A DNA stretch of 64,000 nt from Vibrio sp. 16 (lineage in GTDB: Bacteria; Pseudomonadota; Gammaproteobacteria; Enterobacterales; Vibrionaceae), in NCBI RefSeq assembly GCF_963681195.1, contig NZ_OY808997.1:930001-994000 (forward strand), read 5' to 3'. The position numbers and the translations under genes are program-made. A model generated the notes under the pieces. The model saw nothing but the letters and a program-made list of their open reading frames with translations. It was not told the DNA's origin and made no database searches. How positions within the stretch are numbered: the stretch's first letter is position 1; each line of letters opens with the position of its first letter. Of this stretch, positions 1 to 64,000 are shown piece after piece.

Positions 1-1223
1 ACACGGTCATTCGCTCGTTAGTTGCTGGTGGACCGGCTTCCAATAGCAAGCAACTTGCCGAAGGTGACAGGATTATCGGTGTCGGACAAGATGGTGAAGA
101 GGTCGTTGATGTGATTGGTTGGCGTCTAGATGACGTCGTGCAACTGATCAAAGGCCCGAAAGGCACCAAAGTTAACTTGCAAATTCTGCCAGAAGGTAAG
201 GATAGCAAGGCGGAAGTGATCACCATCGTACGAGATAAGATTCGACTTGAAGATCGTGCAGTGAAAGCGGAAGTTATCGAACAAGATGGTAAGAAAATTG
301 GGGTGCTTGAAGTTCCAAGTTTCTACGTTGGTCTTGCAAAAGATACGGATAAGCTGATTAGCGAACTCAAACAGAAAGGCGTTGCCGGTATTGTGGTTGA
401 TTTACGCAACAATGGCGGTGGTGCGTTAACGGAAGCGACGGCGTTGTCTGGGCTGTTTATTACCAGTGGCCCTGTAGTACAAGTTAGAGACAGCTACGGT
501 AGAGTGAATGTTAACAGCGATACCGACGGTAAGATTAGCTACGAAGGACCGTTGACGGTTTTGGTGAACCGCTACAGTGCATCAGCTTCTGAAATTTTTG
601 CCGCGGCGATGCAAGATTATGGCCGTGCCGTAGTTTTAGGCGAAAACTCTTTTGGTAAAGGTACAGTGCAGCAGCACCGCTCGTTAAATCACATCTATGA
701 TTTGTTCGACAAAGAGTTGGGTTATGTGCAATACACAATCCAAAAGTTTTATCGAATAGATGGCGGTAGTACGCAAAATCGAGGTGTTGCACCGGATATT
801 GCTTTTCCAACGGCAGTCGATCCTAGTGAAACAGGCGAGAGCGTAGAAGACAATGCGTTGCCGTGGGATAGTATCGACAAGGCAAAATATGACGTGTTAC
901 GCCGTAACGAAAAGCTTATCAGCGAGTTAAGCGCTAAGCACCAAGCAAGAATTGCGGAAGACTTGGAGTTTCGTTTCATTGCCGAGGACATTGCAAAGTA
1001 CAAGGCAGAGAAAGATGACAACTCGCTCTCTTTGAATGAAAAAGTTCGTAAAGCCGAAGCAGATAAAGCTGACGCTGATCGTCTAGCACGAATTAACCAA
1101 CGTCAGAAAGCAAAAGGTGAAGCAGAATTCAAATCTTTGGACGATATCCCTAAAGATTATGAAGCGCCAGACGCTTACTTGAATGAAGCTGTCGCGATTA
1201 CGGTAGACATGATTAAATCGTAG
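1..1223 (+). CDS. prc: Tail-specific periplasmic protease Prc/Tsp, 5'-truncated by window edge
   Basis: This is the C-terminal part of the carboxy-terminal processing protease, which degrades periplasmic proteins with non-polar C termini and trims penicillin-binding protein 3. The reading frame is open from base 3, so the start lies outside the window. The first residues (LVAGGPASNSKQLAEGDRI) are the end of a PDZ domain. They are followed by the S41 peptidase core: LRNNGGG, then NRYSASASEIFAAAMQ with the nucleophilic Ser, then ENSFGKGTVQ with the catalytic Lys. A charged helical C-terminal tail (KAEKDDNSLSLNEKVRKAEADKA region) matches the DUF3340-type tail of the Prc family. The reading frame is intact to the TAG stop and is followed at once by a strong terminator. 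Identification is secure; only the N-terminal half is missing because of the window border. Confidence 0.95.
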   Translation, partial: TVIRSLVAGGPASNSKQLAEGDRIIGVGQDGEEVVDVIGWRLDDVVQLIKGPKGTKVNLQILPEGKDSKAEVITIVRDKIRLEDRAVKAEVIEQDGKKIGVLEVPSFYVGLAKDTDKLISELKQKGVAGIVVDLRNNGGGALTEATALSGLFITSGPVVQVRDSYGRVNVNSDTDGKISYEGPLTVLVNRYSASASEIFAAAMQDYGRAVVLGENSFGKGTVQQHRSLNHIYDLFDKELGYVQYTIQKFYRIDGGSTQNRGVAPDIAFPTAVDPSETGESVEDNALPWDSIDKAKYDVLRRNEKLISELSAKHQARIAEDLEFRFIAEDIAKYKAEKDDNSLSLNEKVRKAEADKADADRLARINQRQKAKGEAEFKSLDDIPKDYEAPDAYLNEAVAITVDMIKS

Positions 1224-1241
1224 TTTCAACCGCTTAGAAAG

Positions 1242-1267
1242 GCGAGCCCCTGTGGCTCGCTTTTTTT
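1242..1267 (+). terminator. Rho-independent terminator of prc
   Basis: A 7-bp GC-rich stem (GCGAGCC / GGCTCGC) with a 5-nt loop is followed by seven T. It starts 18 bp after the prc stop. Confidence 0.9.
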
Positions 1268-1280
1268 ATGTCAATAATTA

Positions 1281-1298
1281 ATGTGATTTAGATCAATT
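1281..1298 (+). promoter_or_regulatory. CRP/FNR-type palindrome upstream of the secreted orphan
   Basis: The sequence TGTGATTTAGATCAAT contains the CRP-type half TGTGA at 1282-1286 with a partial second half (TCAAT). It also fits an FNR box at 9 of 10 positions (GTGAT-TTAG-ATCAA, 1283-1296). It lies about 60 bp before the start codon at 1356, a usual distance for an activator or repressor of that gene. The sequence alone does not decide between CRP and FNR. Confidence 0.55.
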
Positions 1299-1355
1299 TT
1301 TTAGCCAAATAGAACGAATCTGCCTAAGCTTAAAGAAAAAGAGTGAGGGTATGTT

Positions 1356-2018
1356 ATGAAATGGTTCGGACTTTTTTGCTTGCTTTTTAGCCTAACTGCA
1401 TCTGCAAATCAAAACAAAGACAATGCGGATCTTACCCAATTTGATCAGCCGTTTTTATTAGGGGACTGGTACTTAATCAATCCTAACCCAGAAAACTCTC
1501 AAGAAAACTTTCTAGCGATTAAGCTCTCACTCAACTCAAACTATAGTTTCGTTATTGATATACAGAAAAAGGACTACTCGGTAGATCACTGGGAAGGGCT
1601 ATACAACGCTAACGATGACACCATTATTCTTGGTCTCAATACATCTGAGCCTCAAGTGTACCAGTATTCAGCGAATCACAATCTGCTTAACCTAAATGGT
1701 GTGACCTTTACCAAAGCACTGTCTAATTCTCTTGCCGGTATGTGGTCTAGTGAGCATCTTGCTGGTGATGATTTGCTTGCTAGTGACGTTCGAAGAATGG
1801 ATTTGGTCCTTCAGCCCGATTTTGTTTTTACTTTCCGCGTGGCTAACGAAGATGGTGATGAGGCTGTTCATCAAGGTGTCTACTATACGGAAGGGGATCA
1901 ACTGGTTCTTTTGTATGAAGATGGTGAGCACGATACGCGTTACACACTCAACAGAGACGTCCTAACGTTAGAAGGTGAAGAAGGTGGTATGTACGCAGTG
2001 CTCAATAGAATACGGTGA
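1356..2018 (+). CDS. Secreted protein of unknown function
   Basis: I do not recognise the family. The protein has 220 residues and opens with a clear Sec signal peptide (MKWFGLFCLLFSLTASA, cleavage probably before NQNKD). The mature part is rich in Asp, Asn, Tyr and Trp and looks all-beta. It holds two similar halves, each with a 'W...G.Y....D.I.L' pattern: DHWEGLYNANDDTIIL near residue 75 and AVHQGVYYTEGDQLVLLYEDGE near residue 175. This resembles a duplicated lipocalin- or DUF-like beta unit. A purine-rich ribosome site (GAGTGAGGG) precedes the start. It stands alone between two terminators, with a CRP/FNR-like palindrome upstream, so it is probably a single-gene unit controlled by carbon or oxygen state. 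Confidence 0.75.
   Translation: MKWFGLFCLLFSLTASANQNKDNADLTQFDQPFLLGDWYLINPNPENSQENFLAIKLSLNSNYSFVIDIQKKDYSVDHWEGLYNANDDTIILGLNTSEPQVYQYSANHNLLNLNGVTFTKALSNSLAGMWSSEHLAGDDLLASDVRRMDLVLQPDFVFTFRVANEDGDEAVHQGVYYTEGDQLVLLYEDGEHDTRYTLNRDVLTLEGEEGGMYAVLNRIR
1591..1598 (+). other. KOPS-like octamer GGGAAGGG
   Basis: It matches the E. coli FtsK-orienting consensus GGGNAGGG and points rightward toward dif, which is the expected polarity. It is a single short motif inside a coding region, so chance occurrence is possible. I found no other exact copy on the left side. Confidence 0.3.
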
Positions 2019-2100
2019 ACACCAAGGATATGACAGTCATTTTATATGACGAACGACGCTTTTGTAGCCATATAGTTTGATTTATGTTTGAACAATAGGC

Positions 2101-2138
2101 AAAAAACGAGGTATTTGTAGAGAATACCTCGTTTTTTT
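2101..2138 (+). terminator. Rho-independent terminator, likely bidirectional
   Basis: A 15-bp perfect stem (AAAAAACGAGGTATT pairing with its complement) with a 7-nt loop is followed by a run of T. The A-run on the left would allow termination on the other strand too. Confidence 0.88.
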
Positions 2139-2248
2139 GCACATAGAGTTGTAAGCTAACTGCCACTTTGCGGATGAGAATCTTTTATCGTTCGCCCCAC
2201 TCATAGAATGTGAGTGTCTTCATTAGTATCAGTCAGAAGGATTTCGAC

Positions 2249-4855
2249 ATGGCTCAGACTCCACAAGCCAAGTATCGTAAAGATTATTTATCACCGTCAC
2301 ACACCATTACTGATTTGGATTTGACGTTTGATTTGCATGACAAAGAAACGATCGTTACCGCCGTTTCACAAGTAAAACAACTCAGAGACGAGGCATCACT
2401 GCGCCTTGATGGTGAAAGCCTCAAACTGGTGAGTGTCTCTGTAAATGGCACTGCTTGGGAAGATTATCAAGAAGTGGAAGGCGCGCTGATGCTTAACGCA
2501 CTTCCTGCAGAATTCGAACTCACCATTGTCACTGAAATTGATCCGGAAGCGAACACTGCGTTAGAAGGTTTGTACAAGTCGGGCGGTGCATTTTGTACGC
2601 AATGTGAAGCTGAAGGCTTCCGTCGCATTACCTACTATCTAGACCGCCCAGATGTGTTGGCCAAGTACACCACCAAGGTCATCGCAGAAAAAGCCCAATA
2701 CCCATACTTGTTGAGCAACGGTAACCGTATTGCAGAAGGGGATCTTGAAGGCGGCCGTCACTGGGTTCAATGGCAAGATCCGCACCCGAAACCAGCCTAC
2801 TTGTTTGCACTTGTCGCGGGTGACTTTGATGTTCTGCGCGACCAATATGTGACGCAATCTGGTCGCAATGTTGAGCTAGAAATCTTCGTTGATAAAGGCA
2901 ACCTTGATCGCGCGCCACATGCGATGACCTCTCTAATCAATTCCATGAAGTGGGATGAGGAACGCTTCGGCTTAGAGTACGACCTAGACATCTACATGAT
3001 TGTGGCGGTTGATTTCTTCAACATGGGCGCAATGGAGAACAAAGGTCTCAACATCTTCAACTCTAAATATGTTTTAGCCAATGAGAAGACCGCAACGGAC
3101 ACAGACTACCTAGGTATCGAAGCGGTTATTGGTCACGAATACTTCCACAACTGGACGGGCAACCGAGTTACATGTCGAGATTGGTTCCAACTGAGCTTAA
3201 AAGAAGGCCTAACCGTCTTCCGCGATCAGGAGTTCTCATCAGACTTAGGCTCTCGTGCAGTAAACCGAATCAACAACGTCCGAATCATTCGTGGCCCTCA
3301 GTTTGCTGAAGATGCAAGTCCGATGTCTCATCCGATTCGCCCTGAAAAAGTGATCGAGATGAATAACTTCTACACCCTAACCGTTTATGAAAAGGGCAGT
3401 GAAGTTATTCGCATGATGCACACTTTATTAGGCGAAGAAGGTTTCCAAGCGGGCATGAAGCTCTACTTTGAGCGTCATGACGGTACTGCTGCAACCTGTG
3501 AAGACTTTGTTGCGGCAATGGAAGATGCTTCTGGCGTGGACTTGAAACAGTTCCGCTTGTGGTACAGCCAGTCAGGTACACCAACCGTGTCTGTGGAAAG
3601 CACTTACGATGCAGAGCAGAAAACTTATGCACTAACAATTTCTCAATCGACAGAGCCGACACACGAACAAAAAGAGAAGCAAGCGTTACACATTCCTTTC
3701 GATGTGGAACTGTATGCCGCGAATGGTGATGTTATTGAGTTACGCCGTAACGGTGAAAAAGTTCATAACGTCCTAGACGTAACAGAAGACAAGCAGACGT
3801 TTGTGTTTGAAAACGTAAATGAAGAGCCGATTCCGTCATTGCTAAGAGAGTTCTCAGCACCTGTTATTCTAGAATACGATTACAGTGATGAAGAGCTGAT
3901 CTTTTTGATGGTTCACGCGCGCAACGAGTTTGCACGCTGGGATGCAGGGCAGATGCTGCTTGCGAAATACATTCGTAGTAATGTGACGGCTGTGCAAAAT
4001 GGTGATGGAGTCGTCCTGCCTGAATCACTGATCGATGCGTTCCGAGGTGTTCTGCTTTCTGATTCTCTTGAACCTGCCTTCATTGCGGAAATGATGTCAG
4101 TTCCGAGTCACAATGAAGTGTCTGGCTGGTACAAAACCGTAGACGTTGATGCGGTGGCGAGCGTTCTTAAAGCAATTAAGGTGAAACTGGCAACAGAACT
4201 TGAAGACGAGTTGACAGCGTTGTACCACAGTTTGAATCAAGCTGAGTACACAGTGGATCACCCTGCAATTGGCAAGCGCTCGTTGCGTAATACAGCGTTA
4301 GCGTATTTGGCGTACACAGAGCAAGGTAATCAACTGGCAGAAAAACAGTACTTCGAAGCCAATAATATGACCGATACTGTGGCGGCGATGTCAGCAGCAA
4401 ACAGCGCACAACTCCCTTGTCGTGAAACCTTGATGGCTGATTACAGCGATAAATGGAAGCACGATGGTCTGGTTATGGATAAGTGGTTTGCGCTACAAGG
4501 CTGTAATCCGGCAGAGAACGTGTTGGAAGTGATTAAAGAGACAATGAACCATGAGGCATTCAGTCTTAAGAATCCAAACCGTACTCGTAGCTTGATTGGC
4601 TCGTTCCTAAACATGAACCCAGTGCGTTTCCATGCGAAAACGGGCGAAGGGTACAAGTTTGCAGGTGAGATCCTCAAAGAGATGAACAGCAGTAACCCGC
4701 AAGTCGCCTCTCGATTGATTGATCCGTTGCTGAAGTTCCGTAAATACGATGAAGAGCGTCAAGCCTTGATAAAAGCTGAGCTTGAAGCGCTTAAATCAAT
4801 GGATAACTTGGCAAAAGACCTGTTCGAAAAAGTAACGAAAGCGCTCGAAGCTTAA
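2249..4855 (+). CDS. pepN: Aminopeptidase N (M1 zinc metallopeptidase)
   Basis: Cytosolic aminopeptidase that removes N-terminal residues from peptides in the last step of protein turnover. The M1 signature is complete: GAMEN at 260-264, and the zinc site HEYFH with His296, Glu297 and His300, plus the third ligand Glu319 (in the LKEGLTVFRDQE stretch). E. coli PepN has the same residues at 261-265, 297, 301 and 320, and is 870 aa against 868 here. I chose the ATG at 2249 (MAQTPQAKYRKDYL) because AGAAGG lies 8 bp upstream and the N terminus matches the family. An in-frame ATG at 2210 would add 13 residues not seen in relatives. It is a monocistronic unit between two hairpin terminators. Confidence 0.97.
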   Translation: MAQTPQAKYRKDYLSPSHTITDLDLTFDLHDKETIVTAVSQVKQLRDEASLRLDGESLKLVSVSVNGTAWEDYQEVEGALMLNALPAEFELTIVTEIDPEANTALEGLYKSGGAFCTQCEAEGFRRITYYLDRPDVLAKYTTKVIAEKAQYPYLLSNGNRIAEGDLEGGRHWVQWQDPHPKPAYLFALVAGDFDVLRDQYVTQSGRNVELEIFVDKGNLDRAPHAMTSLINSMKWDEERFGLEYDLDIYMIVAVDFFNMGAMENKGLNIFNSKYVLANEKTATDTDYLGIEAVIGHEYFHNWTGNRVTCRDWFQLSLKEGLTVFRDQEFSSDLGSRAVNRINNVRIIRGPQFAEDASPMSHPIRPEKVIEMNNFYTLTVYEKGSEVIRMMHTLLGEEGFQAGMKLYFERHDGTAATCEDFVAAMEDASGVDLKQFRLWYSQSGTPTVSVESTYDAEQKTYALTISQSTEPTHEQKEKQALHIPFDVELYAANGDVIELRRNGEKVHNVLDVTEDKQTFVFENVNEEPIPSLLREFSAPVILEYDYSDEELIFLMVHARNEFARWDAGQMLLAKYIRSNVTAVQNGDGVVLPESLIDAFRGVLLSDSLEPAFIAEMMSVPSHNEVSGWYKTVDVDAVASVLKAIKVKLATELEDELTALYHSLNQAEYTVDHPAIGKRSLRNTALAYLAYTEQGNQLAEKQYFEANNMTDTVAAMSAANSAQLPCRETLMADYSDKWKHDGLVMDKWFALQGCNPAENVLEVIKETMNHEAFSLKNPNRTRSLIGSFLNMNPVRFHAKTGEGYKFAGEILKEMNSSNPQVASRLIDPLLKFRKYDEERQALIKAELEALKSMDNLAKDLFEKVTKALEA

Positions 4856-4866
4856 TCGACTGGTTA

Positions 4867-4900
4867 AAACAGTAGCACAATTATGTGCTACTGTTTATTT
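4867..4900 (+). terminator. Terminator of pepN
   Basis: AAACAGTAGCACA and TGTGCTACTGTTT form a stem around a 4-nt loop, followed by a short T-rich stretch. The symmetry suggests it may act on either strand. Confidence 0.75.
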
Positions 4901-4945
4901 ATACAGTATTTTTCGGTTGGTACCAAAAGTGTTACTTTATTGACC

Positions 4946-5164
4946 ATGAACTACTATTACTTCTCCTTAAACATCTCATATCAAACTTTCCTTGCTCACT
5001 ACAATGGTGCAGCAAGCAGTGTTTTAGTCGTTACTGACAACGGGTTACGTCTACAATTACCTGCAACCAAGTTCAGACCATTTCTTAGTCAAATTGGTGT
5101 AAAAGGGCGGTTTCGTTTAACAACTGACCAAAATAATAAGTTTCTCAAGTTAGAAGTTCTGTGA
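4946..5164 (+). CDS. DUF2835 family small protein
   Basis: A 72-residue soluble protein starting MNYYYFSLNISYQTFLAHY. It resembles the DUF2835 family, small conserved proteins of marine gammaproteobacteria with no known function. Visible features are an aromatic N-terminal strand, a central VLVVTDNGLRLQLPA segment and a basic IGVKGRFRL segment, giving a compact beta-rich fold. The ATG at 4946 gives the usual family length. The longer frame from 4883 would run through the pepN terminator and is unlikely. No strong ribosome site is visible. The position between pepN and the NAD-glutamate dehydrogenase gene is conserved in Vibrio as I know it. Confidence 0.8.
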   Translation: MNYYYFSLNISYQTFLAHYNGAASSVLVVTDNGLRLQLPATKFRPFLSQIGVKGRFRLTTDQNNKFLKLEVL

Positions 5165-5353
5165 GCGACTGATTTCTTAGAAGTTTAAATAGAACCTCAA
5201 TCACATTCTCAAACATTTCACCTCTTACCACTCCTAAAAGAATTAACTATTTATCAATAAAGCTTTTACAATAAAGCGGCATTACCCGTGTTAAGCACTA
5301 TGCTTACAACATCCCTACAAAAACATACAATTCTATAATAGTGGAGTGTGATT

Positions 5354-8300
5354 ATGACCGCGCGTGAAACATTGATGCCGGTTCTGCTTGAAAAAGTGTA
5401 CCAACTGATTCAAGACAAACTCGAGCTTGCTCATCAACCTTTAGTCACTCAACTTGCTCAACATTTATTTAGCAATATCTCTCAGGACGACTTAGTCGAA
5501 CGCAACGAATCCGATCTTTACGGTGCAGTGGTGAGCCTTTGGCATCACATCAGCGAAAAGAAAGCCGATGACGTTTCTGTCCGAGTCTTCAACCCAACTG
5601 TTAGTCGTCAAGGCTGGCAATCCACACACACTATTGTTGAAATCGTCGTACAAGACAGCCCGTTCTTGGTCGATTCGATTAAGATGGCATTGAGTCGTTT
5701 GGATCTTGCATCACACCTGATGCTGCATGGTCCTACGCAAGTTGCTCGCAATGCCAAAGGTGAGATTACCGGTATCAACGAAGGTGAAGGGGCGCTGCAG
5801 TCACTTTTCCATATCGAAGTTGACCGTTTAAGTGACAAAGGCGCAATGGCTTCTTTGAAGGAAGAGTTGCTGAGTATTCTGAAAGACACCGGCCTTGTTG
5901 TTCAGGATTGGTTACTGATGGTTGAAAAACTTGAAGAAGTCACCAATCAAGTCGAAGCTCAGCAAGATACAGTCACCGTTGAGCGTGATCGCTACGATGA
6001 GACGATTAACTTCCTGCGTTGGTTAGGAAGACACAACTTTACCTTTATGGGATACAAGGAGTACGATCTTGTTTCCGTCGATGGTGATACGGAGTTGCGT
6101 CCAACGCCAGACAAAGGCTTGGGGCTTTTTGCGAATCGCGACCGTGTTCGAAGCGTTAAACTGTCAGACTTCCCTGATTCGGCAAGACTTGAAGCGAAAA
6201 AACCATTCTTACTGATCCTCACCAAAGGCAATACGCCTTCGCGGATCCACAGACCAGCATACACCGATTACATCGGCATTAAGAAATTCGATAAGAATGG
6301 CAAAGTGATCGGTGAGCACCGCTTCACAGGTCTTTACACCTCCGCAGTTTACAACCAAAGCGTAGAAAGCATTCCTCTAATTCGTGAAAAAGTCGAACGT
6401 ATCCTAGAAGCGAGTCGATACCGTGAAGGGTCATACTCCTATAAAGCGCTGCATAACATTCTAGAAAATTACCCACGTGATGAACTGCTTCAGGCAAAAG
6501 AAGAAGAGTTGCTTGAAGTGGGTATGGGTGTGGTTCAAATGCAGGATCGTGATTTACTGCGTTTGTTCGTGCGTAAAGACCCGTTTGGCCGTTTCTTCAG
6601 CTGCATGGTTTATGTGACAAAAGATCGTTACAACACCGAGCTTCGCCGTCAGACGCAACGAATTCTTAAACAGTATTTCGGTTGTGATAAAGAGGTTGAG
6701 TTCACTACCTATTTCTCCGAAAGCCCACTTGCCCGTACACACTACATTGTTCGTGTGGACAACAACAACTCAGATATTAATGTCAAAACGATTGAGCAAA
6801 ACTTAATGGAAGCATCTTCGACTTGGGATGATCGTTTGTCAGATGCGATCGTTGCGAACTTTGGTGAGAGCAAAGGCTTACCTTTATCAAAAGATTACAA
6901 CCGCGCGTTCCCACGTTCATACAAAGAAGATGTTATGCCTGGCTCGGCGGTGGCTGATATCGAGCGATTAGAAGCACTTAGCGATGACAACAAGCTGGGA
7001 ATGCTGTTCTACCGTCCGCAAGAGCTTGGTTCCGACTCAAAAGCAGTACGCCTGAAACTGTATCACCGCGATGAACCTATCCACCTTTCTGACGTCATGC
7101 CGATGCTCGAAAACTTAGGATTGCGAGTGATCGGAGAGTCTCCTTATGAAGTGCGTAAGGCGAATGGCCAAGTTTATTGGATACTTGATTTCTCAATGCT
7201 GCATAAGAGTGAGAAAACCGTTGACTTGCGTGAAGCGAGAGATCGTTTTCAACAAGCCTTTGCTGCGATTTGGGCTGGCGATCTAGAAAGCGATGGCTTC
7301 AACCGTTTGGTTCTTGGTGCTTCGTTGACCGGACGCGAGATTTCCATTTTACGTGCTTACGCGCGTTACATGCGTCAAGTCGGTTTCCCATTCAGTCAAC
7401 AGTACATTGAAGATACACTCAGCCATTATCCTGATTTGGCGAAAGCTCTGGTTGATCTATTCGCTAAACGTTTTGATCCTAAGTTCAAAGGCAGTCAAAA
7501 AGGACAGGCGGATCTTGTTAAGAAGATTACTGAGCAACTTGATCACGTCGAAAGTCTCGATGACGACCGTATTATCCGCCGTTATGTAGAAATGATCTCG
7601 GCAACACTGCGCACGAACTACTATCAACTTGATGCAGACAAACAGCCTAAGCCTTGGTTATCACTCAAGATGAAACCAAGTGAGATTCCAGAAATCCCGC
7701 AGCCTGTGCCGGCATTTGAGATCTTTGTCTACGCACCCGATATTGAAGGTGTGCATCTACGTGGCGGTAAAGTGGCTCGTGGTGGTCTACGCTGGTCAGA
7801 CCGTCAAGAGGATTTCCGTACAGAAATTCTTGGTCTTGTGAAAGCGCAGCAAGTTAAGAACACCGTCATCGTACCGGTTGGTGCGAAAGGTGGCTTTGTT
7901 TGTAAACGTCAGCACAACTTTAGTGGCCGTGATGAAATTTTCGCTGAAGGTCAGCGCTGCTACAAACGCTTTATCCGAGCGTTACTGGATGTCTCTGATA
8001 ACATCATTGAAGGCGAAGTTATCCCACCGAAGAGCGTGGTTCGTCATGATGAAGATGACCCGTATTTGGTTGTAGCGGCTGATAAAGGCACAGCAACGTT
8101 CTCAGATTTGGCTAACTCAGTATCTGAGGAGTACAACTTCTGGCTAGGTGATGCGTTTGCGTCAGGCGGCTCTAACGGCTATGACCATAAGGCGATGGGG
8201 ATTACCGCGAAGGGCGGTTGGGAGTCGGTGAAACGCCACTTCCGTGAGATGGGCATTGATTGTCAAACAACCGATTTTACTGCGATTGGTGTTGGTGACA

Positions 8301-10195
8301 TGGCTGGAGACGTGTTTGGTAACGGTATGCTTCTATCTAAGCATATTCGTTTGCAAGCGGCGTTTAACCACATGCATATCTTTATTGATCCAAACCCAGA
8401 CTCGGCTACGGGGTGGGAAGAGCGCAATCGCTTATTCAACTTACCGCGTTCAAGCTGGGAAGACTACAACGCCGAGCTTATCTCTAAAGGTGGTGGCATT
8501 TTCTCTCGCCGTGCGAAGTCAATCTCACTGACTCCTGAGATTCAAAAAATGCTCGGCACCAAAAAAGCGTCTCTAGCACCAAACGAACTCATCAAGATGA
8601 TCCTAAAAATGGAAGTTGATCTTCTATGGAATGGCGGGATCGGTACTTATGTTAAAGCCTCATCGGAAACACATACTGATGTCGGCGACCGAGCAAATGA
8701 TGTGTTACGTATCGATGGACGTGAACTGCGTGCCAAAGTCGTCGGCGAAGGCGGTAACTTAGGTATGACTCAGCTTGGCCGAGTTGAATACGCGCTAACA
8801 GGTGGTCGCGTCAACACTGACTTTGTCGACAACGTTGGTGGTGTGGATTGTTCGGATAACGAAGTAAATATCAAAATCTTCCTAAATGGTTTGGTTGCAA
8901 ATGGTGACCTTACGGTTAAGCAACGTAACCAAATCCTAGAATCGATGGAAGATGAGGTAGGAGAGATCGTATTGGATGATGCCTACTGTCAATCAGAGTC
9001 TATTTCTGTGACAGAGCAGCAGGGGACCTCTCTGGTTAAAGAACAAATTCGTTTCATCCATACGATGGAAAAATCAGGTCATCTTGATCGCGCTCTTGAG
9101 TACATCCCAGACGATGAGACCTTGATTGAACGTGAGAAACAAGGCCAGGCATTGACTCGTCCTGAGCTATCTGTGCTCGTTGCTTACGGAAAGATGGTTC
9201 TTAAAGAAGAGCTTGTCCATGATGACATTGCTAATGATGCATTCCATGCACAGCAGTTAGTACAATACTTTCCAACTGAGTTACGCCGTAACTATTCTAC
9301 ACAAATGGACAATCATCCACTACGTGCAGAAATAATTGCAACGGCACTTGCGAACCAAATGGTTAACGAGATGGGTTGTAATTTCGTGACCCGTTTGCAA
9401 GAAGAGACTGGCGCTCATGTTGTGGATATCGCAAATGCGTATGTTGCTGCGAGAGAGATATTCGGCTTAGGCAAAGTCTTTGAAGAGGTTCGCTCGCTAG
9501 ACAACCAAGCAACAACCGAAGCTCAGTACGACATGATGTTCTATGTTCGCCGTACGTTACGTCGTTTATCTCGTTGGTTATTGCGTAACCGCAATGGCCG
9601 TCAATGCGTTAAAGCCTTGATTGACCTTTACCAGTCTGACGTTGAAGTGATCAAGTCAAACCTTGATGACATGTTGGTACCGTCAGAAGTGGAAGAACAC
9701 AACGAGATGGCGAAAGCGTGGATCGAGCAGGGTATTACGCCTGAATTGGCGAGTTATGTGTCTCGCTTATCTAGCCTATACTCGGCACTGGATATATCCA
9801 CAGTATCTCGTGAAAAAGGTAAATCGGTCGAGCAAAGTGCTAAGTTGTACTACAACTTAGGCGATCGATTGTCGCTACATTGGTTCTTGAAGCAAATCAA
9901 TACTCAGGCTGTTGACAACCATTGGCAGGCTCTCGCTCGAGCAGCGTTCCGTGAAGATCTAGATTGGCAGCAGCGTCAATTGACTGGACAAGTGTTGAGT
10001 TGTAGCTGTGCGCCTGAAGAACTTGATGTTATGAAAGCGCTAGAGGATTGGATTTCAACGAACGAAATATCTCTTCATCGTTGGGAGAATATCTTGAACG
10101 AATTCAAGATTGGTTCAGTTCATGAGTTTGCCAAGTTCTCTGTAGCTCTGCGCGAACTGATGCTGCTAAATCTGAATTGTTCAGCAAATGAGTAA
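5354..10195 (+). CDS. gdhB: NAD-specific glutamate dehydrogenase, 180-kDa class
   Basis: A giant (1613 aa) NAD-dependent glutamate dehydrogenase that deaminates glutamate to 2-oxoglutarate for catabolism. Its length fits the L_180 class. The N-terminal third carries ACT-like regulatory segments (for example IVVQDSPFLVDSIKMALSRL near residue 100). The central catalytic domain has HLRGGKVARGGLRWSDR, the VPVGAKGGFV substrate-site lysine motif, and KGTATFSDLANSVSEEY. The Rossmann part has TAIGVGDMAGDVFGNGML. A long helical C-terminal region follows. GGAG at 5343-5346 lies 7 bp before the ATG at 5354, which favours this start over the in-frame GTG at 5348. A terminator follows. The gene symbol is by analogy; in many genomes it is simply named gdh2 or gdhB. 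Confidence 0.96.
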   Translation: MTARETLMPVLLEKVYQLIQDKLELAHQPLVTQLAQHLFSNISQDDLVERNESDLYGAVVSLWHHISEKKADDVSVRVFNPTVSRQGWQSTHTIVEIVVQDSPFLVDSIKMALSRLDLASHLMLHGPTQVARNAKGEITGINEGEGALQSLFHIEVDRLSDKGAMASLKEELLSILKDTGLVVQDWLLMVEKLEEVTNQVEAQQDTVTVERDRYDETINFLRWLGRHNFTFMGYKEYDLVSVDGDTELRPTPDKGLGLFANRDRVRSVKLSDFPDSARLEAKKPFLLILTKGNTPSRIHRPAYTDYIGIKKFDKNGKVIGEHRFTGLYTSAVYNQSVESIPLIREKVERILEASRYREGSYSYKALHNILENYPRDELLQAKEEELLEVGMGVVQMQDRDLLRLFVRKDPFGRFFSCMVYVTKDRYNTELRRQTQRILKQYFGCDKEVEFTTYFSESPLARTHYIVRVDNNNSDINVKTIEQNLMEASSTWDDRLSDAIVANFGESKGLPLSKDYNRAFPRSYKEDVMPGSAVADIERLEALSDDNKLGMLFYRPQELGSDSKAVRLKLYHRDEPIHLSDVMPMLENLGLRVIGESPYEVRKANGQVYWILDFSMLHKSEKTVDLREARDRFQQAFAAIWAGDLESDGFNRLVLGASLTGREISILRAYARYMRQVGFPFSQQYIEDTLSHYPDLAKALVDLFAKRFDPKFKGSQKGQADLVKKITEQLDHVESLDDDRIIRRYVEMISATLRTNYYQLDADKQPKPWLSLKMKPSEIPEIPQPVPAFEIFVYAPDIEGVHLRGGKVARGGLRWSDRQEDFRTEILGLVKAQQVKNTVIVPVGAKGGFVCKRQHNFSGRDEIFAEGQRCYKRFIRALLDVSDNIIEGEVIPPKSVVRHDEDDPYLVVAADKGTATFSDLANSVSEEYNFWLGDAFASGGSNGYDHKAMGITAKGGWESVKRHFREMGIDCQTTDFTAIGVGDMAGDVFGNGMLLSKHIRLQAAFNHMHIFIDPNPDSATGWEERNRLFNLPRSSWEDYNAELISKGGGIFSRRAKSISLTPEIQKMLGTKKASLAPNELIKMILKMEVDLLWNGGIGTYVKASSETHTDVGDRANDVLRIDGRELRAKVVGEGGNLGMTQLGRVEYALTGGRVNTDFVDNVGGVDCSDNEVNIKIFLNGLVANGDLTVKQRNQILESMEDEVGEIVLDDAYCQSESISVTEQQGTSLVKEQIRFIHTMEKSGHLDRALEYIPDDETLIEREKQGQALTRPELSVLVAYGKMVLKEELVHDDIANDAFHAQQLVQYFPTELRRNYSTQMDNHPLRAEIIATALANQMVNEMGCNFVTRLQEETGAHVVDIANAYVAAREIFGLGKVFEEVRSLDNQATTEAQYDMMFYVRRTLRRLSRWLLRNRNGRQCVKALIDLYQSDVEVIKSNLDDMLVPSEVEEHNEMAKAWIEQGITPELASYVSRLSSLYSALDISTVSREKGKSVEQSAKLYYNLGDRLSLHWFLKQINTQAVDNHWQALARAAFREDLDWQQRQLTGQVLSCSCAPEELDVMKALEDWISTNEISLHRWENILNEFKIGSVHEFAKFSVALRELMLLNLNCSANE

Positions 10196-10243
10196 ACGTT
10201 TGCCATAATAGATTGAATTGTTCGGTAAAACCATTAATAATAC

Positions 10244-10268
10244 AGCCCCGTTTACACGGGGCTTTTTT
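10244..10268 (+). terminator. Terminator of NAD-glutamate dehydrogenase gene
   Basis: AGCCCCG / CGGGGCT stem with a 6-nt loop and a T-run. It lies just before the pyrD ribosome site, so pyrD transcription must come from read-through or a promoter overlapping this spot. Confidence 0.9.
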
Positions 10269-10282
10269 CTTTCGGAGGCACA

Positions 10283-11293
10283 ATGCTTTACCGTCTAGCC
10301 AGAGCTGGCTTTTTCCAACTTGATGCCGAAAAGGCACATGATCTTGCAATTCAGAACTTCAAACGTTTCACTGGCACTCCAGTCGATCTTCTTTACCGTC
10401 AACAACTCCCACATCGCCCAGTCGAATGCATGGGTCTGACATTCCGAAATCCAGTTGGCCTTGCGGCTGGCCTAGATAAAAATGGTGAGTGTATCGAAGC
10501 GTTCGATGCAATGGGTTTTGGCTTTGTTGAAGTGGGGACTGTTACGCCTCGTCCACAATCCGGAAACGACAAACCACGTTTGTTCCGTCTTGTTGAAGCC
10601 GAAGGTATCATCAACCGTATGGGCTTTAACAACCTAGGTGTTGATAACCTTGTCGAGAATGTTAAGAACTCCAAATATTCTTGCGTGCTGGGGATCAATA
10701 TCGGTAAGAACAAAGACACTCCGATTGAAAAGGGTGCTGAAGATTACCTTATCTGTATGGAAAAGGTATACGAGTATGCTGGCTACATCGCGGTAAACAT
10801 TTCTTCTCCAAATACACCAGGGCTTCGCTCTCTTCAATATGGTGAAGCGCTGGATGATCTTCTATCTGAGCTAAAAGCGAAGCAAGCTGAATTGGCAGAG
10901 AAGCACGGCAAGTATGTACCGCTTGCTCTGAAGATCGCTCCGGATCTAAGTGACGATGAGATCAAACAGATCTGTGAATCGTTACTTAAAAACAAGATTG
11001 ATGGCGTTATCGCAACCAACACGACGCTAGACAGAACCGTAGTAGAAGGCATGAAGCACGCAAACGAGGCTGGAGGTTTAAGCGGTCGTCCGGTGCAATC
11101 GCGCAGTACTGAAGTGGTTCGTCGTTTGCACGAAGTGCTTGGTGACCAGATCCCAGTAATCGGGGTAGGTGGTGTTGACTCTTATGTTGCCGCGAAAGAG
11201 AAACTGATGGCAGGAGCAAAACTTGTTCAGGTTTACTCTGGCTTCATTTACCACGGCCCGGGTCTTGTAAAAGATATTGTCAAAAACCTTTAG
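10283..11293 (+). CDS. pyrD: Dihydroorotate dehydrogenase (quinone), class 2
   Basis: Peripheral inner-membrane flavoprotein that oxidises dihydroorotate to orotate with quinone as acceptor, the fourth step of pyrimidine synthesis. Its 336 residues match E. coli PyrD in length. The amphipathic N-terminal helix ([22 protein letters not shown]) is the membrane and quinone tunnel part of class 2 enzymes. The barrel shows the FMN- and substrate-binding segments: [31 protein letters not shown] with the catalytic Ser, [18 protein letters not shown] and the phosphate loop [21 protein letters not shown] good Shine-Dalgarno (CGGAGG) lies 7 bp before the ATG. Confidence 0.97.
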
Positions 11294-11318
11294 TTTTACG
11301 CCTAACATATTGATTGGC

Positions 11319-11331
11319 GTGACATTGTCAC
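11319..11331. other. matS: matS site (MatP binding), perfect consensus
   Basis: GTGACATTGTCAC matches the consensus GTGACRNYGTCAC at all defined positions. It lies in the intergenic space between the pyrD stop and its terminator. MatP binds such palindromes to organise the terminus macrodomain. Confidence 0.85.
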
Positions 11332-11364
11332 ACTGAGCTAGATGGGTTTCAATAACCGAATTTG

Positions 11365-11398
11365 AAGAGGAAATGAGTTTTCATTTCCTCTTTTTTTT
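11365..11398 (+). terminator. Terminator of pyrD
   Basis: A 12-bp perfect stem (AAGAGGAAATGA and complement), 4-nt loop and at least eight T. Confidence 0.92.
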
Positions 11399-11481
11399 AT
11401 TGGTATAGCGAATAAAATTCAAATCATTGCTTGGACAGGTAATTAAGCGTTTACCTAAATTCAAACGACATAGAGATTGGA

Positions 11482-12030
11482 ATGATGCTTAAACCCAGTG
11501 ACAAATGGACTTGGTACTACGATGACTCAGAAGGGCACCTGATGCTCGATCTGGGTGATGGTATGTTGTTTAAGACCAACCTTCCTCGCAAACTAATCGT
11601 CGAGTGTGCGATTGGCATCAACGAGTTTTCTGTCGACGATGCATCCGCTTATCAAACTTACAAAGAACAAATTGCGTTGCTTGGGCTTTCTGAGCCACGT
11701 CAAGCCGAATTAGCCTTGTACTGTGTGGCAGCGAAACGCTTTCACAAACCTGTGCAACCCAAGAGCTGGTTCTTTGATTCACTATCGGATGGAAATCTAG
11801 CGCTTGAGGAAGGTGACTTCGTTCAGTTGTCAACATCAAGCTGTTCGAGCTCTTTTATTGTCATCGAAGTCGGGGAGTGCGCCAGCTTATGTGTGTCTGT
11901 CTCACTTGACGAATTCCAGTTGAATGGCATTAAGTCGTTGTCGTTTGGTGAGGCAATCAAAGTGATGCATGACCGAATGCTGCTTATAAACCACCAGTTC
12001 CAAGCTCAACCAATCGCTTTGGTTGGCTAA
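11482..12030 (+). CDS. zapC: Cell division protein ZapC
   Basis: Cytoplasmic FtsZ-associated protein that promotes lateral bundling of FtsZ protofilaments and stabilises the Z ring. The 182-residue protein opens with MMLKPSDKWTWYYDDSEG and has MLDLGDGMLFKTNLPRK, closely parallel to the ZapC N terminus (W-W-Y-Y-D and MLDLxxGMLF). It also shares QAELALYCVAAKRFHKPVQPKSW. Two adjacent ATG codons (11482 and 11485) could start it; the difference is one residue. It lies right after pyrD, as in other gammaproteobacteria, but has its own unit between terminators. Its presence beside matP and dif fits the link between Z-ring positioning and the terminus. Confidence 0.9.
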   Translation: MMLKPSDKWTWYYDDSEGHLMLDLGDGMLFKTNLPRKLIVECAIGINEFSVDDASAYQTYKEQIALLGLSEPRQAELALYCVAAKRFHKPVQPKSWFFDSLSDGNLALEEGDFVQLSTSSCSSSFIVIEVGECASLCVSVSLDEFQLNGIKSLSFGEAIKVMHDRMLLINHQFQAQPIALVG

Positions 12031-12055
12031 TTTTTCGTTCCTTTTATGATTTCCC

Positions 12056-12080
12056 ATCGGCCTTATGGCCGATTTTTTTT
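12056..12080 (+). terminator. Terminator of zapC
   Basis: ATCGGCC / GGCCGAT stem with a TTAT loop and eight T. Confidence 0.92.
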
Positions 12081-12510
12081 GCCTAAAACCCATCTTATTC
12101 CATCTAAATTCATTCGTATCCTCGCGGAGAACTGATTATTGAATGTGAGAATCGTTCGGTTTTCAGACAATAATTTGAGTCAGTTTCATCGGCAATTTTG
12201 GCTTAATCGCTTCTATCAATATGCAAAATTCCCCCTTTAAGTGGTATTTGGTAATAAATTTACGTCTTTTAGGGTTCTTGGTATAGACCAATTCTTAAGT
12301 AAATAAGTATTCACTATCTCCTTAGGCCAAGAAATCCGATAGGAAGTTGACGATTTATTAGAAAGGTTGGTAACTCTCTGACTAGATGAGAGTTGATGGT
12401 TATTTCATCAGACAGCAGCGGAAAGGCTGAATAACGCTATTTGGATTAACGATGTTGCTCGGTTGTCAGGTATAATGAGAGGTCATTTTCAACAGAATAA
12501 TAAGTTCACT
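12081..12510. other. 430-bp intergenic region between zapC and rlmL, no gene seen
   Basis: No convincing reading frame. Visible elements are a perfect 5-4-5 dyad TTGGT-ATAG-ACCAA at 12278-12291, a 7-bp hairpin AACTCTC / GAGAGTT at 12372-12394 without a T-run, and a -10-like TATAAT at 12471-12476 ahead of rlmL. The dyad and hairpin could be operator or leader structures, or a small RNA could be encoded here. Nothing in the sequence settles which. Confidence 0.5.
12471..12476 (+). promoter_or_regulatory. Probable -10 element of rlmL
   Basis: A perfect TATAAT lies 35 bp before the rlmL ATG. No good -35 hexamer sits at 16-18 bp; the nearest candidate is TTAACG at a 19-bp spacing. Confidence 0.45.
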
Positions 12511-14634
12511 ATGCATCAATATCTTGCGGTTACATCCAATGGTTTGGAGAACCTGTTAGTAGAAGAGTTAACAAAGCTAGGGATTAACGACGCAAAACCT
12601 GTACAAGCAGGTGTCCGTTTTAAAGCATCAATTGAGCAGATTTATCGCTGCTGTCTATGGAGCCGTTTGGCTTCTCGCTTTGTTCGCGTTCTATCAGAGT
12701 TCACTTGTAACGACGATATGGATCTATACCTTGCGACATCATCAGTAAACTGGGTCAACCATTTCCATAGTTCGAAAAAGTTCGTCGTGGACTTTAATGG
12801 CACGAACCGAGAGATTCGTAACAGTCAGTACGGAGCGATGAAAGTCAAAGATGCGGTAGTGGACTGTTATGAGAAGAAGAACCTCCCACGACCGTCGATC
12901 AGTAAAGATCGTGCCGATCTTCGTATCCACGTTCGCTTACATAAAGATAAAGCGTTACTTGGTATCGATATGGTCGGTGGAGGCCTACATCAACGTGGTT
13001 ATCGCCCAGAATCAGGCCGTGCGCCTCTACGTGAGACGTTAGCGGCGGCTATTATTCTTCGCAGTGGCTGGGATGAGAGCAAGTCGATGTTAGACCCTAT
13101 GTGTGGTTCAGGAACGCTTTTGATTGAAGCTGCGATGATGGCTGCGAATATGGCGCCAGGTGTGAACCGTAAAAAATGGGGCTTCGAATCCCTTGAAGAC
13201 TTTGAGCCTGAGCTTTGGGCTGAGATAAAGTCTGAAGCTTCCGTGCAGGCTCGTCGTGGTGTCAAAAAAGTTGACGCTAAGTTCTTTGGCTTTGACAACG
13301 ATGCTCGTGTACTTAAAACCGCAAAAGACAATGCGCGCCGTGCAGGCGTTGAGTCTCTTATTGAGTTTCAAGAAGGGGATGCAGCTAAGGTTATGCGACC
13401 TGCTGGTTTTGAGCATGGCGTCATCGTGTCAAACCCACCTTATGGTGAACGTTTAGGTACTCATCCTGGTCTGATTGCTCTATATACCGCCTTTGGTGCA
13501 CAGCTCAAAGACCAGTTCGGCGGATGTCAGGCGTCTATTTTCTCAAGCTCTGATGAGCTGCTCAGTTGTCTGCGTATGCGAGCTGATAAGCAGTTCAAAT
13601 TGAACAATGGCGCGTTGCCTTGTCATCAAAAAAACTACTCCATTTCAGATCGCCCTGCAGAATCTAGAGGTGACGCTGTCACTGAATCTTTAATCGCACC
13701 AGATTTTGCCAACCGTCTAAAGAAGAACATTGGCAAGATTGGCAAATGGGCGCGTAAAGAGCAGCTCGATTGCTACCGTATTTATGATGCAGATTTACCA
13801 GAGTACAACGTGGCTATCGATGTCTACCTTGATCACCTAGTGATTCAGGAATACGCGGCACCAAAGAATATCCCTGAAGAGAAAGCAAAGCGTCGTCTTA
13901 CAGACATTATCCGCGCAGCAATTCAAGTGACCGGCACTGAGGCTAATAAAGTTGTGCTGAAAGTGCGTGAGAAGCAAAAAGGGCGCTCTCAGTATCAAAA
14001 GCTCTCTCAGGAGTCAGAAACAATGCAAGTCAACGAGTATGGCGTGAAGCTGCTCGTTAACCTTCACGATTACCTAGATACTGGATTGTTCCTTGATCAT
14101 AAAATCACCCGTCGTAAATTGGGTGAACTCTCGCAAGGTAAAGATTTCTTAAACCTATTTGCTTACACTGGGTCAGGCACAGTTCACGCCGCATGTGGCG
14201 GTGCAAAGTCCACGACCACGGTCGACATGTCTAAGACCTACTTGGAATGGGCGAAAGAGAACATGAAGCTCAACGGGCAGGTCGGCAGACAACATCGGTA
14301 CGAGCAGGCAGATTGCTTGCAGTGGTTGGCAAACTCTACAGAGAAGTTTGATTTAATCTTTATTGACCCACCGACGTTTTCTAACTCGAAACGTATGGAA
14401 CAGTCATTTGATGTTCAGCGTGACCACATTCAATTGATGAAAGATCTTAAGCGACTCCTTCGTGCCGGTGGAACCATTGTTTTTTCAAACAACAAACGCC
14501 ACTTTAAAATGGACTTGGACGCATTGAATGAGTTGGGGCTAGAGGCGAAAAACATTTCAAATCAAACTCTGCCGCTTGATTTTTCTCGCAACAAGCATAT
14601 TCATAACTGCTGGATCTTAACCCACAAGGAATAA
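12511..14634 (+). CDS. rlmL: 23S rRNA G2445 N2- / G2069 N7-methyltransferase
   Basis: A fused bifunctional enzyme (RlmKL) of 707 residues that modifies 23S rRNA during 50S assembly. The N terminus ([20 protein letters not shown]) leads into a THUMP domain. The first methyltransferase has [14 protein letters not shown] and the catalytic motif [10 protein letters not shown] for m2G2445. The second half has [20 protein letters not shown] and [13 protein letters not shown] for m7G2069. The start at 12511 agrees with the family N terminus; the frame is open 48 bp further upstream from 12463 but that extension is not expected. A matS site lies inside the gene at 13670. Confidence 0.96.
13670..13682. 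other. matS: matS site inside rlmL, perfect consensus
   Basis: GTGACGCTGTCAC matches GTGACRNYGTCAC fully. It falls in the linker between the two methyltransferase halves of rlmL and encodes Gly-Asp-Ala-Val-Thr, so the site is carried without disturbing a catalytic motif. Confidence 0.85.
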
Positions 14635-14643
14635 GTTGGTTTC

Positions 14644-14886
14644 GTGATCACTTTATATAGTACAGAAGGGTGCCATCTCTGTGAGATGGCTTTTCAATTG
14701 TGTCAGCAAGCAGGTATTGCAGAGCACATCCGCATCATCGATATTGCCTTTGACGATGAGCTGTTTTCTCGTTACGGCGTCACTATTCCAGTGCTCAATT
14801 ACAACGATACCGAGCTTAACTGGCCTTTCGACTTACAAGAATTGAAACTTTGGTTAGATAAAAATGGCATTACTTACCATCAATAA
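14644..14886 (+). CDS. Glutaredoxin-like small thiol protein
   Basis: An 80-residue thioredoxin-fold protein. The redox motif CHLC sits in LYSTEGCHLCEMA at residues 10-13, and TIPVL supplies the cis-proline expected near residue 49. This resembles the DUF836/glutaredoxin-like family, whose substrate is unknown. The start is GTG at 14644; no in-frame ATG would keep the CxxC strand. It begins 9 bp after rlmL and its 3' end overlaps the uup start by 23 bp, so rlmL, this gene and uup are almost certainly cotranscribed and translationally coupled. The same trio is found in other Vibrio. Confidence 0.82.
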   Translation: MITLYSTEGCHLCEMAFQLCQQAGIAEHIRIIDIAFDDELFSRYGVTIPVLNYNDTELNWPFDLQELKLWLDKNGITYHQ

Positions 14887-16780
14887 TGGATTGCTGGCTT
14901 ACGGTGATCACCCTCTACTTGACCATGCAGATTTTGCATTACAAGAAAATGAACGAGTCTGTTTAGTTGGTCGCAATGGCGCGGGTAAATCCACGCTGAT
15001 GAAAGTCCTAGCAGGCGATGTATTACTTGATGATGGTAAACTGACCGTTACGCAAGATGTCATTGTCTCTCGTCTCGAACAGGATCCGCCCCGAAATCAA
15101 GAGGGAACCGTCCTTGAATACGTTGCTGGTGGATTAGCCGAAGTCGGTGAGCAGCTTAAGATCTATCAAGATCAGCTTGATCTGATTGCCATCGACCCTT
15201 CAGAGCAAAACATAAACAAGCTAGCTCGAATTCAAGAGCAGCTCGAGCACTCAGGCGCTTGGCGTTTTGAAGATCGCATTAAAAACGTCCTTACGGCCCT
15301 TAAGCTCGACGGGCACACCAAATTGACCGACCTTTCTGGCGGCTGGCAGCGTAAGGCTGCGTTAGCGCGTGCGTTGGTATGCGATCCGGATGTTCTGCTA
15401 CTTGACGAACCAACTAACCACCTAGACGTCACGACTATCGAGTGGTTGGAGAACTTCCTGAAAGACTTCCGCGGCTCGATCATTTTTATCTCCCATGACC
15501 GTGCATTCATTAAATCGATGGCGACACGCATTGTTGACTTAGATCGCGGTAAGCTCTCTTCTTTTCCTGGTGATTATGAGAACTACTTGGTTGAAAAAGA
15601 GGAGATGCTACGCGTCGAAGAGATGCAAAACGCAGAGTTTGATAAAAAACTGGCTCAGGAAGAGGTGTGGATTCGCCAAGGGATTAAAGCGCGTCGTACA
15701 CGCAACGAAGGCCGAGTTCGCGCGCTCAAAAAGCTCCGTGAAGAGCGTTCAGACAGACGCGAAGTCCAAGGTAAAGCGAATATCCAAATCGATGATGCAT
15801 CTCGTTCAGGCAAGATTGTGTTTGAAGCGCAAAACATCAATTACTCCATTGAAGGAAAGAGTATTGTCAAAGATTTCTCTTTCAACATCATGCGCGGCGA
15901 TCGGATCGCACTTATCGGTCCGAATGGTTGCGGTAAGAGTACGCTGCTGAAACTACTGCTTAACGAACTTGAACCGCAAAGCGGCCGTTTACACTGTGGT
16001 ACCAAACTGGAAGTTGCCTACTTTGATCAGTATCGCGAAGTGCTTGATCCAGAGAAATCTGTGATCGACAACCTGGCTGATGGCAAGCAAGAAGTGATGG
16101 TCGGTGGGCGCCAGAGACATGCCTTGAGCTACCTGCAAGACTTTTTGTTTGCGCCCAAACGAGCGCGTACACCAGTTAAAGCGCTGTCCGGAGGAGAGAA
16201 GAACCGATTACTTCTTGCGCGCATATTCCTCCGTGCGAACAACTTATTGGTGCTCGATGAACCAACCAACGATTTAGACATCGAAACGTTGGAACTTTTA
16301 GAAGATTTGCTTGCCAATTATCAGGGTACGCTTCTTTTAGTCAGCCACGATCGTCAATTTGTTGATAACACGGTAACCACGAGCTGGATCTTTGAAGGTG
16401 AAGGCGTTATCGAAGAGTTTGTCGGCGGCTACCATGACGCTCAGCAACAACGAGCTCAAGCGCACAGTCAACGTACGGTTGAAAAACCAACGAAAAATGA
16501 AAAACAGCTTGAGGAAACTCCCAAAACTGCACCTGTTAAGAATAAGCCTAAGAAATTATCTTATAAACTGCAGCGAGAGTTAGAGGCGCTACCAGCCAAG
16601 CTTGAAGAGTTAGAAGCCGAGATTGAAAGTTTGCAAGAGCAGGTGAACAATCCTGAGTTTTTCTCAAAATCAGTAGAGCAGACACAACCCATTTTAGATA
16701 AGCTTGCTGCCACCGAGCAGGAGCTTGAAGTTGCTTTTGAGCGCTGGGAAGAGCTCGAAGCAATGCAACAGGAAAGTTAA
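14864..16780 (+). CDS. uup: ABC-F ATPase Uup
   Basis: A soluble duplicated ATPase of the ABC-F group (638 aa) that acts on ribosomes and was first found by its effect on precise excision of transposons. Both nucleotide-binding domains are intact. The first has Walker A GRNGAGKST, signature LSGGWQRKAALARAL and Walker B VLLLDEPTNHLD. The second has GPNGCGKST, LSGGEKNRLLLARIF and LLVLDEPTNDLD. The linker is the charged helical P-site-tRNA interaction type. A C-terminal coiled-coil domain of about 90 residues (KLSYKLQRELEALPAKLEELEAE onward) is typical of Uup and separates it from YbiT and EttA. The start overlaps the glutaredoxin-like gene. Confidence 0.93.
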   Translation: MALLTINNGLLAYGDHPLLDHADFALQENERVCLVGRNGAGKSTLMKVLAGDVLLDDGKLTVTQDVIVSRLEQDPPRNQEGTVLEYVAGGLAEVGEQLKIYQDQLDLIAIDPSEQNINKLARIQEQLEHSGAWRFEDRIKNVLTALKLDGHTKLTDLSGGWQRKAALARALVCDPDVLLLDEPTNHLDVTTIEWLENFLKDFRGSIIFISHDRAFIKSMATRIVDLDRGKLSSFPGDYENYLVEKEEMLRVEEMQNAEFDKKLAQEEVWIRQGIKARRTRNEGRVRALKKLREERSDRREVQGKANIQIDDASRSGKIVFEAQNINYSIEGKSIVKDFSFNIMRGDRIALIGPNGCGKSTLLKLLLNELEPQSGRLHCGTKLEVAYFDQYREVLDPEKSVIDNLADGKQEVMVGGRQRHALSYLQDFLFAPKRARTPVKALSGGEKNRLLLARIFLRANNLLVLDEPTNDLDIETLELLEDLLANYQGTLLLVSHDRQFVDNTVTTSWIFEGEGVIEEFVGGYHDAQQQRAQAHSQRTVEKPTKNEKQLEETPKTAPVKNKPKKLSYKLQRELEALPAKLEELEAEIESLQEQVNNPEFFSKSVEQTQPILDKLAATEQELEVAFERWEELEAMQQES

Positions 16781-16786
16781 CGTCTA

Positions 16787-18373
16787 ATGAGTAGTAAGAT
16801 TTTTAAAATTTCAATGGTTGCGGCAACGGTTGCCGCATCTTTTAGCGCAAGTGCCGCTATCTATCAGATCCATGCTTATCAACCTGCGAATGGCGGTGAA
16901 ACATTTGGTGCAGCGATTCAAAGTTCAACGGAGAACTGCTGGGTAGATACCGACTGTAACGACGTATCAGCACTCGATCACACAGTTGATCTGAAAATAG
17001 CGATTGAAGAAAAACAAAACCCAGAAGGTTTCAACTACCGTAACGAAGCGCCATTTTTGCTCGAAAACGGTTATGACTATCTTGAAGATGGCTACGATGG
17101 CTTTCGTAAGTACTGTGATAACTTTTTAGATTACTCTAAAGAGCTATGTAAACGTTGGGCGAGTAGACAGTATTCTGCGGGGTATGCGACAGAAGGATCG
17201 TTGAACAACTCGTATGCTTATATTGAAGATACAGCGATTGAAAGTGCACGTGACAACGTAATTATTAATCAAATTGTTGATCCAGCGAATAACGAAGCCA
17301 TCGGTACTTACTATGGTGACAGTCTTAAAGCGCGAACGCAGTCTTTTGCTGACGTCACTATTGTTGATAGTGGTGTTCAAAGTAAAGTCTTCTCTAAATT
17401 GGAAGGCCAAGACCTATATGTAGGTAGTGTTTCTTTCGAGACGAGTAACGCTAACGATTTCCGCTCTCAAGCGGCTATTTGGACCAGCAGTGGTGCTACG
17501 CAAACTTTGATAGCATCTGGTGGTAGCATTAGCAGCCGCTCAATCCCTCAAGGCAGTGCAAGAGACGTCGCTGAAGTTAAAGATGATAGCAATAACCCGG
17601 TAGGGGTTTACGCGGTTGGTTATGATTCCAACAGTGACGAGATTCCTCTTGCTGCGGTGTTTAAGATCGATGGAACCACGGTAAACAAAACCTACGTCGG
17701 TACATACAACGACGACAATAAATACCTTAATTCCTTGTTAACGTCAGTCAACGACAAAGGTGTTGCGATTGGCACGGTAAAATACCGTGAGCCAATTGAC
17801 GGTGCCTACGCGAATCGTTTGTTCTATGTACCTGACGTGACGAAGTCTTCACTTGGTGGTGCAGATTTTCCTGGTGACATCTTCTTTACTAGTGCCAATG
17901 GCATTGCTGGCGCAATCAACAACAACAGTGAAGCAGTTGGACAGGTTGACTTTGAACGCCACCAGGAATCAAACGGTGGTAAGCCGAGAGCTAAGCGAGC
18001 GTTCATCGCACCACTTTCGTCTACAGACGCGAAAGCTCCATTAGGCAATAAAGCCTGGTATCTTGACGATCTTACCTATGGGTTAAGTAGCAATAATGCT
18101 TATCGTGTGATCGATGCGACTGATATCAATGATGCTGGTGTTATTGCCGGTACTGCCTACTATTGTGCTGGTGGTTTTGATAGTTCTGCTATTGATGCAA
18201 GTTGTAAAGCAGGCGCTTCAATCGTAGCGGTTAAGTTGGTCCCGATGAATGGTAAGACTTCTAGCGATATTCAATCGCGTCCTCGCGAAACGACTAAGGT
18301 TGAGCGACAAGGTGCTGGATTTGGCCTTTTTGCTCTGACAGTACTTGGCCTGATAGGGTTCCGTAGAAAATAG
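16787..18373 (+). CDS. DUF3466 family secreted protein with GlyGly-CTERM tail
   Basis: A 528-residue exported protein. It has a Sec signal peptide (MSSKIFKISMVAATVAASFSASA) and a C terminus GAGFGLFALTVLGLIGFRRK. The latter is the GlyGly-CTERM pattern: a glycine-containing motif, one hydrophobic helix and a basic end. Such tails are processed by rhombosortase, and the proteins usually leave through the type II secretion system. The body is repetitive and beta-rich, with recurring 'INxxGxxxG' phrases (INNNSEAVGQ, INDAGVIAGTA), like the DUF3466/HAF-type repeats. Function unknown. It starts 6 bp after uup, so it may be the last gene of the rlmL-uup unit, and a terminator follows. Confidence 0.85.
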   Translation: MSSKIFKISMVAATVAASFSASAAIYQIHAYQPANGGETFGAAIQSSTENCWVDTDCNDVSALDHTVDLKIAIEEKQNPEGFNYRNEAPFLLENGYDYLEDGYDGFRKYCDNFLDYSKELCKRWASRQYSAGYATEGSLNNSYAYIEDTAIESARDNVIINQIVDPANNEAIGTYYGDSLKARTQSFADVTIVDSGVQSKVFSKLEGQDLYVGSVSFETSNANDFRSQAAIWTSSGATQTLIASGGSISSRSIPQGSARDVAEVKDDSNNPVGVYAVGYDSNSDEIPLAAVFKIDGTTVNKTYVGTYNDDNKYLNSLLTSVNDKGVAIGTVKYREPIDGAYANRLFYVPDVTKSSLGGADFPGDIFFTSANGIAGAINNNSEAVGQVDFERHQESNGGKPRAKRAFIAPLSSTDAKAPLGNKAWYLDDLTYGLSSNNAYRVIDATDINDAGVIAGTAYYCAGGFDSSAIDASCKAGASIVAVKLVPMNGKTSSDIQSRPRETTKVERQGAGFGLFALTVLGLIGFRRK

Positions 18374-18391
18374 GTGATTTTTTAATCTAGG

Positions 18392-18427
18392 GCACAGGTT
18401 CACATTTTTGGATCTGTGCTTTTTTTA
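18392..18427 (+). terminator. Terminator after the DUF3466 gene
   Basis: A 10-bp stem (GCACAGGTTC with GGATCTGTGC, two wobble pairs), 8-nt loop and a run of T. Confidence 0.85.
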
Positions 18428-18539
18428 TACCTTGAGAAAGGCTCTGTTTTGATCGATTCTTAATTGTGGAGTCACAAAAGCTCCACATTAGTTTAATAGT
18501 AGTACGTTAGAAAACACTTTCTTGTATGAGGACGACACT

Positions 18540-18713
18540 ATGAAGAGACAAAAGCGTGACCGCATGGAAAGAGCGCAATCTCAAGGTTATAAGGCAGGCT
18601 TAAATGGCCGTTCTATGGACGCATGTCCATACCAACAGATGGATGCTCGATCCTATTGGCTTGGTGGTTGGCGCGATGCCAGAGAAGATAAACAATCTGG
18701 TCTCTACAAATAA
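18540..18713 (+). CDS. rmf: Ribosome modulation factor
   Basis: A small basic protein that converts 70S ribosomes into inactive 100S dimers in stationary phase. The 57-residue sequence MKRQKRDRMERAQSQGYKAG with GRSMDACPYQ and SYWLGGWRDAR aligns along its whole length with E. coli RMF (55 aa). The ATG at 18540 is preceded by a GAGG ribosome site; the frame is open from 18522 but those six residues are not part of the family. It is a single-gene unit. Confidence 0.95.
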   Translation: MKRQKRDRMERAQSQGYKAGLNGRSMDACPYQQMDARSYWLGGWRDAREDKQSGLYK

Positions 18714-18741
18714 CGACTCAAATCCACATACATATAGGAAT

Positions 18742-18761
18742 AAAGCCCCGAAAGGGGCTTT
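18742..18761 (+). terminator. Hairpin downstream of rmf
   Basis: AAAGCCCC / GGGGCTTT around a GAAA tetraloop. No T-run follows on the + strand, so it may be a processed or stabilising 3' structure rather than a strong terminator. Confidence 0.5.
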
Positions 18762-18821
18762 AACCGTTATTAGCGCACAATAAATAGTAGTGTAACGCAC
18801 TATAACTAAATTGTTAGGGAA

Positions 18822-18845
18822 TAAAAAACGACTCCGAAGAGTCGT
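18822..18845 (-). terminator. Terminator of fabA
   Basis: Read on the - strand: ACGACTC, a TTCG tetraloop, GAGTCGT, then six T. This is a canonical UUCG-capped terminator. Confidence 0.92.
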
Positions 18846-18861
18846 CTTAAAAAGGATAGCG

Positions 18862-19380
18862 TTAGAACGCAGATGTATCTTGGAAAAGACCAACTTTTAA
18901 ATCTTTTGCTACGTAGATTTCTTTACCGTCCACAAGAACACGACCGTCAGCTAAACCCATAACTAGCTTGCGGTTAACAACGCGTTTCATGTGAATTTCA
19001 TAAGTCACTTTTTTCGCTGTCGGTAGGATTTGGCCCGTAAACTTAACTTCGCCAACACCTAGAGCTCGACCTTTACCTTTGCCGCCAACCCAGCCAAGGA
19101 AGAAGCCAACAAGCTGCCACATTGCATCCAGTCCTAAACAACCTGGCATTACAGGGTCGCCAGGGAAGTGGCAATCAAAGAACCACAGGTCAGGTGTGAT
19201 ATCTAACTCCGCAAGGATAAGACCTTTACCAAAATCACCTTCAGTCTCAGACATCTTGGTGATGCGGTCCATCATCAGCATGTTTGGTGCAGGCAGTTGA
19301 GGATATCCAGGGCCAAAAAGCTCGCCTTGGCTCGACGCTAGAAGATCTTCACGGTTATATGATTCACGTTTGTTTTGCAT
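18862..19380 (-). CDS. fabA: 3-hydroxydecanoyl-ACP dehydratase/isomerase
   Basis: Cytosolic enzyme that dehydrates 3-hydroxydecanoyl-ACP and isomerises the product to cis-3-decenoyl-ACP, which starts anaerobic unsaturated fatty acid synthesis. The protein is 172 residues, like E. coli FabA. The active-site pair is visible: His71 in [14 protein letters not shown] and Asp85 in GLDAMWQL. The start at 19380 ([15 protein letters not shown]) has GGAG a few bases upstream. An in-frame start 15 bp further would add five residues absent in relatives. The promoter carries a FabR-like operator between the -35 and -10 boxes. Confidence 0.97.
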
Positions 19381-19409
19381 TATCAATGACTCCAATATTT
19401 GATAGCCGC

Positions 19410-19438
19410 ATCTTAGTGAACACGTGTACGCTAAACAA
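19410..19438 (-). promoter_or_regulatory. fabA promoter with embedded FabR-type operator
   Basis: On the - strand TTGTTT (19433-19438) and TAAGAT (19410-19415) stand exactly 17 bp apart. The spacer plus one base is AGCGTACACGTGTTCACT (19415-19432), an imperfect palindrome centred on CACGTG. It resembles the FabR operators known from fabA and fabB of gammaproteobacteria. A repressor bound there would cover the RNA polymerase site. Confidence 0.72.
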
Positions 19439-19471
19439 CTCCAACCAGTCTGAATCTAATGAATATTTACA

Positions 19472-21121
19472 TTATCTAAACCAGTTTTTGAAGCGTTCCA
19501 CAATTCCTTGTGGGTGTTCGTGTTTTTCAAAGTTTTCAATTCGTTGCGCGATTTTGTTGATGACACTTTCTTCATCATCACCGCGGAAAGGTTTGCCCAT
19601 GATGAGAGGGATAGCTTCATCGACCGTTGATACAGACCAGATGTGAAACTGATCCTGTTTAATGCTATCGACTACATCCTGATTCAGTGCAAGATGCTTT
19701 AGGTTAGATTTTGGAAGAATCACACCTTGCTCGCCGGTCAATCCTTGATGTTTACATACGTGATAGAAGCCTTCGATTTTTTCATTCAAGCCGCCTACAG
19801 CTTGCACTCGTCCAAATTGGTCTACCGCGCCGGTGACTGCAATTTGTTGATTAATTGGGATCTCAGACAAAGCACTGACAAATGTGCATAATTCGGCGAG
19901 AGTTGCACTGTCACCATCGACTTCACTGTAAGATTGTTCAAACACCACTGACGCAGAATAGGGTAGCGGCTCCTCTAACTGCAGTGCGCTACTGACGAAG
20001 GCTTGCATAATCATCATACCTTTCGCGTGTAGATTACCGCCAAGCTCCGCTTTGCGTTCAACGTCTGATATATCACCGTCACCAAAATGGATAACACAAG
20101 AGATTCGAGCGGGCTCTCCATATGACATCGGGTGGCCAGGCACATCGATGACGGTCAACCCGTTAACTTGACCAACGCATTCGCCTTGTGTCTCTATGAT
20201 AACTTGCCCGTCGGTGATGTCAGCAAGAGCGCGTTCAGGAAGATAAGCCTCACGATGGTACTTGTTGTTTACAGCGTTTGAGATGTCATTTTCATCAAGG
20301 ACATTACCTGACGACGAAAGCAAAGACTCTTGGAAAAGAGCGAGATACCAAAGTATTTCGATAGGCATATACTCCTGATCTTCGGTATATCGAGCTCCTG
20401 CGACCAAAAGTCGATGCAACGCGCCAAATGTCAGCGTAGGAAGTTGATAGGTACTAAGAATCCATCGAATGAAGCCCAACAGCTTTGCACATGACTCTTC
20501 ACCAAAAGCTATCTCGTTTTCGATTTCGGTATACATGGCTAGGCCGCTGTATAGCTCGTCATCTAAATACTCAAGATCAGAGATTTGATGTCGGTCGCCG
20601 ACAATGACTACTTTTACATCATAGGTTTGGCTTGGGACTAGGGTGGCAACCTTGCGTGGATTTGCATTCAGCGGCGAGATAGGTTGCCCTAAAAGAACGG
20701 TTTTGAGTGCTTGCCAACTCGCGGGGTTTGCTAGAATTAAGTTAACAGGTATGACGAGAAACCCGCCATCTGCTCGATCAAGTAGCCCCTTATGGCGAAC
20801 GGTAATTTGTCCGTCGTCGTCGCATGAGTAAGAACCAAGTAAAGAGTCTGCTGTGAGTGATTCAGTCACATGAACACAATCATTTTGTGTATGTTGCTCT
20901 ATCGCTTCTTTTACCAAGTGTCGGTAGAAAGCATTGTCAATCGAGTTAATGATGAGTGCGCGCGTATAGCCGTTGACTCTAGAAAAGGTGTCTATAGATT
21001 GTTTGAGTCGGGGTTGAATGTCGATAAATCTGACAAGATCCAGTTCATTAAATCGCTTTAGAATTCCGTCATATTGGGAGTACTGAGGCGTTACTGAACG
21101 CCAGCTTTCTTGCTTCATCAA
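19472..21121 (-). CDS. Lon-family (LonH/YcbZ-like) Ser-Lys protease
   Basis: A 549-residue protein related to E. coli YcbZ (LonH). The C-terminal part is a Lon-type protease domain with catalytic Ser405 in SEVDGDSATLAEL and Lys448 in VGGLNEKIEGF; the 43-residue spacing equals that of Lon (Ser679/Lys722). The N-terminal part is a degenerate AAA+ region: HKGLLDRADGGFLVI looks like a Walker B stretch, but no good Walker A (GxxGxGKT) is visible, so ATP-driven unfolding is doubtful. The first codons contain two consecutive Met; either could start. The gene lies just upstream of fabA in the same direction, as in E. coli where ycbZ precedes fabA. Confidence 0.88.
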   Translation of the reverse strand: MMKQESWRSVTPQYSQYDGILKRFNELDLVRFIDIQPRLKQSIDTFSRVNGYTRALIINSIDNAFYRHLVKEAIEQHTQNDCVHVTESLTADSLLGSYSCDDDGQITVRHKGLLDRADGGFLVIPVNLILANPASWQALKTVLLGQPISPLNANPRKVATLVPSQTYDVKVVIVGDRHQISDLEYLDDELYSGLAMYTEIENEIAFGEESCAKLLGFIRWILSTYQLPTLTFGALHRLLVAGARYTEDQEYMPIEILWYLALFQESLLSSSGNVLDENDISNAVNNKYHREAYLPERALADITDGQVIIETQGECVGQVNGLTVIDVPGHPMSYGEPARISCVIHFGDGDISDVERKAELGGNLHAKGMMIMQAFVSSALQLEEPLPYSASVVFEQSYSEVDGDSATLAELCTFVSALSEIPINQQIAVTGAVDQFGRVQAVGGLNEKIEGFYHVCKHQGLTGEQGVILPKSNLKHLALNQDVVDSIKQDQFHIWSVSTVDEAIPLIMGKPFRGDDEESVINKIAQRIENFEKHEHPQGIVERFKNWFR

Positions 21122-21249
21122 ATTGGTTCATTAATCTCTAAATGCGCGAAATTATATAGAAAAAGCCAATGATGAGATACTGGTAATTTAATCTGATGAT
21201 CTGGATCGCTTTTCGATTACAATGGGGATTGTAACGAACGCTTAATGCA

Positions 21250-21262
21250 GTTACGCTGTCAC
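21250..21262. promoter_or_regulatory. matS-like site in the matP upstream region (12 of 13)
   Basis: GTTACGCTGTCAC differs from the matS consensus GTGACRNYGTCAC at one position only. It lies 27 bp before the matP start codon. It could be a weak MatP site that lets MatP repress its own gene. Confidence 0.5.
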
Positions 21263-21289
21263 TAGAAACTCAATGGAACATTGTTACTC

Positions 21290-21736
21290 ATGAAATATCA
21301 ACAGCTTGAAAATCTAGAATGTGGATGGAAGTGGACCTATTTAATCAACAAATGGAAGGCTGGTGAAGCCATCACTCGACACATTGATTCAAGTGAAGCT
21401 GAAGCCGCTATCAATGAGCTTCGCAATATCGAGCATGAGCCAACTCAAGTTTTAGAGTGGATTGAAAACCACATGTCACTTGAGTTAGATAACAAACTCA
21501 AACAAGCCATTCGAGCGAAGCGTAAAAGACACTTCAACGCTGAACAGATTCACACCAAGAAAAAATCGATCGACCTAGACTATCGGGTTTGGGAAAAACT
21601 GTCCTATCGAGCAAACGAGCTAGGATGCACGTTGTCCGACGCAATTGAATACTTGCTGTCAGAGGCTTCAAGAAGCGAGAAAGCCAGTAAAACGGTGAGT
21701 AGCCTTAAAGAAGATTTGTCGAAGTTATTAGATTAA
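21290..21736 (+). CDS. matP: Macrodomain Ter organiser MatP
   Basis: DNA-binding protein that recognises matS sites, compacts the terminus macrodomain and tethers it to the divisome through ZapB. The 148-residue sequence has the family N terminus (MKYQQLENLECGWKWTYL). A four-helix region follows, then the ribbon-helix-helix part KKKSIDLDYRVWEKLSYRANELGCTLSDAIEYLL that reads matS. A C-terminal coiled coil (ASKTVSSLKEDLSKLLD) mediates bridging of tetramers. The ATG at 21290 matches the family start. Four perfect matS sites and dif lie within 10 kb, so this gene sits at the centre of the region it organises. Confidence 0.96.
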   Translation: MKYQQLENLECGWKWTYLINKWKAGEAITRHIDSSEAEAAINELRNIEHEPTQVLEWIENHMSLELDNKLKQAIRAKRKRHFNAEQIHTKKKSIDLDYRVWEKLSYRANELGCTLSDAIEYLLSEASRSEKASKTVSSLKEDLSKLLD

Positions 21737-21748
21737 GGAGTAGTAGGG

Positions 21749-22060
21749 ATGCTGTATGTCATTTTGATTGCTGCAGTGGTTGTTTTTTGGCTAGTTGCAG
21801 TCGACAGACCTGTGTTGAAGGTGAAGTTTTCAAACGGGAAGATCGTAACCGAAAAGGGGCATTTCCCTCCAACGTTTAAGCACAACGTTGTTGATATTGC
21901 TGAGCGTGATCCTTTTACTGGTGAGCTTAAGGTGTATCAACTTCGAACGGGAACCAAACTGGTTTTCAGCAAGGACATCCCTAAAAAAGTGCAGCAAAGA
22001 ATCCGCAATGTATTTCCGCATCAAGGATTTAAAAGTAAGGGTACAAAAAAACGTGGGTGA
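21749..22060 (+). CDS. DUF3634 family membrane-anchored protein
   Basis: A 103-residue protein with one N-terminal transmembrane helix (MLYVILIAAVVVFWLVAV) and a basic soluble domain (VLKVKFSNGKIVTEKGHFPPTFKHNVVDIAE). It ends in a Lys/Arg-rich tail (GFKSKGTKKRG). It resembles the DUF3634 family of Vibrionaceae and relatives, function unknown. A strong ribosome site (AAGGAG) precedes the ATG by 10 bp. It starts 12 bp after the matP stop, so it is probably cotranscribed with matP. Confidence 0.78.
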   Translation: MLYVILIAAVVVFWLVAVDRPVLKVKFSNGKIVTEKGHFPPTFKHNVVDIAERDPFTGELKVYQLRTGTKLVFSKDIPKKVQQRIRNVFPHQGFKSKGTKKRG

Positions 22061-22162
22061 CAAACCTATCAATTACACATAAAAGAATTTTCCCTTCAGG
22101 TCCATTTCCTTCTCCCCACATTCATCTCAGACACTTGGTAGACTCGTTTCTGAGGTGAATAT

Positions 22163-22477
22163 ATGAAAACAAATATCCTAATATTAAGTCTGCTTTTATC
22201 AACTAACGCACACTGTGCAGATGATGCCGAATGGAACGCCATTGCAAAAAAACTTAAAGCCAGAATTGAAAAAAAAATAGCCAACCATAGCCTGCCTGGG
22301 TATTGCAATGTCTTCATCGAATTCAAACACTCTAAATATCATGCGATTGTCACTAGGGTGAACACGAATGGAGATTTTAAAATTTGCAACGTAAGCAAAC
22401 ATCTCATCAAGAAGGGAGAAAAGTTCAGATACCGTACACCAGAGAAATATTTGAGAATTCATGTTGCAAACGAATGA
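22163..22477 (+). CDS. Secreted TolA domain III-like protein
   Basis: A 104-residue protein with a signal peptide (MKTNILILSLLLSTNAHC; the terminal Cys could even be a lipobox). A single domain follows: a helix (EWNAIAKKLKARIEKKIANH), then CNVFIEF, a beta segment, DFKICNV, and a YLRIHV end. The helix plus two Cys 27 residues apart parallels the C-terminal domain of TolA, whose CxLRIxL...ALC disulfide spans 25 residues. It has no TolA membrane anchor or long helical stalk, so it is a free periplasmic or outer-membrane version. TolA domain III is the co-receptor of filamentous phages and of some colicins. The homology call rests on pattern, not on a search. Confidence 0.6.
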   Translation: MKTNILILSLLLSTNAHCADDAEWNAIAKKLKARIEKKIANHSLPGYCNVFIEFKHSKYHAIVTRVNTNGDFKICNVSKHLIKKGEKFRYRTPEKYLRIHVANE

Positions 22478-22490
22478 ATAGACACAGAGA

Positions 22491-23762
22491 ATGTGTGCTA
22501 GATTATTAATATGTTTATTGAACCGAAGTCTCACTTTGTTAGTAACAAATAAGAAATACAATAGCGAAGCGTTAGCAATAGCCCAAAAAGTTAACCACCT
22601 TACGCGAGAGCGTCATGCGAAGTGGTTAGTTAGTCTCAAATATATTCTTGATCAGTCTGATGTAGACGCGACACTCAGTCGTCAAAGCGAGTTTTGTGAC
22701 AGTGTAATTTTAAAAGAAGAAGAACGTATCACGAATAATCAACGTTTGCTCTTGGAGTGTGAAAGCGAGCGAGTCCAGGAAAGAAGGCAAGCGGCTGAAG
22801 ATAAGCAACGAATCCTGGGTAATGTCGTTGATGATGTTACGAAACATGCGGAGCAACTGATTACCGATACGCTCTTAAATATGCCGGCAATTAAACTTTT
22901 TGGACGTTTTCCAGATTTTTCGTACTTCTCAAGCATTGCCTATTCTCCATCTGCCAGTTACAGCAAACTAACCGTACTCCCAACTAATGATAACCAGTTA
23001 CGAAACAATCTACTGATGTTGGTTAACGATCCCAAGTTTTGTGCCCGAATTGGCAAGATGGCTCGCGGAATTAACGAGCCTCAAGTAGCGATCGGCACTT
23101 TAGGTACTGAAAATTGCCGAGTACTTTTGCCCATCTTAATGGTGAAACCTATTTTGCGTTGGCACAATCCGTTAACAAAAAACATTGCTCCTAAACTATG
23201 GCAACACATGATTTTAACTGCAAACGTGACGCGAATGCGTTTGGATATGGCAGGAATTAAAAATCCGGAACAGGGGGTCTTGCTCGGGGTTCTAAGAACG
23301 ATAGGGAACTTCGCAGTAGTGAATCAGTTTCCCCAACTGTTCGAGGATGCATTGGTCGAGAAGATGCGTTATTACCGTGAAAACAACCTAAGAGACGAAT
23401 ACTACGCCTGCGCAGAGGTTACTCCTAATTTGAATCTTTTGCCCAAGCTATTAGTTAATTTGGATAATGCGATTACTCGAAAAGTCATAGAGGAAATAGA
23501 GTGGGGGCCAAATACAGTACACTTAAAAAATGCGCTCTTGGATGATCTTGAAGAACGCCCAATCTTAGAGCGAAGTGAGTTTGGTGTAGCGCTTGCACAA
23601 GGCCAAGCATATGCCATTTTTGATATGCTTGATCGAAGTGATGCGTTTGTCGAAAAGCATAAACCGTTTTGGTTTGCTCATGTTCAAATGCCACCAAGTG
23701 CTCTCAATGAATTGCGGGCCAAACATCCAGGTCGAATTGGCTTATCTAACGCAAATAGTTAA
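22491..23762 (+). CDS. Degenerate HDOD-domain protein
   Basis: A 423-residue soluble protein. A charged N-terminal coiled-coil-like part (residues 40-120, QSEFCDSVILKEEERITNNQRLLLECE...) is followed by an HDOD-like helical domain (about 185-300: LLMLVNDPKFCARIGKMARG, VAIGTLGTENCRVLLPILMV, VTRMRLDMAGIKNPEQGVLLGVLRTIGNF). HDOD domains are non-catalytic HD relatives found in signalling proteins. The usual HD metal residues are absent here, as expected for the class. The start is uncertain: ATG at 22491 has only a weak AGAGA upstream, and the first about 18 residues look unlike a folded N terminus. A TTG near 22530 is an alternative. No partner gene in the neighbourhood suggests a role. Confidence 0.65.
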   Translation: MCARLLICLLNRSLTLLVTNKKYNSEALAIAQKVNHLTRERHAKWLVSLKYILDQSDVDATLSRQSEFCDSVILKEEERITNNQRLLLECESERVQERRQAAEDKQRILGNVVDDVTKHAEQLITDTLLNMPAIKLFGRFPDFSYFSSIAYSPSASYSKLTVLPTNDNQLRNNLLMLVNDPKFCARIGKMARGINEPQVAIGTLGTENCRVLLPILMVKPILRWHNPLTKNIAPKLWQHMILTANVTRMRLDMAGIKNPEQGVLLGVLRTIGNFAVVNQFPQLFEDALVEKMRYYRENNLRDEYYACAEVTPNLNLLPKLLVNLDNAITRKVIEEIEWGPNTVHLKNALLDDLEERPILERSEFGVALAQGQAYAIFDMLDRSDAFVEKHKPFWFAHVQMPPSALNELRAKHPGRIGLSNANS

Positions 23763-23903
23763 ACGTGTTTGTTCACTCAGAGTATATCGGGGATATACCA
23801 TAAGGCACTATAACTAAATTTCAACTTACAGACGATATAAAACAACATGGTCACTAAATTAAATAACCGAATCAAAAACATAACAAAATTCATATAAAGA
23901 CTT

Positions 23904-24161
23904 ATGACATTGCGAGACAATATGACAGCTCTATGTGACGCCGTCACTAAGATCATATTTGCTCACTGTAGACAACTGTATCAACAAGGTTATTTACTCT
24001 GTAAAAACGGCTGCTATCCGATTAGCCTAAGTTTTGTTAACGCGAGCGAGCGGTATTGGGTAAAGGCTAGCTGTTTGTTTACCTTTAATGATCAACATGC
24101 AGAGCCAACGTGCATGGTCGCTATAATAAAGCAGATGAAATGCTGCGAAACAACAACGTAA
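23904..24161 (+). pseudogene. Small ORF of unknown function, 3' end replaced by IS remnant
   Basis: A possible 85-residue Cys-rich protein (MTLRDNMTALCDAVTKIIFAHC...). I do not recognise it. Its last 10-20 codons run into sequence that on the other strand encodes the transposase fragment. If it was once a gene, its 3' end was therefore lost to the insertion. No good ribosome site is visible. A perfect matS site lies inside it at 23935. It may be non-coding. Confidence 0.3.
23935..23947. other. matS: matS site next to dif, perfect consensus
   Basis: GTGACGCCGTCAC matches GTGACRNYGTCAC fully. It is the closest matS to dif, about 540 bp to its left. Confidence 0.88.
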
Positions 24162-24466
24162 ATCTCATGTTGCTCGGTAAGCTTCTCACAAGCAAACGTT
24201 GGCGAAAAGTCAGCATATTGAGCGCGTATGATGTTCAGAACCTCAGCCCGAAAAGCATCAGGATAACGTCGGTTACTCGGACGACCACGTGCACCATGTG
24301 CCAACGAAGATGCGCCATGTTGGTTTAGCTGACTCAATAAACGTCGAACTTGTCGAGTGCTTATATTAAGTATGTCGGCGGCGTCAACTTGACGGAGTCG
24401 GCGTTCGCGAACATCTTGCAGCACTTTAAAACGATTAATGTCTCGGTCACTCATTGGAATTAGCAT
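24092..24466 (-). pseudogene. Truncated ISNCY-type (IS1202-like) transposase, N-terminal fragment
   Basis: About 100 residues at the start (MSDRDINRFKVLQDVRERRL, ADILNISTRQVRRLL, GASSLAHGARGRPSNRRYPD, YADFSPTFACEKL) match the helix-turn-helix N terminus of ISNCY-family transposases as I know them. A full protein would be several hundred residues with a DDE domain, which is absent. Similarity stops near 24155, and the remaining codons are unrelated sequence. The fragment cannot transpose. Its promoter-proximal end lies only about 20 bp from dif, so the left-over end of the element almost touches the XerC arm. No clear terminal inverted repeat or target duplication could be recognised. Confidence 0.75.
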
Positions 24467-24487
24467 CGGTTAAGATCCTCAAAGTTA

Positions 24488-24515
24488 AGTGCGCATTATG
24501 TATATTATGTTAAAT
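24488..24515 (+). other. dif: dif site, XerC/XerD recombination site of chromosome I
   Basis: A 28-bp site with left arm AGTGCGCATTA (XerC), centre TGTATA and right arm TTATGTTAAAT (XerD). Compared with the E. coli dif sequence, which I recall, it differs only at two positions in the left arm. It is the place where chromosome dimers are resolved under FtsK control and where filamentous phages and other Xer-dependent elements integrate in Vibrio. It is flanked by matS sites on both sides (23935 and 26677). The 135 bp to its right hold only AT-rich hairpins (for example ATTAATC-AA-GATTAAT at 24624-24639) and no gene. Confidence 0.95.
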
Positions 24516-24650
24516 GGAGGTCTTATTGATTAATGTACTCTCAATACAAACGCCTCACCCGTTGTTCTTCTCTAGGATTAAACATAACTGCATTTACCAT
24601 AAAATACCTAATAAACACAAACAATTAATCAAGATTAATGTCCGTGCTTA

Positions 24651-26372
24651 TTAGGATCTCCCCAAAACAGATTCTATTGAACGTTGTATTTCTTTACCTC
24701 TTATAGGCTTCGAGACAAACGCGTTCATTCCCGAGTTCAAACATGCCTGTTTATCTTGCTCCATCGCGTGGGCTGTCAAAGCAATAATGGGCGTATGTCT
24801 ACAAAACTTTCGGATTTCTTTTGTTGCGGTAAGTCCATCCATGACAGGCATCGAGACGTCCATAAAAATCAGATCTACAGCTCCCATGTTCTCCTTGATG
24901 TATTTGACTGATTTTTTGCCATCGTTGACGATAGCTACTTTGTGTCCGAGCCGCTCTAGTAGTAATTTTAAAACCATTTGGTTTGTCTCTGTATCTTCTA
25001 CTACCAACACTGACAATGGGCCTGTTCCTTGGCTCTTTGAAAGTCGCGGCTGCGTCAACTCATGTCCAGATTTAACTGATATAGGTAATTTTATTTTAAA
25101 CCTAGAACCTTTCCCTTTTTCACTTTCAACGCGTATGCTTCCGTTCATTAAAGTGACCAAGTGTTTTGAAATGGTTAAGCCAAGTCCACTGCCACCATAG
25201 CGCCTAGTGATGGAGTCATCTGCTTGTTTAAACTGGTTAAACACTGTCTCAATACGAGAAGGATCAATACCAATACCAGTATCTTCGACTTCGATGATAA
25301 GTTCTTGGCTAGTGACTTCTGCATGCAAAGATACATGGCCAGCATGAGTAAACTTGATTGCATTGCCTAGCAAGTTGAAAACTATCTGTAAGATTCTTGC
25401 CGGATCAACCCAAACAGAATGATGAGCATCAATATCAAGATTTACATTTAATTTCAAACCCTTAGCGTCCGATAGTGCGTAAAAGTGCTCTAGCATAAAC
25501 TCGAGTTCGTTTTTCAAATTTACCCACTGACATTTGATTCGAAACTCACCACTTTCTATTCTAGACAACTCCAAAATGTCATTAATTAGCACCAACAAAA
25601 GCTCTGCTGATGATTCCATCTTTTCCAAGATTTCTATTTGATGATCGCACTTTGAATCAGCCAAAAGAACGTCGACATATCCTAGGACTGCACTGAGAGG
25701 CGTTCTAAGTTCATGACTCATCATGGCAAGAAAGCGTGATTTCGCTTGGTTCGCTTGCTCTGCTCGAACTTGTGCCGATTTTAATTGGCGCGTTTTAATG
25801 TCAACAAGCTGTTGGAGCTGCTCAGTTCTTTCGATATCTATAAGAGCACGCTCCAGTAATGGCCTAAAACGTGACAGGGTGTCACGCGATTCAAGTGTAA
25901 ACTGCCCTACTTCTTCTCCCAACAGTACGATGATGGAATCGGTAATGGTGCCCTGTGCCCCAGTTATCAACGCGGAATTGATGTCGTAGTCTGTATTACC
26001 GACCAAATGGCTGAACTCTTGCGCATTATTTGGTTCGTATAGAATGATGCTTTCACCAGATAATGCGCGTTTGAAGCGGCTTTGATCCTGCCAGGCTAGA
26101 TTTTGAAAGCACGAACTCGACGCAAGTAAAGTATGATACGCGTGTTCGTTTTTACTTGGTTTGCTCAACACCAAAAAGTCAGAAAAGTTGATATAGAGTG
26201 ATAAGACTTTTTTGAGTTCTGTGAATATTTGTTGCTTGTCGGATGCGACGGTAATGCTTGATATTGCGTCTAAAATAGCGCGGTTCTCTTCGGCTAGTTT
26301 TGCCTCTCGCACTTGGCTCTGCTTTAGTTCAATTAGCGCTTCTTGTAGCTGTTCTTGTAATTTTAGACTCAT
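24651..26372 (-). CDS. vpsS: Hybrid sensor kinase VpsS-like, partner of NosP
   Basis: A 573-residue soluble hybrid histidine kinase. The order is an N-terminal coiled coil (1-40), a GAF-like region (about 45-185), HisKA with His220 in MMSHELRTPLSAV, HATPase with NLLGNAIKFT, EDTGIGI and GSGLGLTIS, and a receiver domain with Asp505 in FMDVSMPVMDG. It has no transmembrane segment, so it senses a cytoplasmic input. It starts 9 bp after the FIST-domain gene. In V. cholerae the equivalent pair is VC1444 (NosP) and VC1445 (VpsS), where VpsS feeds the LuxU/LuxO quorum-sensing relay and biofilm genes, and heme-bound NosP inhibits the kinase when NO binds. I infer the same role from domain content and linkage. 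Confidence 0.85.
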   Translation of the reverse strand: MSLKLQEQLQEALIELKQSQVREAKLAEENRAILDAISSITVASDKQQIFTELKKVLSLYINFSDFLVLSKPSKNEHAYHTLLASSSCFQNLAWQDQSRFKRALSGESIILYEPNNAQEFSHLVGNTDYDINSALITGAQGTITDSIIVLLGEEVGQFTLESRDTLSRFRPLLERALIDIERTEQLQQLVDIKTRQLKSAQVRAEQANQAKSRFLAMMSHELRTPLSAVLGYVDVLLADSKCDHQIEILEKMESSAELLLVLINDILELSRIESGEFRIKCQWVNLKNELEFMLEHFYALSDAKGLKLNVNLDIDAHHSVWVDPARILQIVFNLLGNAIKFTHAGHVSLHAEVTSQELIIEVEDTGIGIDPSRIETVFNQFKQADDSITRRYGGSGLGLTISKHLVTLMNGSIRVESEKGKGSRFKIKLPISVKSGHELTQPRLSKSQGTGPLSVLVVEDTETNQMVLKLLLERLGHKVAIVNDGKKSVKYIKENMGAVDLIFMDVSMPVMDGLTATKEIRKFCRHTPIIALTAHAMEQDKQACLNSGMNAFVSKPIRGKEIQRSIESVLGRS

Positions 26373-26381
26373 AAATTTGTT

Positions 26382-27566
26382 CTAATCTGAGTAAAAAGTT
26401 GCTGCCGAAATCATTAGATTTCCATGACCATTGTCACCATTGATAAAGCGGCCTTGTTCACCAAACGTGAACGGACAAATAAATGGAATATCACCCATCT
26501 CGTGTTTTATTTTGTCATAGACCTTGCCCATATCTTCCTCTAAATGAAGCATTGCTCCGGCACAAATCACACAAATAGCGCCCGTAAGTTGCGTATTGAG
26601 CTCTGACTGACGTCTTGCTTCTCGAATCACTCTTGCAGGTCGAGAGATTAACTGTTGTCTATCACCAGACATAAGTGTGACAATGTCACCTTGATTCACG
26701 TTGGTAAACAAGAGAATGCCTTGTTCATCCGTAACATTTATCGGATGTGAGAGCTTAAAGTAAGGTTGGTTGTATAACGTGCCTGCTATTCTTCCTAACG
26801 GGTATTGAGTCACAACCTGAAACTTAAACCATTCGGGAATGTCTTCACCTGAATGTTCTGAAATCCAGCCTCGATACCTTTCTTGGGCAGGCATATGGTC
26901 AATTTCTATGATTTCTCTGTCTTGACACTTGGTAATCAAGCCCTGGTACTTCGTCGGCGAGTAACCCGCGCTGAAGCCTGTGGTGAGCGGTTTGGAAGGG
27001 AAAAGTAGCTGAATTGAAATGCCTTGGCTTGTTGATTCGTCTTCATTAAATATTGACCATTGACCCTTGATAGCGTTGTCTGCCGCCGTAGCACCGATAA
27101 TAGGGATAGGCGTTTTGAATACATTATCAAATGCGCTGATTAGCTTTTCTTCAATGCCCGGCGTGCTATGAATGATTGCGAAACTGGGCACTTCTCCCAC
27201 TCGCTCAGCTTTACGGAGAGCCACATCTATCGCTGCCCTTGTTGCTTCTTCTATGACCGACGTATCTTCAATAGAGACTACGCCGCTTCCATAGGCGGTT
27301 GAATTAGAATCATAGATTGCTATTACGCCAATGACTGAGCCAAAGTGTAATCCCCGCTCTGTCATCAACCCTTTACATGTAGAACACCCAGTGATTGAAA
27401 CTTGAGGAAAGTAATGTTTAAAAGCCAATCTGAGTTTCTCAGCGCCATAATTTTGTGTGAAGTAGCAAATTATGCTCACTAAGTTAGTTCGGCAAATTTT
27501 GATGCTCAGTTCCTCTATGGCCTCTTGCTCATTAAGCCGATGAGTAATGTGGGTCTTAAAATCCAT
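26382..27566 (-). CDS. nosP: NosP-like FIST domain protein (nitric oxide sensor)
   Basis: A 394-residue cytoplasmic protein made of a FIST N domain (about 25-210, including ITGCSTCKGLMTERG, SFAIIHSTPGIEE, IIGATAADNAI) and a FIST C domain (about 215-375). FIST proteins of this kind linked to a hybrid kinase are NosP, heme proteins that bind NO and control the adjacent kinase. The start codon follows the stop of the upstream gene with no gap (TAA then ATG), so translation is coupled. The operon faces away from ccoN, which links NO sensing to the respiratory cluster. I could not pick out the heme-ligating histidine. Confidence 0.83.
   Translation of the reverse strand: MDFKTHITHRLNEQEAIEELSIKICRTNLVSIICYFTQNYGAEKLRLAFKHYFPQVSITGCSTCKGLMTERGLHFGSVIGVIAIYDSNSTAYGSGVVSIEDTSVIEEATRAAIDVALRKAERVGEVPSFAIIHSTPGIEEKLISAFDNVFKTPIPIIGATAADNAIKGQWSIFNEDESTSQGISIQLLFPSKPLTTGFSAGYSPTKYQGLITKCQDREIIEIDHMPAQERYRGWISEHSGEDIPEWFKFQVVTQYPLGRIAGTLYNQPYFKLSHPINVTDEQGILLFTNVNQGDIVTLMSGDRQQLISRPARVIREARRQSELNTQLTGAICVICAGAMLHLEEDMGKVYDKIKHEMGDIPFICPFTFGEQGRFINGDNGHGNLMISAATFYSD
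26677..26689. other. matS: matS site inside nosP, perfect consensus
   Basis: GTGACAATGTCAC matches GTGACRNYGTCAC fully. It is the only perfect matS I found to the right of dif in this window. Confidence 0.85.
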
Positions 27567-27935
27567 TTATCTACTTTTAATACTGACGTAACGGTCGATA
27601 TTCGCATTTTTTAAAGATAGTTGGAATGTTATTTCATCAATTTCTGGACTTAAATTGATGAGATATATGTTTCCATTTCTTGGCAATATTTCGTCGCTAT
27701 CGATTAGTCGCACCCGCCAATCGTTTTCGTCCGTTTCCAGTTTTATATTTTGCTTTGAAAGAGTCGCATAGAAACGAAAGTCATTTACAAAAAAAGTACA
27801 TTTTTCGTCGATGCCACAAGCTACATTTATCACTTTTTGATGGTCAACAGTACGCCAAATAAACGCCGCAATAAGTATGGTTAACATGATGATTATTTGA
27901 ACAAAACGGCCTCTTGTGAGTTTTTCGGCAGCCAT
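27567..27935 (-). CDS. Small single-pass membrane protein, first gene of the nosP-vpsS operon
   Basis: A 122-residue protein with one N-terminal transmembrane helix (FVQIIIMLTILIAAFIW, residues about 12-28). A periplasmic domain follows that contains two Cys (NVACGIDEKCTFFVNDF) and a beta-rich tail. I do not recognise the family. The ATG at 27935 has GGAG upstream; the TTG eight codons earlier is less likely. Its stop codon is directly followed by the nosP ATG. The two close Cys in an exported domain could form a disulfide or bind a metal; this is a guess. Its place in front of an NO-responsive pair suggests a related function. Confidence 0.72.
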   Translation of the reverse strand: MAAEKLTRGRFVQIIIMLTILIAAFIWRTVDHQKVINVACGIDEKCTFFVNDFRFYATLSKQNIKLETDENDWRVRLIDSDEILPRNGNIYLINLSPEIDEITFQLSLKNANIDRYVSIKSR

Positions 27936-28136
27936 ACTGTGGGGTTCTCCGTGTAACAAACTTCAAAGTTTTAAAATAAAAGGCCAAAACCTGACCGACT
28001 GTAAGGTTACTACTCTGTCATTGAATTGTTAAATGCAGTATAGTTGGCGGCTGAAAATGCCACTTTTTTTAAAAATCAGCAAGAAGATTTAACCGAAGTT
28101 ATCGGTGCGAATTTCCTTAATGATTTGGGTGGCATT

Positions 28137-28182
28137 ACGACATGTGTCGTGTTGGAAGTAAAGTGTAGTTAATTAGAAATTG
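28137..28182 (+). promoter_or_regulatory. Upstream region of ccoN: dyad and ArcA-like box
   Basis: An inverted repeat ACGACA-TG-TGTCGT lies at 28137-28150, and AGTTAATTAG, close to the ArcA core WGTTAATTAW, at 28167-28176. The second element lies directly in front of the ccoN ribosome site. No good FNR box was found here. Function is inferred only from resemblance. Confidence 0.4.
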
Positions 28183-28193
28183 GAAGCATGCAA

Positions 28194-29621
28194 ATGAGCC
28201 AAGAAAAGCAGCTTGAACAAAACTACAACTATACGGTCGTCCGTCAATTTACCCTGGTTACTATTTTGTGGGGTATTGTCGGTATGGCTGTTGGTGTTTT
28301 GATTGCCGCTCAATTAGTTTGGCCACAGCTAAACTTTGATACGCCGTGGTTGACGTACAGTCGCTTACGTCCTCTGCATACTAATGCGGTTATTTTTGCG
28401 TTTGGTACAAGTGCCCTGTTCGCAACGTCTTATTACGTTGTACAGCGTACCTGTCAAACTCGTCTATTTGGTGGCCCTCTTGTCGCCTTCACCTTCTGGG
28501 GTTGGCAGGCAATCATCCTAGCAGCCGCGATTACTTTACCGTTGGGTTTTACCTCAGGTAAAGAGTACGCTGAACTAGAATGGCCTATCGATATTGCCAT
28601 TGCGGTAGTATGGGTCTCTTACGCTATCGTGTTCTTCGGAACATTGATTACTCGTAAGACCTCCCACATCTACGTAGCAAACTGGTTCTTCGGTGCCTTT
28701 ATTATCACTGTCGCGGTTCTTCATATCGTGAACAGCATGGCTATTCCTGTCTCTATGGGTAAATCGTATTCGATCTACTCTGGTGCAGTGGATGCGATGG
28801 TTCAGTGGTGGTACGGACACAACGCAGTAGGTTTCCTACTGACAGCTGGTTTCCTAGGCATGATGTACTACTTCGTTCCTAAGCAAGCTGAACGTCCTGT
28901 TTATTCATACCGTTTGTCTATCGTTCACTTCTGGGCATTAGTATCTCTATACATTTGGGCTGGCCCTCACCACCTACATTACACTGCGCTTCCAGATTGG
29001 ACTCAGTCGCTAGGTATGGTGATGTCACTGGTTCTATTCGCGCCGTCTTGGGGTGGTATGATCAACGGTATTATGACGCTTTCTGGTGCTTGGCATAAGT
29101 TGCGTTATGACCCAATCCTTCGTTTCCTAATCGTTTCTCTATCGTTCTATGGTATGTCTACGTTTGAAGGTCCAATGATGTCTATCAAGACAGTTAACGC
29201 GCTGTCTCACTACACCGACTGGACTATCGGCCACGTACACTCTGGTGCATTAGGCTGGGTTGCTATGGTATCTATCGGTTCGGTATACCACTTAGTCCCT
29301 CGTTTGTTCGGCCAAGAGCGTATGTACTCTGTTAGCATGATCAATACGCACTTCTGGTTGGCAACAATCGGTACCGTTCTTTACATCGTTGCGATGTGGA
29401 TCTCTGGTGTAATGCAAGGTCTAATGTGGCGTGCGGTCAACTCAGACGGTACGTTGACGTACAGCTTTGTCGAATCTGTACAAGCGTCTTACCCGTTCTA
29501 CTTTGTACGTTTCCTAGGTGGTTTCATCTTCCTAGCTGGTATGTTCCTAATGGCATACAACACGTACAAGACGGTAACAGCGCCTAAAGATAGCCTAAAA
29601 GCTATCCCACAACCGGCATAA
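28194..29621 (+). CDS. ccoN: cbb3 cytochrome c oxidase subunit I
   Basis: Catalytic subunit of the high-affinity cbb3 oxidase, an integral inner-membrane protein of 475 residues with about 12 transmembrane helices. It carries the low-spin heme b and the heme b3-CuB centre. Visible His-containing segments are [14 protein letters not shown] (heme b ligand helix), [15 protein letters not shown] (CuB His) and [15 protein letters not shown] (two His ligands of CuB). [12 protein letters not shown] supplies the last heme ligands. I prefer the ATG at 28194 because GGAAG lies 7 bp upstream; the ATG at 28188 is too close to it. It is the first gene of ccoNOQP. Confidence 0.96.
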
Positions 29622-29633
29622 GGAGATTAAAGA

Positions 29634-30254
29634 ATGAGTTCTAATTCTAACAATCGCCACGAAATTGTAGAACGCAATGTCGGTTTACTAGCGATTCTTA
29701 TCGTTTTTGCAATCAGTTTGGGTGCTCTTGTAGAAATCACTCCGCTGATTTTCCAAAAACAAACCACAGAGCCTGTTGAGAACCTACGTCCTTATACAGC
29801 GCTTGAAATGGAAGGTCGTGACGTCTACATCCGTGAAGGTTGTAACGTTTGTCACAGCCAAATGATTCGTCCATTCCGTTCTGAAACGGAGCGTTACGGT
29901 CACTACTCTGTTGCTGGTGAAAGTGTATACGAACACCCGTTCTTATGGGGTTCTAAGCGTACAGGTCCAGACCTAGCACGCGTAGGTGGTCGTTACTCTG
30001 ATGAGTGGCACCGCGTTCACTTAATCGATCCACGCGAGTTGGTTCCTGAGTCAAACATGCCAGGTTTCCCATGGCTTGAGGAAAATGTTCTTGATGGTAA
30101 GGACACTCAGAAGAAACTGACTATTTTCCGTGATCAATTTGGTGTTCCATACACTGATGAACAGATCGCAAATGCGTCTAAAGAAGTAGAAGGTAAGACA
30201 GAGATGGATGCCATCATCGCTTATCTTCAGTCTCTTGGTCACGCGATGAAGTAA
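29634..30254 (+). CDS. ccoO: cbb3 oxidase subunit II, monoheme cytochrome c
   Basis: Membrane-anchored c-type cytochrome (206 aa) that passes electrons from CcoP to CcoN. It has an N-terminal transmembrane helix ([20 protein letters not shown]) and a periplasmic domain. The heme motif CNVCH is at residues 70-74, and the Met ligand is probably in SNMPGFPW. It begins 12 bp after ccoN with AGGAG upstream. Confidence 0.96.
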
Positions 30255-30268
30255 ATAAGGAGGTAGTT

Positions 30269-30445
30269 ATGGATATCGGTACTATTCACAGTATTTGGAC
30301 CATAGTGCTATTCGTTAGCTTTTTAGGTGTAGTTTGGTGGGCTTACGGCAAGAGTCGAAAAGCTCGATTTGACGAAGCTGCAAACCTTGTTTTCGCTGAT
30401 GAAGAGCAAGCGCCTTCAAAAGAACAAGGAGTGACTAAGCAATGA
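30269..30445 (+). CDS. ccoQ: cbb3 oxidase small subunit CcoQ
   Basis: A 58-residue protein with one transmembrane helix (SIWTIVLFVSFLGVVWWAYG) and a charged cytoplasmic tail (KSRKARFDEAANLVFADEE...), as in CcoQ/FixQ, which stabilises the oxidase. It has a strong AGGAGG ribosome site. Its stop codon overlaps the ccoP start (ATGA at 30442-30445). I read this gene directly from the sequence. Confidence 0.93.
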   Translation: MDIGTIHSIWTIVLFVSFLGVVWWAYGKSRKARFDEAANLVFADEEQAPSKEQGVTKQ

Positions 30446-31419
30446 CGACATTTTGGAGTCTTTGGATAATCATCATTACAGTCGGGACACTTGTCGGCTG
30501 TGCTGCACTACTTTTCTGGTGCCTTAAAGATAAAATGGGCGTTGAAGAAGGTGCAGATATGGGGCACGAATACGATGGGATTCGTGAACTGAATAACCCA
30601 CTACCTAAGTGGTGGACTTACCTTTTCGTTGGTACGTTTATTTTTGCTGCAATCTACCTAACCCTTTATCCAGGTTTAGGTAGCTTCAAGGGTGTACTAG
30701 GCTGGACAAGTTCAGACCAAACTGTACGCACTGTTGAAGAATCAAAGGCGTCGATCGCTGCTGCGCAAAGCAACAAGCAACTTAACCAGTTCGCTAAAGA
30801 GCTTGATGATGCTGATGCCTACTTCGGTGAAGCGTTTAAAAAGCTTGCGCACGTAAACGGTACTGACGAGCTTCGTCCTATCCCAGAAATCGCAGCTGAC
30901 TCGGAAGCAGTTAAAGTAGGTCAACGTCTGTTCCTACAAAACTGTTCTCAATGTCACGGTTCTGATGCTCGCGGCCTTAAGGGCTTCCCTAACCTAACTG
31001 ACGATGCATGGCTATATGGTGGTGAACCGCAAGCTATCGTAACGACTGTTATGCAGGGCCGCATTGGCCAAATGCCAGCTTGGAAAGACGCACTTGGTGA
31101 GCAAGGTGTGAAAGAAGTAGTAAGCTACACACTAAGCCTATCTGGTCGTTCTGTTAACGCAAGAGAAGCAGAGGCTGGTAAAGCTCGTTTCGTTGTGTGT
31201 GCAGCATGTCATGGTACAGATGGTAAAGGTAACCCAGCAGTGGGTGCTCCTGACCTAACTGACCAAGACTGGCTATTTGGTGGTTCACGTGCGGACGTAA
31301 CCGAAACTGTGATGAACGGTCGCTCAGGCGTAATGCCAGCTTGGAAGGATATTCTAGGTGAAGACAAAGTTCAGCTTGTTTCAGCTTATGTTTGGAGTCT
31401 AAGCAACTCGGAACAATAA
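30442..31419 (+). CDS. ccoP: cbb3 oxidase subunit III, diheme cytochrome c
   Basis: Diheme cytochrome c (325 aa) that receives electrons from soluble cytochromes or the bc1 complex. Two transmembrane helices near the N terminus (TFWSLWIIIITVGTLVGCAALLFW and WWTYLFVGTFIFAAIYLTL; positions about 3-27 and 57-76) are followed by two cytochrome domains. The heme motifs are CSQCH (168-172) and CAACH (253-257), each with a Met ligand in GQMPAW and GVMPAW. Translationally coupled to ccoQ; terminator downstream. Confidence 0.96.
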   Translation: MTTFWSLWIIIITVGTLVGCAALLFWCLKDKMGVEEGADMGHEYDGIRELNNPLPKWWTYLFVGTFIFAAIYLTLYPGLGSFKGVLGWTSSDQTVRTVEESKASIAAAQSNKQLNQFAKELDDADAYFGEAFKKLAHVNGTDELRPIPEIAADSEAVKVGQRLFLQNCSQCHGSDARGLKGFPNLTDDAWLYGGEPQAIVTTVMQGRIGQMPAWKDALGEQGVKEVVSYTLSLSGRSVNAREAEAGKARFVVCAACHGTDGKGNPAVGAPDLTDQDWLFGGSRADVTETVMNGRSGVMPAWKDILGEDKVQLVSAYVWSLSNSEQ

Positions 31420-31433
31420 GTTACATTTCAATA

Positions 31434-31478
31434 ACAGCCCCTTACTTTCTATCGATGGCAAAGGGGCTGTCTTTCCTT
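31434..31478 (+). terminator. Terminator after ccoNOQP
   Basis: ACAGCCCCTT pairs with AAGGGGCTGT across a 17-nt loop, followed by a T-rich CTTTCCTTT. The long loop and interrupted T-run suggest partial read-through into ccoH. Confidence 0.7.
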
Positions 31479-31523
31479 TAGAGTTAAATCCCTGATTCTA
31501 TTTTATTAATTGAGAACTTTTTT

Positions 31524-32003
31524 ATGGTAAAGCCTTGGTATAAGCAGTTTTGGCCGTGGTTTCTTATTATTCTGCCACTCACTGTTGTTGTATGGACGAT
31601 CATCACGGTCATCGTTTTTTCTCAGAACTCTGTGTCATTGGTCACTGAGGATTACTATAAAAAAGGAAAAGGCATCAACATTGATATTTCTAAAATCAAT
31701 GTCGCCAAAGATCTCGGCTTAAGTGCTTCAGTGTCCTCAGAAGGCAACACTGTTATTATTCAATTTGAAAAAGGTCAGCTAGAGCATTATCCAGCACTTA
31801 CTGCGATGTTTGCTCATCGAACATTGCCAGATCGAGACTTCTCACAACTTCTTACCTCTGATGCACAAGGATTCTACCGACTAAACTTGGACGCTGAACT
31901 TCAAGGTCCATGGTTTATTGAGCTAACTGGCCACGATAAGAAATGGCTAGTACAAGGTCGTGTCACTTTCCCATCATCAACCCCTGTTTATTTAGAAAAC
32001 TAG
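31524..32003 (+). CDS. ccoH: cbb3 assembly protein FixH/CcoH
   Basis: A 159-residue membrane protein with one N-terminal helix (FWPWFLIILPLTVVVWTIITVIVF) and the conserved VTEDYYKKGKGINIDI motif just after it, the hallmark of FixH/CcoH. The rest is a periplasmic beta-sandwich ending GRVTFPSS. CcoH is needed for assembly of cbb3 oxidase. It lies 3 bp before the ccoI frame and begins the ccoHIS assembly unit. Confidence 0.93.
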   Translation: MVKPWYKQFWPWFLIILPLTVVVWTIITVIVFSQNSVSLVTEDYYKKGKGINIDISKINVAKDLGLSASVSSEGNTVIIQFEKGQLEHYPALTAMFAHRTLPDRDFSQLLTSDAQGFYRLNLDAELQGPWFIELTGHDKKWLVQGRVTFPSSTPVYLEN

Positions 32004-32012
32004 TCGGTGTCT

Positions 32013-34385
32013 ATGTGTAAATCCTGTTATCACTGCGGTGAAGAAGTACCAGTCAACACGGATTTTAAAGTAGAAATCCTTGGTGAAATCAGAGAAATGT
32101 GTTGCCCTGGCTGTGAGACGGTCGCGCAGACGATCGTTGATAGCGGCCTGGTTTCCTACTACCAATATCGAACGGCTCCAGCCGAAAAAGCGGAGCTAGT
32201 ACCAGAGCAGTTACAAGCACTTATCCACTACGACAATGAAGATGTCCAATCAGAGTTTGTCCGAAATGCCGATGACAGAGCAGAAGTCACTCTGTCACTC
32301 GATGGCGTTTCTTGTGCTGCTTGTGCGTGGTTAATTGAAAAACAAGTCTCTAACAAATCAGGTGTCCTATCGATTCGCGTTAATACAACGACTAACCGTG
32401 CGATTCTTGCCTGGGATAAAAGCAAGACTCGCCTTAGTGAACTGTTGTCTGCTATTCACCAATTAGGATATAAAGCGGCGCCTTTTGAAGCCGACAAGCA
32501 AGAGGCAGCTTATCATCAGCAAATGAAGCAGTACCTGTATCGTTTAGGTATAGCTGGGCTTGCGACCATGCAAGTCATGATGCTTGCTGTCGCACTTTAC
32601 CTCGAAGTGTTTGGCGATCTTGAACCCGAATTTAAAAACTACTTCCGCTGGGTGAGCTTAATCTTTGCAACTCCGGTGATGCTCTACTCTGCCCTACCTT
32701 TTTATATCAATGCTTGGCGAAGCATTCGAAGCAGAACATTGGGCATGGATGTTCCCGTGTCGATCGCTATGATCTTTGCCTATTTCGCCAGTTTGGTGGC
32801 AACAGTTACAGAGAAAGGCGAAGTCTTCTTTGAATCAATTTCAATGTTTGCGTTTTTCTTGCTGGTTGGACGCTTCCTAGAAATGCGCGCGCGCAGAAAA
32901 GCGGCAGCCGCCAGTGGTAACTTGCTAAAGTTGATTCCTGCAATTGCAACCAAGTTAGATGGCGATCAAGTTCCTGTCAAAACGCTTAAGTTGGGAGACC
33001 GAATTCGAGTTCTACCCGGAGAGCACGTACCTGCAGATGGAAAGATTATTTCCGGACGAGTCCATATCGATGAATCAATGTTGACTGGAGAGTCTGTCCC
33101 CGTTGTAAAAACGATTGATGATCATGTATATGCGGGTACATTGAACGGAGAAGAATCTTTCGAACTGGAAGTCACCTCTTCAAAAGCTGATTCAATGATC
33201 TCTAACATTGTTCGCCTGCAGGATGAGGCGCAACTCTCCAAGCCAAAGATTGCTGAAATTGCCGATATTGTTGCACGTTACTTTGTTGCCATCATTTTGG
33301 TGATTGCTGCAGTAACCTGGTATTACTGGCATCAAGCGAATCCCGATGATGCGTTTTGGATCATGCTCTCTGTGCTTGTCGCAACTTGTCCTTGCGCTCT
33401 ATCTTTAGCGACGCCGACAGCACTTACATGTGCGACCTCGAGAATGGGTAACTACGGTATCTTGCTGCGTAAAAGTCATGTCTTTGAAACACTGTGTAAG
33501 GTGAATCACCTTATTGTAGATAAAACAGGGACGCTGACTCACGGCGATATTGTGATCAGTAAAGTTGACCTCATCGCCGATGTGACTGAATCAAAAGCGC
33601 TCGCGATAGCAGCAGCACTCGAAGCCCATGCAAATCACCCAATTGCTCGAGCGTTCAAGCGCTACGGTGACAAACAAACGGTTGTTGATAATGTCGAGAA
33701 TGTGATTGGTTCGGGTATCGAAGGTACCTATCAAGGCAAGCAAGTAAAAATTGGCAGCGCCAGTTTTATTCTTGGTGAAAGTGCTTTTGCTGAGCCTAAT
33801 TCAGTCTACCTCTCTATTGATGGCGCCCACATCGCCACCTTCCGCTACCAAGACCCGATTCGTAAGGAAGCTCAATCCTTTATTGAACGATTTAAGAAAT
33901 CAGGCATAAAAATCACCTTACTGACAGGAGATTCTCAGGCCAACGCAGATGTCGTCGCTAAAGAAATAGGTATAGAAACAGTGATTGCCGGAGCGAAACC
34001 GCAAGACAAACTGGAGTACCTCAAACAGGTAGATGAGCGAGACATTACCATGATGATTGGTGATGGCATAAACGACGCCCCAACATTAGCAGGAGCTCAT
34101 CTGTCTGTAGCTATGGGTGGCGGTGCAGATGTAGCAAAAGCGTCTGCCGATATGGTGCTCCTTGGCGATCATCTAGAACGTATTCTTGAAGCGCGCCAAC
34201 TTGCCCTGCAAACACGAAAAATCATCCGCGAAAACCTGGCATGGTCTCTAGGGTACAACTTACTGATTCTGCCTTTAGCTGTGGCAGGACTGGTTGCTCC
34301 ATATTTTGCAGTTGTCGGTATGTCTGCGAGCTCAATTATTGTAGTATCGAACTCTCTTCGCTTGCTCAAAGAACAAGGTAAATAG
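32013..34385 (+). CDS. ccoI: Copper-exporting P1B ATPase CcoI/FixI
   Basis: Inner-membrane P-type ATPase (790 aa) that supplies copper for the CuB centre of cbb3 oxidase. An N-terminal Cys-rich segment (CKSCYHC, CCPGCE) is followed by a heavy-metal-associated domain with CAAC. The membrane metal motif is CPC in ATCPCALSLATP. The phosphorylation site is Asp503 in DKTGTLT, with LTGES and the hinge GDGINDAPTLAG also present. The start is the ATG at 32013 (MCKSCYHC); an in-frame GTG two codons upstream is possible. No strong ribosome site is visible, so coupling to ccoH is likely. Its stop is directly followed by the ccoS ATG. Confidence 0.95.
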   Translation: MCKSCYHCGEEVPVNTDFKVEILGEIREMCCPGCETVAQTIVDSGLVSYYQYRTAPAEKAELVPEQLQALIHYDNEDVQSEFVRNADDRAEVTLSLDGVSCAACAWLIEKQVSNKSGVLSIRVNTTTNRAILAWDKSKTRLSELLSAIHQLGYKAAPFEADKQEAAYHQQMKQYLYRLGIAGLATMQVMMLAVALYLEVFGDLEPEFKNYFRWVSLIFATPVMLYSALPFYINAWRSIRSRTLGMDVPVSIAMIFAYFASLVATVTEKGEVFFESISMFAFFLLVGRFLEMRARRKAAAASGNLLKLIPAIATKLDGDQVPVKTLKLGDRIRVLPGEHVPADGKIISGRVHIDESMLTGESVPVVKTIDDHVYAGTLNGEESFELEVTSSKADSMISNIVRLQDEAQLSKPKIAEIADIVARYFVAIILVIAAVTWYYWHQANPDDAFWIMLSVLVATCPCALSLATPTALTCATSRMGNYGILLRKSHVFETLCKVNHLIVDKTGTLTHGDIVISKVDLIADVTESKALAIAAALEAHANHPIARAFKRYGDKQTVVDNVENVIGSGIEGTYQGKQVKIGSASFILGESAFAEPNSVYLSIDGAHIATFRYQDPIRKEAQSFIERFKKSGIKITLLTGDSQANADVVAKEIGIETVIAGAKPQDKLEYLKQVDERDITMMIGDGINDAPTLAGAHLSVAMGGGADVAKASADMVLLGDHLERILEARQLALQTRKIIRENLAWSLGYNLLILPLAVAGLVAPYFAVVGMSASSIIVVSNSLRLLKEQGK

Positions 34386-34556
34386 ATGGAAAGCATATAT
34401 ATCCTCATTCCGATCGCCATTGTACTGGTCTGCGTCGCTGTCGCGGTATTCTTGTGGGCAGTGCGAAGTGAACAGTTTGAAGACCTTGAAAGACAAGGCC
34501 ACAACATACTGTTCGATGAAGACGAGAAGCAGAGTAACGAGAAGAAGCCTCGATGA
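34386..34556 (+). CDS. ccoS: cbb3 oxidase maturation protein CcoS
   Basis: A 56-residue protein (MESIYILIPIAIVLVCVAVA...) with one transmembrane helix followed by the conserved FLWAVRSEQFEDLE motif of CcoS/FixS and a charged tail. CcoS is required for cofactor insertion into CcoN. The start directly follows the ccoI stop, and the stop overlaps the next start (ATGA at 34553-34556). I read this gene directly from the sequence. Confidence 0.93.
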   Translation: MESIYILIPIAIVLVCVAVAVFLWAVRSEQFEDLERQGHNILFDEDEKQSNEKKPR

Positions 34557-35227
34557 CCCCTGATTGGATTGGCGCTTTTGTTATTGGTTTAGTTGGTGCC
34601 GGCCACTGCATGGGGATGTGTGGGGGCATAGCCTCCATGTTATCTATTGGCCAAAATGCGCCTTCCAAGCTCACCCCTCTGTTCTACAATCTTGGCCGTA
34701 TAACTAGTTACGCTGTGATTGGTGCGCTGGTTGGAGGTGCTGTTTCGTCCATCTCCCAAGTCAGCCAACTCAATGACGCACTAGCTTGGTTAAGATTGTT
34801 TGCGGCACTCTTTATGGTACTGCTTGCCTGCTACATAGGGCGTTGGTGGCATGGCCTTTTGTATATTGAAAAACTTGGCCAATTACTGTGGAAGCGTATT
34901 TCTCCCGCAGGAAAATCTTTGTTGCCGCTCAAAAGTCCAATACATGCACTCCCTTTCGGCTTCATCTGGGGTTGGTTGCCATGTGGGCTTGTCTACTCCA
35001 CTCTCACATGGTCTGCCGTCTCCGGTAGCGCTGCAAGCGGTGCACTTGTGATGCTCATGTTTGGACTGGGCACTCTCCCCGCTATGCTTGCTGTTGGGCA
35101 CAGTGCAAGTGTGTTACATAGGCTGCAAAATTCCGTCATATTCCGTCACATAGTCGCAGTTATGCTGTTAATTTATGGTTTATATACCGGCTATGGTGCA
35201 CTAAGTCTCTTATCAATTACTTTTTAG
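34553..35227 (+). CDS. DsbD/SafE-like membrane protein linked to cbb3 assembly
   Basis: A 224-residue protein with about six transmembrane helices. It belongs to the group often named sulfite exporter TauE/SafE or UreH-like (DsbD_2 domain). The first helix carries GHCMGMCGG, and a symmetric helix carries GFIWGWLPCGLVYS; these paired Cys/Pro motifs resemble the membrane core of DsbD. Its fixed place as last gene after ccoS suggests transport of copper or of reducing power for cbb3 maturation. The name 'sulfite exporter' is probably wrong for this gene. Overlaps ccoS by 4 bp. Confidence 0.82.
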   Translation: MTPDWIGAFVIGLVGAGHCMGMCGGIASMLSIGQNAPSKLTPLFYNLGRITSYAVIGALVGGAVSSISQVSQLNDALAWLRLFAALFMVLLACYIGRWWHGLLYIEKLGQLLWKRISPAGKSLLPLKSPIHALPFGFIWGWLPCGLVYSTLTWSAVSGSAASGALVMLMFGLGTLPAMLAVGHSASVLHRLQNSVIFRHIVAVMLLIYGLYTGYGALSLLSITF

Positions 35228-35285
35228 ATCACTGTTTTTATGCGTCTTTTTCCACTACCCATTAGTGTTAAGGAATGCTAAAATA

Positions 35286-35299
35286 TTGATGTATATCAA
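35286..35299 (+). promoter_or_regulatory. FNR box upstream of fnr, perfect match
   Basis: TTGATGTATATCAA equals the consensus TTGAT-N4-ATCAA. It ends 16 bp before the fnr ATG, so it must overlap or follow the transcription start. This position suggests repression of fnr by its own product under anoxia. Confidence 0.88.
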
Positions 35300-35315
35300 A
35301 TAGTGAAAGGTTGTT

Positions 35316-36065
35316 ATGATTTCTGAAAAACCTGCAACAAAGCGAATCCAGTCGGGTGGTTGTGCCATCCATTGCCAAGACTGCAGTATCAGCCAGCTTT
35401 GTATCCCCTTTACTCTGAATGAATCTGAGCTTGATCAGCTTGATCAAATTATCGAGCGTAAAAAGCCAATCCAGAAAGGACAAGAACTGTTCAAAGCGGG
35501 TGATGAGCTGAAATCGCTTTACGCTATTCGTTCAGGCACTATCAAAAGCTACACGATCACAGAACAAGGTGACGAGCAGATAACCGCCTTTCACCTAGCA
35601 GGTGACTTGGTTGGTTTTGATGCAATCACTGATGACGCGCATCCTAGTTTTGCTCAAGCGCTAGAGACTTCTATGGTGTGTGAGATTCCCTATGAGATCT
35701 TGGATGACCTATCAGGGAAAATGCCGAAGCTTCGTCAGCAAATTATGCGTTTGATGAGTAACGAGATTAAAGGCGATCAAGAGATGATCCTTTTGCTCTC
35801 GAAAAAGAATGCTGAAGAACGTCTAGCGGCATTCCTATACAACCTTTCTACTCGCTTTTCTCAACGTGGATTCAGCCCACGTGAGTTCCGCTTAACCATG
35901 ACTCGTGGCGATATTGGTAACTACCTTGGATTAACCGTTGAGACGATTTCTCGCCTCCTTGGACGCTTTCAAAAGTCAGAAATTCTGAGCGTGAAAGGCA
36001 AATATATCACCATTCTCGATCACGACGCGTTGATGGAATTGGCTGGCGTTTCTACAGAATCTTAA
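35316..36065 (+). CDS. fnr: Oxygen-sensing transcription factor FNR
   Basis: Cytoplasmic CRP-family regulator (249 aa) that binds a [4Fe-4S] cluster and dimerises under anoxia. The cluster ligands match E. coli FNR: Cys20, Cys23, Cys29 and Cys122, with an extra Cys16 as in E. coli. The effector domain is followed by the helix-turn-helix [25 protein letters not shown]209/S212/R213-type residues (ETISR) read TTGAT. A perfect FNR box precedes the gene. It follows the cco cluster, which it probably helps to regulate, and precedes uspE as in E. coli. Confidence 0.97.
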
Positions 36066-36205
36066 TAACTTCAATGATGTAGCTCTACTCCTCTCGATGT
36101 AGAGCTACATCATACTTCTCTCATATTCCTGCATTTTTTCCTAAAACTCTTTCGCTAACTAAGCTACATTAATCATATGTTCCTCCTCTTTCTAAAGGAG
36201 TTTGT

Positions 36206-37153
36206 ATGAGCATCTACAATAAAATATTAGTTGTTGCTGACATCAATAAAGATGAACAACCCGCATTAGCCCGCGCTATGCAGCTTGCTGCGAAAAGTCG
36301 CTCACCAAGTCAGGTGACTTTTTTCCTATCCATTTATGATTTTTCCTATGACATGACATCCATGCTGTCCATTGATGAGCGTGACGCAATGCGTCGAGGC
36401 GTTATCGGGCAACGAGAGCAATGGATGCGTAAGATTGCTCAAGATTATCTCCTCGACGGTGTTGAGTTCGATGTAAGAGTTGTCTGGCACAATCGTCCAT
36501 ATGAAGCGATCATCGCCGAGGTGTTTGGTGGTGAACACGACATCGTGATCAAAGGAACTCGCAAACACGATGTTCTTGAGTCGGTAATCTTCACTCCGAC
36601 GGATTGGCATTTACTTCGTAAGTGTCCATGCCCTGTTCTATTAGTTAAAAACCAAGATTGGCCTGAGGATGCAAGCATCATTGCTTCGGTTCACGTTGGT
36701 TCGGAAAACGAAACGCACCTTAACCTCAACGATAGTATGGTTGAACAACTCAATAGCCTAACCGAACGTTTGGGCGCTAAACCTTATTTGGTTAACGCCT
36801 ACCCTGTCACACCGGCTAACATCACGATTGAATTACCCGAATTCGATCCCGCAACATATACAGATGCTGTGCGTGGGCATCACCTAACCGCCATGAAAGC
36901 GCTACGCCAAAAACACGGTTATGATGATGAACAGACTGTGGTTGAACAAGGGCTGCCAGAAGATATCATTCCTGAAGTCGCCCAGCGCTTAAATGCCGCG
37001 ATGGTAATCATTGGAACAACGGGACGCACTGGGTTGTCTGCGGTGTTTATCGGTAATACCGCTGAGCACGTCATCGATAAAATTAACTGTGATGTATTGG
37101 CATTGAAGCCTCTGGGTTACATTAGCCCACTTGATCCAAGAACCGCAATTTAA
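36206..37153 (+). CDS. uspE: Universal stress protein E
   Basis: A tandem universal stress protein (315 aa) with two UspA-type domains (about 1-150 and 160-305). The second ends in VIIGTTGRTGLSAVFIGNTAEHVI, an ATP-binding G-2x-G-9x-G(S/T)-like motif; the first has a more divergent VIKGTRKHDVLESVIFTPTDWHLL. UspE supports motility, adhesion and oxidative stress survival in E. coli. Good ribosome site AAAGGAG. The fnr-uspE-ttcA neighbourhood is conserved in enterobacteria and vibrios. Confidence 0.94.
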   Translation: MSIYNKILVVADINKDEQPALARAMQLAAKSRSPSQVTFFLSIYDFSYDMTSMLSIDERDAMRRGVIGQREQWMRKIAQDYLLDGVEFDVRVVWHNRPYEAIIAEVFGGEHDIVIKGTRKHDVLESVIFTPTDWHLLRKCPCPVLLVKNQDWPEDASIIASVHVGSENETHLNLNDSMVEQLNSLTERLGAKPYLVNAYPVTPANITIELPEFDPATYTDAVRGHHLTAMKALRQKHGYDDEQTVVEQGLPEDIIPEVAQRLNAAMVIIGTTGRTGLSAVFIGNTAEHVIDKINCDVLALKPLGYISPLDPRTAI

Positions 37154-37164
37154 TCATCAGAAAC

Positions 37165-37202
37165 AAAAAAGGAAGATAATCATTATCTTCCTTTTCTTTT
37201 CT
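37165..37202. terminator. Bidirectional terminator between uspE and ttcA
   Basis: GGAAGATAAT and ATTATCTTCC form a long stem flanked by A-run and T-run. It separates two convergent genes. Confidence 0.88.
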
Positions 37203-37211
37203 TATCTGTAA

Positions 37212-38105
37212 TTAGATGTTTGTCACATCGATAAACATGGACTCGTCAATGTTGGTTGACGAAACGATGGCTTCACTAAACTCATACTCTTCTCGATCTC
37301 CATCACGATCAAGCGGCAAGTTTTCAAAGTCAAACAGGTTTTTATCTGCCAGTTGGCTAGGGCTGACGTTTTGAATGGACTTAAAGATCGCTTCAACGCG
37401 GCCAGGTGTTTTTTTATCCCAATCAATCAACATCGCTTTGATTGATTGTCGTTGCAGGTTTTCTTGTGAACCACAAAGGTTACAAGGGATGATCGGGAAC
37501 GCTTTATGTTCTGCGTACTTGATGAGATCTTTCTCACGACAGTAAGTCAGGGGGCGAATTACCACATTGCGGCCATCATCTGAACGCAGTTTTGGCGGCA
37601 TTGCTTTAAGACGAGAGCCATGGAACATATTCAAGAACATGGTTTCAACAATGTCATCCATGTGGTGACCAAGAGCAAGCTTCGTTGCACCGATCTTCTC
37701 GGCAAACGAGTAAAGCGTACCACGGCGTAAACGTGAACAAAGACCACACGTCGTTTTTCCTTCTGGCACCTTCTCTTTTACAACCGAGTACGTATCTTTA
37801 TCCACGATATAATATGGGATGTTTAACGTTTCAAAGTAGTCTGGAAGAATGTGTTCAGGGAATCCTGGCTGCTTTTGATCTAGGTTAACCGCAACAACGT
37901 CAAACTTAATTGGCGCCGCTTTTTGTAGATTCAGTAGGATATCCAGCATCGCAAATGAATCTTTACCACCACTGATACATGCCATCACAACATCGCCTTC
38001 TTCGATCATGTTGTAATCGGTAATAGCATTTCCAACGTTTCTTCTTAGGCGCTTTTGAAGTTTGTTGAATTCTAGGGTTTCTTTTCTTGTATCTAATTGT
38101 GTCAT
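37212..38105 (-). CDS. ttcA: tRNA 2-thiocytidine(32) synthetase TtcA
   Basis: An iron-sulfur enzyme (297 aa) that thiolates C32 in several tRNAs. It has the PP-loop SGGKDS (residues 45-50) that activates the base with ATP. Its two CxxC pairs are C120/C123 ([12 protein letters not shown]) and C208/C211 (IPCNLCGSQ); in TtcA three of these Cys hold a [4Fe-4S] cluster. [21 protein letters not shown] is the family signature. A possible FNR box (TTGAT-GGGA-AACAA) lies about 135 bp before the start. Confidence 0.96.
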
Positions 38106-38239
38106 TGCGAGCTCTCACATCGTCGGCTAGGCCAACAGTAGGACTTCCTAACGTGTCATATTCGGGGCGTGGATTATACGAGCTTTTTGGTGAGGATTAA
38201 ACGTCTGCAGTTAAATAGGTAAGCAAAATTCGATTCAAT

Positions 38240-38253
38240 TTGATGGGAAACAA
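38240..38253. promoter_or_regulatory. FNR-box-like sequence upstream of ttcA
   Basis: TTGATGGGAAACAA matches TTGAT-N4-ATCAA at 9 of 10 defined bases. It lies 135 bp upstream of the ttcA start and 15 kb from any other relevant site. It is plausible but unproven. Confidence 0.35.
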
Positions 38254-38286
38254 ATGAAGAACGAGGAAACTGATTGGAATAGAGTC

Positions 38287-38312
38287 AAAAAAGGCCGCGT
38301 GGGCGGCCTTTT
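38287..38312 (-). terminator. Terminator of the DUF2987 gene
   Basis: AAAAGGCCGC / GCGGCCTTTT stem with a 4-nt loop; on the - strand it is followed by T residues. Confidence 0.9.
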
Positions 38313-38314
38313 AG

Positions 38315-38974
38315 TTAGTTTGCTTTGGGTAGATAAGGAAGAACTCTCGCCGTTTCAGCCGGAAGTGTCATCGTGCCACCTTCACCAATCTCTGCTAACG
38401 ACACTTGAGTCTTACCATCTACGATAGGTTTCGTGGTCCCATTAGAAAACTGGATGGTTGAATTTAGCTTATTTGGAAACTCTAACGTTAGCCCTTCTAC
38501 ATCAGGCGTAAACCAGCTCGCGAACATGCCACCTAATTGCTCTAGAATAACCTGCATTTGCGGTAACAGTACTTTAACGTCATCGTAGCTGACCTCTCCG
38601 TTCATTGGCTCTTTTGTCATAACCACCATAGAGAAATCACAACGCATATCCATCGGCGTGTGGACAAACACCAATGGATTGGCTGAGCGTAGATTGTTGT
38701 CTAACGGGACAATCACTTCGTTATAAGGAGAAATCGTCAGCTCCTCATAATGCTCTTCTTTTTCCATCCAAGCTTTTTCAATATTGCACAACTGCTTGGT
38801 ATTCGCATTTAAGAAAAAGAAGCCCACTTTTACATCATCATGCCCTTCTTTCGCATTCTGCTTCATGTGAGAAAACAGTTTTGAATAGGTGAACATATAT
38901 TCTTGAGCGTAACTTGGCATCGCTGCGGTAATACCTACTGCAGCGGTCAAAAGGGCTAACGATAGTTTCTTCAT
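38315..38974 (-). CDS. DUF2987 family periplasmic protein
   Basis: A 219-residue exported protein with a signal peptide (MKKLSLALLTAAVGITAAMPSYA) and a mature part opening QEYMFTYSKLFSHMKQNAKEG. It resembles the DUF2987 family, found in Vibrio and relatives. It has two Cys (CNIEKAW and MRCDFSM) that may pair in the periplasm, and a C-terminal half predicted beta-rich (LEFPNKLNSTIQFSNGTTKPI). Function unknown. A single gene with its own terminator. Confidence 0.8.
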   Translation of the reverse strand: MKKLSLALLTAAVGITAAMPSYAQEYMFTYSKLFSHMKQNAKEGHDDVKVGFFFLNANTKQLCNIEKAWMEKEEHYEELTISPYNEVIVPLDNNLRSANPLVFVHTPMDMRCDFSMVVMTKEPMNGEVSYDDVKVLLPQMQVILEQLGGMFASWFTPDVEGLTLEFPNKLNSTIQFSNGTTKPIVDGKTQVSLAEIGEGGTMTLPAETARVLPYLPKAN

Positions 38975-39026
38975 TGAATTTATAGTCTTGTTGTTTTAGT
39001 TGGATAACGGGCAGTGCTTATAATGT

Positions 39027-39866
39027 CTACCGACTCGCACTGGATTGAGAATTGCCTTCCCAGAACTGCTTATTATGACGAATCATGCTTTGCAAGTCGT
39101 TGACGTATGCCTCACCGCGCTCAGAGTATTTCAATAGTCCATTCGCAAGTGCCATCGCCGCCTCTGTGTCTATGAGACTTTCCCCTTGTGTATGGCGCTG
39201 GTATCGAATTTCTCTTAGCTCATGATAGGCTTTGTTTCGGTTTACATTCATGAAATACCCATGAATAGATTGCTGGGCTGAGGCGAACTTAGCCACTTCA
39301 TGAGTCATTCCCTCTGAACGTTTCAGAGGAACAAGCCCACATCCTTTGCTATAACACCACTGACCAAAATAGTTATTTGCCTTAGTTGCAAAGCGAGATG
39401 TCCCCCACGCTGACTCATTAGCAGCTTGGACCAACACGAGCGCTTCGGGTATGACATCAACGCGGTGGCGCATATTATCAAGCCAACTCTGAGTAATCCC
39501 TTCTTCGGCCAAATTGAGGTTGTAAAGGCGCCCTAAGCGTTTCGCATCGCTGAGTTCAGACGAGGTCAAATTACCGACATCAAACGACGTTTGGATAGCT
39601 TCAAGTCGTTTGCGTTCCTTTTTAACGCGTTCATTCTCTAGCGCGATACCCGGCCTTAAATAATCGAAAAACGCCTGTTTCTTTGAGCGCGTTTCAGCAA
39701 TTGCAGAGAAGTCAGGCGCAGCTCCCAAAGCCTTTGCTTTACTGTTGGTCTCGGTTTGATAGGCAGTTTGGCGCTCTTCTTCTATTCGGTTTTTCTCGTA
39801 GCCATAAAAACTACAGCTGGCTAATAGGCCAGCTGCAGCAATAGCAATAAATTCACTTTTACGCAT
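39027..39866 (-). CDS. Bax-like glucosaminidase lipoprotein
   Basis: A 279-residue lipoprotein: the signal MRKSEFIAIAAAGLLASC has a lipobox ending at Cys18. The C-terminal half is a glucosaminidase (GH73-like) domain of the Bax type. The catalytic Glu is probably in VQAANESAWGTSRFA, followed by NNYFGQWCYSKGCG and RSEGMTHEVAKF. It would cut peptidoglycan glycan strands from the periplasm. I take the ATG at 39866, since a start further upstream would destroy the lipobox position. It overlaps the end of the upstream membrane gene by 8 bp, so the two are coupled. Confidence 0.88.
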   Translation of the reverse strand: MRKSEFIAIAAAGLLASCSFYGYEKNRIEEERQTAYQTETNSKAKALGAAPDFSAIAETRSKKQAFFDYLRPGIALENERVKKERKRLEAIQTSFDVGNLTSSELSDAKRLGRLYNLNLAEEGITQSWLDNMRHRVDVIPEALVLVQAANESAWGTSRFATKANNYFGQWCYSKGCGLVPLKRSEGMTHEVAKFASAQQSIHGYFMNVNRNKAYHELREIRYQRHTQGESLIDTEAAMALANGLLKYSERGEAYVNDLQSMIRHNKQFWEGNSQSSASR

Positions 39867-40662
39867 TGAACACTTGTGAATCATTGTCGTTGTCATCCCC
39901 ATTTTTCGGACGGTCTGAAGCGATGATCTTCAGTTTAATACCAAACATGTTGCGATAAATGATGCCTTTTACGTGGAAGAAGAAAGGCAAAACAAAAATC
40001 AAACCAATGCCGTAAAGCATTACGCCAACCATGAACATAATCACGATGAAGAAATAAATGCCCAGCAGCGGGAATAATTTCTTGTTCACTGCACGAAGCG
40101 ATAGCAGTAAAGACTGCATTGGTGGCACTTTCTTTTCGCAAATGAGTAACATCGAATTACTAAACGCGAGAGAAAAATACAAAGATAGAAACGGCAGCAA
40201 TGTTCCCGCAATTCCTTGTAAAACAAGACTGGCTAGCGTCGCAATGATCACGGGAATGGTGAACTGCAAACCTTTACCAATATGTCGAGGTTTGGTTGAT
40301 AACCCAGCCGCGTGACTCATTGCCATAAGGCTGATTCCCGCATAGATTGGGGCGCTGATGACCTCAAAGCTGAAATTAGCAATCATGATCGCGCTGAAGA
40401 TGCTCGGGTCAAATGACTCAGGATCTAAAACCGCATCAAAAATCACCGATGGGTCACCAAGTTGTAGCTTTAACGCGATGACGAATATGGCGACTTGAAT
40501 CGCGATGAGCAACACGATGGCAGGTGAAAAGGACAAGAAGTTCTTTATCGTGTGATTCCATGCCTCTTTAAGAACATCGCCAGCGTTGAGCTCATAGTTA
40601 CCTTCAAGCGCACGCTCAATACTCCCACCTAAATTAAAATCTTTCTCTATGTCGTTATTCAT
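39859..40662 (-). CDS. Multi-pass inner-membrane protein, YciC-like
   Basis: A 267-residue protein with about five to six transmembrane helices (for example PAIVLLIAIQVAIFVIALKL, TIPVIIATLASLVLQGIAG, LLGIYFFIVIMFMVGVMLYG). An acidic C-terminal tail (NGDDNDNDSQ) follows. It resembles uncharacterised YciC/DUF membrane proteins; function unknown. I start it at 40662 (MNNDIEKDFNLGG) because GGA lies upstream. A promoter (TTTGGA, 16 bp, TATAAT) sits at 40733-40760, inside the longer frame that begins at 40752. Coupled to the glucosaminidase gene, so it may serve the same wall-related process. Confidence 0.75.
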   Translation of the reverse strand: MNNDIEKDFNLGGSIERALEGNYELNAGDVLKEAWNHTIKNFLSFSPAIVLLIAIQVAIFVIALKLQLGDPSVIFDAVLDPESFDPSIFSAIMIANFSFEVISAPIYAGISLMAMSHAAGLSTKPRHIGKGLQFTIPVIIATLASLVLQGIAGTLLPFLSLYFSLAFSNSMLLICEKKVPPMQSLLLSLRAVNKKLFPLLGIYFFIVIMFMVGVMLYGIGLIFVLPFFFHVKGIIYRNMFGIKLKIIASDRPKNGDDNDNDSQVFNA

Positions 40663-40732
40663 TACTAAGTCCGATGCCTCATCAACTGACAAGGCAAACT
40701 GGTTGATTAATGCTTTGTTGCAAGTGAGAGAC

Positions 40733-40760
40733 ATTATACTGAAACCCCTCAAACTCCAAA
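40733..40760 (-). promoter_or_regulatory. Sigma-70 promoter of the membrane protein-glucosaminidase pair
   Basis: On the - strand TTTGGA (40755-40760), a 16-bp spacer and a perfect TATAAT (40733-40738). Transcription would start near 40727, which supports the start codon at 40662. Confidence 0.6.
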
Positions 40761-40958
40761 ATCAGATCCATGCCAATTACTTGCTTTCTTGACTTTATGG
40801 TTGATAATTGACCACTAAACGCATTTACAAAGCCTAGATTCCTGATTCAGAGAGAAAAATACCCTACTCCAAAGCGTGTAAAAGGTATAGAGAGAGTATG
40901 GTAAGAAAAGTTTACTTTTACCTGCAAAAATATTTCGGTTTCAGGATAAGAAAATGCT

Positions 40959-40986
40959 TTGATTTCACAATTTTGGTGATTATGAT
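40959..40986 (+). promoter_or_regulatory. Candidate promoter of the pot operon
   Basis: TTGATT, 16-bp spacer, TATGAT; it would start transcription near 40993, about 45 bp before potA. The 375-bp gap 40663-41037 otherwise holds only the opposing promoter and a dyad AAAAGT-TT-ACTTTT at 40906-40919, a possible operator. Confidence 0.5.
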
Positions 40987-41037
40987 GCGCGCCTCTATTT
41001 TGTGTAACTACGGGTCTTCGCTAAAACTCGCGACATA

Positions 41038-42180
41038 ATGACCATTGTGGGAGAAAAACAGACGTTGAACGCTAAACAAAAAGCAGGACAACCAGTTATT
41101 CGTCTAACTGGTATCAGTAAAAGTTTCGATGGTAAGGAAATCATCGGTAATCTGAATTTAGATGTGAACCATGGTGAATTCCTTACCATTCTTGGTCCAT
41201 CGGGTTGTGGTAAAACAACCGTTCTTAGAATGATTGCTGGTTTCGAAACCGCTGACCAAGGTGACATTATTCTTGATAATCAGAATGTAACCTCAGTCCC
41301 TGCAGAACAAAGGCATGTCAACACTGTATTCCAAAGTTACGCACTCTTCCCACATATGACAGTGTTTGAGAACGTAGCATTTGGTCTGCGTATGCAAAAA
41401 ACACCGGCTTCGGATATCGAACCTCGCGTCATGGAAGCATTGCGCATGGTTCGCCTAGAGAAAATGGCGCAGCGTAAACCCCATCAGCTATCAGGTGGCC
41501 AGCAACAACGTATCGCTATCGCGCGCGCAGTTGTGAACAAACCTAAAGTCCTGTTGTTGGATGAATCTCTCTCTGCGCTTGATTACAAACTGCGTAAGCA
41601 AATGCAGATCGAATTGAAACAGCTTCAGCGCCAGTTAGGCATTACCTTCATCTTCGTGACACATGATCAGGAAGAAGCACTCTCTATGTCTGACCGCATT
41701 ATCGTTATGCGTGACGGTGTAATAGAGCAAGATGGTTCTCCACGTGAGATCTATGAAGAACCGAAGAACTTGTTCGTCGCTCGCTTTATCGGCGAAATCA
41801 ATGTGTTCAATGCGACCATGCTCGAGCGTTTAGATGACAAGCGCATTCGTGCTGACATCGAAGGTGTTGAATCTGTAGTTTACTACGATCAAGACGCGCA
41901 ATCGGGTGACAAGCTACAAGTGCTTCTTCGCCCTGAAGACTTACGTATCGAAGAGATCAAAGAGTCTGAGCAAAAAGGTATTGTTGGTCACGTTACTGAA
42001 CGAACCTACAAAGGTATGACCTTAGACTCGGTCATCGAGCTCGAATCAGGTATGCGTGTGATGGTTAGCGAATTCTTCAATGAAGACGATCCCGATGTGG
42101 ACCACTCTCTTGGACAAAAAGTCGCAATCACTTGGGTTGAGAGCTGGGAGGTGGTACTCAATGATAAGCAAGAAGCTTAA
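41038..42180 (+). CDS. potA: Spermidine/putrescine ABC transporter ATPase
   Basis: ATP-binding subunit (380 aa) of the polyamine importer PotABCD. It shows Walker [11 protein letters not shown]-loop [16 protein letters not shown], signature [15 protein letters not shown] and Walker [13 protein letters not shown]. The C-terminal TOBE-like domain has [12 protein letters not shown] and [10 protein letters not shown]. The start is not certain: ATG at 41038, GTG at 41047 or TTG at 41065 all keep the domain whole, and no clear ribosome site decides. Its 3' end overlaps potB by 20 bp. Confidence 0.94.
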
Positions 42181-43021
42181 TCTACAAAACGCCATCATTG
42201 CCCTAATTGTTGGTTGGTTAACACTGTTTGTGCTAATCCCTAACGTCATGATTATTGGTACCAGTTTCCTCACGCGTGATGAAGCTAACCTAATCGAAAT
42301 GACGTTCACATTAGACAACTATGTGCGCTTGATGGACCCACTGTACGCCAAGGTACTGTGGCACTCATTCTACATGGCGATTGTCGCGACGCTGATCTGT
42401 TTGGCCATTGGTTATCCATTTGCCTACATCGTGGCAAAAATGCCTGAGAAATGGCGACCAATCATGTTGTTTCTGGTGATTGTTCCTTTCTGGACTAACT
42501 CGCTGATTCGTACGTACGGCCTTAAAATCGTATTGGGTACTCAGGGCATCTTGAACAAATCGCTGATGGCGATGGAGATCATCGATAAACCGATTCGATT
42601 GATGTACACCGAAACTGCGGTAATGATTGGTCTGGTCTATATTCTGCTGCCGTTTATGATACTTCCGCTCTACTCAGCGATTGAGAAGTTAGACCATACC
42701 TACACGGAAGCAGCGCAAGACTTAGGGGCAAACAAGTTCCAGATATTTACCAAAGTAACGCTCCCTCTGACCATGCCTGGCATTATTGGAGGCTGTTTAT
42801 TGGTGCTACTGCCTGCACTGGGTATGTTCTACATTTCTGACTTACTCGGCGGAGCGAAAAACTTATTGATTGGTAACGTCATTAAGAGCCAAGTATTGAA
42901 CGCACGTGATTGGCCATTTGGTGCCGCGACCAGTATCGCTCTAACCATTGCGATGGCAATCATGCTTTACGCCTACTACAGAGCGGGCAAATTATTGAAT
43001 AAGAAAGTGGAGCTAGACTGA
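42161..43021 (+). CDS. potB: Polyamine ABC transporter permease PotB
   Basis: Inner-membrane permease of 286 residues with six helices. The EAA loop that contacts the ATPase is [28 protein letters not shown]. The ATG at 42161 has a strong GGGAGG ribosome site inside the potA 3' end; the longer frame from 42080 is unlikely. Its stop shares one base with the potC start (TGATG). Confidence 0.95.
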
Positions 43022-43791
43022 TGGGCCGTACAGTTAGATTTAGCTTTATGACATTGGTGTACGCGTTTTTGTATCTGCCAATTATTGTCTTGATTGTTAA
43101 CTCATTTAACGCCAACAAATTTGGCATGAAATGGGGCGGTTTTACCACAAAGTGGTACGAAACCTTGATCAACAACGACAGCCTGATGCAAGCCGCGTGG
43201 CACTCGTTAAATGTTGCGATTTTTTCAGCAACAGCAGCAACCATAATTGGTAGCTTAACGGCTGTTGCCCTATTTCGTTATACCTTTAAGGGTAAGGGTG
43301 TGGTCAACGGGATGCTTTTTGTCGTGATGATGTCTCCGGACATCGTAATGGCTATTTCGCTGCTCGCGCTGTTTTTGGTGATGGGAGCGCAACTAGGATT
43401 CTTCACCTTGTTGGTTGCTCACATTACATTCTGTCTGCCGTTTGTAGTCGTGAGCGTATACAGCCGCTTAAATGGCTTTGACGTCAAGATGCTCGAAGCG
43501 GCCAAAGATTTGGGTGCAAGCGAATGGGTTATCTTGAAGCAAATTATTTTGCCTCTTGCTAAACCAGCAGTTGCAGCAGGCTGGCTACTGAGTTTCACCC
43601 TATCACTAGACGACGTGATTATCAGCTCGTTCGTGACAGGCCCAACATATGAAATCTTACCGTTGAAGATCTATTCAATGGTGAAAGTCGGCATTTCACC
43701 TGAAGTGAATGCCCTCGCAACCGTGATGCTGATTGTCTCACTAATTTTGGTTGTAACATCTCAGTTGCTAGCCAGAGAAAAAGTGAAGTAG
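43021..43791 (+). CDS. potC: Polyamine ABC transporter permease PotC
   Basis: Second permease (256 aa), with the EAA loop KMLEAAKDLGASEWVILKQIILPLAKPAVAAG region and six helices. Directly coupled to potB. A hairpin with a T-run follows, which probably lowers or uncouples expression of the binding-protein genes downstream. Confidence 0.95.
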   Translation: MGRTVRFSFMTLVYAFLYLPIIVLIVNSFNANKFGMKWGGFTTKWYETLINNDSLMQAAWHSLNVAIFSATAATIIGSLTAVALFRYTFKGKGVVNGMLFVVMMSPDIVMAISLLALFLVMGAQLGFFTLLVAHITFCLPFVVVSVYSRLNGFDVKMLEAAKDLGASEWVILKQIILPLAKPAVAAGWLLSFTLSLDDVIISSFVTGPTYEILPLKIYSMVKVGISPEVNALATVMLIVSLILVVTSQLLAREKVK

Positions 43792-43812
43792 AATCCGCAT
43801 CGAAAAACACGA

Positions 43813-43843
43813 AACAGAATGGCATGTCGCCGTTCTGTTTTTC
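43813..43843 (+). terminator. Hairpin between potC and potD2
   Basis: AACAGAATGGC pairs with GCCGTTCTGTT (one wobble) around a 5-nt loop, followed by TTTTT. It lies 48 bp before potD2, so it may be an attenuator or processing site within the operon. Confidence 0.75.
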
Positions 43844-43890
43844 TATCCAATCTCCATTGTGGAGATACGTTTGGTTTGGAGCTAACGTCA

Positions 43891-44925
43891 ATGAAAAAAT
43901 GGGCTACTTTATTAGCTGGTAGTGCATGTGCGCTTTCTCTGTTCTCAGGATCAGTTGCAGCGGACGAAAACAAAGAACTTGTATTTATGAACTGGGGTCC
44001 TTACATCAACAGTAATATCCTAGAACAATTTACAAAGGAAACTGGCATCAAGGTGATTTACTCGACTTACGAGTCGAATGAAACACTGTATGCAAAGCTA
44101 AAAACACATAATCAAGGTTATGACCTTGTCGTACCGTCAACTTACTTCGTCGCAAAAATGCGCGATGAAGGAATGCTGCAAAAAATCGACAAGTCGAAAC
44201 TGAGTAACTTCTCTAACCTAGATAAGAACTACTTGGACAAGCCTTACGATCCAAACAACGACTATTCGATTCCTCACGTAGTAGCGATTACTGGCCTTGC
44301 CGTTAACGCTGACATGTACGATCCGAATGACTTTACGAGCTGGGCTGATCTATGGAACCCAGAACTTGAAGGTCAGCTAATGTTGATGGACGACACCCGC
44401 GAAGTGTTCCACATCGCTTTGCGTAAACTGGGTTACTCTGGTAACTCAACCGATCCGAAACAGATCGACGAAGCGTACGCAGAACTACAGAAGCTAATGC
44501 CAAACGTATTGGTATTTAACTCTGACAACCCAGGTGCTCCATATATGTCTGGTGAAGTTGGCGTAGGTATGCTTTGGAACGGCAGTGCGGCTGCGGCTCA
44601 AAACGAAGGTATGAACCTAAAACTTGTCTTCCCTAAAGAAGGCGGTATCGGTTGGGTTGATAACTTTGCCATCTCTTCGGGTGCGAAGAACGTAGATGCG
44701 GCTCATAAGATGATCGATTTCCTACTTCGCCCAGAAATTGCCGAGCAAATCTCGCGCGATACCGGTTATTTAACAGCGGTTGCTGAGTCTAACGCCAAGT
44801 TTAAAGATGTGGCTCCCCTATTCCCTTCTCAAGAAGATCTGGACCGTGTGGAGTGGCAAGATTCGGTAGGCGATTTAACCGTGAAGTATGAAGAATACTT
44901 CCTAAAGCTTAAAGCGGGTCAATAA
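43891..44925 (+). CDS. potD2: Periplasmic polyamine-binding protein, first paralogue
   Basis: A 344-residue extracytoplasmic solute-binding protein with a signal peptide (MKKWATLLAGSACALSLFSGSVAA). The mature fold starts ENKELVFMNWGPYINSNILEQF. It belongs to the PotD/PotF family; FMNWGPYI and MLWNGSAAAAQNEG are family segments. It differs from its downstream paralogue at ligand-side aromatic positions (MNWGPY against YNWSEY), which suggests different polyamine preference or a weak binder. GGAG lies upstream. A terminator follows. Confidence 0.92.
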   Translation: MKKWATLLAGSACALSLFSGSVAADENKELVFMNWGPYINSNILEQFTKETGIKVIYSTYESNETLYAKLKTHNQGYDLVVPSTYFVAKMRDEGMLQKIDKSKLSNFSNLDKNYLDKPYDPNNDYSIPHVVAITGLAVNADMYDPNDFTSWADLWNPELEGQLMLMDDTREVFHIALRKLGYSGNSTDPKQIDEAYAELQKLMPNVLVFNSDNPGAPYMSGEVGVGMLWNGSAAAAQNEGMNLKLVFPKEGGIGWVDNFAISSGAKNVDAAHKMIDFLLRPEIAEQISRDTGYLTAVAESNAKFKDVAPLFPSQEDLDRVEWQDSVGDLTVKYEEYFLKLKAGQ

Positions 44926-44940
44926 CCCAAACTAAACAGG

Positions 44941-44968
44941 AAAATAGGCAGCATTCGCTGCCTATTTT
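44941..44968 (+). terminator. Terminator of potD2
   Basis: AAAATAGGCAGC with its exact complement, a 4-nt loop, flanked by A and T runs. Confidence 0.88.
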
Positions 44969-45098
44969 CGTCATTGGCTGATATAATTTCTGTTTGCATG
45001 GTTTGTTGTTCTAACAAGCGACTTAACTCACTGCTTACCCAGCGTACATAAGCTTGGAAATGCTTATGCTGTCTAAGCACAGGAAAAACGGAAAAATA

Positions 45099-46136
45099 AT
45101 GAAAAGTAAATTCTATGCAAGCGCACTGTGCGCGGCGACTCTGATCGCTTCCCCTGCAATGGCTGCTGATCAAGAACTCTACTTCTACAACTGGTCTGAA
45201 TACATTCCAAACGAAGTTCTTGAAGACTTTACAAAAGAAACCGGAATTAAGGTGATTTACTCAACTTACGAGTCTAACGAAAGCATGTACGCTAAGTTAA
45301 AGACTCAAGGTTCTGGTTACGACCTAGTAGTACCGTCTACTTACTTTGTCTCTAAGATGCGCAAAGAAGGCATGCTACAAAAAATTGACAAAGAGAAGCT
45401 TTCTCACTTTGCCGATCTTGATACAAACTTCCTAAACAAACCGTTCGACCCAAACAACAGTTACTCTATCCCTTACATCTGGGGCGCGACAGGTATTGGC
45501 ATTAACTCAGACATGCTAGACAGCTCTTCAGCAACGAAGTGGGATGACTTCTGGGATAGCAAGTGGGAAGGCCAACTTATGCTGATGGATGACTCGCGCG
45601 AAGTCTTCCATATCGCCCTAACGAAGCTTGGGTACTCACCAAACACCACGGATCCAGATGAAATCAAAGCAGCATATGAAGAGCTGAAAAAGCTAATGCC
45701 AAATGTATTAGTTTTCAACTCTGATTTCCCAGCAAACCCATACTTAGCAGGCGAAGTTTCTCTTGGCATGCTTTGGAATGGTTCGGCATACATGGCGCGT
45801 CAAGAAGGCGCATCTATCAACATCATCTGGCCTGAAAAAGGCGCTATTTTCTGGATGGACAGCCTAGCTATTCCTGCAGGTGCGAAGAATATCGAAGCGG
45901 CACACAAAATGATCGACTTCCTACTTCGCCCAGAGAATGCAGCGAAAATCGCTCTTGAGATTGGCTACCCTACGCCAGTGGCTACAGCACACGATCTACT
46001 GCCTAAAGAGTTTGCAAACGACCCAAGCATTTTCCCACCACAAGAAGTGATGGAAAGTGGCACGTGGCAAGACGAAGTGGGTGAAGCAAGCGTGCTTTAC
46101 GACGAATACTTCCAGAAACTTAAAGTAGATAATTAA
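45099..46136 (+). CDS. potD1: Periplasmic spermidine/putrescine-binding protein
   Basis: A 345-residue binding protein with a signal peptide (MKSKFYASALCAATLIASPAMAA) and a mature start DQELYFYNWSEYIPNEVLEDF, closer to E. coli PotD than potD2 is. The segments VVPSTYFVSKMRKEGML and SLGMLWNGSAYMARQEG line the ligand site. The two paralogues are roughly 60% alike by eye, so this looks like an old tandem duplication. In V. cholerae PotD1 is the protein needed for spermidine uptake and for its effect on biofilm. It is separated from potD2 by a terminator and about 130 bp, so it may have its own promoter. Confidence 0.93.
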   Translation: MKSKFYASALCAATLIASPAMAADQELYFYNWSEYIPNEVLEDFTKETGIKVIYSTYESNESMYAKLKTQGSGYDLVVPSTYFVSKMRKEGMLQKIDKEKLSHFADLDTNFLNKPFDPNNSYSIPYIWGATGIGINSDMLDSSSATKWDDFWDSKWEGQLMLMDDSREVFHIALTKLGYSPNTTDPDEIKAAYEELKKLMPNVLVFNSDFPANPYLAGEVSLGMLWNGSAYMARQEGASINIIWPEKGAIFWMDSLAIPAGAKNIEAAHKMIDFLLRPENAAKIALEIGYPTPVATAHDLLPKEFANDPSIFPPQEVMESGTWQDEVGEASVLYDEYFQKLKVDN

Positions 46137-46154
46137 GCGATTTATCTTACACTT

Positions 46155-46182
46155 AATAAAGCGGCATCTGCCGCTTTATTAG
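46155..46182 (+). terminator. Terminator of potD1
   Basis: AATAAAGCGGCA / TGCCGCTTTATT stem with a 2-nt apparent loop. Confidence 0.82.
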
Positions 46183-46194
46183 TTTGAGAGGACT

Positions 46195-46971
46195 ATGTAC
46201 AGAGTCACCCTTTTCTTTCTTTCATTGCTGATCATCGTCCAATTATTACTATTGGTGATGAGTCATTTCTTCGCTGTTGATTCACGCTACGATCTGCTTT
46301 TCGAGACAAACACCCTCTTTCTGGTGATTTATTTAGCCTACATCTCTCTGCGAACAGTGCGCTCCAACTCACTGGTTAATTATGGGGTTGGCTTACTGAT
46401 CACAAACAGTTTTTATGAAGTCGTCACGGAAATCACTTACTTCAACGACATCGCAGCGCAACATCCGTTGGTTGACTCGTTTCTAGAAGACGGCTTGTTA
46501 CAACTTTCGTTCTTGTTGTTGGCCTTTGGCATTACTCGTATGGTCAATAAAGCGAAAGAGAACGCCACTATTGATGAGTTAACTGGGCTATACAACCGAA
46601 AAAAACTCAACAACATCACCCTCGAAAAATTTGACTTAATCTACTTTGATTTAGATGGCTTAAAGTTAGTCAACGATACACAAGGTCATGCGCAAGGCGA
46701 TATTATGTTGGTTCGCTTTGCACAGGCGTTACGAGAATCGACTTCTGAGGCGGAGCAAGCGTTTAGACTGGGTGGCGATGAATTTGCTGTTGTGGCGTCG
46801 CCAGGGGCAGGACTCGCGTTCATTCGCAAGATCAACGCTCATCTAGAAGGTGAAGACATCAAGTTTAGCTATGGTATTGATTCAACAACCAAGACTCAGT
46901 TCCATCAAGCGTTAATCAATACAGATAAAGCCATGTATGAAATGAAAAAAGCTCAGCGAGGCAAGCGCTGA
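46195..46971 (+). CDS. Membrane-bound GGDEF protein (putative diguanylate cyclase)
   Basis: A 258-residue protein. Four hydrophobic segments fill the first 120 residues (for example VTLFFLSLLIIVQLLLLVM, LLQLSFLLLAFGITRMV). A compact GGDEF domain follows, with DELTGLYNRK, DLIYFDLDGLKLVNDTQGHAQGD and intact GGDEF at 193-197. The metal-binding Asp and the signature are present, so synthesis of c-di-GMP is likely. The RxxD inhibitory site that normally stands five residues before GGDEF is absent (EAEQAFRL there), so product inhibition is not expected. The short distance to the pot operon recalls the polyamine to c-di-GMP link in Vibrio, but the transmembrane sensor is unrelated to PotD partners such as MbaA. 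Confidence 0.85.
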   Translation: MYRVTLFFLSLLIIVQLLLLVMSHFFAVDSRYDLLFETNTLFLVIYLAYISLRTVRSNSLVNYGVGLLITNSFYEVVTEITYFNDIAAQHPLVDSFLEDGLLQLSFLLLAFGITRMVNKAKENATIDELTGLYNRKKLNNITLEKFDLIYFDLDGLKLVNDTQGHAQGDIMLVRFAQALRESTSEAEQAFRLGGDEFAVVASPGAGLAFIRKINAHLEGEDIKFSYGIDSTTKTQFHQALINTDKAMYEMKKAQRGKR

Positions 46972-46973
46972 GC
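46945..46973 (-). terminator. Terminator of cobB, overlapping the 3' end of the GGDEF gene
   Basis: GCTCAGCG / CGCTGAGC stem with a 7-nt loop; on the - strand it is followed by six T. The stem is inside the coding end of the opposing gene. Confidence 0.8.
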
Positions 46974-46993
46974 ATCTATTCAAAACGCAACGT

Positions 46994-47731
46994 TTATGCG
47001 TGCTTTGCTTGAGGTTTCTGCAAAGCTAGGATTTCCTCAACCAGTTTCGGAACTTCCACACTGGCTTTTCCATAACGCTTCTCTTCAAACTCACTCTCAA
47101 CAGCACTTGGCTCTAAATTGATTTCTATTGTGTGGGCACCATGCATTTTGGCATCGTGAACAAATCCAGCAGCGGGGAAAACAACCCCTGATGTACCAAT
47201 CGAAATGAACAGATCTGCGTCTTCTAGGGATTGATAAATCTCGCCCATTCGTAATGGCATTTCGCCAAACCAAACAACATGAGGTCGCATTTGAGATGGC
47301 ATTTGACAGCAATGACAAAGATCGCCCGTTTTGATTTCACCCAACTCTTCAACCACTTGATTCGATACGCTGCAACGTGCTTTTAGGAGTTCGCCATGCA
47401 TGTGAATGACGTTCGAGCTGCCACCTCGCTCATGTAGGTTATCGATGTTCTGTGTAATCACGGTTACCGTCCCGTCTAGCTCGGCTTCCAGTTGCCCTAA
47501 TGCGATGTGAGCTGCATTGGGTTCAATATGCGGTTCTTGTAGCATGATGCGGCGTTTATTATAGAAATCTTGAACAAGATCAGGGTCGCGGGCAAATCCT
47601 TCAGGGGTCGCGACATCTTCTATGCGGTGATCTTCCCACAAGCCATCTTGCGCTCGAAAAGTTTGAATACCTGATTCAGCTGAGATCCCTGCTCCAGTGA
47701 GAATTACGACATTACGATACGGAAACTTCAT
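46994..47731 (-). CDS. cobB: NAD-dependent protein deacylase CobB (sirtuin)
   Basis: A class III deacylase (245 aa) that removes acetyl and succinyl groups from lysines, for instance from acetyl-CoA synthetase. Signature motifs are [26 protein letters not shown] and the catalytic HMHGEL His. A zinc-like Cys set is KARCSVS and [20 protein letters not shown] and [14 protein letters not shown] also fit. The RRI-type Tyr/Arg pair for succinyl substrates looks present in FYNKRRIML, as in class III sirtuins. Confidence 0.95.
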
Positions 47732-47852
47732 ACCACATCCTTATATTTTTCCTTTAGATGTAGCTTAGCACTTCGCTAATAACATCAGAAGTTATGCGGA
47801 TTAGACCATAGTCGAAATCAAACGAGTTATACAAGGTAATGTGAACTAAAAC

Positions 47853-47874
47853 AAAAAAGGCGACCGAAGCCGCC
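47853..47874 (-). terminator. Terminator of amt
   Basis: On the - strand GGCGGC, TTCG tetraloop, GTCGCC, then six T. Confidence 0.88.
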
Positions 47875-47891
47875 CTATCTCAACCGATTGT

Positions 47892-49112
47892 TTAATCGTC
47901 ACTCGTGGCAGAGATTTTATGAATCGCCAAGTCTGCACCATTGAACTCATCTTCTTCCGATAAGCGTAAGCCAGATACTTTGTTAATGATGCCGTACACA
48001 ACCAAAGCGCCCCCAACCGCAATCCCAATGCCGACTAATGTACCGAGCAACTGAACCACAAAGCTCACGCCTCCGAGGCCACCTAACACAGTCTGGCCGA
48101 AAATACCGGCAGCAATGCCACCCCACGCCCCACAAACTCCGTGAAGCGGCCAAACTCCAAGAACATCATCGATTTTGGTTTTGTTTTGAAGGTAGGTAAA
48201 TAGATAAACAAATAACGCCCCTGCGACAGCACCCGTAATCAAAGAGCCGATGGGATGCATTAAGTCAGAGCCGGCACAAATGGCAACCAGACCAGCTAAA
48301 GGACCATTGTGAATAAAGCCTGGGTCGTTTTTGCCTGCGATTAAAGCAGCAACAATTCCACCGACCATCGCCATCAATGAATTCATCGCGACGAGCCCGC
48401 TGATGCCATTAAGCGTTTGCGCTGACATCACGTTAAATCCAAACCAGCCAACACACAGAATCCATGCGCCGAGCGCTAAAAACGGGATATTCGATGGCGC
48501 AAAGTTGGTGTGCTTTCCTGCTCTGATTCGCCCTTTACGCATACCGAGGAAAAGAACTGCAACCAACGCAATCCAACCGCCGACACCATGCACAACAACG
48601 GAGCCTGCAAAATCATGGAACCCATAGCCAAATTGTGATTCGAACCAAGCCTGCAAACCAAAGTTGCCATTCCAGATCATGCCTTCAAACACTGGGTAGA
48701 CCAATCCAACCGTAAAGAAGGTCGCCACAAGGATAGGATAAAAACGAGCTCGCTCAGCAATCCCGCCAGAAACGATGGCTGGAATCGCAGCGGCAAAGGT
48801 TAGTAAGAAGAAGAACTTGACCAGCTCATACCCATTTCCTTGTGAAAGAGTTTGTGCGTCAGCGAAGAAGTTTGCTCCATAAGCGACCCAATAACCGATG
48901 AAGAAATAGGCAAGCGCTGAAATACCGAAGTCTGCAAGAATTTTAACCAGAGCATTGACTTGGTTCTTATGTCTGACCGTACCGACTTCGAGAAATGCGA
49001 ACCCAGCGTGCATTAAGAACACCATAATGGCACCAAGAAGAAGAAAAAGTGTGTCCGAACTTTGAGTCAGGGTTTGAACGGCTCCATGAACCTGACTGGC
49101 TGTTACGCTCAT
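47892..49112 (-). CDS. amt: Ammonium transporter Amt
   Basis: An 11-helix inner-membrane ammonium channel of 406 residues. It shows GAIMVFLMHAGFAFLEVGTVRHKN, the conserved FHDFAGSVVVHGVGG pore-His segment and the second His in WPLHGVCGAWGG. The start at 49112 (MSVTASQVHG) has GGAG upstream; the longer frame from 49145 is unlikely. There is no glnK next to it, unlike the usual glnK-amt pair. The promoter is sigma-54 type with NtrC-like half-sites upstream, so nitrogen limitation should induce it. Confidence 0.94.
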   Translation of the reverse strand: MSVTASQVHGAVQTLTQSSDTLFLLLGAIMVFLMHAGFAFLEVGTVRHKNQVNALVKILADFGISALAYFFIGYWVAYGANFFADAQTLSQGNGYELVKFFFLLTFAAAIPAIVSGGIAERARFYPILVATFFTVGLVYPVFEGMIWNGNFGLQAWFESQFGYGFHDFAGSVVVHGVGGWIALVAVLFLGMRKGRIRAGKHTNFAPSNIPFLALGAWILCVGWFGFNVMSAQTLNGISGLVAMNSLMAMVGGIVAALIAGKNDPGFIHNGPLAGLVAICAGSDLMHPIGSLITGAVAGALFVYLFTYLQNKTKIDDVLGVWPLHGVCGAWGGIAAGIFGQTVLGGLGGVSFVVQLLGTLVGIGIAVGGALVVYGIINKVSGLRLSEEDEFNGADLAIHKISATSDD

Positions 49113-49208
49113 CCGTATAAGTCTCCATTTTTGTTTGTCGCGCACTTTTCCTGTGCGTCATATAACATCGCTCACCACATTGGTGATATTGCTTGAAGCC
49201 CTGATACG

Positions 49209-49223
49209 GCAAGTTACATGCCA
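49209..49223 (-). promoter_or_regulatory. Sigma-54 promoter of amt
   Basis: On the - strand TGGCATGTAACTTGC: GG and GC stand exactly 10 bp apart, and 10 of 11 bases of TGGCAC-N5-TTGC are met. Transcription would begin near 49197, about 85 bp before the start codon. Confidence 0.8.
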
Positions 49224-49329
49224 CTAAACTATAATTTTATAATCTACATCTTAGTGATTGAATTTATTAAAATAATTAAAGGATTCAAGTTGAAGGTGAC
49301 GATTTGAATGTGCAAACTGGGTGAGAAAA

Positions 49330-49381
49330 TGCACCATGAGAGGGATAGTTGCACCAGATAGAGGCGCAATCTTTTGGTGCA
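49330..49381 (-). promoter_or_regulatory. NtrC-like half-sites upstream of amt
   Basis: TGCACCA occurs at 49330-49336 and 49350-49356. TGGTGCA occurs at 49375-49381, and a weaker GGCGCA at 49363-49368. These are the half-sites of the NtrC consensus (TGCACY-N5-GGTGCA), although the spacing between paired halves is longer than usual. They lie 110-170 bp before the sigma-54 promoter, the expected enhancer position. The rest of the 316-bp gap 49113-49428 holds no gene. Confidence 0.62.
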
Positions 49382-49388
49382 TAAAAAA

Positions 49389-49411
49389 GAGCCCTGAAGA
49401 GATCAGGGCTC
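49389..49411 (-). terminator. Terminator of the formate dehydrogenase operon
   Basis: GAGCCCTGA / TCAGGGCTC stem with a 5-nt loop; on the - strand followed by six T. Confidence 0.9.
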
Positions 49412-49428
49412 ACTTAGTAAGAGGCTTT

Positions 49429-49845
49429 TTACAGGTTTGGTCCTTTTGAAAAACTAAATGGTTGGTTGTCTCTGAGTTTGCTCATGCCTTGGAACATGCG
49501 GATAAACCAAATCACTATCGCAATTACACCAAATAACATTCCTACGTATGGGATGTAATAAGCAATCTCGTCGATGATATGACTTTGATACCAGTAATCA
49601 TTGACCCCTTTCAGGACACCATTTGACGTCGCTACCGTGATGATCAATACGACAAAGTAGGTTAAGTTCAGGAAGAAAGTTCGAATCAAGCCGTAATAGT
49701 GAGAATCGATCACTTCGCCATCTTCACCTCGGTCTAAACGGTAACCCGCGTAAACAATCGCAATCACACCTGAAATTAGGCAGGTAAACGGAGTAAAACA
49801 ACTTAAGATGTACGCAACCCAAATACCATTATGAGGTTTGTTCAT
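49429..49845 (-). CDS. Small multi-pass membrane protein at the end of the fdh operon
   Basis: A 138-residue protein with three to four transmembrane helices (AYILSCFTPFTCLISGVIAIVYAGY; LIRTFFLNLTYFVVLIITVA; IPYVGMLFGVIAIVIWFIRMFQGM; positions near 10-35, 55-75 and 105-128). It resembles the DUF4870-like membrane proteins; function unknown. It overlaps the end of the formate dehydrogenase gamma gene by 17 bp, which indicates translational coupling and a role with, or just beside, the membrane subunit. Confidence 0.68.
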   Translation of the reverse strand: MNKPHNGIWVAYILSCFTPFTCLISGVIAIVYAGYRLDRGEDGEVIDSHYYGLIRTFFLNLTYFVVLIITVATSNGVLKGVNDYWYQSHIIDEIAYYIPYVGMLFGVIAIVIWFIRMFQGMSKLRDNQPFSFSKGPNL

Positions 49846-50896
49846 TCGTCTGCGCTCCTTTTACTTCGTGGTCAGAGCTCGCGGTGTTTGCATTTCCACC
49901 CTGCTCTTCTCGCTCTTTAGCCATCATCTCTTCATACCAAAGGTCATGGTGCTCTTTGGCCCAAGTTTCATCAACCTCGCCCGTTACCATACCTTCAAGT
50001 GCTCCTTCCATTCCGAATAAACCGATATAGATGTGGAACACGAAACCACAGATTAGAATCAGAGCCGCTAACATATGGACCAGGTTAGAAAGCTCCATAT
50101 CACGTCGCGTCTGACCAAAGATTGGGAAATCCAATACCAACCCGCTGATCGCAACGACCGTTCCTACAACAATGAGTAACCAGAACAGCGCTTTTTCACC
50201 AGCGTTAGAAAACTCTGCTGATGGATGCGAGCCTTTATGTTTACCCACCATGCCACCAAGCTTCATAAACCAAGCAAGATCGACTTTTTTGAAGATCGAC
50301 TTTCGCCACCACTTAATCAGCACACATAGCAGCAACACGTAGAAGATTGGACCAATGTAGTTATGGTATTGCTTCGCCAACATAATGATGAAGCCCCATA
50401 GCTCAGACGGAATGTACGGCTTAAGGAAATGTTTACCATAAACCAGCATTAGCCCACTAAACGCTAAGGTTAAGAAAGTGAATGCCATGCTCCAGTGAAG
50501 AGCGCGATCCAGTCGAGACCAACGCTTGATCTTCTTACCTGTTCTTGGCGCACTTAACATAAGTGGACCAATGACAATGTACATGAGAGTAACGAAAGCG
50601 ATACTACCGAAAATCGCCACAGCTCCCGCTGGTGACATCCATTTCTCTTTCAAAATGTACCAGGTTTGCCCTGGGGTACTGATCAGCATTCCATGCTCTG
50701 GGAACTGAGACGTCGTGTAGCCCTCTTCGCCTTGACGAACTTGACGCCAAAAATCGGCGCCAGCCAATTGGGTCATTTCACGTTGTGCAACTTCAGACTC
50801 TTTTTGCTCAGCATGCGCAGGCAGCGATAAAGCAAAGAGTAATGCTGCCATCATTGACAGCATTACAAGAGATGCACGTTTAAACATTGAAAACAT
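49829..50896 (-). CDS. Formate dehydrogenase gamma subunit (cytochrome b556)
   Basis: Membrane anchor of a periplasm-facing formate dehydrogenase (355 aa). It has an N-terminal signal sequence (MFSMFKRASLVMLSMMAALLFALSLPAHA), then an unusual exported stretch of about 70 residues. The four-helix diheme cytochrome b core follows: WSRLDRALHWSMAFTFLTLAFSGL with a His ligand, AKQYHNYIGPIFY, and LSNLVHMLAALILICGFVFHIYIGLFG. It carries electrons to quinone. The exported N-terminal extension is a feature of this subgroup, longer than FdnI/FdoI. The start at 50896 has GGAG in front; an in-frame GTG 12 bp upstream is less likely. It follows the beta-subunit gene directly. Confidence 0.9.
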   Translation of the reverse strand: MFSMFKRASLVMLSMMAALLFALSLPAHAEQKESEVAQREMTQLAGADFWRQVRQGEEGYTTSQFPEHGMLISTPGQTWYILKEKWMSPAGAVAIFGSIAFVTLMYIVIGPLMLSAPRTGKKIKRWSRLDRALHWSMAFTFLTLAFSGLMLVYGKHFLKPYIPSELWGFIIMLAKQYHNYIGPIFYVLLLCVLIKWWRKSIFKKVDLAWFMKLGGMVGKHKGSHPSAEFSNAGEKALFWLLIVVGTVVAISGLVLDFPIFGQTRRDMELSNLVHMLAALILICGFVFHIYIGLFGMEGALEGMVTGEVDETWAKEHHDLWYEEMMAKEREEQGGNANTASSDHEVKGAQTNEQTS

Positions 50897-50910
50897 GAAT
50901 CTCTCCACCC

Positions 50911-51519
50911 TTAACTTTTCGTTGCGTCGTAAGACAAGTCGTTACCATTCGTCCAACCCGCACCTTTCGCACCACGCTCAACCACACGTTGACGGAAGAT
51001 ATCTGAGACTTTCTCAGCATCACCCGCTAACAGCGCTTTAGTTGAGCAGAGCGAGGCACACATTGGCAGTTTGCCTTCAGCAATACGGTTCGCACCGTAC
51101 TTCTGACGTTCTTCTACTGAACCTGGCTCTGTTTCAGGACCACCGGCACAGAAGGTACATTTGTCCATCTTACCGCGCTCGCCAAAGGCTTCCTGTTTCG
51201 GAAACTGAGGCGCACCAAACGGACAAGCAAACAGACAGTAACCACAACCGATACAAAGGTCTTTGTTGTGCAGCACGATGCCATCTTCTGTGTGCTCAAA
51301 ACAGTCTGCCGGACACACCGCCATACAAGGCGCATCAGTACAGTGCATACAAGCAACCGAGATCGAGTTCTCACCCGGTTCACCATCGTTCAAGGTAACA
51401 ACGCGGCGGCGCTGAATACCCCACTCTAGCGCGTCGTCATTTTCGTTCTTACATGCAGTGACACAGCCGTTACATTCGATACAGCGCTTGGTGTCACAAA
51501 GGAATTTCATTCTAGCCAT
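50911..51519 (-). CDS. Formate dehydrogenase beta subunit, four [4Fe-4S] clusters
   Basis: Ferredoxin-like electron transfer subunit (202 aa) between the molybdenum subunit and cytochrome b. The Cys motifs are CDTKRCIECNGCVTACK, CMHCTDAPCMAVCPADC, CIGCGYCLFACPFG and CTFCAGG...CASLCSTKA, enough for four clusters. It lacks the C-terminal transmembrane helix of FdnH, so it is held to the membrane by its partner only. It stands between the alpha and gamma genes (fdhABC order). Confidence 0.93.
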   Translation of the reverse strand: MARMKFLCDTKRCIECNGCVTACKNENDDALEWGIQRRRVVTLNDGEPGENSISVACMHCTDAPCMAVCPADCFEHTEDGIVLHNKDLCIGCGYCLFACPFGAPQFPKQEAFGERGKMDKCTFCAGGPETEPGSVEERQKYGANRIAEGKLPMCASLCSTKALLAGDAEKVSDIFRQRVVERGAKGAGWTNGNDLSYDATKS

Positions 51520-51530
51520 TTGTTGACTCC

Positions 51531-54386
51531 TTAAGCTTTGCGAATGTTACATAGGGTGACTTTAGTTTCCTGCATTTGCGTAACAGGGTCATAACCGTAA
51601 GTCGTTGCAATGTTGGCTGATTCACCAATCACGTATGGGTCTGTCCCTTCAGGGTACTTGCCGCGAAGGTCTTCGCCTTGGAACTTACCGCCGAAGTGGA
51701 ATGGAATAAATGCCATGCCCGGCTTCACGCGTCGAGTCACCATCGCTTTCACGTGGATTCGACCTTTCTCTGCACCTTCAACCCAAACCATTTCGCCATC
51801 TTTGAAGCCAAGATCATTGGCATCTTTCGGGTTCACCTCGACAAACATTTCTTGTTGAAGCTCAGCAAGCCATGGGTTTGAACGAGTCTCTTCACCACCA
51901 CCTTCGTACTCAACCAGACGACCTGAGGTTAGGATGATTGGGTACTCACCCGATACATCTTTGTCTTGAATTGACTTGTACATGGTTGGCAGACGATAGA
52001 TAGACTCGCTGTCGTCCCACGTTGGGTAATCCGCGACTAGGTCACGACGTGGTGTGTAAAGCGGTTCACGGTGCAGTGGCACGCGATCTGGGAAGGTCCA
52101 AACTACCGCGCGCGCTTTCGCGTTACCAAAAGGAATACAGCCGTGTTTGATGGCTACGCGCTGAATACCGCCTGATAGGTCGGTCTTCCAGTTTTTGCCT
52201 TCTGCTGCTGCTTTCTCTTCTGCAGTAAGATCATCCCACCAACCCAGAGATTTCAGTAGCTTGTCACTGAACTCTGGATAGCCATCTTCAATCTCACAAC
52301 CTTTTGAGTAGCTGTCTTCAGCGAGAATATTGGTGCCTTCAAACTCCACACCAAATCGAGCACGGAAGTTACCACCGCCCTGAGCAACGGGTTTAGACGT
52401 ATCGTAAAGGATATGCGTACCCGGGTGTTTCATCTCAGGTGTACCCCAACATGGCCAAGGCAAACCATAGGTTTCACCGTGAGCAATACCACCTTCTGCT
52501 TCCAGTGTCGTTTTGTGGAAGGTATGCCAGTTTTGTTGGTGCGCTTTTAAACGCTCTGGGCTTTGACCTGTATAACCAATCGTCCACATACCCTTGTTAA
52601 ATTCACGAGTAATGTCTTCGATAACAGGTTGGTTGTTTTCCACTTTCACGTTCTTGAACAGCTGCTCTGCAAAGCCTAGCTTCTTGGTCAGCAGGTACAT
52701 GATTTCGTGGTCAGGCTTGGAGTCGAAAAGAGGCTCAACGACTTTGTCACGCCACTGAATAGAGCGGTTAGACGCCGTCACACTGCCGTAAGTTTCAAAC
52801 TGAGTAGTAGCAGGTAGAAGATAAACACCATCGGTACGATCGTTCATTACCGCTGCGACGGTTGGGTATGGATCGACGATAACCATCATATCCAGCTTTT
52901 GCATCGCTTTGCGCATTTCTACGCCGCGAGTCTGGGAGTTAACCGCGTGCCCCCAGTAGAACATAGCGCGAATGTTGTCGTTTTGTTCGATGTTATCTTT
53001 GTTTTCTAATACGCCATCAATCCAACGAGACACAGGAATACCCATGTTGTTCATTGGCTTTTTGCCGCGGTATTCGTTTTGGTCGAAGCGGTTTTGTACC
53101 CACTCATGGTCTAGATCCCAAACCTTAGACCAGTGTTTCCAAGCACCATCTGACAGACCGTAGTAACCAGGAAGTGTGTGCGAAAGTACGCCTAGGTCAG
53201 TTGCGCCCTGTACGTTATCGTGACCACGGAAGATGTTCGCACCACCACCAGATTTACCCATGTTACCTAGCGCAAGCTCAAGTACACAGTATGCACGCGT
53301 GTTGTTGTTACCGGTTGTATGTTGAGTACCACCCATACACCAAACCACACAGCCTGGGCGGTTTTCAGACAGCAGTTTCGCGGTTTTGTAGACGTCAGCT
53401 TCAGCCACACCCGTTACACGCTCAACTTCTGCTGGGTTCCATTTAGAGACTTCTTCACGGATCTCATCCATGCCGAATACACGTTGGCGAATGAATTCTT
53501 TGTCTTCCCACTGGTTAGCGAAGACATGCCACAAGATACCCCAAATGAAGGCAACGTCAGAACCAGGACGAAGAGATACGTAGTGATCTGATTTTGCAGC
53601 GGTACGTGTGCGACGCGGGTCAGCAACAACGATCTTACAGTTGTTTTTCTCTTTGGCGATCAAGATGTGCTGCATGGCAACTGGGTGTGCCTCAGCTGGG
53701 TTGGAGCCAATGAACAGCATCGACTTACAGTTGTGCATGTCATTGAACGAGTTAGTCATCGCGCCGTAACCCCAAGTGTTTGCTACACCTGCTACGGTTG
53801 TGGAGTGACAGATACGCGCTTGGTGATCGACGTTATTGGTGCCCCACAGTGACGCCATTTTGCGGAACATGTACGCTTGCTCGTTATTGTGCTTCGCGCT
53901 ACCAAGCCAATACACTGAGTCAGGACCTGATTCTTTGCGAATATCGAGCACTTTATTGCCGATCTCTTCGATCGCTTGATCCCAAGAAAGCTTTTTCCAC
54001 TTACCGCCTTCCAGTTTCATTGGGTATTTCAAGCGACGCTCACCATGTCCATGTTCACGCAGTGCTGCCCCTTTAGCACAGTGGCCACCAGCGTTGAATG
54101 GATGGTCAAACGCAGGCTCTTGACCTGTCCACACACCGTTTTGCACTTCGGCATAGATACCGCAGCCCACAGAACAGTGAGAACAGATCGTACGTTTGAC
54201 GTCGGTTTTAGCACTTGGATCAACAGACTTTGCTTCTGCTTTCTTGATCATGCCCGGTGTAAATAGGCACGCACCTGCAACCGCACCACCAGCAGCCAAT
54301 GAGCTGTTTTTCATGAATGCGCGGCGTGAAATACCCAATTGATTTTGTTCTTTGCTCACACTATCGGAGCGTTTAACGAGTTTCAT
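51531..54386 (-). CDS. Formate dehydrogenase alpha subunit (molybdopterin, TAT-exported)
   Basis: Catalytic subunit (951 aa) oxidising formate to CO2 in the periplasm. The TAT signal is SRRAFMKNSSLAAGG near residue 20. A [4Fe-4S] motif CSHCSVGCGIYAEVQNG follows. The molybdenum/tungsten ligand is Cys193 in HQARICHSTTV, so this is a cysteine rather than a selenocysteine enzyme; the next residue His is the catalytic one. NNNTRAYCVLELALGNMGK and FRGHDNVQGATDLG are typical of the family. The start (MKLVKRSDSVSKEQN) has AGGAG upstream. It follows the TAT small protein closely. Confidence 0.95.
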   Translation of the reverse strand: MKLVKRSDSVSKEQNQLGISRRAFMKNSSLAAGGAVAGACLFTPGMIKKAEAKSVDPSAKTDVKRTICSHCSVGCGIYAEVQNGVWTGQEPAFDHPFNAGGHCAKGAALREHGHGERRLKYPMKLEGGKWKKLSWDQAIEEIGNKVLDIRKESGPDSVYWLGSAKHNNEQAYMFRKMASLWGTNNVDHQARICHSTTVAGVANTWGYGAMTNSFNDMHNCKSMLFIGSNPAEAHPVAMQHILIAKEKNNCKIVVADPRRTRTAAKSDHYVSLRPGSDVAFIWGILWHVFANQWEDKEFIRQRVFGMDEIREEVSKWNPAEVERVTGVAEADVYKTAKLLSENRPGCVVWCMGGTQHTTGNNNTRAYCVLELALGNMGKSGGGANIFRGHDNVQGATDLGVLSHTLPGYYGLSDGAWKHWSKVWDLDHEWVQNRFDQNEYRGKKPMNNMGIPVSRWIDGVLENKDNIEQNDNIRAMFYWGHAVNSQTRGVEMRKAMQKLDMMVIVDPYPTVAAVMNDRTDGVYLLPATTQFETYGSVTASNRSIQWRDKVVEPLFDSKPDHEIMYLLTKKLGFAEQLFKNVKVENNQPVIEDITREFNKGMWTIGYTGQSPERLKAHQQNWHTFHKTTLEAEGGIAHGETYGLPWPCWGTPEMKHPGTHILYDTSKPVAQGGGNFRARFGVEFEGTNILAEDSYSKGCEIEDGYPEFSDKLLKSLGWWDDLTAEEKAAAEGKNWKTDLSGGIQRVAIKHGCIPFGNAKARAVVWTFPDRVPLHREPLYTPRRDLVADYPTWDDSESIYRLPTMYKSIQDKDVSGEYPIILTSGRLVEYEGGGEETRSNPWLAELQQEMFVEVNPKDANDLGFKDGEMVWVEGAEKGRIHVKAMVTRRVKPGMAFIPFHFGGKFQGEDLRGKYPEGTDPYVIGESANIATTYGYDPVTQMQETKVTLCNIRKA

Positions 54387-54396
54387 TGCTTAGCTC

Positions 54397-54594
54397 CTAT
54401 AGGGTTTCGTAGTAATCACGGATATGTTGCGTTTCGCGATAACCTGTCTTCTTTGATTCTTTATCCACCGCTACCGTCTCCGATGCGTTAGCCACAGTTG
54501 CGGTACCTGTAACAACAGCACCCGCAACGGCAGCTGTGGTCAAGCCTTTAAGAAGATCCCTACGGCTTGTGTTTATTTCTTTATTATCTTTCAT
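54397..54594 (-). CDS. Small TAT-signal protein of formate dehydrogenase operon
   Basis: A 65-residue protein consisting of a twin-arginine signal (TSRRDLLKGLTTAAVAGAVV) and about 30 residues ending TQHIRDYYETL. It is the small protein found before the alpha subunit in Shewanella- and Vibrio-type fdh operons (called FdhX there). Its role is unknown; it might escort the alpha subunit or occupy the TAT translocon with it. It ends 10 bp before the alpha gene starts. Confidence 0.82.
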   Translation of the reverse strand: MKDNKEINTSRRDLLKGLTTAAVAGAVVTGTATVANASETVAVDKESKKTGYRETQHIRDYYETL

Positions 54595-54655
54595 TTTGCT
54601 TCCTTACCTTTACGGTACTTGGAGACTCAGCGTCTCTCTTATCGACGCGAACTCG

Positions 54656-55291
54656 TTACTGCTGAGCTTGGTCGTACTCAGTGACGTTTTTCACATCAAT
54701 TTTTAATTGTGTTTTAATGCTTTTCGTTTTCTCGCTAAAGCGCACTTGCTCTAGCGAAAGGAATGCATTGAGCAATGCGGCAACGTTCAGATAAAAGTCA
54801 GCGCTCTTTGCCTCACTAATTTGATTAACGAGTGAGCCAAACCAAGGTGCAATGTGCTTGTTGAAAAACGCTTGCTGAAGCGCTTCATCCTCTTGAGTGA
54901 TCATCGCCATAACTTCACACAATGCAGCAATATGGTCTTCTGGTTCTTTCACCTGCTCTTCACGTTCAAACCCCATCTGGTCAAGATCATTGCGGATCTC
55001 TGCCAGTGGTTTTTCCATTAAAGAACCTGTGCGATGCCAAGAAGCAAATGGCACAACTTCTCCACGGCCAATGCCGATAAACAGCTCTTGGTATTCGTCT
55101 TCCAGTGCACTAATGTTTGCTTTGGCTGCCGCAGTAGAAATGCCCTGCCACGCTTTTTGCATGTCACTTTGTTCTGATTCCGCCTCGAGTTGACAAAGGA
55201 ACGCTAGCATCTCTGCTGAAGGCGTATGACGCAGCAGTGCTGAAAGCAGCAAGTAAATCTCTGTACGTAATGTTTGTTGTTCGATACTCAC
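54656..55291 (-). CDS. TorD-family chaperone for formate dehydrogenase
   Basis: A 211-residue all-helical cytoplasmic protein of the TorD/DmsD type, which holds molybdoenzyme apoproteins and their TAT signals until cofactor insertion. Family features are LLLSALLRHTPSAEML at the N terminus, DEYQELFIGIGRGEVVPFASW (the E-Y-x-x-L-F-x-G-x-G-x-x-x-P-x-x-S/E signature) and EPEDHIAALCEVMAMI (the D-H-I/L motif). It lies between the ferredoxin gene and the TAT small protein, so its client is probably the alpha subunit here. Confidence 0.9.
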   Translation of the reverse strand: MSIEQQTLRTEIYLLLSALLRHTPSAEMLAFLCQLEAESEQSDMQKAWQGISTAAAKANISALEDEYQELFIGIGRGEVVPFASWHRTGSLMEKPLAEIRNDLDQMGFEREEQVKEPEDHIAALCEVMAMITQEDEALQQAFFNKHIAPWFGSLVNQISEAKSADFYLNVAALLNAFLSLEQVRFSEKTKSIKTQLKIDVKNVTEYDQAQQ

Positions 55292-55300
55292 ACGCCACTC

Positions 55301-56962
55301 CTAGTATTTGAGTTGTTGCATCGGGTCTTGAGCCATTGACTCAAACATGTCTACCACTCGGCAGTCTTCACACATGGCGATACGGTTGATCGCCGCTTCA
55401 TCAGAGAAATGAGAGTGACCGCGTAACTTGTTTTGCAGCATGTCAATCATTGATTGCGGTGCGAACGGTTTATGGCAGCGAATACATTCCGCCGCTTTCT
55501 CTTCATGCAGAACTACCGCATTCTGACGCGTTTGACTGTCCCAATTCATTCGAGGCGTCAAACTAAGCGCATTCTCAGGGCACGCTTTTTCACATAGCCC
55601 ACATTGAACACAGTCTTGTTCAACAAATTGAAGAGATGGCGAGGTGCCATCCGTGTGAAGTGCGCGTGTCGGACAAACCGCCACACAGCTCATACACAAG
55701 GTGCAGTCTTTGCTTTCACATGAAACCGAACCAAACGGCGCGTTGGCTGGAAGATCCACGACATTTTCAACAGGGATACGCGCTTTAGCGAGCGCATCAA
55801 GCGCCGTGAATAGACGAGCGCGTTTATTGCCTTCAAGATCGCCCAACGCTAAGTCAAACGAATCCGTGCAAAGTGTTGGTTGACCTTCGCGTAGAGATTC
55901 TAAATACAAAATATCGATAGTCTCTTTCGCAATACCGAGCTGACTCAACAACTCTTGAGCAATAGAGACTTCATTATTGAGCACTCGAATGATAGTCGGT
56001 GGCATAAAGCGACTTGCCGCAAAAAGAACCTGTGTGGCCCCGTTCACCAATGCCGCTAACCAACTGTCTATTCCCACGGAAGGCAGCTCTTCTACAACGA
56101 TTGGAACAACGTTATCTGGGAGGGCTTTCAATGCCATGACGTTGTACTGTTCATGACGAGAACTGCAGATTAGGACAATGGGGTCGACACCACCGGCTTG
56201 TTCGTAGTTCGCCAAGGTGCGCTCAACGAATTTTTGTGTCTCTTGCGGATTCGGCAGTGCATAGTGAATCGCTTCTGTCGGGCAAGCAGTCGCACATGTG
56301 CCTACGCCTTGACACAAATACGGGTTAATCTCGATGCGGTGACCGGTCTTATCTGAACCTTCACTCGATAACGCTCCCGCAGGACAAGCGTCGACACAGC
56401 GCTCACAGCCTTTAACACCGCGTGAACTGTGTGCACACAAATCAGTATCTAGGCGAAAATACTTAGGCTTATCAAAGGTGCCCATCAAGGTTGGAATCTC
56501 TTCTAACGCTTCCGCCAATTTTGGATAGCCACGTCCAACGGGGTAATAACCAGGAACCGGCACTTCCTCTTTCATGCAGCTTTCAAGACACAGATCGAGG
56601 ACGATATCGAAGCAGTCATGATTGATAGCGACTTTCGCAAGATTGCTCGAAATGCCTTTGTTTTCGATCACAACGTCAAACGTGCCGAGAAAACCGGAAA
56701 CTTGAACGCTGTTTGCAAAGTAAAGGTTAGCGTGTTGACCCATTTCCCCGTCAGTGGAGAGAAGTGTCAGGCTTTTCATTTGAGCCAGCTGCTCAGCCGC
56801 GCTTTCGATAATCGCCGTAGGGCCAACGATCAAAGTGTGACCACCGCTTTCATAGCTGACTGTAGGTGGAATGAGATTCGTCAGTTCAACGGTATTTTCG
56901 AAGGCGTATAAACGTGCCTTTCCGTTGGTTGACGTTGATTCTTGTAATAGTTGTTTAAGCAT
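55301..56962 (-). CDS. Multi-cluster ferredoxin-type protein of the fdh operon
   Basis: A 553-residue iron-sulfur protein. Two ferredoxin pairs are visible: CERCVDACPAGA with CQGVGTCATACPTEA (about 190-240), and CTLCMSCVAVCPTRA with CVQCGLCEKACPENA (about 420-475). A C-terminal CxxC-type segment (CIRCHKPF, CEDCRVVDMF) follows. No transmembrane segment or TAT signal, so it is cytoplasmic. It is the first gene of the operon and resembles FdhT-type ferredoxins found with Shewanella and Campylobacter formate dehydrogenases. It may deliver electrons or sulfur for cofactor sulfuration. The start has GGAAG upstream. Confidence 0.85.
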   Translation of the reverse strand: MLKQLLQESTSTNGKARLYAFENTVELTNLIPPTVSYESGGHTLIVGPTAIIESAAEQLAQMKSLTLLSTDGEMGQHANLYFANSVQVSGFLGTFDVVIENKGISSNLAKVAINHDCFDIVLDLCLESCMKEEVPVPGYYPVGRGYPKLAEALEEIPTLMGTFDKPKYFRLDTDLCAHSSRGVKGCERCVDACPAGALSSEGSDKTGHRIEINPYLCQGVGTCATACPTEAIHYALPNPQETQKFVERTLANYEQAGGVDPIVLICSSRHEQYNVMALKALPDNVVPIVVEELPSVGIDSWLAALVNGATQVLFAASRFMPPTIIRVLNNEVSIAQELLSQLGIAKETIDILYLESLREGQPTLCTDSFDLALGDLEGNKRARLFTALDALAKARIPVENVVDLPANAPFGSVSCESKDCTLCMSCVAVCPTRALHTDGTSPSLQFVEQDCVQCGLCEKACPENALSLTPRMNWDSQTRQNAVVLHEEKAAECIRCHKPFAPQSMIDMLQNKLRGHSHFSDEAAINRIAMCEDCRVVDMFESMAQDPMQQLKY

Positions 56963-57018
56963 TGCTCACTTCCAGTTCTATTCCAGTAAGAACATGAATA
57001 TTCACTCTGCTGAGTGAT

Positions 57019-57035
57019 AGCAATTGCTGTACCAA
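57019..57035 (-). promoter_or_regulatory. Sigma-54 promoter of the formate dehydrogenase operon
   Basis: On the - strand TTGGTACAGCAATTGCT; GG and GC are separated by exactly 10 bp, and the -12 element TTGCT is perfect. Transcription would start near 57008, about 45 bp before the first gene. A small dyad CACTC-AGCA-GAGTG overlaps the start point. Confidence 0.72.
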
Positions 57036-57093
57036 CTTTTTAATACAAATTTATCAATAACTTAGGGGGAAATGCAGTGAGATAACGAGAAAT

Positions 57094-57130
57094 GAAAAGC
57101 GGGCGAGACAAAATGTCCCACCCGCTTTAG
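57094..57130 (-). terminator. Terminator of the DUF3305-DUF3306 unit
   Basis: AAAGCGGG pairs with CCCGCTTT, with an inner GACA/TGTC helix; on the - strand followed by TTTT. It separates this unit from the formate dehydrogenase operon. Confidence 0.75.
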
Positions 57131-57152
57131 TTAGTGTTTAGTCAAAATGTAC

Positions 57153-57698
57153 CTATTGTTTGTATGGTATATTTTGTCTCACCTGTTCACTGCCATCATC
57201 TAAGGTCGAGTCCTCGCCTTCTACGTTAATGGCGTATTGTGAGTCCGCAGCCAATTTGGCATCGGCTGGCTCAGTCGAGGGTTCATGCTCACTAGCGGAA
57301 GAGTGTGCCTCCATGTCTTTATCTTCGCTTTCATCATTGACCCAATCTCTCAATTTACTGGCGACTTCACTCGACAATGACTTAACCGATTGATAATCAT
57401 GATCATAGTCATTGAGGCGGTCTACTTCACTAAACTCACCGGATAAAAACAACTTCCGAAGTGCAGCTTTCTTAACGCTACTCTCAACTTGTGACGCAAG
57501 CAGTGTTGCCACACTCTGATCATCACTTCCATCAGAAAGATTTTGAGCGTCATCCGTTGGAGTCTCATGCGGCTTTTCGACATGGTTTTCAGCCTCACTG
57601 ACTCGCGCTGATTCGTTGGTTTCTACGCTTTCTTCTGCCTTATCGGAACCGACATCCAGTTTGCGTTGAGACCAACGACTTAGAAAATTAGTTGCCAC
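57153..57698 (-). CDS. DUF3306 family protein
   Basis: A 181-residue very acidic protein, rich in Ser, Glu and Asp. The conserved part is the start (ATNFLSRWSQRKL) and the central segment SVKKAALRKLFLSGEFSEVDRLNDYDHDY, which fit DUF3306. This family occurs with DUF3305 and formate dehydrogenase genes and has no proven function; a maturation role is assumed from linkage. I take the GTG at 57698 as start because GGGAGC lies about 9 bp upstream; the longer open frame is only a shadow of DUF3305. It overlaps DUF3305 by 11 bp. Confidence 0.8.
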   Translation of the reverse strand: MATNFLSRWSQRKLDVGSDKAEESVETNESARVSEAENHVEKPHETPTDDAQNLSDGSDDQSVATLLASQVESSVKKAALRKLFLSGEFSEVDRLNDYDHDYQSVKSLSSEVASKLRDWVNDESEDKDMEAHSSASEHEPSTEPADAKLAADSQYAINVEGEDSTLDDGSEQVRQNIPYKQ

Positions 57699-58152
57699 TA
57701 GCGCGCCCTGCTCCCTTACGTTTCTTTCTTCTTTGCTCGAGCAGTTCACCATGTCGACCAATATAGGCTTCCATCCATGCTTGTACCGGAAGTGGCATCT
57801 CTTTAGAGAGGACGAGATAATCTCCATCCATATATTGCCCAGCAACGCTCTGAGAGGCGGTCAGCGCGACGATATTAGGCTCGTCGTTATTATCAACCGA
57901 ATCAAGTACAAGAAAGAGTTTAGGTTGCTGGGAGCTAAGATTGAAACGATAGTCTGTTCTCTCGTCTCGATGAAGCTGAAGAAGCGCCACGTTTTGGCTA
58001 GCGTCATTAGGTGCGAGTTCAAAACCCGATAGCTGCCATTGCGTGGTTACCCAGATACCTGTAGAGATCTCATGAGAAATAAGCTCACATTGTATCGGCC
58101 ATAACTCTTCTGTTTTTGTTAATGTGGCTTGAGTCGACGGTTGTTTTGACAT
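57688..58152 (-). CDS. DUF3305 family protein
   Basis: A 154-residue cytoplasmic protein. The stretch WPIQCELISHEISTGIWVTTQWQLSGFE and LQLHRDERTDYRFNLSSQQPKLFLVLD matches the DUF3305 pattern (W...V...E...S.W...W...G). A C-terminal basic tail ends EQRRKKRKGAGRASGN. It occurs together with DUF3306 in formate dehydrogenase clusters; the function is unknown. It is divergent from fdhD. Confidence 0.82.
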   Translation of the reverse strand: MSKQPSTQATLTKTEELWPIQCELISHEISTGIWVTTQWQLSGFELAPNDASQNVALLQLHRDERTDYRFNLSSQQPKLFLVLDSVDNNDEPNIVALTASQSVAGQYMDGDYLVLSKEMPLPVQAWMEAYIGRHGELLEQRRKKRKGAGRASGN

Positions 58153-58189
58153 TGTTTACCTACCCCGAGTTGTTGTTACTTTTGTCACA

Positions 58190-58206
58190 AGCAATATTTG
58201 TACCTA
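58190..58206 (-). promoter_or_regulatory. Sigma-54-type promoter of the DUF3305-DUF3306 unit
   Basis: On the - strand TAGGTACAAATATTGCT, with GG-N10-GC spacing. It shares GGTACA and ATTGCT in register with the promoter of the formate dehydrogenase operon. It would start transcription about 27 bp before the DUF3305 gene. Confidence 0.62.
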
Positions 58207-58281
58207 CGCTGATTGAAAATGTAGTTCGATATCTTGTGGTAAGGTAATGGACAAGTTCAAAAACACGACACAGACAAACTT

Positions 58282-58297
58282 GGGAATGTTATTTGCA
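58282..58297 (+). promoter_or_regulatory. Weak sigma-54-like element upstream of fdhD
   Basis: GGGAATGTTATTTGCA has GG-N10-GC spacing and a perfect TTGC, but the -24 half departs from TGGCAC at several bases. It lies about 50 bp before the fdhD start. Confidence 0.38.
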
Positions 58298-58345
58298 AGT
58301 AAGCTGTTTCAATAATAATAACCAACGTTATCAATAGGACCTCAT

Positions 58346-59170
58346 GTGGTGAAAGCGAACATTATTAAAACCAGTGAAAATCCCCTACAAACCATCGAAG
58401 TAGAAGTGTTCGACGAGTATGGCGAAAAGCTTACCAAGCAAATTGCCTGTGAACGTCCTCTAACTGTGATGCTCAACTGGAAAGAAGTGGTCACGCTCAT
58501 GACGTTGGGCTCTAGACCTGAATCGCTCGTCCTTGGCTATCTTAAGAACCAGAGCTTTATCTCTGATCCTGATGCGTTAGAGTCAGTGATTATTGATTGG
58601 GAAACGCACACAGCCGCGGTTGTAACCAAAGAAGATACAAAAGAAGTAGAAGGCGCACTTAAAAAGAAAACCGTCACCTCTGGCTGCGGTCAAGGGACCA
58701 TGTATGGCAACGTCATGAAGCAACTTGAAAACTACCAAGTGCCGCAAATCAAAATCAAGCAATCCGATATCTACTCCGCGCTTGAGGTGTTAACCCATTA
58801 CAACGACACCTACAAAAAAGCTGGTGCAGTCCATGGTTGTGCGGTATGCAAATCTGATGAAGTTCTGTCATTTGTCGAGGATGTTGGTCGTCACAATGCT
58901 GTTGATACACTCGCTGGGGAAATGTGGCTCAACCAAGAGATTGGTGACGACAAAATCTTCTACACCACAGGGCGACTCACCTCAGAAATGGTGATCAAAG
59001 TTGCCCAAATGGGTATCCCTATTCTGCTCTCCCGCTCGGGTGTTACGCAAATGGGACTCGACTTGGCGAAAAAATTTGGCATTACTACCATTGCACGGGC
59101 AAAAGGTTTGAGGTTTCAAGTCTTTACCGGAGCAGAAAAGATAGAATTTGACGTCAAAGGAAATCAATAA
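58346..59170 (+). CDS. fdhD: Formate dehydrogenase accessory sulfurtransferase FdhD
   Basis: Cytoplasmic protein (274 aa) that passes sulfur from IscS to the molybdopterin cofactor, without which formate dehydrogenases are inactive. Recognised by RPLTVMLNWKEV, FVEDVGRHNAVDTLAGEM, FYTTGRLTSEMVIKVAQMGIP and GITTIARAKG. The sulfur-carrying loop is TSGCGQGTMY with one Cys (Cys114), where E. coli has a CxxC; a separate CAVC occurs at 165-168. The start is GTG with AGGA 7 bp upstream. It is divergent from DUF3305. Confidence 0.94.
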   Translation: MVKANIIKTSENPLQTIEVEVFDEYGEKLTKQIACERPLTVMLNWKEVVTLMTLGSRPESLVLGYLKNQSFISDPDALESVIIDWETHTAAVVTKEDTKEVEGALKKKTVTSGCGQGTMYGNVMKQLENYQVPQIKIKQSDIYSALEVLTHYNDTYKKAGAVHGCAVCKSDEVLSFVEDVGRHNAVDTLAGEMWLNQEIGDDKIFYTTGRLTSEMVIKVAQMGIPILLSRSGVTQMGLDLAKKFGITTIARAKGLRFQVFTGAEKIEFDVKGNQ

Positions 59171-59210
59171 CCTTTGACCTAGCTTGCAAACCACCCCCTT
59201 TAAGCTATTA

Positions 59211-59269
59211 GTTGTATAACCACTGAAACAAAAATGTCACAAAAATTTCATCATCAGTGGTTGTGCAAC
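59211..59269. promoter_or_regulatory. Long inverted repeat upstream of the chemoreceptor gene
   Basis: GTTGTATAACCACTGA (59211-59226) faces TCAGTGGTTGTGCAAC (59254-59269); 14 of 16 bases pair. Each arm also contains its own small dyad (GTTG..CAAC type), as in pairs of repressor sites. It ends 28 bp before the start codon. Confidence 0.6.
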
Positions 59270-59297
59270 GTCATTGGTCTAATAAGGGGAGGTGTCC

Positions 59298-61187
59298 ATG
59301 GTTGGTACACCGAAACGTCAGGGCTTTACGCTCTCGCTGTCGATCAGAACAAAACTGGTCTTAATTAATCTGACTCTACTTTTAGGTGTTGTCGTCTACG
59401 CCTACTACGAACAAAAAAGTTTGGCTGACCTCGCCTCACTGGAACGGGCAGCCAGTGACAACTTGAGTAGCTCTGTGGATTTGCTCATGCTTCGTCGACA
59501 CGAGAAAGATTTTCTTGCTCGTAAAGACAGCAAATATGTCACTCGGTTTGATTCAACATTTGAACAACTATCTCGCCGTATCTCCGCTCTCCAAACGTCG
59601 CTAAACGAGCACCAACTCAACCTCAATCAACAAGGCGCACAAATCGTCTCCACGCTAAACCAGTATCAGCGTCAATTTCATCAATTGGCAGAGCAAGTCA
59701 ATGAGCTTGATGCCCAAAATGGTCAGCAGAGTTTGTCTTTGCAAGTTGCAGGCGACCGAGAGCGCCTGAAAAAGACCGTGTCTACACATGAGGACTTTTT
59801 GCTTAAAGTCGCTTTGCTCGAGCTCATTGAGTCTGATTTGAGTTATCTCGCCGCTCCGTCCAGAGAAAGCATTGAAATGGTCAACCAAGCGATGGCGCGT
59901 TTTGCTCAGTTTTCACCGATGCCGTCGGATGTTTTTAATGCGTTTGAACAGTACAAAGAAAACTTATTAACCCATATCGACAAGACCGTGGTATTGGGTT
60001 TGAGCGCCAATGAAGGATTGCGAGGAGCGCTGAGAGATAACGTCCATACGACAGAGGATGCGATTGCAGGTCTCCAATCTGAAATCAACGCAGCGATTGT
60101 CACCAAAAGTGAGGCAATTAAAAGCCAACTTCATTCGATTGGCTTAGGGCTCGTTGTCTTGTTGTCCACACTCCTGTTTTTAATCGGCCGAAGCATTCTG
60201 AGCAGAATTAAAGCGATCAATTCACTCATGATGCAAATCGCGAGCGGTAACGGTGATTTAACCGTGAGAATGAATGCGAAAGGCAATGATGAACTGGCGA
60301 GTCTGGCCAATTCGTTTGACCTGTTTATTGCCAGCCTTCACGGCCACATCAAAGATCTGGCAGGCGTGATGAATGTTCTTAGCGAAAGTTCGTGTAGCTC
60401 CGAACATGCTGCGATTCAAAGCATGAAGAATGCGGAGCAGCAAAAACTGGAATCAGAATCGGTAGCCACAGCGGTTAATGAGCTGGTCATGACCACCAAC
60501 GAGATTACCGCCAACATTGAATCAGCTGCTCAAAATGCTGAGCGTGTAAAAAGTGAAGCGCAAAACGCCCTCGATATGACTCATAATACTGGTGACCGAA
60601 TTGATGAATTAGCAGAGAGCATTGAGCAGTCGCAAGCGCAAATCATGGCGCTTGAAGAACAAAGTAGAGAGATTCATCAGGTCGTCTCGACCATTCAAAG
60701 CATCGCAGAACAGACTAATTTACTTGCGCTAAACGCCGCGATTGAAGCTGCGCGTGCCGGTGAAAGTGGACGAGGCTTTGCTGTGGTCGCAGATGAAGTT
60801 CGCCAATTGTCGGTGATGACCAACGATTCGACCCACCAGATTGAATCAACCATCCAAGGATTAACCAATGGTATCTCGCAAACAGTGTCGAAAATGGCGT
60901 CCAGTGCTGAGCAAGCAAGAACCACCAACACCCATACTCATCAAGTGGTGACGGCGATTGAGAGTATCAGCACTCAAATCAGTGAAATGTTTGATATGAA
61001 TACGCAAATCGCGACTGCCTCTGAAGAGCAGTCCGCTGTCTCTGCGGAAATCGATCGCAATATCACAGAGATTGCTCACCTTGCGGGCAACACCTATCAA
61101 ATTGTCTCTAGTTCTGTGAAATGCAGTGAACAGGTATCAGGGGTTAGCCACAAGCTCGAAGGAATTGTCGCACAGTTCAAATATTAG
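59298..61187 (+). CDS. Methyl-accepting chemotaxis protein, HBM-type sensor
   Basis: A 629-residue chemoreceptor. It has a first membrane helix ([20 protein letters not shown], about 20-40) and a long helical periplasmic domain of about 240 residues (to 280) of the size of the helical bimodular (HBM) sensor. The second membrane helix is [27 protein letters not shown] domain and a signalling domain follow, with the tip [39 protein letters not shown] receptors bind small organic acids or polyamine-like ligands; the ligand here is unknown. AGGGGAGG lies before the ATG. The position beside formate dehydrogenase hints at taxis to a related metabolite, but this is a guess. Confidence 0.9.
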
Positions 61188-61217
61188 AAAGCAGTCTATT
61201 TGAAAGTCAGTCGGATA

Positions 61218-61250
61218 CAAAAAGAGCCTCAATCGTGAGGCTCTTTTAGC
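61218..61250. terminator. Bidirectional terminator between the chemoreceptor and ybiT
   Basis: AAAAGAGCCTCA and TGAGGCTCTTTT with an ATCG loop, flanked by A and T runs; separates convergent genes. Confidence 0.9.
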
Positions 61251-61265
61251 AATATTTTCAACGAA

Positions 61266-62858
61266 TTATCCGTCAATACCACGCGCCTTTAGGAACTCTG
61301 CGTAAGTACCGCGGAAATCGTGAATCTGACCATCTTTGATCTCTAGAATACGGGTTGCCAGTGAGTCAACAAATACACGGTCATGAGAAACGAAGAACAG
61401 TGTGCCCTTGTATTGCTCAAGTGCGTTGTTCAGTGATTCGATAGATTCCATATCCATGTGGTTCGTCGGTTCGTCCATCAACAGCATGTTTGGCTTATGC
61501 ATTTGCAGTTTACCTAGCAGCATACGACCTTGCTCACCACCCGATAGCACTTTTACAGATTTCTTAATGTCATCTTGCGAGAACAGCATACGTCCAAGGA
61601 AGCTACGCAGAACTTGCTCGTCGTCGCCCTCTTGACGCCATTGACCCATCCAATCCATCAAGTTCATGTCTTCTTCAAAGTCATGTGCATGGTCTTGAGC
61701 GTAGTAGCCAATGTTTGAGTTTTCTGACCACTTGTATTCACCTGTGCGTGGCTCGAGTACGCCCGCCAGTGTATTAAGCAACGTTGTTTTACCCACGCCG
61801 TTTTCACCGATGATGGCAACACGTTCGCCCACTTCAAAAATCGCATCAAAGTTGCTGAACAGATCGTCTTCAAAGCCTTGGCTTAGGTTCTCAACGATCA
61901 GAGCGTTACGGAACAGCTCTTTAGATTGCTCAAAACGAATGAACGGGTTCTGACGGCTTGATGCCTTAACTTCATCCAATTGAATCTTATCAATCTGTTT
62001 CGCACGAGACGTCGCTTGCTTTGCTTTTGATGCGTTTGCCGAGAAACGCGCTACGAAGGTTTGTAGTTCTGCAATTTGCGCTTTCTTCTTCGCGTTGTCA
62101 GACAGTAGACGTTCACGAGCTTGTGTTGCTGCCGTCATGTACTCATCGTAGTTACCGTGGTAAACACGCAGTTCACCGTAATCCAAATCGGCCATGTGTG
62201 TACACACAGAGTTTAGGAAGTGACGGTCGTGCGAGATGATGATCATTGTACAGTTACGCTGGTTAAGGGTTTCTTCTAGCCAGCGAATAGTGTCCATATC
62301 CAAGTTGTTGGTTGGTTCGTCAAGCAGCATGATGTGCGGGTCAGCGAAAAGAACCTGTGCAAGAAGAACACGAAGTTTCCAACCTGGCGCAACCTCGCTC
62401 ATCAGACCGTAATGTTGCTCTTCTGGGATACCCACCGCTAGCAAAAGCTCGCCGGCTTTCGCGTCCGCCATGTAGCCATCCATCTCAGCGAACTGAACTT
62501 CAAGATCCGCAACCAGCATGCCTTCTTCTTCTGTCATTTCTGGCAGAGAGTAAATGCGGTCACGCTCTTTCTTCACTTCCCAAAGCTCTTTGTAGCCCAT
62601 AATCACCGTATCGATGACAGTGAATTCTTCGTATGCGAACTGATCCTGATTCAGCTTGGCAACGCGCTCATTTGGGTCATAGCTTACGTTACCGCCTGTT
62701 GGCTCAAGCTCACCGCTTAGGATCTTCATAAAGGTTGATTTACCACAACCATTTGCACCAATAAGACCGTAGCGGTTACCTTCACCGAATTTTACCGAAA
62801 TATTCTCAAACAGCGGCTTAGCACCAAATTGCTGCGTAATGTTATTAGTGGAAATCAA
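61266..62858 (-). CDS. ybiT: ABC-F ATPase YbiT
   Basis: Ribosome-associated ABC-F protein of exactly the E. coli YbiT length (530 aa). First domain: [28 protein letters not shown]. Second: [34 protein letters not shown]. The two are joined by a helical linker ([30 protein letters not shown]). No C-terminal coiled coil, so not Uup. The start is a TTG at 62858, with AAGG 8 bp upstream; the first residues [25 protein letters not shown] align with the family, and no in-frame ATG exists near it. The rare start may keep expression low. Confidence 0.93.
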
Positions 62859-62999
62859 TGTGTTTACCTTTAAATGATGAAAAACCGCGCCACACTACTG
62901 TTTACCGAGAATAACTTCAAGTGTTGTTTTAACTTTGTTTCCTGACAGGCAAAGTGTGATTTAGATTCACTTTCCCCAAAGCAAGATGTCAGATAGAAG

Positions 63000-63021
63000 A
63001 AGCGGAGCACTTTGGCTCCGC
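63000..63021 (-). terminator. Terminator of the sensor kinase gene
   Basis: GCGGAGC / GCTCCGC stem with a 6-nt loop; on the - strand followed by TTCTTCT. It is a medium-strength terminator. Confidence 0.7.
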
Positions 63022-63029
63022 GTTAGATG

Positions 63030-64000
63030 TCATAGGTTGGTGATTTTAAAGTCGGTTTCCGCTCGTTGAGGGAGATAGATACTAAAGGTTGTCCCCTTGC
63101 CCCATTGTGACTCCACCTTAAGCTCCCCACCCGTTTGGCTAAGAATACTTTGGGAGACAGACAGCCCAAGCCCAGTACCTTCACGTTTGGTGGTATAGAA
63201 AGGTGAGAAAATGCGTTTCAGATTTTCAGGCTTAATTCCGCATCCTTGATCCGTTACGTGGATGATGGCGCCAACACAACGATCGCCTTCCAACCAATCC
63301 TCGGTGGTTATCGTCAGTTTGCCCTTTCCATCCATTGCATGGATGCCGTTCATCTGCAAATTGACCAAAATCTGCAACAGCTGGTGACGATTGACCTCGA
63401 CAGAGCTTTTGGCATTGAGCTTAGTAACAAACTCGACATCGCGTTTCTTGGTGCCCGTTTTCACCAACGTAATGCTCTCATCGACAACGGGATTGACATG
63501 CTGCCAAGTGATCTCGTCTTGCACGCCACCTTGACGGCTGTATTGAAGCAAACTGCGTGTGATATTACGAATGCGGTCAATTTGCGCGTGGATTGCGTCT
63601 ATCTCTTCTTTTACTCTCTCGGCATCATCACCAAGTTCAAATTGAATCAACTCCACGTTGCCCAGTATTACCGCGCTTGGGTTATTGATCTCATGCGCGA
63701 TCCCAGCAGTTAGCTCACCAAGTGCGGCAAGTTTTTCGTTCACAACCAACTTATCGCGAGTTTGATTCAAGAGTTGAATATGAAGCTCAAGATCTTCGGT
63801 TTTTTCCATCAAGCTGGCGGTACGTTCTTCTACCTTGGCTTCAAGTTCAATGGCCGCAGCTTTCAACTCGTTTTTCCGCTGTTTGAGCAAATCAAGCATG
63901 TTGTCAAATTGGCGAGCAAGTTGGGCGAGTTCATGGTTTTCGTCTAAACCCAAGGTGCCAATTCGGGTCTCTTTACCCATCTGAATCATTTTGACTACGC
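63030..64000 (-). CDS. Sensor histidine kinase, C-terminal part, runs off the window
   Basis: The frame stays open to base 64000, so the gene starts outside. The visible part begins at the end of a HAMP domain (MGKETRIGTLGLDENHELAQLARQFDNMLDLL) and continues with a coiled coil (ELKAAAIELEAKVEERTASLMEKTEDLELH). The HisKA box is LAALGELTAGIAHEINNPSAV with the phospho-His. HATPase has LQMNGIHAMDGKG (N box), VTDQGCGI and GTGLGLSVSQSI. This NtrB/AtoS/DctB-type HisKA (GIAHEINNP) is typical of kinases whose partner is a sigma-54 activator. In V. cholerae, as I recall it, a kinase-sigma-54 regulator pair stands close to the formate dehydrogenase genes. Confidence 0.88.
   Translation of the reverse strand, partial: VVKMIQMGKETRIGTLGLDENHELAQLARQFDNMLDLLKQRKNELKAAAIELEAKVEERTASLMEKTEDLELHIQLLNQTRDKLVVNEKLAALGELTAGIAHEINNPSAVILGNVELIQFELGDDAERVKEEIDAIHAQIDRIRNITRSLLQYSRQGGVQDEITWQHVNPVVDESITLVKTGTKKRDVEFVTKLNAKSSVEVNRHQLLQILVNLQMNGIHAMDGKGKLTITTEDWLEGDRCVGAIIHVTDQGCGIKPENLKRIFSPFYTTKREGTGLGLSVSQSILSQTGGELKVESQWGKGTTFSIYLPQRAETDFKITNL

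Follow-up and report, generated by a model that had tools for sequence, protein, structure and literature searches.

The window analysed here, a 64,000-nucleotide stretch of Vibrio sp. 16, carries on its forward strand a complete 28-bp dif site (dif1, 24488–24515), which is made up of the XerC arm AGTGCGCATTA (24488–24498), the centre TGTATA (24499–24504) and the XerD arm TTATGTTAAAT (24505–24515), as the original prediction had read it. That prediction also placed all changes relative to Escherichia coli dif in the left arm, and we found two differences from the E. coli site GGTGCGCATAATGTATATTATGTTAAAT (one record, NZ_CP031609.1), both located there. A degenerate 28-bp dif pattern (three mismatches or fewer) matched once in the window, with one mismatch, and in none of 100 shuffles.

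To the left of dif1, an ISNCY/IS1202-type IS remnant (24168–24487, minus strand) abuts the XerC arm, with a truncated transposase ORF at 24092–24466. The ISNCY model matched it below the cut-off, which we attribute to the ORF being cut short. The remnant is 96% like plasmid DNA of Vibrio nigripulchritudo and, judging from a longer relative (L010), appears to have lost the IS end itself, that is, ~73 bases of the presumed end. Its junction with the dif arm lies close to a shared AGTG. To the right, a hybrid histidine kinase gene (24651–26372, minus strand), which we take to be vpsS, points towards dif, so the proposed position of dif1 between an IS fragment and vpsS is borne out on both sides. 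Beside the kinase gene lies that of a FIST-domain, NosP-like protein (26382–27566, minus strand; matched by the NosP model below its cut-off). The matP gene (21281–21736, plus strand; NF003471, 234.5 bits, cut-off 165) is encoded 2.75 kb from dif. No phage genes were seen among the ORFs around dif1.

dif1 at the terminus of chromosome I

The whole genome comprises three contigs (4,658,079 bp), with dif1 on C1 (3,080,496 bp). The 21-bp dif core, allowing up to three mismatches, was detected at four places in it: dif1 (no mismatch), dif2 on C2 (two mismatches) and an inverted partner at each (three mismatches). Its own inverted partner aside, C1 holds no other dif within 3/21 mismatches, and the absence of a better second dif on the same replicon, on which the original prediction depended, is thereby confirmed. 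No dif within 3/21 mismatches was found on the third contig, C3 (46 kb by difference), either.

The window had been proposed to mark the terminus of Vibrio chromosome I, and the skew switch, the distance to mnmG, the polarity of KOPS and the matS sites all agree with this. Skew and KOPS were sampled on C1 in 40 stretches of 20 kb together with the window cut in three (43 segments). All 21 segments left of dif had a positive GC skew. On the right, the skew was negative in 21 of 22, the lone exception being the segment that touches dif (+0.003). The sign change expected at dif is therefore present in the sampled chromosome; the turning point, anticipated as a minimum, is a maximum of the cumulative G-C skew in this orientation. 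Using what we take to be the consensus sequences of KOPS and matS, we found KOPS in a ratio of 17:1 left of dif1 and 1:12 right of it in the sampled stretches, pointing to dif from either side; the window itself contains one KOPS, fewer than its shuffles. With mnmG as the origin marker, dif1 lies 1,542.5 kb from the origin, and half the chromosome is 1,540.2 kb.

As predicted, matS sites occur on either side of dif1 (11319, 13670, 23935 and 26677 in the window; 0.01 expected), among them those at 23935–23947, 541 bp left of dif, and at 26677–26689, 2.2 kb to the right. C1 has 12 exact matS sites, all at 780–1253 kb, around dif; C2 has 16 and C3 has one (G000:C3:26824), and a reversed-pattern control gave one. 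The genome also encodes XerD (390 bits; cut-off 329.6), FtsK-gamma and a second XerC/D-like protein (278 bits, scored with the XerD model) that we took as XerC. The site at 24488–24515 is dif1 of Vibrio chromosome I.

An inverted partner on the XerD side of Vibrionaceae dif sites

The search for a second dif returned an inverted imperfect copy beside dif1 and another beside dif2. The original prediction, correct as to dif, did not mention this partner, which lies 76 bp to the right of dif1. Aligning the flanks of dif1 and dif2 showed clear common sequence, besides dif, on the XerD side. At dif1, the partner has three parts. Box 1 (24577–24587, minus strand; ATTAAACATAA) is an inverted half-site that matches the inverted XerD arm at 10 of 11 bases. 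Box 2 (24592–24619, minus strand), separated from dif by the 76-bp spacer (24516–24591), is an inverted pseudo-dif with the XerD-like arm ATTTACCATAA (24592–24602, again 10/11 to the inverted XerD arm), the centre AATACC (24603–24608) and the degenerate XerC arm TAATAAACACA (24609–24619). Past TAAT, box 2 has 3.7 of 7 letters in common with the XerC arm in Vibrio and 3.6 of 7 in the other genera, with 2.3 expected; by eye, the dif centres and partner centres show no consistent match pattern. The third part is a palindrome (24607–24655) with arms CCTAATAAACAC (24607–24618) and GTGCTTATTAGG (24644–24655) that form 11 of 12 pairs around an inner TTAATC-AA-GATTAA, and it extends over the stop codon at the end of the kinase gene. 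Two boxes with up to two mismatches each arise in a single 200-bp flank in 51 of 5000 shuffles, and the case for the partner therefore rests on comparison between genomes.

We identified the dif core (one mismatch or none) in 92 of 99 Vibrio genomes, at 131 sites, and read all of these and dif2 of the window's genome (132 loci; the seven genomes without a close dif were left out). The partner (up to 4/21 mismatches) is present at 104 of the 132 loci on the XerD side and at none on the XerC side. One locus (L082), at which the automated call mistook the partner for dif, was excluded from the spacings; of the remaining 103 copies, 96 have two mismatches or fewer. Among 40 genomes with two loci read, both partners are present in 28, both absent in 11 and only one present in a single genome. 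The 28 loci without a partner belong to 16 genomes in which each dif examined lacks it (e.g., L092/L093 and L126/L127) and to one further dif2, indicating that Vibrio is able to do without it.

The linkage also holds in the reverse direction. An exact 21-mer of the partner was found in 116 stretches of genome contigs and, among the matches listed (80 of the 116), all are from Vibrio or 'Vibrionales'. Five of the 116 were dropped for short flanks; for the others, a dif (up to 4/21 mismatches) lies 57–144 bp upstream on the same strand in 109 of 111 cases (exceptions L161 and L256), and the controls gave at least five mismatches at best on the opposite strand and at least seven at best on the other side. 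With up to two mismatches, the 21-mer matched 81 of the 99 Vibrio genomes and none with the reversed pattern; for three of them (G037, G054 and G084) the sole match is the reversed reading of dif itself, so that 78 remain. Of the 296 Vibrionaceae genomes in the family-wide search, 241 or fewer match, from 11 of 13 genera (two genomes with the reversed pattern), an upper bound given that at least those three match only through the reversed dif. The same table has matches in at most 157 of the 198 genomes of the window's genus and 84 of the 98 from other genera, usually with two copies per matching genome. Of 20 sites picked among the matches listed outside the genus, 19 have a dif (exception L364).

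Elsewhere in the same order, only two of 228 genomes match, both from one genus. Of their three sites (L335, L336 and L352), one has half a dif 68 bp away and two lie ~0.8 and ~1.1 kb from a dif. E. coli genomes gave no match to the partner 21-mer at E 0.01. In a TLC junction record of V. cholerae (HM134800), dif and the exact 21-mer occur at a spacing of 69. In the plasmid collection, 12 records match, including three replicons of 1.8 Mb, and all seven of the 12 that were read have a dif-like site (2–4/21 mismatches) 56–161 bp upstream. A further locus, opened as an IS match (L011), has a dif-like site with a weak partner only (four mismatches, 188 bp).

In four of the 28 genomes with both partners (G094, G071, G020 and G051), the spacers of dif1 and dif2 are 88–99% alike (loci L031/L063, L114/L115, L078/L079 and L149/L150). 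This likeness starts close to dif, continues through the palindrome and breaks off at its end, and the dif centres differ. Among 11 dif1/dif2 pairs from partner-less genomes, the flanks next to dif are alike in G068 (score 96, null maximum 59) and barely so in G022 (64 against 63); the pair of G085 has a short near-perfect match that is not above the null (46 against 58), and the other eight pairs fail too.

The arms of the palindrome vary by species yet pair with each other: 29 of 60 distinct left arms are complemented (up to one mismatch) in their own tail, and 0.8% in the tails of other elements. In other genera the palindrome has a different look by eye. A transcriptional element in the interval from dif to the adjacent gene, be it a promoter, a terminator or a small RNA, would suit such variable but complementary arms, as well as the GC-rich stems observed in some spacers and the position of the palindrome at the 3' end of the gene beside both dif1 and dif2 in this genome. 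We consider such a transcriptional element highly improbable, as no promoter- or terminator-like site was found at 24400–24760 and no Rfam match up to E 1 at 23800–24800, and as it leaves the dif linkage, the orientation and the chromosomal phasing described below unexplained.

Simple binding of XerCD would not predict a variable palindrome, and the core of the palindrome, ATC-N2-5-GAT near the centre in 149 of 177 cases (8.6 by shuffle), suggests another protein. A protein other than XerC and XerD, either an orphan tyrosine recombinase encoded near dif or a nucleoid protein, could bind the partner and contact dif, the likeness to the XerD arm being secondary. A candidate is the orphan 319-aa tyrosine recombinase found 0.8 kb beyond the partner at dif2 (L005:8653–9612; G000:C2:1506655–1507611), which has relatives in 74 of 99 Vibrio genomes, one each, at E 1e-30. 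At that threshold, however, it is absent from partner-bearing G007, G008, G021, G034 and G038 and present in partner-less G013, G014, G015, G022 and G037. We rejected it as the trans factor since its occurrence does not track the partner, and, the boxes in the window agreeing so well with the XerD arm, we consider any binder of this kind unlikely. By eye, relatives of the recombinase are encoded within 2 kb of a dif in several genomes, partner-bearing and partner-less alike.

Helical phasing and mobile elements

The spacers can hardly be aligned between species (median alignment score per base 0.43). Their lengths cluster at 68–69, 78–80, 87–91 and 98–101 bp, which is ~10.5 bp apart. Between 5 and 20 bp, the best period for the 103 spacings is 10.4–10.5, and it stays the same after collapse to 79, 72 or 56 clusters. 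R is 0.56 for the 103 sites and 0.47 after collapse to 56 clusters, which controls in part for related genomes having spacings in common, and in each of four collapses none of 5000 jittered sets reached R at 10.5. Counted as 122 distinct events, the spacings have a best period (8–14 bp) of 10.6, with an R reached by none of 4000 jittered sets; 1081 of the 4000 had a best period of 10.2–10.8 by shape alone, never at the observed strength. When the main peak is set aside, the 71 events that remain are in phase with it (5.39 vs 5.49 bp, V-test u 6.5), and the mean cos goes down to 0.34 when off-peak spacings are counted once per value (28 values). Nineteen sites from other genera, with the phase preset, gave a mean cos of 0.66.

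Box 2 is phased better than box 1 (0.64 vs 0.52). The cos exceeds 0.5 for 73 of the 103 Vibrio spacings and is below 0 for 16. Both copies in the window's genome are off phase, 3–4 bp from a peak: the dif1 spacing of 76, which is 3 bp below the peak at 79, has a cos of −0.22 and the dif2 spacing of 75 a cos of −0.73. The mean cos is 0.09 for seven plasmid copies and 0.21 for three island copies. The phasing on chromosomes is consistent with contact between two protein complexes on one face of the duplex, as a preference and not a strict rule. A pyrimidine patch resembling a reverse KOPS at +38 to +42 was detected in 22 of 153 spacers (up to one mismatch; 5.75 by shuffle). The reversed pattern gave 11 against 6.05 by shuffle and the KOPS-like spacers come mostly from one clade by eye, and we regard the patch as a lead only.

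Mobile elements occupy both sides of dif. On the XerC side, IS-like ends were found at 19 of 153 non-redundant loci, 2–5 bp from the arm, and a common end lies exactly 5 bp off in 15 of them. IS1202-type elements insert beside Xer sites, and both this fixed distance and the ISNCY match in the window resemble them, apart from the window copy being without its end. Also on the XerC side, the window's genome has a filamentous prophage (L005:10547–17094) that abuts dif2 and whose repressor-like ORF runs on into the site, so that dif2 encodes the last residues of this ORF.

The partner itself is probably not of phage origin. Viral contigs with the 21-mer have it beside a dif in 13 of 13 cases, and its position is between dif and yciH in both cases seen closely (C2 of the window's genome and L046). 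In the collection of phages, 31 of 32 matching records are CTXphi, pre-CTX or TLC, and the other is a 23-bp match in an Acinetobacter phage. We take the Vibrio phage records to be host flank; in the one TLC junction record examined, the partner is beyond the annotated dif.

On the XerD side, we opened four chromosomes with more than one partner (G072, G005, G062 and G009). In the first three, an island with recombinase-like genes follows the XerD arm (30 kb, 38 kb and ~72 kb; the reading of the last covered 20 kb from the end next to dif and 2 kb from the opposite one). Insertion of the island strands the old partner at the far end behind GTTAAAT; the dif-end junction is GTTAAAT in G072 and G005 and GTTAAAA in G062, and there dif has acquired from the island a new partner, 62, 163 and 60 bp away, respectively. 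G009 has two partners without a dif within 260 bp, and no dif was found on that contig. In the recombinase trios of both G072 and G005, two proteins weakly match a phage-integrase family, below cut-off, and the third matches nothing. The large XerD-arm islands (L318, L320, L324 and L321) carry recombinase-like trios and helicase- or restriction-like genes.

The partner at the dif-proximal end of these islands could mean that it is a scar, namely the attachment end of ancient tyrosine-recombinase islands that inserted at the XerD arm, left after their loss and without host function. Such an origin would easily explain the turnover of spacers, it suits the weak phasing of plasmid and island copies, and dif2 of G038 has a seemingly island-type spacer (164 bp) joined to a host palindrome. 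Yet the partner is usually present in two copies in most of the 296 family genomes, and relatives of one island recombinase were detected in only six of 99 Vibrio genomes. A scar would moreover be expected to decay, not to keep 21 bp and, on chromosomes, a helical phase. In partner-less G037, a related recombinase match starts 134 bp beyond dif and the intervening sequence holds no partner, so this recombinase can do without it. We therefore find a scar unlikely, though less so than the other alternatives.

dif and its partner as a proposed composite Xer module

The reading that we prefer is that dif and its partner form a composite module with a protein-held loop, probably through XerC and XerD, to which we assign a probability of roughly one half. 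The wide spread, the linkage to dif on one side and in one orientation, the phase on chromosomes and the carriage by plasmids and islands look like what is expected of a cis-acting part of the Xer machinery. In most Vibrionaceae, dif would then be half of a module of roughly 140–170 bp. XerC and XerD, activated by FtsK, are expected to resolve chromosome dimers at dif1. On the XerD side, most often near a whole number of helical turns away, the partner would present box 2, box 1 and the palindrome. XerD is the first suspect as the binder because the boxes resemble its arm, and it is predicted to bind box 1 and box 2, probably together with XerC. XerD at the boxes could contact XerCD at dif on the same face of the DNA and so form a loop of ~8–11 turns, which a DNA-bending protein would probably help to close. 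The loop may be an accessory of an architectural kind, by which dif is gated, or brought into alignment, for FtsK-dependent synapsis. We lean towards a needed, architectural role of the loop since islands re-supply the partner, which suggests a reason for the copy that XerD-arm islands carry.

A more specific version, possible and in our view somewhat doubtful, is that dimer resolution in Vibrionaceae uses a two-site dif. The phased inverted pseudo-dif would allow an XerCD loop that switches dif between a closed and an FtsK-ready state, islands would re-supply the partner in order to be tolerated, and the attP pair of CTX-like phages would be a single-stranded copy of the host module.

The usual description of dif is that of a 28-bp site sufficient in itself, and in E. 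coli it functions on its own. The Vibrio site resembles the E. coli XerCD-FtsK system in its two arms over 28 bp, with 26 of 28 bases equal, and in its terminus, KOPS and matS context. It differs in its partner: no inverted XerD box (three mismatches or fewer) occurs within 300 bp on either side of E. coli dif (one record). If a two-chromosome family uses a conserved partner, FtsK control needs a second look, as do the choice between phage and chromosomal recombination at dif and dimer resolution by dif plasmids.

Plasmid cer and psi consist of a core Xer site and a cis-acting flank of 100–200 bp, on the XerC side, where the accessory proteins PepA with ArgR or ArcA bind. A core Xer site with a cis flank is likewise seen here, and the Vibrio module also occurs on plasmids. 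In contrast to cer and psi, the Vibrio partner lies on the XerD side only and consists of sequences like Xer half-sites. No accessory sequence was found on the XerC side at the 132 loci, the sole apparent match (L030) being a contig-edge artefact.

The attP hairpin of CTXphi contains two inverted dif-like sites ~90 nt apart. The Vibrio module of dif and box 2 is also an inverted pair, and it differs in being host DNA; in the two cases seen closely, the prophage is on the XerC side and the partner on the yciH side. The inverted pair in the attP of CTX-like phages may accordingly derive from the host. As in attP, each strand of the module, taken as single-stranded DNA, folds so that dif pairs with box 2; z is −1.6 for one strand, matched or exceeded by 15 of 200 shuffles, and −2.4 for the other (2 of 200).
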